Below, piece after piece: positions 1-22,084 of a DNA stretch of 22,084 nucleotides. The notes below the pieces were generated by a model. That model ran no database searches, was not told the origin of the DNA, and saw only the letters and a list, made by a program, of their open reading frames with translations. Origin of the DNA: Candidatus Sumerlaeota bacterium (GTDB lineage Bacteria > Sumerlaeota > Sumerlaeia > JADFCT01); the NCBI GenBank assembly GCA_026398575.1, contig JAPLSP010000712.1, positions 1 to 22,084 on the forward strand, in the 5' to 3' direction. Both the position numbers and the translations under genes were made by a program. The first letter of the stretch is position 1, and each line of letters begins with the position of its first letter.

Positions 1-1
1 G

Positions 2-979
2 CTGATTTACTCCGCCGGGCCGCATGGAATCATTGCCGGCGCGACGACGCAGACGGTCCTGCACGGAGAGGACGCGACGACCGTGACGGCGATTCCGGAC
101 GTTGGCTATCACTTTGTTTCGTGGAGCGACGGCGTAAAGACCGATTCGAGGCAGGACTTGCATGTCACAACGAATATTGCCGTGATGGCGTTTTTCGTAA
201 TCAACCACTATGAGCTGACCTACTATGCCGGCCCGGGCGGCACGGTGGACGGCGGCTCGTCCGTTACGCAGATGGTGGATCACGGGGCGAACGGCGCGAC
301 GGTCACGGCCAGCCCGGACGCGGGGCATCACTTCGTCGGCTGGAGCGATGGCGTGATGTCCATGAGCCGTCAGGATACGAACGTTACGACCGGCCTCATT
401 GTGACGGCGGATTTCGAGGTCAACCGTTATTCGCTAACCTACGGCGCGGATGCGAACGGCAGGCTTGCAGGCCCGACGTCGCAATCGGTTCCATATATGG
501 GCGCCGGCGAAGCGGTGACGGCCATTCCGGACTTCGGCTATCATTTCATTCGATGGAGCGACGGCGCGACCAGCAATCCGCGCGTGGACGCGAACGTGAA
601 GGCCGATATCTCAACGACAGCCAGTTTTGCCCTCGGCGATTACTCGCTGATCTATATCGCCGGCCCGGGCGGCACGCTCGATGGCGTGACCTCGCAGGCG
701 GTTCCTCAAGGCGCCAGCGGCACATCGGTAACCGCCGTTCCGAATCCAGGTTATCACTTCCTTCAATGGAGCGACGGCGTGACCTCGAACCCGCGCACGG
801 ACGAGAATGTGATGACCGACATCTCCGTGACCGCCCTGTTCCTGACCCACGACGCCCTGCTCGAGGGGATCAAGCGCTATCTGCTCGGCCTCGGTCCTGC
901 CGCCGTCGGCTATGACCGCAACCGCGACGGCTGCATAGACGCCGCCGATCTGCTATATGCCATTCAAGAGCCCCGGTAA
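2..979 (+). CDS. Secreted InlB B-repeat protein with dockerin-like C-terminus (5' end outside window)
   Basis: The frame is open to the window edge, so only the C-terminal ~325 residues are seen. Four units of about 70 residues follow each other, each with the pattern (L-T/I-Y)...A-G-P-G-G...(V-T-A-x-P-D-x-G-Y-H-F)...(W-S-D-G)...(R-x-D-x-N-V)...(V-T-A-x-F). This is the InlB B-repeat / Listeria-Bacteroides repeat fold found in surface and secreted proteins. After the last unit, about 40 residues contain G-Y-D-R-N-R-D-G-C-I-D-A-A-D-L-L-Y-A-I. The D-x-N-x-D-x-x-x-D-x-x-D spacing is that of a single dockerin-type calcium loop. Many uncultured Gram-negatives end large secreted proteins this way. 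The family assignment is firm; the function is unknown (adhesion or a spacer stalk is plausible). No catalytic domain is visible in this part. Confidence 0.85.
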   Translation: MIYSAGPHGIIAGATTQTVLHGEDATTVTAIPDVGYHFVSWSDGVKTDSRQDLHVTTNIAVMAFFVINHYELTYYAGPGGTVDGGSSVTQMVDHGANGATVTASPDAGHHFVGWSDGVMSMSRQDTNVTTGLIVTADFEVNRYSLTYGADANGRLAGPTSQSVPYMGAGEAVTAIPDFGYHFIRWSDGATSNPRVDANVKADISTTASFALGDYSLIYIAGPGGTLDGVTSQAVPQGASGTSVTAVPNPGYHFLQWSDGVTSNPRTDENVMTDISVTALFLTHDALLEGIKRYLLGLGPAAVGYDRNRDGCIDAADLLYAIQEPR

Positions 980-1077
980 CAACTTAAGCATCTAAAAATG
1001 GGTTCGTTTCGCAATTTTTAAGTTTTTCGCGTTCGGTCAAAATTCTGTTTGATCAAATATGCCGCTTCGCGGCCTAG

Positions 1078-1140
1078 TATTCGTGTAATCCTGTAATCCG
1101 TGGTTAAAATCTTACCACGGATTACAGGATTACACGGATA
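1078..1140. repeat. Long near-perfect intergenic palindrome
   Basis: The arms at 1082-1104 and 1114-1136 are perfectly complementary over 23 bases (arm CGTGTAATCCTGTAATCCG...). A 9-base loop separates them, and the stem extends four more pairs outward, one of them G-T. The arms contain the short internal repeat GTAATCC. No T-run follows, so it is not a simple intrinsic terminator. It looks like a dispersed intergenic palindromic element. The rest of 980-1254 shows only a tiny GCCGC/GCGGC hairpin at 1061-1073 and a duplicated AACGCTAAT just before 1255. Confidence 0.85.
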
Positions 1141-1254
1141 ACAAGAAACGACAATATCCTGTCATTCGGCGTGCAATAATGCCATCATGTCAGCATCATA
1201 TTTCAGCAATTTTATGCGTAATGAGAAACCGCTGAGGAACGCTAATAAACGCTA

Positions 1255-1503
1255 ATGGCTAAGGTAATTCCTTTGGGGGAACTTGCAGGCGGAAAGCGAA
1301 ACTACAAAAGCATAGAGAGATTCGGCGCTTTGCTGCTTGGGGCGCTATTCGACTATGCCGAATGGCGGCAAACGCTGTGGGAAGGACTGGATGTTGAGAC
1401 CATAAGCCGAGCTGCAATGGTCGCAAGAAAAGCCAGAAATGCCTATTTCAAATCCTGCCTCCGCCCGCCTGCCCGCCGAGCAATCACAAGAAATCGGCAG
1501 TAA
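1255..1503 (+). CDS. Small ORF, unrecognised, doubtful
   Basis: An 82-codon frame opens with ATG inside a duplicated AACGCTAAT motif and has no visible ribosome binding site. The N-terminal half (G-A-L-L-L-G-A-L-F-D-Y-A-E-W) could form helices; the C-terminus is arginine-rich and looks unselected. I recognise no family. It lies between a palindrome and a gene fragment, so it may be a relic or chance ORF. Confidence 0.22.
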   Translation: MAKVIPLGELAGGKRNYKSIERFGALLLGALFDYAEWRQTLWEGLDVETISRAAMVARKARNAYFKSCLRPPARRAITRNRQ

Positions 1504-1532
1504 GCCAAAAGTAAAATGACCTATCCCCTTTA

Positions 1533-2009
1533 TTGAAACACTACGAAATTGGCGACGGCGAGGTGGTCAGCGAGGAAATAAGGATCCCCGTCATCCCCGA
1601 TCAGCGTCCCAATCTTGCGCCCGTTGATCCCATCGTCACTTCAATCTTCGAAATAGGTATCAGCGGGCAGAGCGGCGGGCAGAGCGGCAGGCGGACTTTT
1701 CACCTGTGCCATCCTCATCCGCAATCCAATTCCAAGGTCATATCCCTCGTCGCCGAGGCTATCGGCGTCAAAGACAAGATCAGATTGCCATACATTTCGG
1801 CGCTGCCGGAGCAGCTAACCTGGACCGAGAAGATGATGCTCCGATCCCTGAAGCCGTATCTGCCGTACATGAACGAGGCCTGCGCCTTCGATCTGACGAA
1901 TACCAGGTCCATCATCCCCGATTACGACTCCCGTTTCCCTCCCATCACGCTGGATTACTTACGGAAGGTTATTGAGTTTCAGAGGCATCAGGAAAGAAAA
2001 GAGCATTAA
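1533..2009 (+). pseudogene. C-terminal remnant of an extended SDR (NAD-dependent epimerase/reductase-like)
   Basis: The 158-codon frame starts only at a TTG and lacks the Rossmann GxxGxxG region. Its C-terminal ~110 residues resemble the tail of large extended SDRs of the male-sterility / thioester-reductase-like group. The clues are T-F-H-L-C-H-P-H-P, then L-V-A-E-A-I-G-V, then F-D-L-T-N-T-R-S-I-I-P-D-Y and P-P-I-T-L-D-Y-L-R-K-V-I-E-F. The first ~45 residues include a G-Q-S-G-G-Q-S-G repeat and do not look like SDR. I read it as a 5'-truncated relic; the short repeat CC-CCTTT occurs on both sides (about 1524 and 2058). Family assignment rests on motif resemblance only. The 146 bases after it hold no gene. 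Confidence 0.45.
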
Positions 2010-2155
2010 GACTAGCCAAGAGATGGAGAGTATTGGTGGCCTGAGATTATTTACCTGTCCCCTTTTTAAAGGAATCTGGGTATTTTGGCGGTGGGGTCAG
2101 ATCGTCGCTGCGCGGCTAATCCGAAGTCGCCCTCCACGCTCTTATTAGCCCTGGC

Positions 2156-2596
2156 TTACGAATGCTGGATACCAAAGGCATCCAGAATCTGCGCTCCAAG
2201 TTCACCGCCTCGCCCACCTGTTGCCCTTCTGCGAATCACAATAACTTTGAGCCGCTGAGCCCACGCGTAGTCGATCTCCATGTACTTTCCAGTGTAGATG
2301 ACGATGGGGAGACGCGACAGGTCGGAATCAGTGCGTACCAATTCTGCAAGGCGAAAGCCAGCCTTGGTATCACCCTTCTCGGCCAGATCGATCACTAGCC
2401 CATCAAGGCTATCCCCCTGACCGATAATCTCAGTGCGTACGTCCGCGATCCGAGGAAACGCCAGCGGTATACGAACCCCTTCTATGGTCTTGCCTTGATA
2501 CTGCCCACCTGTAAGATCGGCGATGTTCTGGGCCAGCCAGTGGGCGACGCTCGCCTTGCTCTCGCGTTGATCATCAACTACGACTAGGTACTTCAT
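2156..2596 (-). CDS. Receiver-domain protein (response regulator without output domain)
   Basis: The 146-residue protein is a single receiver-like domain. It starts with the hydrophobic strand Y-L-V-V-V followed by the acidic pair D8-D9. The probable phospho-acceptor D70 sits in L-D-G-L-V-I-D-L, and the fourth strand ends I-V-I-Y-T-G-K with the usual Thr. The conserved Lys after strand 5 is not where expected: that segment reads V-I-V-I-R-R-R. There is no DNA-binding or enzymatic output domain, so it would act through protein contacts or as a phosphate sink. Its ATG follows the kinase stop with no gap (TAG-ATG), which implies translational coupling and a dedicated pair. Confidence 0.75.
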   Translation of the reverse strand: MKYLVVVDDQRESKASVAHWLAQNIADLTGGQYQGKTIEGVRIPLAFPRIADVRTEIIGQGDSLDGLVIDLAEKGDTKAGFRLAELVRTDSDLSRLPIVIYTGKYMEIDYAWAQRLKVIVIRRRATGGRGGELGAQILDAFGIQHS

Positions 2597-5038
2597 CTAT
2601 GTCTCCTGTTCTCTGTTTGTTGGGAGTTGCAGATCAACCGTCGTTCCTTGCCCCTGTATGCTCTCGACGCTGATTGTGCCCTTGTGGACACCGACAGCAA
2701 AAGCGACAACCATTGTGCCGAACCCGGGAGCATGTGAAGTTCGGCCCAAGCCAGTTGGGTCCGAGTATATCTCGCGCGTAGCTACAAGTTTGTGAGGTGC
2801 CATTCCTACACCATTGTCAGACACGAGGAACCGCGTACGCGATTCATTCGCTTTTGTGTCAAGGCGAACGGTCAACTTCACGTCGTGACGAAATGTCCAG
2901 CTCTCGTTCTTTTCTACGACTGCATGCACAATCGCGTTCTCCATTAGATTCCGCATAGCCCGATAGAGGAGGTTGGGGTCGCCGATCATCGGGCATGACA
3001 TGGTGCCACAGTCGGAATCACACGCAATATTGCTCGCCCTTGCAAGTGGATCGACGGCAGCAAGAGCACGCTTCACCACGTCTCGAAGGTCGAAAGACTC
3101 CCAAGGGTTGAACTTCCCATTATCGGCAATCGCCCCTGGCTCCCGTGGAATGTGGGCTTCCCGATATGATTCTACGGCGGTAGACGGGTCCACCTCACAT
3201 AATCGGATATAACGACCTAACTCAACGCATACGTCTGCCCAACTCAGGCTGTCAGCGATTTCAACGGAGATGTCCTCAGCGATACTGGCAGCAGCACCGT
3301 CCACCAATTTGCGCAATCCAGAAATCGCCAACTCTGCGGCTTCCAGTGATTTATAAACCTCATGGGCCTCCAAGTTAAGCGACATTACATTGGCAGCAAG
3401 GTTAGTGGCGACCCTTTTTGCGTCCAAGAATTCGGACAATTGGCAGACGATCGAGATGTTACGAGCAAATGAGTCAATCTCAGGGAGCACCTCATCCACA
3501 TGTGCCTGCGACACCTCTTGACCGCATAGACTCACAGCGCCCCACAGTTCGCTTCCCTGAAAAATCGGCACACACACCACGCTTCGCCACGGCGTTGTTG
3601 GTATGACTCCCACATCGCGGCAGTCCTTAGATGCGAAAGGAATTCCGCTGTGCAAGACCAAACCGGCGACTCCTTCATGATCAGCGAAAGGTACGGCATG
3701 ATATTCCTTATCTAGGTCGAGTGGTGCAAAAGCAATCGTACGAAACTGCCGGGATGCACGCATGTGTTGAAGCACGTAAACTGCTCGCCAGTTTGCGTTA
3801 CCCAAATAAATGTGCGCGAGCTCGGACACCATCCTTGCGGCAATCCCAGCAAGACTCGCCCCGGGTTCCGTCAACGTGCGCAACAATGTTTCCGCCTGAT
3901 TAAGAGCACTGAGTTTATGCTGATACTGGCGCGCCAGGTTTGCCTTGAAGAATGTGGAACTCAGCAAAGCAGCAATTCCCGCTAGCAGCTCTACTTCCGA
4001 ACCGTCGAAGTCTGGGTCGCCTTTGAGACGCACTGCTCTGATGACGCCCACTGTTACGCCACTTCGCGCCCGTATCGGGACGCCAAGGTATGACTTGGTG
4101 GCATCCAAGTCCTCGATCTCCTTCACTTTGTGTATCCATTCTGGTGTATAGGGGTGTGCGGGGTACTGAGTCGCCTCACGCACATCTGAGATATGAAGCA
4201 CCTGCCCAGTGTCATAGACCCATCCAGTCAAACCCTCCCCCCGCCTGTAAGAGACAGATCGTGGCTCTCTCTCGAGTGCAACGGGCAATTGTACCATCAG
4301 AGGATCGAAGGTCGTAGCGACGAGCCGAATAGACCTATCGGAATTTGGACCTTGGTCTCGCGACTCGTCTTCCTGCAAGAAGATTGATACGGCTGCTGGC
4401 TGAAGATAATCTCGGATCGTGTGTGCAACGGCAAGTTGGTCATCGGCGACATCAATCACACTGAGAAGAAGATTCTGTGAGATGGCCTTCTTCTGGATTA
4501 GGCGTCCAATCAGATCCGCGAAATGCCTCATCCATGCCCGGACATTGGCGATGTGTTCGGACGATACGCGAGGAACAAGAAGAAAGCCGGCTAGGAGGTC
4601 GTCCATATCCAAGTTGCAGTTGATAGCCAGCATGCGGACTTGACGCACGGTCGCCGACGTTGGGGCTACCTCCTGCGGAAGTACCTGTCCAGCGAAGAAG
4701 ACCCCGATGAAGTGTATCTCTCCGGCTATCGTGCAGTAGATGGGTTCGCAGAAGTCCATTAAGCCAGCATGACATGGGTATGGGTCACTCGCCGACTTGT
4801 CGCCTGCAATCAAAGCCTTGATTTTGTTTCGATCACAGGCTTCGCAACGAATCCGCCCTTCTGGCGTCTTGGAGAGGAGGGAGCAAACAGGCCCGTGGTG
4901 GGCGGGTGTGCCTATTCTCTCGCCGGTCGGTGTGAATATCCCTGACCCAACCTTGCACACGTTGCCAAAGGACTCCAAGAGAGCCTGCAACATGTCTGCG
5001 CTGACCATTTCCTTGAGATAAGTGTTGTTGATTATCAT
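2597..5038 (-). CDS. Sensor histidine kinase, PocR-GAF-GAF-HATPase
   Basis: The protein has 813 residues and no signal peptide or membrane segment, so it should be cytoplasmic. Residues ~10-185 match a PocR-type ligand-binding domain: G-P-V-C-S-L-L, C-E-A-C and P-C-H-A-G-L carry its typical cysteines. Two GAF domains follow (~190-370 and ~385-545); the first includes G-E-G-L-T-G-W-V and S-Y-L-G-V-P-I. The C-terminus is a HATPase_c domain with N-box N-L-M-E-N-A-I-V-H-A (~695), G1 box D-N-G-V-G-M (~740) and a G-F-G-T-M-V glycine motif. I see no standard HisKA motif; the helical part at ~550-650 has only A-H-E-V-Y as a weak candidate. AGGGTGA precedes the ATG at a suitable distance. The signal sensed is unknown; PocR domains bind small hydrophobic molecules in some proteins. 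Confidence 0.85.
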   Translation of the reverse strand: MIINNTYLKEMVSADMLQALLESFGNVCKVGSGIFTPTGERIGTPAHHGPVCSLLSKTPEGRIRCEACDRNKIKALIAGDKSASDPYPCHAGLMDFCEPIYCTIAGEIHFIGVFFAGQVLPQEVAPTSATVRQVRMLAINCNLDMDDLLAGFLLVPRVSSEHIANVRAWMRHFADLIGRLIQKKAISQNLLLSVIDVADDQLAVAHTIRDYLQPAAVSIFLQEDESRDQGPNSDRSIRLVATTFDPLMVQLPVALEREPRSVSYRRGEGLTGWVYDTGQVLHISDVREATQYPAHPYTPEWIHKVKEIEDLDATKSYLGVPIRARSGVTVGVIRAVRLKGDPDFDGSEVELLAGIAALLSSTFFKANLARQYQHKLSALNQAETLLRTLTEPGASLAGIAARMVSELAHIYLGNANWRAVYVLQHMRASRQFRTIAFAPLDLDKEYHAVPFADHEGVAGLVLHSGIPFASKDCRDVGVIPTTPWRSVVCVPIFQGSELWGAVSLCGQEVSQAHVDEVLPEIDSFARNISIVCQLSEFLDAKRVATNLAANVMSLNLEAHEVYKSLEAAELAISGLRKLVDGAAASIAEDISVEIADSLSWADVCVELGRYIRLCEVDPSTAVESYREAHIPREPGAIADNGKFNPWESFDLRDVVKRALAAVDPLARASNIACDSDCGTMSCPMIGDPNLLYRAMRNLMENAIVHAVVEKNESWTFRHDVKLTVRLDTKANESRTRFLVSDNGVGMAPHKLVATREIYSDPTGLGRTSHAPGFGTMVVAFAVGVHKGTISVESIQGQGTTVDLQLPTNREQET

Positions 5039-5209
5039 TTGGATGTCACCCTAAAATATGCAGCCAACAATAATTCAGACTGACCCGCAGAAGATACGTC
5101 TTTTTTTGATTCTGTCCTCGTGAGGCACCTTTGGATTTCGTCCCGAAGGCGGGACAAAACCCATTCTTTTTGAACTTGCTCTCCTCCTCCAGTCACCTAT
5201 CCCGGCATG
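5039..5209. other. Intergenic region upstream of the sensor kinase
   Basis: No gene is seen here. It should carry the kinase promoter on the minus strand, but I cannot name a convincing -10/-35 pair. A small perfect hairpin, GTCCCG/CGGGAC with a 4-base loop, lies at about 5141-5156. It has no T-run on either strand. Confidence 0.4.
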
Positions 5210-5404
5210 TTATGCGGATGGGCTTATGATTCGCATTTTCGAAGACCATTCACCGGGCTGCGCGCTAGCAGTCCTGCGAGTGAGGGCATGGGTGTAAATC
5301 ATTGTGGTCTTGAGATCGGTATGACCAAAGGGCTCCTCCTCCGTTCGGAGTTTTGCTTTTGCTGCAAACGACGGCATCCGGGCAGACTCCATCAGGATAA
5401 ACAT
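5210..5404 (-). pseudogene. Tyrosine recombinase (integrase) C-terminal remnant
   Basis: On the minus strand, about 5283-5329 encodes G-H-T-D-L-K-T-T-M-I-Y-T-H-A-L. This is the final box of XerC/IntI-type tyrosine recombinases, and its Y is the catalytic tyrosine. Just upstream, K-L-R-T-E-E-E-P-F-G-H aligns loosely with the usual D-I-R-T-V-Q-E-L-L-G-H, and P-S-F-A with the H-S-F-A after the catalytic Arg. The rest of the catalytic domain and the N-terminal domain are absent, so this is a dead fragment. It lies beside REP-like repeats and an IS element, consistent with a decayed mobile zone. Confidence 0.6.
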
Positions 5405-5504
5405 TCACCACAAGACATCCACATTTCGCGCCTGGAGCAAGCCGACAGTCAAGCAGGATATCACTGCGTTTCTTCGGATGGGTATGTTCCAGAATTCCGG
5501 CGCC

Positions 5505-5553
5505 CTTCGCCACCATCGGGCCTTGCGCCGATGGAGCGATGGTTTTGCTCTAG
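5505..5553 (+). repeat. REP-like hairpin, copy A
   Basis: The unit runs from CTTCGCCACC to TTTTGCTCTAG. Its stem is CCATCGG (5513-5519) pairing with CCGATGG (5528-5534). The sequence GCGATGGTTTTGC follows the stem. It matches copy D (reverse orientation, 7691-7737) almost base for base, including the CTAG at the end. Confidence 0.8.
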
Positions 5554-5573
5554 AATGGTATTCCCTTTGTATC

Positions 5574-5617
5574 CTTCGCCACCGCCGGGCCTTGTGCCGG
5601 TGGAGCGATGATTTTGC
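5574..5617 (+). repeat. REP-like hairpin, copy B
   Basis: It has the same layout as copy A, but the stem reads CCGCCGG (5582-5588) with CCGGTGG (5597-5603). The T-A pair in the middle of the copy A stem is C-G here, and the neighbouring pair is G-T. The sequence GCGATGATTTTGC follows. Confidence 0.75.
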
Positions 5618-5633
5618 ATCGGCAACGAGCGAT

Positions 5634-5680
5634 TTGGCGCACAATCATCGCCCCACTGGCACAAGGCCCAGTGGTGGCGG
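5634..5680 (-). repeat. REP-like hairpin, copy C (inverted)
   Basis: On the minus strand it reads CCGCCACCACTGGGCCTTGT..., with stem CCACTGG/CCAGTGG (plus-strand positions 5653-5659 and 5668-5674). Two stem pairs differ from copy A and both remain complementary. It ends about 20 bases before the CTAG that borders the IS element. Confidence 0.75.
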
Positions 5681-5704
5681 TGAGGGAAGAGCGTTCGCGG
5701 CTAG

Positions 5705-7690
5705 CCTGAGTTTACGGGTTAAGTTTCCGGAAAGCGGGATATATCCTTACTGTATAATAAATTACCAGCTCTCAGGTTGTATTACCCTTCCGAAGCAAGT
5801 ATATCTGCGATCTGAAGGGCCTCGGCCAGCTTTTTCTGGCGGGGAGACATGCGGCTGAGGGTGATGTGATCTTTGCGCCCGCCCAGGGTTTGGGGCGGAT
5901 AGATGACCGCCACCTCGCGAATATCGTTCAGCTCATCGAGCAGCGCCAGCAGCGGCAGGTCCACGCCTGCCTGAAGGGCGACTTTGCGGGCCAGGCATGA
6001 CAACAGCAATGCCAGAACACAATACAATCCGTGGACGCGCAGTTTGCCGTCGGTCCAGTGATAGGCCGGCTGCCAGCGCAGATAATCCACGTCTTTCATG
6101 TTGCGAAATGCCTCCTCGATGCCGGACAGGCTGCGATAGGTTTCCACGATCTGCCGCGCGTTCCAGTCGGCATGGGTGGAAACGATCAACGTGCGCCCCA
6201 GGCGGTCCCGGCATATTTGGTCGAATCCGGCGTGGTTGACCTGATAGCGGATCCGCGGCGTTTGGGTCTTGGCGTCTTCGGTGATCTCGACGTCAAACAC
6301 CTCTTTCATGAACTGGCCCGAAAGGATGGCGTTGACGCTCTTGCGCAGCGAGGCGGCCGTGGGCCGTTTCCTTCGGGGGGTTTTGCCGCTGATCCAGCGT
6401 TCGATATCTTTGGCCAGATCCAGCAGTTTTTTCTGGCATTTGACCATGCTTTGCGTCAGGCCATGGAGTTGCTGGGTGTAGAAGCTCTCGGTGTAAGCGA
6501 CCACGGCCCGGCAGGGTTTGCCCCAAAACTCTTCGGTCGTCTCGAATGCCTTCGTGCCCGGCAGCCCCGGCAGCGGCTGCAATTGCGCCATGGGCGTTGC
6601 CAGCAGATCGCGCCGGCCACTGGCCGAAACCGCCGTTACGAAATGCTGCCCCATGGCGATGAGCGCTTCCATGGCCTCGGCGCTGACGTTGCCCTTGTCA
6701 AAAACCAGCGTGACATCGCCGGGGCTTGCCACGGCTTTGCGATAGCGGTCCAGCAGGTCGCGCATAAGGCTTGGGAAAAGACTCACATCGGTGATGTTGC
6801 CGTCATAGACTTGGTGGAGCACGGGGATTTGAAAATCGCGCGTCAGAAGCAGCGCCAGGCCGTACTGGCGCAAGTCGTTACGGTGCTGTTTGTTGCAGCC
6901 CCGCTGAGCCAGGTGGCAGCGGTCGTTGACCGTGGCGATGTAGGTGTAAAAATTCGTCGTGTCGTACAGCAGCAGGCCGCTGTCCAATCCGAAATTCGTC
7001 TTCACGGAGGCCAGCACGCGCTCTTGAATTTGCACAATGTGGCTTTCCTCGATGCGGTCCATGTGATCCCAGAAACGCTGGCTTGAAAACGCCTCGGCGC
7101 CGTAACCCCACAACCGGCGCAAAACGGTTTCCTCGTACCAAGCGCCCATGGCCAGTTTGCTGCACGGCTCGATCGCCCGATTGAGGGCGGCTAAAAGAAT
7201 ATACTCACCGACCGAAGGCCCTTGTTCGCGCTTCGGGACGACGGCATTGATGATCTCGGTCAAACCCAACCGTTGGGCAATACGCGCCAGCGCGGCCACG
7301 CCGCCGGTTTGATAAATGACGGTCTCTTTAGGCTTGGGCGGCGTTACCGAGTCGGCGCGTTCCACCATCCCGTCGAGGGTTCCCAGATATTTCTGCCAAG
7401 TAATGCGCGGCTTTCCATCCACCCGCTTGCATTCCACCGCATAGTAGTACCCGCGTCCCTTTTTGATCTTCTTGACAAGGCTGGCCATAGCGCCCTCCGC
7501 AAACAGGATTTGCAGTAGGGTAATACATAACCGGCCCATGTCAAGCTAAATATTCAAATTAATTGGCATAAATACAATTTTATTGGGACAAAAAGGAGGG
7601 TAATACTTTTGGGCTATGGAAATATGCCTGAAAACAGGGCGTTTGCAGGCGTTTGCAGGGGGTCAGATGTGCTTAAAGCGTAAACTCAGG
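5705..7690 (-). mobile_element. IS1634-like insertion sequence with CTAG flanks
   Basis: Terminal inverted repeats lie at 5705-5723 and 7672-7690. They read CCTGAGTTTACG-GG-TTAAG and CCTGAGTTTACG-CT-TTAAG, 17 of 19 identical. Both ends are bordered by CTAG (5701-5704 and 7691-7694), which I read as a 4-bp target duplication. Copy A shows that the REP unit normally ends in CTAG, and copy D ends in CTAG exactly at the right border, so the element appears to have landed there. The 1986-bp element carries one transposase gene. Inside, GTATTACCCT occurs at 5779-5788 and inverted at 7517-7526 and 7597-7606; these could be subterminal transposase-binding sites or, less likely, the true ends. A 10-bp direct repeat GCGTTTGCAG lies at 7639-7658. 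Confidence 0.75.
5782..7488 (-). CDS. IS1634 family transposase
   Basis: This DDE transposase should cut and join the IS ends. I place the start at 7488 (M-A-S-L-V-K-K-I-K-K-G-R-G-Y-Y-Y, a typical family N-terminus) because GGAGGG lies just upstream. A longer frame begins at 7539 but has no such site. The 568 residues fit the family. Candidate catalytic residues are D176 (L-Y-D-T-T-N), D264 (V-F-D-K-G-N) and E458 in Y-R-S-L-S-G-I-E-E-A-F-R-N-M-K, the IS4-superfamily E(6)K region. No frameshift or stop is seen, so it may still be active. The stop codon overlaps the left internal GTATTACCCT repeat. Confidence 0.92.
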   Translation of the reverse strand: MASLVKKIKKGRGYYYAVECKRVDGKPRITWQKYLGTLDGMVERADSVTPPKPKETVIYQTGGVAALARIAQRLGLTEIINAVVPKREQGPSVGEYILLAALNRAIEPCSKLAMGAWYEETVLRRLWGYGAEAFSSQRFWDHMDRIEESHIVQIQERVLASVKTNFGLDSGLLLYDTTNFYTYIATVNDRCHLAQRGCNKQHRNDLRQYGLALLLTRDFQIPVLHQVYDGNITDVSLFPSLMRDLLDRYRKAVASPGDVTLVFDKGNVSAEAMEALIAMGQHFVTAVSASGRRDLLATPMAQLQPLPGLPGTKAFETTEEFWGKPCRAVVAYTESFYTQQLHGLTQSMVKCQKKLLDLAKDIERWISGKTPRRKRPTAASLRKSVNAILSGQFMKEVFDVEITEDAKTQTPRIRYQVNHAGFDQICRDRLGRTLIVSTHADWNARQIVETYRSLSGIEEAFRNMKDVDYLRWQPAYHWTDGKLRVHGLYCVLALLLSCLARKVALQAGVDLPLLALLDELNDIREVAVIYPPQTLGGRKDHITLSRMSPRQKKLAEALQIADILASEG

Positions 7691-7737
7691 CTAGAGCAAA
7701 ACCATCGCACCATCGGCGCAATGCCCGATGGTGGCGA
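7691..7737 (-). repeat. REP-like hairpin, copy D (inverted, abuts the IS)
   Basis: On the minus strand it reads CTTCGCCACCATCGGGC..., with stem CCATCGG/CCGATGG (plus-strand positions 7725-7731 and 7710-7716) and the tail GCGATGGTTTTGCTCTAG. The outer flank (...GAATTCC, 7746-7752) also resembles the flank of copy A at 5491-5498. It ends exactly where the IS begins. Confidence 0.8.
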
Positions 7738-7853
7738 AGGGCAATGGAATTCTGAATTACGCCCTGCGCCCTTATCTTCCAGCCTTCCGGCTTGACACTT
7801 CGAGGGCGGATACGTAGCTTTCCGCCTCTTTGCAGCGGCATTGACAGGAAATA

Positions 7854-7882
7854 TTGAGGTTCATCAATGCGCGCCGGATAAT
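7854..7882 (+). promoter_or_regulatory. Candidate sigma-70-type promoter for the Dlt-like cluster
   Basis: TTGAGG (7854-7859) and GATAAT (7877-7882) are 17 bases apart, matching 4/6 and 5/6 of the consensus. The ligase ATG follows 44 bases after the -10. A TTGACA at 7841-7846 lacks a good -10 partner. No other gene is seen in 7761-7925. Confidence 0.45.
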
Positions 7883-7925
7883 TTTTACGGGGCAGCTGGC
7901 GCAATGGGAGCGAAAGACCTGAGGC

Positions 7926-9440
7926 ATGTATATTCGCAATCGCATATTGGATCTTTTTCGCAACGGCAGAGCTCGGGTATTCAGCGCCGCCAAGCAGGAG
8001 ATTACTTCCGCGCAGCTGCTGAGCAGCTTCGGCGCCATCCGCAATTATATCCGCGATCATGTCCCCGCGAAAGGGAAGGTCGCGGTTCGCCTGCCTTACG
8101 ACTACCATCAATTGCTGTGCGCCTACGCCTGCATGGAATCGGAGCGGGTCTATATTCCGCTCGAACCGGCATGGCCTGAGAATCGCATCGAGCAAATCCG
8201 CCTTTCCTCGCGCTTCGATCTGCTCATTGATGAAGCGCTTCTTCCTGAAATTTTGGCGACACCCTTCACTGGCCCGCTGGCACCCACGCCATCGCAGCCG
8301 GATGCGGAATCCATCCTGTACACGATCTATACCAGCGGTTCGACGGGCGAGCCCAAGGGCGTGATGATCTCGCGACGGGCGTATGAAAACTTTCTGCGGT
8401 TCCTGGATGGATACTATCCAGAGGTCACTCATCAGGACCGCCTGCTGATGGTCGCCAAGTTCACGTTCGACATGTCGCTGCTGGACATCGCGATGTTTCT
8501 TATTCGCGAGATGTCCATTTATTTCTCGCGCTCGAATGGCGACGCCTTCCGGCTGGCTTATGAGATCGAAGAATACGGCGTCACGTGGATTGACACGGTT
8601 CCCAACTTGGTCGTCTTATTGCTCACCGACGGGGTTTATTCGCGCGCGGATCTCTCATCGCTTCGCTTCCTGGTGATCGGCGGGGCGCGTTTCCCGTGGA
8701 AGCTGCTCGAAGACATCAAGGCCAAGCTGCCGCCGCCGTTGCTGGTGTATAATGCTTATGGTCCGACGGAGGCCACGGTTTACACTCATTTCAAGCGGCT
8801 GACGCGCAACGCCGACGAAGACGGCTATCAGGACACCGTCACGGTCGGCCAGTGCGCGATCAACGTCGAATGCCTGCTGCTGAATGCGCAAGGCGGGAAG
8901 ATAACGCAACCGCACACCCCGGGCGAAATGCTGCTCGGCGGCGCTCAACTGATGAGCGGATACTGCAACGACGCCGAGCGTACTGCGATGGTTTTGAGGG
9001 AGATCGGCGGGAAGACATACTACCGCACGGGCGACGTTGCGTTTTTCGACCGCAAGGGCGACTACTACATCACGGGGCGGATGGATGAGACCATCAAGCG
9101 CCGCGGCTATCGCATCAACCTGCTGGATATAGATTCCTACATTCACAAAATCAAAGGCGTGCAAAATTGCATCACGCTGGCGTATCCGGCGGAAAGCATC
9201 GAGCATCTGCTCATCACGGTGATCATCCCCACGCCGGGCGTCGCGCTGGAACGACATGCGCTCACGGCGGCGATGGGGCAGGACCTGGTCGAGTATCAGA
9301 TTCCGGACCTGATCGAATTCGCCGATTCCTTCCCGGTGAATAATTCGGGCAAGATCAGCCGCAGAGATTTGATGCAGCGCTATCAGCCGGTCGCCGACGC
9401 CGCCATCAGCGAGCTCCAACTGACCAGCAAGAATACATAA
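7926..9440 (+). CDS. DltA-like adenylating ligase (amino acid--carrier protein ligase)
   Basis: This 504-residue ANL-superfamily enzyme should activate an acid with ATP and load it onto the carrier protein encoded next. Motifs in order are A3 T-S-G-S-T-G-E-P-K-G (136-145), F-T-F-D-M-S with D182, A5 N-A-Y-G-P-T-E (276-282), A7 Y-R-T-G-D (about residue 363), A8 R-R-G-Y-R-I-N, and the A10 lysine K476 in N-N-S-G-K-I-S-R-R-D. D182 sits where amino-acid-activating domains hold the substrate amino group, which favours an amino acid. The length and single-domain layout fit DltA. The DltA pocket motif with C-G-E is replaced by V-I-G-G-A-R-F-P, so D-alanine cannot be assumed. The ATG is preceded only by a weak GAGG very close to the start. 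Confidence 0.85.
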   Translation: MYIRNRILDLFRNGRARVFSAAKQEITSAQLLSSFGAIRNYIRDHVPAKGKVAVRLPYDYHQLLCAYACMESERVYIPLEPAWPENRIEQIRLSSRFDLLIDEALLPEILATPFTGPLAPTPSQPDAESILYTIYTSGSTGEPKGVMISRRAYENFLRFLDGYYPEVTHQDRLLMVAKFTFDMSLLDIAMFLIREMSIYFSRSNGDAFRLAYEIEEYGVTWIDTVPNLVVLLLTDGVYSRADLSSLRFLVIGGARFPWKLLEDIKAKLPPPLLVYNAYGPTEATVYTHFKRLTRNADEDGYQDTVTVGQCAINVECLLLNAQGGKITQPHTPGEMLLGGAQLMSGYCNDAERTAMVLREIGGKTYYRTGDVAFFDRKGDYYITGRMDETIKRRGYRINLLDIDSYIHKIKGVQNCITLAYPAESIEHLLITVIIPTPGVALERHALTAAMGQDLVEYQIPDLIEFADSFPVNNSGKISRRDLMQRYQPVADAAISELQLTSKNT

Positions 9441-9646
9441 TGTAAAATGTAAAATGAGAAATGAGAAATGAGAAAAGCAAATGAGAAATGAAAAATGAGA
9501 AATGAGAAATGTAAAATGAGAAATGGAAAATGAGAAATGTAAAATGACAATCCATCCCGGCAACGGTATTATTCAGCTCTGTGTTATTTGCCTACCGCGC
9601 GCGGGCTCATTTTCAATTTCTCATTTCTCATTTTACACTTTACATT
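9439..9646. repeat. ATGAGAA-type tandem repeats forming a long inverted repeat
   Basis: From 9441 to 9546 the sequence is a run of ATGAGAA, ATGTAAA and similar 7-10 base units. A shorter block of the complementary sequence lies at 9607-9646. Arms 9439-9468 and 9617-9646 are complementary over 30 bases with one mismatch. The whole sits between the ligase and carrier-protein genes and starts at the ligase stop codon, so the transcript could fold into a large AU-rich hairpin just before the carrier-protein gene. Confidence 0.8.
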
Positions 9647-9665
9647 GATAACAAGGACCCAGCAC

Positions 9666-9908
9666 ATGACCCGGAGTGAAATCACAGACCGCCTGACCCT
9701 GGTGTTCCGAAATATTTTTTCGGACAACTCCCTGACCTTATTCGACGAGATGAAGGCCCGGGACGTCGCGTCGTGGGATTCGATGAACAACGTGCGGCTT
9801 GTCCTGGCCATCGAGGCGGAGTTCGGCATCAAGTTCAGCCTGCGCGAAATCAACAACCTTCAGAACGTCGGCGCGCTGCTGAGCCTGATGGAGAAAAAGA
9901 TCCGTTAA
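9666..9908 (+). CDS. Acyl carrier protein (DltC-like)
   Basis: The 80-residue protein is a stand-alone carrier. S39 in S-W-D-S-M-N-N-V-R-L-V-L-A-I-E is the expected 4'-phosphopantetheine site (D-S-M instead of the usual D-S-L), followed by the typical E-A-E-F-G-I-K-F. The frame extends upstream to 9588, but that part is only translated repeat. I chose 9666 because AAGGA lies 8 bases upstream and the protein then has normal carrier length. It would take the activated acid from the ligase and deliver it to the MBOAT protein. A phosphopantetheinyl transferase is not in the window. Confidence 0.88.
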   Translation: MTRSEITDRLTLVFRNIFSDNSLTLFDEMKARDVASWDSMNNVRLVLAIEAEFGIKFSLREINNLQNVGALLSLMEKKIR

Positions 9909-9983
9909 GCAGTCATACTTGAGATTATGATCTCATAGATATCTCGCAAATTCTCATGCAGGAAGAGTAGATTCATGCGGATA

Positions 9984-10130
9984 GGAGCGGCGCCAGCTTT
10001 TGGAGTATAAGAGCGGAGATTCTCGCTCCGCTGCGAACTCCCGCTTGCCGCCTTCTTTTTAGCGCCAGGGCCATTGAATCGCCAAAAAGAAGGCGGCAAG
10101 CCTCCTTACTCCAAAAGCTGGCGCCGCTCC
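9984..10130. repeat. Nested 147-bp palindromic element inside the Dlt-like cluster
   Basis: The outer arms 9984-10007 and 10107-10130 are perfectly complementary over 24 bases (GGAGCGGCGCCAGCTTTTGG...). Inner arms 10043-10064 and 10080-10101 match at 21 of 22 (GCTTGCCGCCTTCTTTTT...). Between them on the left side is a smaller GAGCG...CGCTC hairpin. It looks like a mobile palindromic (MITE- or REP-like) unit. It fills most of the 298-base gap between the carrier-protein and MBOAT genes; no ORF or RNA gene is seen in the rest of the gap. Confidence 0.85.
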
Positions 10131-10206
10131 TGAGCGCATTGTTTTCGTCGCTTGGGCAAAAATACGTCACTGGATTTATGACTCGGAGCACTAAGCCGCC
10201 AACCCC

Positions 10207-11439
10207 ATGCAAGTATGCAGCATTGAGTTCATTTCAGCCGTCGCCATCCTGGCGGCGTTTTATTTTTATCTGCCCTCGGTTTTGTGGCGGCAGGCGCTGC
10301 TTGCGTGCCTGAGCGCCGTCTGCCTTTATCTCCTGATGCCCAACTGGGAATCGTCCGCCGTGCTGGGCGCGGTTTTGCTCAGCGGGTATGGAACGGGCAA
10401 GTTGCTGCGCAAGCATCCGAGCAAAATCATCCTCTCGATTTACCTTATCCTGTTGGTGGCGGCTTTTGTTTACCTGAAGAAGTACACCTTCCTGCAATGG
10501 CTTTACCCCCGGATTGTATTCGCAAACATGCTCTCTACGGTGGGGCTGAGTTATATTCTCTTTCGCCAGATTCATTTCCTGATCGAGCAAATCCAGGGCG
10601 CCGAAGAACCGCTCAGCCTTTGGCGCTACCTCAATTATCAGCTGAACATCTTCTCGCTTTTATCCGGCCCCATCACCCGCTATCACGAATTTCTGGAGGA
10701 TTGGGATCGCCTGGAACCTTTATTCGATTCCGGCTACGATCTGCTGAAGGCGTTTGGCCGGATATGGATCGGCGTCATCAAAATCACGATCATCTCCACC
10801 TGGCTTTGGGATCTATATCAAGGATGCAACTTCCTATGGGCGGCGCAAGCTCCCAAGGCCATCCCGAACCTTTATCTGACGCTGGCGACGATTTTTTATC
10901 TCTATCCGCTTTATATCTACTTCAACTTTTCGGGATACTGCGACATCGTGATCGGAGGCGGATATCTGTTGGGTCTTCGCATCCCCGAGAACTTCAACTC
11001 TCCTTTCCTGTCGCGCAATCTGATCGAATTCTGGACCCGGTGGCATATCACATTGGGCCTTTGGATTCGCGATTATCTCTATACGCCCATGCTGATGAGC
11101 GCGCTAAGGCGCTGGCCCAGGAAGGGCGTCAACCTGGCGTTCCTGTTTTATTTTGTGGCGTTCTTCCTCGCGGGTGTTTGGCATGGTTCCACCTCGAACT
11201 TCATCATCTACGGCCTGCTTCATGGTTTCGGGTTGTCCGTGGCGAAGCTGTGGGAGATGCTGATCACACGTCTGTGGGGGCGCGAAGGATTTTTGCGCTA
11301 TCTTCAGATGTGGCCCATCCGCTTGGCGGCCATTTTGCTGACCATCCATTATTTTTGCTTCACTTGCGTGATTTTCGGTCTGGATATAGACTCATTCAAT
11401 CGTCTTGCAGGCCGCGTGATAGACGCGTTTGTAAAATGA
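10207..11439 (+). CDS. MBOAT acyltransferase (DltB/AlgI-like)
   Basis: The 410-residue integral membrane protein has many hydrophobic segments (for example ~5-24, 29-45, 74-90, 105-125, 185-203, 223-240, 308-324). It carries the MBOAT core: Y-I-Y-F-N-F-S-G-Y-C-D-I (237-248), P-E-N-F-N-S-P-F-L-S-R-N (260-271), F-W-T-R-W-H-I-T-L-G (275-284) and G-V-W-H-G-S (323-328). H280 and H326 fit the two conserved histidines of DltB-type enzymes. It should move the acyl group from the carrier protein towards the outside. AlgI-type O-acetyltransferases share the fold, but the neighbouring ligase, carrier and microprotein favour the Dlt type. No clear ribosome binding site precedes the ATG. Confidence 0.9.
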   Translation: MQVCSIEFISAVAILAAFYFYLPSVLWRQALLACLSAVCLYLLMPNWESSAVLGAVLLSGYGTGKLLRKHPSKIILSIYLILLVAAFVYLKKYTFLQWLYPRIVFANMLSTVGLSYILFRQIHFLIEQIQGAEEPLSLWRYLNYQLNIFSLLSGPITRYHEFLEDWDRLEPLFDSGYDLLKAFGRIWIGVIKITIISTWLWDLYQGCNFLWAAQAPKAIPNLYLTLATIFYLYPLYIYFNFSGYCDIVIGGGYLLGLRIPENFNSPFLSRNLIEFWTRWHITLGLWIRDYLYTPMLMSALRRWPRKGVNLAFLFYFVAFFLAGVWHGSTSNFIIYGLLHGFGLSVAKLWEMLITRLWGREGFLRYLQMWPIRLAAILLTIHYFCFTCVIFGLDIDSFNRLAGRVIDAFVK

Positions 11440-11466
11440 CCCTTTGATAAAGGAATTCATCGCCAC

Positions 11467-11610
11467 ATGTGGATCATGGAGAAATTTGACGATATCGGAC
11501 GGCGCCATCCAGGTTTGGCGCTGGCGGTCGTTGTGTTGTTGGGGTTGGTTGCCGTCTTTAGCCTGATCAGCCAGCTTGAGACGCAAATCCTGCTCTATGA
11601 AGGATTCTAA
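11467..11610 (+). CDS. DltX-like single-TM microprotein ending in Y-E-G-F
   Basis: A 47-residue protein lies between the MBOAT and DltD-like genes. The N-terminus is charged (K6, R12, R13), residues 16-34 form one hydrophobic helix, and the tail ends L-L-Y-E-G-F with Y44 four residues from the end. By the positive-inside rule the C-terminus faces the periplasm. Gram-positive DltX proteins are ~50 residues, have one TM and end F-I-Y-N-E-F. Their tyrosine is reported to carry D-alanine between DltB and DltD. Size, topology, tail and position fit that role here, although DltX in Gram-positives is usually upstream of dltA. AAAGGA lies 12-13 bases before the ATG; ATG 11476 is an alternative start. 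The 3' end overlaps the next gene by 14 bases. Low sequence identity makes this an inference. Confidence 0.72.
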   Translation: MWIMEKFDDIGRRHPGLALAVVVLLGLVAVFSLISQLETQILLYEGF

Positions 11611-12637
11611 GACAGTGAACACGCAGATGGCATCCAAGCGGCGCATTCATCTCCTCGTGACGCTCTCGCAGTTGGCGTTCGTACTGGGCTTGTTTCCGGG
11701 TCTCTATGCCCTGAGCAGTTCCGGCTGGATGAGGAATTGGCTTGCCGAAAAAGACACGGAGAACTGGAGGGAGCACAAGCGGCGGGGCGTGCTGGCGGGA
11801 CCGTATGCCAGCAACTTGAATCAGCTTAATCTGGAAAATGTCTATCAGCCGGATTTCTGCTCCAAAAAGGTGTATGTTCTCGGAACGTGCAATGTGGAGG
11901 ATTTCTTCGATATCACGCAGCTATCGCCCTCGCAGCGCCAACGGGTTGAAATGCTGGCGCTGGCCAGATGCGATCTGATTGATTTGCGCAACCTGGTGGA
12001 CTGGCTGAGGAGGGATTTCGGTTTCGGGCAAAAATTCGACGAACATACCCTGATCATTCTTGGCGTGAATTCCGACGACGCCGGGCTTCATGGCGATCCG
12101 TTCCTTCGGATTTCGTTCGAGGCGTCGGGGCTCTATGATTTTTCGAAAGATGAAAAGATAACCACGCGGCATATCAGCGAGCCGCTGAGATGGTGGCGCC
12201 TGATGCGCGCGCGAACGGCCAATTTCATCATTCGGATGCAATCGCTTCAAGCGGCCCGACCGCAGACAAGGCCCAAAGGGCCCGATCTGGATATGAGCAT
12301 TGCGATCACGCCGCGGCAGTTGGCGGCCTATCGCCAATTGCTCGAGAATTTGATCTCGACGCGCGCCACCGTCAAAGTCGTCTTCTATCCGCTGGGCAGC
12401 TGGTTCAAAACGCCGCGCCGCGCCGACGTCCGGCGTCAGATGATGGAAATCGCCCGCCAATACAAGTTGGACATCCTCGATCTGACCGACGTGGTTCCGG
12501 ATGACGGATTTATGGATTCAACTCATCTGGCGATGGAAGGCGTGAAGAAAACTCACCCACTGGTTTTTCCAATGATCCAATCGGCGCTGTCCGATGCGCC
12601 GCTCCCTTCCCCTTCCCGCGCCGCCAACCTCCCATAA
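11597..12637 (+). CDS. DltD-like membrane-anchored SGNH protein with Cys at the nucleophile site
   Basis: From ATG 11597 the protein has 346 residues. A TTG 21 bases upstream is in frame, but the ATG gives the classic overlap with the microprotein stop. Residues ~16-40 form an N-terminal membrane anchor and the rest should be periplasmic. SGNH-type blocks can be traced: V-Y-V-L-G-T-C-N (92-99) at the nucleophile turn, I-L-G-V-N-S-D-D (154-161, like the G-x-N-D block) and F-M-D-S-T-H (305-310) as the D-x-x-H block. The nucleophile position holds C98 instead of Ser. By analogy with DltD it would transfer the group to its polymer. The last ~13 residues (P-L-P-S-P-S-R-A-A-N-L-P) lead into a tandem repeat that supplies the stop codon. 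The SGNH assignment rests on motif order, not on overall similarity. Confidence 0.7.
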   Translation: MKDSKTVNTQMASKRRIHLLVTLSQLAFVLGLFPGLYALSSSGWMRNWLAEKDTENWREHKRRGVLAGPYASNLNQLNLENVYQPDFCSKKVYVLGTCNVEDFFDITQLSPSQRQRVEMLALARCDLIDLRNLVDWLRRDFGFGQKFDEHTLIILGVNSDDAGLHGDPFLRISFEASGLYDFSKDEKITTRHISEPLRWWRLMRARTANFIIRMQSLQAARPQTRPKGPDLDMSIAITPRQLAAYRQLLENLISTRATVKVVFYPLGSWFKTPRRADVRRQMMEIARQYKLDILDLTDVVPDDGFMDSTHLAMEGVKKTHPLVFPMIQSALSDAPLPSPSRAANLP

Positions 12638-12671
12638 CTCCCATAACTCCCATCCCTCCCATCTCTCCCAT
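12629..12671. repeat. CTCCCAT-based 9-bp tandem repeat
   Basis: Units CTCCCATAA, CTCCCATAA, CTCCCATCC, CTCCCATCT and CTCCCATG follow each other. The first unit provides the TAA of the DltD-like gene. The array fills the 37-base gap between two convergent genes. Confidence 0.8.
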
Positions 12672-12674
12672 GCT

Positions 12675-13667
12675 TCACGGCTTATAAAGCTGCGCCGCGT
12701 TTTCGGGCGTGACCGCCTGCGATTGCATCAGATATTCCTTCTCCGGCTTGAAGCGCGGTTCGTGGATGATCTTGTTGGCGATTTCGATGGCTTTGTCCAC
12801 GCACAGCGGATAAACGAAAGTGGCCGCCAGCACGCCGTCCATGACCTTCTTGATGCCGCCTGCTTCGCCGCCCAGGCCGTCCACTCCGACGAAGAACATT
12901 TCTTTCTCGCGGCCCTTAGCCTTGGCGGCAAGATAGGCGCCCACCGCCATCGGGTCGTTGTGCCCATAGACGCAGTCAATCTTCGGCAGGGCGGCCAATG
13001 CCTCGATCATCCGATCCATGCCCTTGCCTTGCAGCCAGTCAGCCACAGGATTGGCTGCCACTTTGATGTCGGGATATTTGTCGAGGATCTCGTGCGCCCC
13101 TGCCTGCCGGTTGATTTCTCCCTCCACGCCTTTGAGGCCGCTGATCTCGACGATGACGCCTTTGGGCGCGCCGTTTTTCTCGGTCAGCTTCTTGACGATG
13201 AACTCGCCGGCCAGCTTGCCGATCGCGCGATTGTCGCATTTGATATAGGACGTATAGTTGGGCTCCATAATATCCCGTTCCAGGCAGAGCGTCGGGATGC
13301 CTGCGTCCATCGCCTTCTTCATCACCGGCGTCAGCGGCGCGCGCTCATTCGGCGCCACGATCAGCACCGCCGGTTTTTCGCGGATCGCCGTTTCGATCTC
13401 GGAGATTTGCTTGGCGTTGTCCTGCTGCGCGTCCATGATCGTCAGTCTGACATCGGGGATCTTGGCGACGAGCTGCCGCATCAGCTCGTTTTGCGCCGCC
13501 CGGTAAGGCTCGGCGTTGTTGCACTGGCTGAAGACGATGAGAAATTTCTTCTGCCCCGCCGCAACGCCCTTCTCCTCGCTTTTCCCGCATCCTCCCATCG
13601 CCGCAAGCGCCATTCCGATTGCTACCACAAACATCCAATTGAGCGTGCATTTCATTACCTTGTTCAT
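12675..13667 (-). CDS. Sugar ABC transporter substrate-binding lipoprotein (RbsB/XylF-like)
   Basis: The 330-residue periplasmic binding protein belongs to the Peripla_BP_4 sugar family. A signal peptide (~1-26) ends at A-M-G-G-C with C27 as the likely lipidated cysteine. The mature part begins K-K-F-L-I-V-F-S-Q-C-N-N-A-E-P-Y-R and contains I-S-E-I-E-T-A-I-R-E-K-P-A-V-L-I-V-A-P, the usual first-lobe motif, and Y-G-H-N-D-P-M-A-V-G-A-Y, typical of the second lobe. It should deliver a sugar to the permease and ATPase encoded upstream on the same strand. Which sugar cannot be read from sequence. It has the strongest ribosome binding site in the window. The 48-base gap to the permease fits one operon. 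Confidence 0.92.
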   Translation of the reverse strand: MNKVMKCTLNWMFVVAIGMALAAMGGCGKSEEKGVAAGQKKFLIVFSQCNNAEPYRAAQNELMRQLVAKIPDVRLTIMDAQQDNAKQISEIETAIREKPAVLIVAPNERAPLTPVMKKAMDAGIPTLCLERDIMEPNYTSYIKCDNRAIGKLAGEFIVKKLTEKNGAPKGVIVEISGLKGVEGEINRQAGAHEILDKYPDIKVAANPVADWLQGKGMDRMIEALAALPKIDCVYGHNDPMAVGAYLAAKAKGREKEMFFVGVDGLGGEAGGIKKVMDGVLAATFVYPLCVDKAIEIANKIIHEPRFKPEKEYLMQSQAVTPENAAQLYKP

Positions 13668-13670
13668 TTT

Positions 13671-13678
13671 CTCCTCCT
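13671..13678 (-). promoter_or_regulatory. Strong ribosome binding site of the substrate-binding protein
   Basis: AGGAGGAG on the minus strand ends 3 bases before the ATG at 13667. It is far better than the sites of the other importer genes, consistent with the binding protein being made in excess. Confidence 0.8.
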
Positions 13679-13715
13679 AAGTGGTCGGTTTTACCCGGGC
13701 TTCTCGCCATGGGCT

Positions 13716-14726
13716 TCAGCCGTTTGTTGTCTTTCTCGATTGCAGCCACACCGCCAATACAATAATCACCGCCTTGATCATCAACTCCACATTGGTATCC
13801 ACCATCCGCAGACGCAGGATGTTTGTCAGGATGCCCATGATCAACGTCCCAATAATAGTCCCGGAGATGGAGCCTTTTCCACCGGAAAGACTCGTGCCGC
13901 CGATCACCACGGCGGCGATGGCTTCCAATTCATAGCCGACGCCGTCGTTCGGATTGCCCTGATGGCACTGCGCCGAATGGACCACTCCGGCCAGACCGGA
14001 AAGCAAACCGCACAGCGTATAGACCATGATCTTGCGCCACGCGATGGGGAGCCCCGCATAAGCGGCGGCCTGCTCATTGTCGCCGATGGCTCGCACATGC
14101 CGCCCAAACACGGTGCGGCTGAGCAGCACGGCGAAGATGATCGCCAGCGCCGCAAAGCAGCCGATTACCACGGCTTTCTCCGAAAGAATATTTGAAAAGA
14201 TCGCCGTGACGTCATTGCCGAAGCCAAAGTCTATGTTGGTATTGTTCGTGAGCCATTTAGCCAATCCGCGCAAACCCAGCATGGTGGCCAGCGTTACGAT
14301 GAACGGCTGCACGCGAAGGCACGAGATGACCACGCCGTTCACCGCTCCCGCCGCCGCCGAAACCGCCAGCGCGACCGCGACCGCCAGAACGATATGCCCG
14401 GTTATTCCGACGCCCGGCGCCCAGCGCGTGAGCGCGAGCGCCGTCACCGACGCCGACAGCGCCAACATGCTGCCGACCGACAGGTCAATGCCGCCCGACA
14501 GGATGACAAACGTCATGGCAATGGCGATGATGCCGATTTCGGAAACCTGCCGCAGGACATCGGTGAGATTGCCGATCTGGAGGAAGATCAACGAGCCGTC
14601 AGTCGAGCGTGGACTCAGGATGATCGCCATCACGATCAACCCCAGCAGCCCGGCGGCGCTTTGCAGTTTGCGGAGATGTCGAAATATTGGATGGCTGAGT
14701 GTCATGGGCAATTCCAAATTCTGCAT
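13716..14726 (-). CDS. Sugar ABC transporter permease (RbsC-like)
   Basis: The 336-residue membrane protein belongs to the BPD_transp_2 family of ribose/xylose/galactose importers. Features include the hydrophobic A-M-T-F-V-I-L-S-G-G-I-D-L-S-V-G-S-M segment, R-A-I-G-D-N-E-Q-A-A-A-Y-A-G-L, and A-A-V-V-I-G-G-T-S-L-S-G-G-K-G-S near the C-terminus, which are hallmark RbsC motifs. The frame is open upstream to 14819, but those 31 residues (P-C-P-S-V-P-V-R-A-R-P) are translated 10-bp repeat, so I start at 14726. ATG 14705, preceded by TTGGA, is an equally possible start. It lies between the ATPase and binding-protein genes of the same operon. Confidence 0.9.
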   Translation of the reverse strand: MQNLELPMTLSHPIFRHLRKLQSAAGLLGLIVMAIILSPRSTDGSLIFLQIGNLTDVLRQVSEIGIIAIAMTFVILSGGIDLSVGSMLALSASVTALALTRWAPGVGITGHIVLAVAVALAVSAAAGAVNGVVISCLRVQPFIVTLATMLGLRGLAKWLTNNTNIDFGFGNDVTAIFSNILSEKAVVIGCFAALAIIFAVLLSRTVFGRHVRAIGDNEQAAAYAGLPIAWRKIMVYTLCGLLSGLAGVVHSAQCHQGNPNDGVGYELEAIAAVVIGGTSLSGGKGSISGTIIGTLIMGILTNILRLRMVDTNVELMIKAVIIVLAVWLQSRKTTNG

Positions 14727-14740
14727 AGTCGGGTCTTTTG

Positions 14741-14820
14741 GGCGGGCACGGACGGGCACGGACGGGCACGGACAGGCACGGACTGACACGGACAGACACG
14801 GACTGGCACGGACGGGCACG
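14741..14820. repeat. 10-bp minisatellite (GGCACGGACG-type), eight units
   Basis: Eight consecutive 10-bp units of the form GAC(G/A/T)G(G/A)CACG fill most of the gap between the ATPase stop (14847) and the permease start. The array is open in the permease frame, so its length could affect spacing, translation coupling or an N-terminal extension. Confidence 0.9.
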
Positions 14821-14846
14821 GACAGATGACCGACAAAAAGGAAGCG

Positions 14847-16343
14847 CTAGTCCTTTCTATTTTCATGCGCCGTCGCCAGCGCCATGATTTGCTCTTGCGT
14901 GGTTTCGCGGGCGTCCACGATGCCCATGTTGCGGCCATCATGCAGGACCATGATCCTATCACAACAGCGCAGCAGCTCCGGCAGCTCGGAACTGACCAGG
15001 ATCACGCCTTTGCCGCGCGCGGCCAGTTCTTCGATGATGCCATAGATGTCGCGCTTGGCGCCAACGTCTATTCCCCGCGTGGGGTCGTCCAGAAACAACA
15101 CCTTCGGGTCCACCAGCAGCCATCGCCCGAGCAAGGCCTTTTGCTGATTGCCGCCGCTGAGCGAGCTGACGGGGGCATCGTAGGAAGACGTCTTGATCGC
15201 CGAGCGCTCCAAGACTCTGCGCGCGCTTTCCATTTCGGCGCCTTGCCGGATGAATCCGCCCGTCGCAAGGCGCGGGAGCATCGCTATGGTCGTGTTCTCC
15301 TTGACGCTCATCCGCATCATCAGCCCCTGGAGCTTGCGGTCCTCGGGAAGCAGGCCGATCCCGCCGGCCATCGCCTCGCGCGCCGATCCGGGCGCAAGAG
15401 GCCTGCCTTCGAGCTCGATCCTGCCGCCCGTCACCGGGTCCAATCCGAATAGCGCCGCGCCGAGTTCGCTCCGTCCCGCTCCCACCAGCCCCGCGATTCC
15501 CAACACTTCGCCTGCATAAAGATCGAACGAGATATCCGCCAGTTTGGCCGTGCTCAGGTTCTTCACCGAAAGCAACGTCTGAGCGCCGCGATGGCTGACG
15601 TTGCGCGCGCTGTCCTTCAACTCGCGCCCGACCATCATCGTGATGATTTCATCCGCGCCGGTCTCGGAAGTCTTCAGCGTTCCGATATATTGGCCGTCGC
15701 GCAGCACGGTGATGCGGTCCGAGATGCGGAAAATTTCCTGCATCTTGTGCGAGACATAAACAATGGACACGCCCTTGGCCGTCAGCGCGCGGATCAGGCT
15801 GAACAGGCGCTCGACATCGTCGTCCGTCAGCGCGCTCGTTGGCTCGTCCATCAGGATCAGGCGCGCGTCCATGCTCAACGCGCGCGCGATGGCCGTCAGT
15901 TGCATTTGCCCGACCGGCAGGTCGCCGAGGCGCGCGCCGGGCGGGCAGCGCAGCCCCACTTGATCCATGAATGGCTGGCAAAACCGCTCCATCGCCGCGA
16001 AATTGACGTACTGCCCCCGTTCGGTCTTCGCATTGCAGATGGCGATGTTCTCGGCCACCGTCAGGTTCTGGAACAAATCCAGTTCCTGGAAGATGATCCC
16101 GATACCGAGTTTCTGCGCGTCCAGAGGATGATGAATCGCGGCGGCGCGCCCGTCGAAAAAAATCCGCCCGGCGTCCGGCTTGACGACGCCGGCGACGATC
16201 TTGGCCAGCGTGCTCTTGCCCGCGCCGTTTTCGCCGATGAGCGCGTGCGTCTCGCCCGCCGCTACCTCAAAGCGAACCTTCTGCAGCGCATAAACGCCGT
16301 CGTAGTGTTTCTCGATATCCTGAACTTCCAGCAAGGAGGCCAT
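14847..16343 (-). CDS. Sugar ABC transporter ATPase, double NBD (RbsA/MglA-like)
   Basis: The 498-residue protein has two fused ATPase domains, the usual length for RbsA. Domain 1 has Walker A G-E-N-G-A-G-K-S-T (37-45), a signature-like L-P-V-G-Q-M-Q-L and Walker B L-I-L-M-D-E-P-T. Domain 2 has a degenerate Walker A (G-L-V-G-A-G-R-S, Arg for Lys, as is normal in this family), signature S-G-G-N-Q-Q-K and L-F-L-D-D-P-T-R-G-I-D-V-G. I place the start at 16343 (M-A-S-L-L-E-V-Q-D-I-E-K-H-Y); the frame reaches 16505, but the added 54 residues are not family-like and overlap folC. It would power the permease encoded next. It is the first gene of the importer operon; the 145 bases after folC may hold its promoter, which I could not identify. 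Confidence 0.92.
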   Translation of the reverse strand: MASLLEVQDIEKHYDGVYALQKVRFEVAAGETHALIGENGAGKSTLAKIVAGVVKPDAGRIFFDGRAAAIHHPLDAQKLGIGIIFQELDLFQNLTVAENIAICNAKTERGQYVNFAAMERFCQPFMDQVGLRCPPGARLGDLPVGQMQLTAIARALSMDARLILMDEPTSALTDDDVERLFSLIRALTAKGVSIVYVSHKMQEIFRISDRITVLRDGQYIGTLKTSETGADEIITMMVGRELKDSARNVSHRGAQTLLSVKNLSTAKLADISFDLYAGEVLGIAGLVGAGRSELGAALFGLDPVTGGRIELEGRPLAPGSAREAMAGGIGLLPEDRKLQGLMMRMSVKENTTIAMLPRLATGGFIRQGAEMESARRVLERSAIKTSSYDAPVSSLSGGNQQKALLGRWLLVDPKVLFLDDPTRGIDVGAKRDIYGIIEELAARGKGVILVSSELPELLRCCDRIMVLHDGRNMGIVDARETTQEQIMALATAHENRKD

Positions 16344-16488
16344 GGAATAGTAATTTCTTTTGTATCTCGTTTCAGTCGGCGTTGGTTGTCCCGTCCGGCG
16401 TCTGGGACCTACATAATATTCCGGATTCATTATGCCACCTTGCAGACTGGCGGCGCCAACTGATTTTGATAGGCCAATCTTGATCGCA

Positions 16489-18009
16489 CTAACCCGCATC
16501 TTCAACGTCTTGGTTGTCCCTGCGGTCCCTTGGGTCCCTTACGTCCTTTGGGTCTTTCACCCTCTCCGCTCCCAGCAGCTCATTGTAAGCCTGGCGCAAC
16601 GGTTCAACAGAATAAAAAGAGCCGGTGGCAAGGATCAACGCGCGATCCGCGGATGAATCTTTTTTGGCAAGGCGCAGCGCCGTCCGCATGGCGTCGCGAG
16701 GAGATGCGGCGGTTTCACACGGCAAGCCCAATTCCTTTGCGAAGGCGGCAATCACATCCGCTCTGCACGCGCGCGGGGAAGGGGCGGCAAAGACGATCAG
16801 CCAGGGCGGACCGCCCGGCGCGCCTGAGTGAGTCAACCCGCTGGGAGGGTTCAGCGCGCGCAGTTCCGCCAGGGTTTCGCGGACGTTTTTGTCCGACAAA
16901 GCGCTGACAAGGACAATCGCATCGCGCTCAGGCCAGAAGCGGTTGACGGCGGCCACGGTTGCGCGCATCGAAAGCGGACAATGCGCGGCGTCGAGGATGA
17001 AGAGCGGCTCGCTGCCCGCCACCTCGAATCGCCCTGCCATGCGAACCTTGGCCGCGCCTGCGTATATCGCATAATCCGGAATATACCATCCTTTTGCGAG
17101 CAGCATCTCGACGGCGGCAAGCGCGGTTTGAAAGTTGCGGATTTGATGCTCGCCGGGCAGCGCCAGATGTATTTGGCCAAGGTCGGGAGCGCGCGCTTCC
17201 TTCTCACTTACGCGCGGGCGACATGCTTTAATGAGCGAGCCATGAGGTTTCATCCCGACGGCTTCGGCGTGAACTACTTCACAAGGGCGGATGACCGGAG
17301 CGGCGCGTTCGCGGGCGATCGCCAGGATCACCGGGGTGGCTTCGCGTTCGGCTGTTTCGGTCTGTTCGGCCAGGACGCACGGCGCGCCAGGCTTGATGAT
17401 GCCGCCCTTTTCGCGCGCGATGTCGGCCAGCGTCGGGCCGAGGATATGCTGATGGTCCAATCCCAGAGCAGTGATGATCGTCAATTCGGGCGCCACCACG
17501 TTTGTCGCATCCAGCCGCCCGCCCAATCCCGTTTCGATCACAGCGGCTTGGCAGTCCTCATCGGCGAAATGCTTCAGCCCCATGGCCGTCAGTATCTCGA
17601 ACGTGGTTCGGAAGTTATTGTCGCCGGGCGACGCTGGCGGGGTGGCGCCGAATTGCTCGCTGATCGTGCCGGCCAATTGCGCGAAGCATTTCGGGCTGAT
17701 CTCTTCGCCATTGATCCGGATGCGCTCGCGGAAACTGACCAGATGGGGCGAGGTATAGACGCCGGTCTTGATTCCCGCCGCCTGCAGAATCGCGCCCAGC
17801 AGCGCGCAGACCGATCCTTTGCCTTTGGTGCCCGCCACATGAATCAGCCCGGGGCGGCGATGCGGAGCGCCCAGGCGTTCGAGCAGCCCGGCAAATCGTT
17901 CGAGATCGAAGTTGGTCGTATTATAAACGGGCCATTTGCCGGCGGCTTCGTAGTTGACGAAGCTCAGCAGAAAGGCTTCAGCCTGGGCATAAGTTTCAAA
18001 GCGGGCCAT
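16489..18009 (-). CDS. folC: Folylpolyglutamate synthase / dihydrofolate synthase
   Basis: FolC joins glutamate to dihydropteroate or to folates, using ATP, in the cytoplasm. The 506-residue protein has the Mur-ligase-like P-loop G-T-K-G-K-G-S (60-66), T-S-P-H-L (86-90), the folate-loop region V-I-E-T-G-L-G-G-R-L-D-A-T-N, and a C-terminal domain starting near L-D-A-A-H-C-P. I start at M-A-R-F-E-T-Y-A-Q because it matches the family N-terminus; the frame reaches 18072, but that part lies inside a palindrome. It is longer than usual at the C-terminus. The last ~22 residues are a run of x-x-D triplets (K-D-P-K-D-V-R-D-P-R-D...) encoded by a 9-bp repeat. It is on the importer strand but probably functionally unrelated. 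Confidence 0.95.
   Translation of the reverse strand: MARFETYAQAEAFLLSFVNYEAAGKWPVYNTTNFDLERFAGLLERLGAPHRRPGLIHVAGTKGKGSVCALLGAILQAAGIKTGVYTSPHLVSFRERIRINGEEISPKCFAQLAGTISEQFGATPPASPGDNNFRTTFEILTAMGLKHFADEDCQAAVIETGLGGRLDATNVVAPELTIITALGLDHQHILGPTLADIAREKGGIIKPGAPCVLAEQTETAEREATPVILAIARERAAPVIRPCEVVHAEAVGMKPHGSLIKACRPRVSEKEARAPDLGQIHLALPGEHQIRNFQTALAAVEMLLAKGWYIPDYAIYAGAAKVRMAGRFEVAGSEPLFILDAAHCPLSMRATVAAVNRFWPERDAIVLVSALSDKNVRETLAELRALNPPSGLTHSGAPGGPPWLIVFAAPSPRACRADVIAAFAKELGLPCETAASPRDAMRTALRLAKKDSSADRALILATGSFYSVEPLRQAYNELLGAERVKDPKDVRDPRDRRDNQDVEDAG
16498..16557 (-). repeat. 9-bp tandem repeat within the folC 3' end
   Basis: About seven imperfect units (GGTCCCTTG-type on the plus strand) encode x-x-D triplets at the end of FolC. 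The periodicity in protein and DNA agrees, which suggests that slippage has lengthened the tail without breaking the frame. Confidence 0.75.
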
Positions 18010-18026
18010 AATCGGAACGCCGGTCC

Positions 18027-18132
18027 AGGAGCCTGTCGGAGAACCGCGTATCTTCCCCATGAAAACGCTCAAAAGCCGGCGCTTTTCATGGGGAAGATAC
18101 CTTAGAGACTCCGAGTTCTCCGACAGGCTCCT
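18027..18132. repeat. Nested palindromic element upstream of folC
   Basis: The outer arms 18027-18044 and 18115-18132 are perfectly complementary (AGGAGCCTGTCGGAGAAC). The inner arms 18048-18065 and 18083-18100 are also perfect (GTATCTTCCCCATGAAAA). A 17-base loop is in the centre. The element starts 17 bases upstream of the folC ATG. It is built like the 9984-10130 element but has a different sequence. Confidence 0.88.
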
Positions 18133-18144
18133 TGCGCATGGCGA

Positions 18145-18172
18145 TTGACAAGAGACGCTGGGCAGATAGAAT
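18145..18172 (+). promoter_or_regulatory. Candidate strong sigma-70-type promoter for the EnvC-like gene
   Basis: TTGACA (18145-18150, 6/6) and TAGAAT (18167-18172, 5/6) are 16 bases apart. The expected transcript start is ~70 bases before the ATG at 18250. It lies just outside the palindrome. Confidence 0.6.
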
Positions 18173-18249
18173 CACGCCTAAAGATGAGGATGCAAGACGG
18201 TATTTTCCGAATGAAAGACTAGTCTCTTAATTCGTTCACGATTATCCAA

Positions 18250-19590
18250 ATGAAAAATCTGCTCACTCTATCGCTTCTACTCGCGCTGACGCTTTGTCCC
18301 GCCTTGGCTCCGGCGGGAGACGAAACCGACGAGACGCGGCTGAAACTGATGGAACTCAACCGCAAGATCAAGGACCAGGAACTGCAATTGAAGGATCTGG
18401 ATCAAAAGGACGTCGAATATCGCAAGCAGGCGCAGCAGTATAAAGAGTTTCTCGAGCTGCGAAACAAAGATAACAAATATTTCGACAAGATCGTTTCTGA
18501 AACAAAGGCCGCAGTCGAAAAAAGCCAGCAGGAGCTCGAGACCTGCCGCGCGGATCAGCAAAAATACGAGGATCGGCTGGATCGCTGGCTCAAGATGTTC
18601 GCGCTCAGCGCCACGGGCGATATTGACAAGGCGGGCGCCCAACCCGGCCGGGTCAATGCGCTGGTCATGTTGCGCGCGCAATGCCGGCAGTTGGTCGTTC
18701 AAGCGCAACTGGCCCGCGAAGCCCAGGTCAAAGCGCAGGAGCGTCTGCAAAGCCTTTACGAAACGCGCGAACGCTATGAAGCCTTCAGCAAATTCGCCGG
18801 CGCCAGCGCTTCGACCATCGAGATCAATCTCAAGTTGGGCAAGCAGCGCATGGATGCCATCGCCGCGCTCAAAGAAAAAGGCCAGCAATCCATCAGCTTG
18901 CTCGAAAAAGAGCGCCAACAACTCGACAGCCTGTTGGCAAGCCTGAAAATGCAATTGGGACCCAATGGCAATACGCCGGGTTATGAGCAATCTCTAAAGG
19001 AACCGCCGAAGCCCCTTGCGGGGTTGGCGCAACCCCCCGCCACCGGCGCTGCCGGGACTGGCAATGCGCCGGGCGCCAATAATACCGGTTCTGCCCGGGA
19101 TCCCAATGCCCCGAAATCTCCGCCTTCGCCAGGCGCAACCGATTCGGGGACCAAAACGCCCGACGCCACGGCGCTCGCGGCAAAATCCGGCGGCAAGGCC
19201 ACCGCGGGATCGCCTCCCGGTCCGCCGACGGCCGAAACCGCCTTCACCAACCTGTTGACTGCGCCGCCCAATACCCCTGTGCTGGCGGTTGAAAGCGGCC
19301 ACGTCTGGTTTGCCGGGCCGTTTGAGGGATGGGGCAATCTCGTGGTCATTCACCACAAAGACGACATGGTCTCGGTCTATGGCTACCTGGCCGACATCGC
19401 CGTGCGCGCGAACATCAACGTCTATAAGGGCCAGGAGATCGGCTGGGTCGGCCCGCTCAAGACTTCCTCGAAATACGGCGTCAGCTTCGAAGTGCGCCGC
19501 GGCACAGACGAAACGCGCGCGATTGATCCGGCCAAATGGAAACCTTCGAGCGGGGATTTGAAAGCGATACTCTTGGGCAAAACGCCATAG
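18250..19590 (+). CDS. EnvC-like coiled-coil protein with degenerate LytM (M23) domain
   Basis: The 446-residue protein starts with a signal peptide (cleavage near A-P-A-G, ~22). A long coiled coil (~27-240) is rich in E, K and Q. A Pro/Gly/Ala/Thr-rich linker spans ~245-335. The C-terminal ~100 residues are a LytM fold: S-G-H-V-W-F-A-G-P-F-E-G-W-G-N-L-V-V-I-H-H, V-Y-G-Y-L, K-G-Q-E-I-G-W-V-G, and G-V-S-F-E-V-R. Active M23 enzymes have Y-G-H-L and a zinc-binding H-x-x-x-D. Here the His of Y-G-H-L is Tyr, so it is probably a non-catalytic activator of cell-wall amidases, like EnvC, acting in daughter-cell separation. No amidase gene is in the window. A good promoter precedes it, but the ATG lacks a clear Shine-Dalgarno. 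Confidence 0.82.
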   Translation: MKNLLTLSLLLALTLCPALAPAGDETDETRLKLMELNRKIKDQELQLKDLDQKDVEYRKQAQQYKEFLELRNKDNKYFDKIVSETKAAVEKSQQELETCRADQQKYEDRLDRWLKMFALSATGDIDKAGAQPGRVNALVMLRAQCRQLVVQAQLAREAQVKAQERLQSLYETRERYEAFSKFAGASASTIEINLKLGKQRMDAIAALKEKGQQSISLLEKERQQLDSLLASLKMQLGPNGNTPGYEQSLKEPPKPLAGLAQPPATGAAGTGNAPGANNTGSARDPNAPKSPPSPGATDSGTKTPDATALAAKSGGKATAGSPPGPPTAETAFTNLLTAPPNTPVLAVESGHVWFAGPFEGWGNLVVIHHKDDMVSVYGYLADIAVRANINVYKGQEIGWVGPLKTSSKYGVSFEVRRGTDETRAIDPAKWKPSSGDLKAILLGKTP

Positions 19591-19625
19591 AGTCTGGGAT
19601 TACAAATTGAATGGAAGGACATATT

Positions 19626-20195
19626 ATGAATTCACATAGCAAGATAGAGAGTATCCTGTGTGGAATTATACGAAAATATGCAAATTCCTTCGCTCAGAAA
19701 GTGTATCAAGAAGAGAATTGCGATCATGATCTGATTATGGATATTTTTGGCATATCCCCAGATCTCAAGCGAGAAAATCGACAATACTGGGGACGCGAAC
19801 TAGGTATGTGCTGGCAATTAATTGTATCAGAATTATGCAAGCTTTGCTGCCATGATTATTCTCCTGCTCTTCGATTGGATCGCGATGAACCATGCGATTT
19901 TTGTATTAAGAATAGAGCAATTGATACTAAATATAGAATTGGCTCCGGCGATGCTGGGACTTTGAAAAAGTTTAAGTCCTATGGCGTTTTGCTACGTTCG
20001 AAGGGATATACTCCCATAACACTCCTTGTTCGGGATGATAATCTTCCAGCAGCAATGACAGCTCTTTCTGTTGGGCAATGGGAAGTATATACAGGAAATG
20101 ATACCTTCAACTATATCAAAGATTTGACTGGTTTTGATCTCAAAGAATGGTTGGAGAAACTAAAGAATGAGAAGTGTTTTATAATAACTAAGTGA
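19626..20195 (+). CDS. Type II restriction endonuclease, possibly ApaLI-like
   Basis: The 189-residue protein lies directly before a DNA methyltransferase, the usual type II layout. It has a PD-(D/E)xK-like element: acidic D-E-P-C-D-F (87-92), then A-I-D-T-K-Y-R (98-104) with D100-x-K102, followed by I-G-S-G-D-A-G-T-L-K-K-F-K. The N-terminal I-S-P-D-L-K-R-E-N-R-Q-Y-W-G-R-E-L-G-M-C-W and the core remind me of the ApaLI family (which cuts GTGCAC), but this is from memory. I start at 19626 because GAAGGA lies 7-8 bases upstream; ATG 19611 is in frame but has no such site. The gene is AT-rich compared with its left neighbour, a sign of transfer. Confidence 0.65.
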   Translation: MNSHSKIESILCGIIRKYANSFAQKVYQEENCDHDLIMDIFGISPDLKRENRQYWGRELGMCWQLIVSELCKLCCHDYSPALRLDRDEPCDFCIKNRAIDTKYRIGSGDAGTLKKFKSYGVLLRSKGYTPITLLVRDDNLPAAMTALSVGQWEVYTGNDTFNYIKDLTGFDLKEWLEKLKNEKCFIITK

Positions 20196-20204
20196 GGTGA
20201 TTTC

Positions 20205-21137
20205 ATGGAAGTAAATATTATTTATAAAGGCGATTGTACTGATATTCTCAAGACATTGCCCAATGATTCTATTGCCGCATGTATCACAGATCCTCCATAT
20301 AATTATGAATTTATTGGACGCGAATGGGATCATGAGGAAATTAAACGTAGAATTACTAGAATTCAGAATGCAAGTACAATTGTTAAAAACATTCCTTATG
20401 GAAGTGGTCTTGCAGGGGGAGTCAGGAATGAAAGATGGTATGAGAGGAATCGAGAAAATGTTTTGGAATATATGAAATGGATTCAGAATTGGGGTGCAGA
20501 AGTCTTTCGAGTATGCAAGGCAGGCGCTTATATTGCTGTGTTTTCAAGCACAAGATCGGCTGCTCACCTACAGGTGGCACTTGAAAATGAAGGTTTTTAT
20601 TCTAGAGATTGCCTCGTATTCAGAAGACATGCGGGAATACCAAAAGGTTTAAATATAGAGAGAAAATTGGAGAAGGATAATGATCCATGCAGTGCGGAAT
20701 GGAGAGGATGGCATAGTTGTTTAAGAAATGAATGGGAAGCGATTGTTCTCTTGCAGAAACCACTCATTAATAATTATATACAAACTATTAAAGAAAATGG
20801 AATTGGACTTATTAAGGCTATCAATTTTGACGGGTCATTTCAATCTAATATACTGGAAGGCTATCAGCGAGATCCGATTGAGGCGAATAATGGCCACTGT
20901 ACTGTAAAACCCATGCTCTTGATGAAAAAACTTATTCAAATGTTCGTTCCCATATCCAGAAATAATATTGTAATTGATCCATTTTGTGGTACAGGAAGCA
21001 CATTGATTGCTGCTCAAATCTTATCTGTTCCCTATATCGGTATCGAAATAGAAAATGAATATATTATTGCTGCTAAAAAACGACTTCAACAAGCAGATAA
21101 TTATGAGATTGATGATTTATTAGAACTGGCTGTATGA
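20205..21137 (+). CDS. DNA methyltransferase (N4-cytosine/N6-adenine type, beta-class order)
   Basis: The 310-residue enzyme should protect host DNA from the endonuclease encoded 9 bases upstream. The catalytic motif D-P-P-Y (29-32, in C-I-T-D-P-P-Y-N-Y-E-F) is N-terminal, and the AdoMet-binding motif F-C-G-T-G (260-264, in V-I-D-P-F-C-G-T-G-S-T-L) is C-terminal; this order defines the beta class. D-P-P-Y occurs in both N6-adenine and N4-cytosine enzymes, so the modified base is not determined. GAGGTG is 5-6 bases before the ATG, a better site than that of the nuclease. Codon use is AT-rich like its partner. The target-recognition part would be ~60-250, where I recognise nothing specific. Confidence 0.9.
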   Translation: MEVNIIYKGDCTDILKTLPNDSIAACITDPPYNYEFIGREWDHEEIKRRITRIQNASTIVKNIPYGSGLAGGVRNERWYERNRENVLEYMKWIQNWGAEVFRVCKAGAYIAVFSSTRSAAHLQVALENEGFYSRDCLVFRRHAGIPKGLNIERKLEKDNDPCSAEWRGWHSCLRNEWEAIVLLQKPLINNYIQTIKENGIGLIKAINFDGSFQSNILEGYQRDPIEANNGHCTVKPMLLMKKLIQMFVPISRNNIVIDPFCGTGSTLIAAQILSVPYIGIEIENEYIIAAKKRLQQADNYEIDDLLELAV

Positions 21138-21252
21138 GAATTTATGGCGAAGTTTGGATAATCAAGAAAACGTCAGCATGAGATTTGCTAAATAGCTTGA
21201 TAAGGAATGAGTGTTAAGCCATCTAATCTAATACTGCAAGGCAAAGATCACA

Positions 21253-21779
21253 ATGAGTACTATTTCCAAGATTAATTCCCTGCTTAAGAAGCATTATTCA
21301 GTCGTTCGTTGCACTCTGGATTTTCGCAGTCCGCTTGAACTATTGATCTCTACAATTCTCGCGGCGCAATGCACCGACGAGCGCGTGAACAAGGTCACGC
21401 CCGCGCTCTTCAAAAAGTATCCGGACGCCGCGGCCTTTGCGCGCGCCTCGCAGGAGGAAATTGAAGAGGCGATCCGCTCGACTGGCTTTTTTCGCAACAA
21501 AGCCAAGTCCATCCGCACTTGTTGCCAGCAACTGATCGAGAAGCACGGCGGCCAGGTTCCGAAGACGATGGAGGAGTTGACAGCGCTGCAAGGCGTCGGG
21601 CGAAAAACGGCCAACGTTATCCTCGGAAACGCCTACGGCGTTCCCGGCGTCGTCGTGGATACGCACGTCACGCGCCTGTCGCAGCGGATGGGCCTCACCG
21701 AGAAATCTGCATCGCCCGCAAACCGAAATGCCCGATATGCCCTATGAACAAGATTTGTCCCTCAGCTTTTCGAGTATGA
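21253..21779 (+). pseudogene. nth: Endonuclease III, broken by internal deletion and frameshift
   Basis: Endonuclease III is a base-excision-repair glycosylase/lyase for oxidised pyrimidines. The first frame (21253-21747) matches it through the helix-hairpin-helix L-Q-G-V-G-R-K-T-A-N with catalytic K118 and V-D-T-H-V with D136, up to R-M-G-L-T-E-K. It then runs into unrelated residues and stops. The family C-terminus continues in the +1 frame: R-E-I-C-I-A-R-K-P-K-C-P-I-C-P-M-N-K-I-C, with cysteines spaced 6, 2 and 5 as in the 4Fe-4S cluster (21708-21758). About 30-35 residues normally between these parts are missing, so a deletion near 21696-21705 also shifted the frame. The first ~100 bases are AT-rich while the rest is GC-rich. 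Confidence 0.88.
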
Positions 21780-21823
21780 TTAAGTAGTCTTTACATGAAA
21801 ATTAACCTAAAAGGTTTTCAATC

Positions 21824-22015
21824 ATGAATCCTAAGCAAGAATTCATTGATTTTCTTCACAAAGAAAATATTTCGATAGAAAAAATCCGAGGGACTAATAT
21901 TATTAAAGCAAACTCTAGAGCAATTTTCTATATACGCTATAGCAAGAACCTAGCTATAGCTAAAACTTTTGGTTCCCTTGAGGAATTAGTGGGTGAAAAG
22001 CGGTGCTCATCCTGA
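21824..22015 (+). CDS. Short AT-rich ORF of unknown function, perhaps truncated
   Basis: The 63-residue product begins M-N-P-K-Q-E-F-I-D-F-L-H-K-E-N-I-S-I-E-K-I-R-G-T-N and has I-F-Y-I-R-Y-S-K-N. The N-terminal ~45 residues look like a real small domain; the end (E-K-R-C-S-S) looks abrupt, as if a longer gene had been cut. Its composition resembles the restriction-modification genes. I do not recognise a family. The remaining 69 bases of the window show nothing. Confidence 0.45.
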   Translation: MNPKQEFIDFLHKENISIEKIRGTNIIKANSRAIFYIRYSKNLAIAKTFGSLEELVGEKRCSS

Positions 22016-22084
22016 GTGCACAGTCGTAACTTGGAATCAGCATGAACGTGATCATCGTTTGAGTTTTCGAAGGCATGGGAGGAA

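Follow-up and report, generated by a model that had tools for sequence, protein, structure and literature searches.

The locus studied here raises the question of what a frame of 47 codons is doing between the genes for an MBOAT acyltransferase and an SGNH-like protein, and whether its product carries acyl groups for these neighbors. According to the part of PMC12148441 available to us, PatA acylates the Tyr of its own C-terminal F-x-Y-x-x-F tail, and DltX provides such a tail as a separate protein, to whose Tyr D-Ala is transferred. In the window (the whole stretch of 22,084 nucleotides that was analyzed) the genes follow the order AMP-forming ligase, carrier, MBOAT, microprotein and SGNH-like gene, i.e. 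an A-C-B-X-D type of cluster (Table 1). Taken together, the data presented below make it probable (roughly 0.78) that the microprotein is the detached acyl-tyrosine shuttle of the adjacent carrier-fed MBOAT-SGNH system and works like DltX.

Table 1. Coordinates of the features discussed in the text, in window numbering.
Feature	Position	Strand	Evidence and remarks
DDE transposase (PF01609)	5782-7539	-	just upstream of the cluster
AMP-forming (adenylation) ligase, 504 aa	7926-9440	+	PF00501 1.9e-52
Low-complexity short repeats	9380-9650		between ligase and carrier; minus-strand frames rich in H-F-S-F-L
Acyl/peptidyl carrier protein, about 80 aa	9666-9908	+	W-D-S-M attachment site; PP-binding 5.1e-4
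MBOAT acyltransferase, 410 aa	10207-11439	+	DltB length, without fused C-terminal shuttle motif; PF03062 4.6e-16
AAAGGA, possible ribosome-binding site of the microprotein gene	11449-11454	+	sequence reading; 12 bases before ATG
47-aa single-TM microprotein	11467-11610	+	tail L-L-Y-E-G-F; Y44 codon 11596-11598
SGNH-like partner	11597-12637	+	N-terminal hydrophobic stretch, block I G-T-C-N, C-terminal D-x-x-H; weak family matches
Low-complexity short repeats	14700-14830		near ABC transporter genes; R-A-R-T-G-T-D-like frames

Translation of the frame gives MWIMEKFDDIGRRHPGLALAVVVLLGLVAVFSLISQLETQILLYEGF, 47 aa with one TM helix (best 17-residue Kyte-Doolittle mean 3.03), just as an earlier sequence-only reading of this DNA had described it, and both size and helix fit the DltX criterion of about 50 aa and one TM. 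Compared with the F-x-Y-x-x-F of DltX, the tail keeps the Tyr and the final Phe and has Leu in place of the first Phe. The same reading had proposed a positive N-terminus, which is true of the RRH immediately preceding the helix but not of the region overall, where charge is mixed (K6, R12, R13 and H14 versus E5, D8 and D9). It had also placed the gene between MBOAT and DltD-like genes; the frame does adjoin both, its ATG following the MBOAT stop after a 27-base gap, although the DltD-likeness of the downstream gene is weak (PF04914, E 0.27, below cut-off). The claimed 14-base overlap with that gene, within which the Y44 codon overlaps the start codon, holds provided that the latter is ATG 11597, with TTG 11576 and ATG 11627 being alternative possible starts. 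A Pfam search with the microprotein returned 0 families at E up to 10, DltX PF12459 included, NCBIfam gave weak matches alone, all far below cut-off, and a word-based protein search found the self-match alone and no homologue.

We therefore turn to comparable loci. The search for MBOAT relatives covered 289 genomes from the class to which L007's genome belongs (Pelagibius), 191 from the phylum that includes L001's genome (Halobacteriovorax), 297 from the phylum that includes L004's genome (a Terriglobus record), and four individual genomes. With extended flanks we then read 29 stretches, representing the matches listed with an open frame of <450 aa and a small number with longer frames; two short frames among the Pelagibius-class matches listed (G009 and G252) were left out. 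The short group (n=23) consists of the 21 of these 29 stretches with a short tail-less MBOAT together with L007 and the window, and the fused controls (n=27) of 20 regions surrounding fused MBOATs plus a further seven fused loci. L054, L055, L093, L095, L096 and L135, with fused and mostly cut or frameshifted MBOATs, are in neither group. The compared loci lie outside the close (44-60% identical) relatives of the window MBOAT. A scan of genome contigs for these close kin yielded distant kin alone, no relative turned up when viral contigs were scanned with the MBOAT alignment, and a plasmid search gave four records, namely one distant MBOAT and three from Bacillota. Our finder accepted frames of 30-90 aa on the same strand, with a stop at most 1.5 kb from the MBOAT, a TM helix and the tail [FLIVMAWYP]-x-Y-x(1-2)-[FLMVIWY] at the very end. 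Short loci were selected for MBOAT shortness and the Tyr itself is built into the search pattern, which was moreover widened to one or two residues after the Tyr once early members had been seen, and for these reasons only the contrast with the controls is independent.

A Tyr-tail TM microprotein was found in 20/23 short-MBOAT loci (window included) versus 3/27 fused loci (Fisher p 6.6e-8), with 0/50 loci in the opposite-strand control; when the near-copies L130-L132 are counted once, 18/21 short loci have the microprotein (p 1.9e-7). One of the three fused-locus matches is the DUF5989 protein of L005 and two are chance-like. Each of the three short loci that the finder missed (L007, L049 and L050, the MBOATs of the last two being 47 and 51% identical to that of the first) has a TM microprotein that overlaps the MBOAT end and carries a longer Tyr tail (ILYEDVQ, ILYFDVGSSR and PYLDLHRTK). 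Among the 22 tabulated microproteins, from which the L051 candidate is omitted, the tail is exactly [FL]-x-Y-x-x-F in 16 and F-Q-Y-x-[FL] in three, and the presence of the Tyr in all 22 is partly by selection. Gene position varies: the microprotein gene comes after the MBOAT, as in the window, before it in L052, L089, L091, L094 and L130-L134, and after the SGNH gene in L053. The L051 candidate, the least sure of the set, lies about 1.1 kb upstream of its MBOAT, the contig breaking off 294 bases after it. Conservation of the Tyr tail, as read across these loci, is one of architecture and tail and not of overall sequence.

A cruder earlier finder, which missed cases in long overlapping frames and placed L053 among the fused loci, had given a microprotein in 16/25 tail-less versus 4/79 tailed MBOATs (0/25 and 1/79 on the opposite strand). 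Its 25 included L026 (443 aa) and L028 (477 aa), fused-length MBOAT frames without tail or microprotein, as well as the Bacillota locus L047; none of these is among the 23, to which L053 was added. In a Niallia control with the finder widened to 4 kb we recovered a DltX-like ORF (tail NYIYNDF) by dlt-type genes and one chance-like match, and at the Bacillota DltB loci L157 and L158 the finder gave no convincing microprotein. As a separate observation, L094:6187-8578, from the Halobacteriovorax phylum, holds a Dlt-like set of DltD, a microprotein ending PFVYQEF, a short MBOAT and an adjoining ligase; its DltD match is clear (PF04914 4.1e-30) and adjoins microprotein and short MBOAT.

The fused side offers a view of the same tail. 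The best matches in the Terriglobus-record phylum, L127 and L128 (E 4e-87 and 9e-86), have MBOATs of 479 and 478 aa with two extra hydrophobic stretches by reading and the tail D-I-V-Y-K-A-F, which lines up, right at the C-terminus, with the window L-L-Y-E-G-F. A quick maximum-likelihood tree built from 61 MBOATs groups L127, L128 and L046 with the window family (97 starred) and places three Bacillota DltB within the split forms; MBOATs cluster by state, split or fused, and two changes between the states are needed. Single placements are unsure because the search was short and several long branches and open forks are present. The complex prediction that the sequence-only reading had also proposed was run on MBOAT and microprotein as one read-through chain: with an MBOAT-only alignment, the MBOAT was confident and the microprotein block had a pLDDT of 36-64 (tail 36-48), and with fused homologues added the helix reached at most 73 and the tail 45-46, a low-confidence placement. 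The sequence-only reading had proposed to check its case on the conservation of ORF and tail in related clusters, and both sides of the comparison bear it out: TM microproteins ending in a Tyr tail occur by short MBOATs in three further genome groups, and the nearest fused kin found carry a like tail on the MBOAT itself. The parts and their order, the tail, its recurrence by short MBOATs and its fusion to full-length ones can in this way all be read in the sequences.

The SGNH assignment of the downstream product rests on weak matches. The protein search returned one homologue of this product, P0123 (53-55% identical), which matches PF04914 at 0.0046 and GDSL at 0.0034, below cut-off, and both G-T-C-N and F-M-D-x-x-H are conserved between the two. 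Within G-T-C-N, Cys98 (window 11888-11890) occupies the usual position of the catalytic Ser, and a cysteine nucleophile is possible in this protein. At the same position G-S-S is found in the partners of L007, L049, L050, L053, L086, L088, L090 and L094 and of the fused-MBOAT loci L001, L127 and L128, and G-N-S in the L092 partner; Ser-type SGNH candidates also lie near the MBOATs of L048, L051, L052, L091, L134 and L136 (motif scan only). SGNH-like partners were recognized in 16/23 short-MBOAT loci including the window, several by motif alone, and none with confidence in the other seven. An hhalign profile comparison of the window partner with other partners gave no significant match, and a search for related solved proteins found none.

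Based on these parts, we propose a relay in which the acyl-transfer chemistry would by analogy be that of DltX and PatA, and for which we infer all chemical steps as well as the identities of acyl group and acceptor. The ligase would adenylate its substrate, a small carboxylic acid and probably an amino acid, and place it as a thioester on the carrier, from which the MBOAT would take the acyl group at the cytoplasmic side, with H326 helping to hand it on to the microprotein at Y44, in the extracytoplasmic tail. The acyl-Tyr tail would then swing to the SGNH-like protein, where a nucleophile, probably Cys98, would accept the acyl group before it is handed to an envelope polymer. We consider it rather unlikely that the microprotein is instead a small membrane subunit that stabilizes or regulates the MBOAT-SGNH pair and carries no acyl group, its tail merely docking in the MBOAT funnel. 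In favor of such a subunit, PMC11035591 suggests that the DltD helix and DltX might regulate DltB; however, the Tyr tail is common to short-MBOAT loci, whose microproteins otherwise diverge, it is found much less often at fused loci (with Tyr in the search pattern, it is the contrast with the controls that forms the argument), and acyl-Tyr in PatA and D-Ala transfer to the DltX Tyr are on record in the part of PMC12148441 cited above.

If the microprotein is a shuttle, it might still be that of a known system, namely a Dlt (D-alanylation) operon that a host outside the Bacillota has taken up, with the microprotein as a genuine DltX orthologue. The partner types are similar to those of dltABCD, the tail is FLYFGF-like, and the MBOAT fold is nearest to DltB, with DltB 6bug and 8jem being the nearest solved proteins by profile and fold comparison (TM-score 0.68 on the query for 6bug). 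H280 and H326 of the MBOAT, which by reading of the profile alignment match the DltB residues His289 and His336 named in the accessible part of PMC11035591, are invariant in alignment A1 (21 rows, the window MBOAT plus 20 relatives selected among the 120 matches listed), and 0/21 of these rows have a fused tail. Nevertheless, the scores of all three partners fall below the curated cut-offs, far below for MBOAT (DltB TIGR04091, 189.9 bits, cut-off 375) and ligase (NCBIfam DltA, 195.3 bits, cut-off 559.85), the carrier having 16.9 bits against the DltC model (cut-off 68). The carrier ORF opens at TTG 9588 with ATG 9666 as the likelier start; its PP-binding score of 20.7 bits is marginally below the 20.8 cut-off, and its match to the acyl carrier protein PRK12449 (1.2e-6) is also under cut-off. 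The ligase is 22% identical to two Bacillota DltA, as compared with 34-39% to the ligases of L001, L002 and L088 (38-39% for L001 and L002), and retains the F-D-x-S aspartate but has V-I-G-G where both compared Bacillota DltA show F-C-G-E, the Cys of which we take to be part of the D-Ala pocket. Judged on these comparisons, the ligase is DltA-like by position yet not DltA by curated cut-off, and it is expected to load the carrier protein. Combined with the lack of a PF12459 match for the microprotein, the separation of the window MBOAT clade from the three Bacillota DltB in the tree and a gene order other than the X-A-B-C-D of the dlt operon, these differences make a Dlt operon very improbable. 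Membership of the microprotein in DltX proper was tried as an assignment and is rejected on family match and partners, so that of the DltX-type acyl relay put forward by the sequence-only reading it is the relay, supported by the recurring Tyr tails by short MBOATs, that stands, and not the family. One 45%-identical MBOAT relative is labelled Verrucomicrobiia, and for this reason a Gram-negative host for the cluster is plausible.

The ORF itself is confirmed as real. We made 20,000 dinucleotide shuffles of 11440-11626 and scored them for a + strand ORF of at least 35 aa, a TM helix and a Tyr tail: an ORF of this length arose in 6,832 and a TM helix as well in 569, and the tail in addition in 0. 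The C-terminal L-L-Y-E-G-F that had been claimed is read in the translation. Across the whole window TM and tail are combined in 1/117 ORFs of 35-70 aa, namely in the microprotein ORF. A chance ORF in the gap between the MBOAT and SGNH-like genes, for which the shortness of the frame and the lack of a homologue found might speak, is next to negligible as an explanation given these shuffles, a place, strand and tail that match most of the 22 other short-MBOAT loci, and a third-position G+C of 0.68, like the 0.69 of the adjacent MBOAT.

For the proposed shuttle, the genes that feed the MBOAT are of interest beyond the window. At most 5 kb away (where the stretch reached), a ligase, ACP or FkbH-like gene was present in 18/23 short versus 8/27 fused loci, with 3/20 in the fused control regions that form a subset of the 27; carrier/loader genes were not found at 5/23 split loci. 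The equation of split with carrier-fed and fused with CoA-fed was considered as a rule and rejected, as 8/27 fused loci with loaders and 5/23 split loci without them leave a tendency only. Among the short loci the loader is a ligase in 10 and FkbH-like in 6, and this difference suggests several acyl groups as cargo of the shuttle. An FkbH-like loader and an ACP match were also observed near the MBOATs, split or fused, of L048, L053, L091, L130-L132, L127, L128 and L046, hinting at glycerate-like acyl groups on envelope polymers, which are presumably also to be expected at L127 and L128 with their FkbH-like loader. FkbH loading of glycerate is mentioned in the accessible part of PMC10143770.

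A further family came to light beside these loci. DUF5989 (PF19451), of ~50 aa with a single TM, occurs in 55/144 genomes, and its tail has the same shape as the acyl-shuttle tail, P-F-[IV]-Y-T-x-F in 28/28 copies read (28 of the 30 loci L159-L188), the reading itself having required a Tyr tail. It is present at L005:6716-6865, and a DUF5989-like protein at L087:5157-5309 is the microprotein of a split MBOAT. The ~3-kb DUF5989 loci L159-L188 gave no MBOAT matches, which is against a direct MBOAT link, and no paper in the literature searched names the family. Its neighbors include carbamoyltransferase and SxtJ-family genes in L162 and L188, a carbamoyltransferase and a weak GDSL match in L005, a GDSL/SGNH gene in L180 and a transpeptidase in L165; from these gene neighborhoods a relay of a carbamoyl-type group across the membrane is conceivable.

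At present we can put forward a broader reading only tentatively, as something possible but on balance doubtful: Gram-positive DltB/DltX may represent a single branch within a wide family of 'split' MBOATs that is mostly Gram-negative and whose Tyr microproteins would shuttle carrier-bound acyl groups (amino acids, glycerate-like groups and others) across the membrane, and in the window the relay may end on a Cys SGNH, the acyl group being bound first as a thioester on the carrier, then as an ester on Tyr and again as a thioester on Cys before it reaches the polymer. Dlt genes are known in Dickeya, Pectobacterium and Photorhabdus, as stated in the part of PMC3544676 available. The 2025 paper PMC12148441, in its accessible part, describes non-Dlt MBOAT/SGNH pathways as being without a similar carrier protein and without a DltX-like microprotein; considering that Tyr-tail microproteins lie by short MBOATs in the window and three genome groups, often with carrier/loader genes, neither statement would be general. 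Among the papers listed by the literature searches, a scope outside which most subscription papers fall, none was seen to report DltX-like microproteins outside the Dlt system. If the shuttle reading is true, then genes of 35-55 aa that are easily overlooked would be working parts of envelope-modifying machines, and MBOAT length would tell where to look for Tyr-tail microproteins. Moreover, the relay model would gain a simple evolutionary test, as tail-less MBOATs should carry the tail in trans.

The locus can be compared with several known systems. In AlmEFG, which transfers glycine to lipid A, an amino-acid ligase and a carrier likewise feed an envelope acyltransferase in a Gram-negative setting, and this acyltransferase is of a different family, with no MBOAT, SGNH or microprotein. 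In functional kind, the window has both an MBOAT with invariant His and a Tyr tail on the MBOAT's partner. Similar to the window microprotein, the DltX (PF12459) of Bacillota dltXABCD has about 50 aa, one TM and a C-terminal Tyr hexapeptide, and is encoded with adenylation enzyme, carrier, MBOAT and SGNH-type genes. They differ in that the tail of one species' DltX is FLYFGF (PMC11035591, in the part available) and the window tail begins with L, in the family match, in a ligase not of DltA type, in a weakly related SGNH partner with Cys, and in gene order, dltX coming first in its operon and the microprotein gene lying between the MBOAT and SGNH genes. The PatA/PatB-type O-acetyltransferases share with the window the MBOAT-SGNH pair and a C-terminal acyl-Tyr shuttle (PMC12148441, accessible part), which in the window is predicted; their tail is fused to the MBOAT and their donor is acyl-CoA, whereas in the window the tail is a separate protein and carrier and ligase are encoded. 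L001 and L002 (Bdellovibrionota) have ligase, ACP, MBOAT and SGNH in a row like the window, but their tail is fused to the MBOAT (FIYFNF and FIYFQF) and a separate microprotein was not found. Finally, L127 and L128, with their tail D-I-V-Y-K-A-F, are the nearest fused kin found of the window MBOAT family, from which they differ in having the microprotein part fused to the MBOAT and an FkbH-like loader together with ACP genes.
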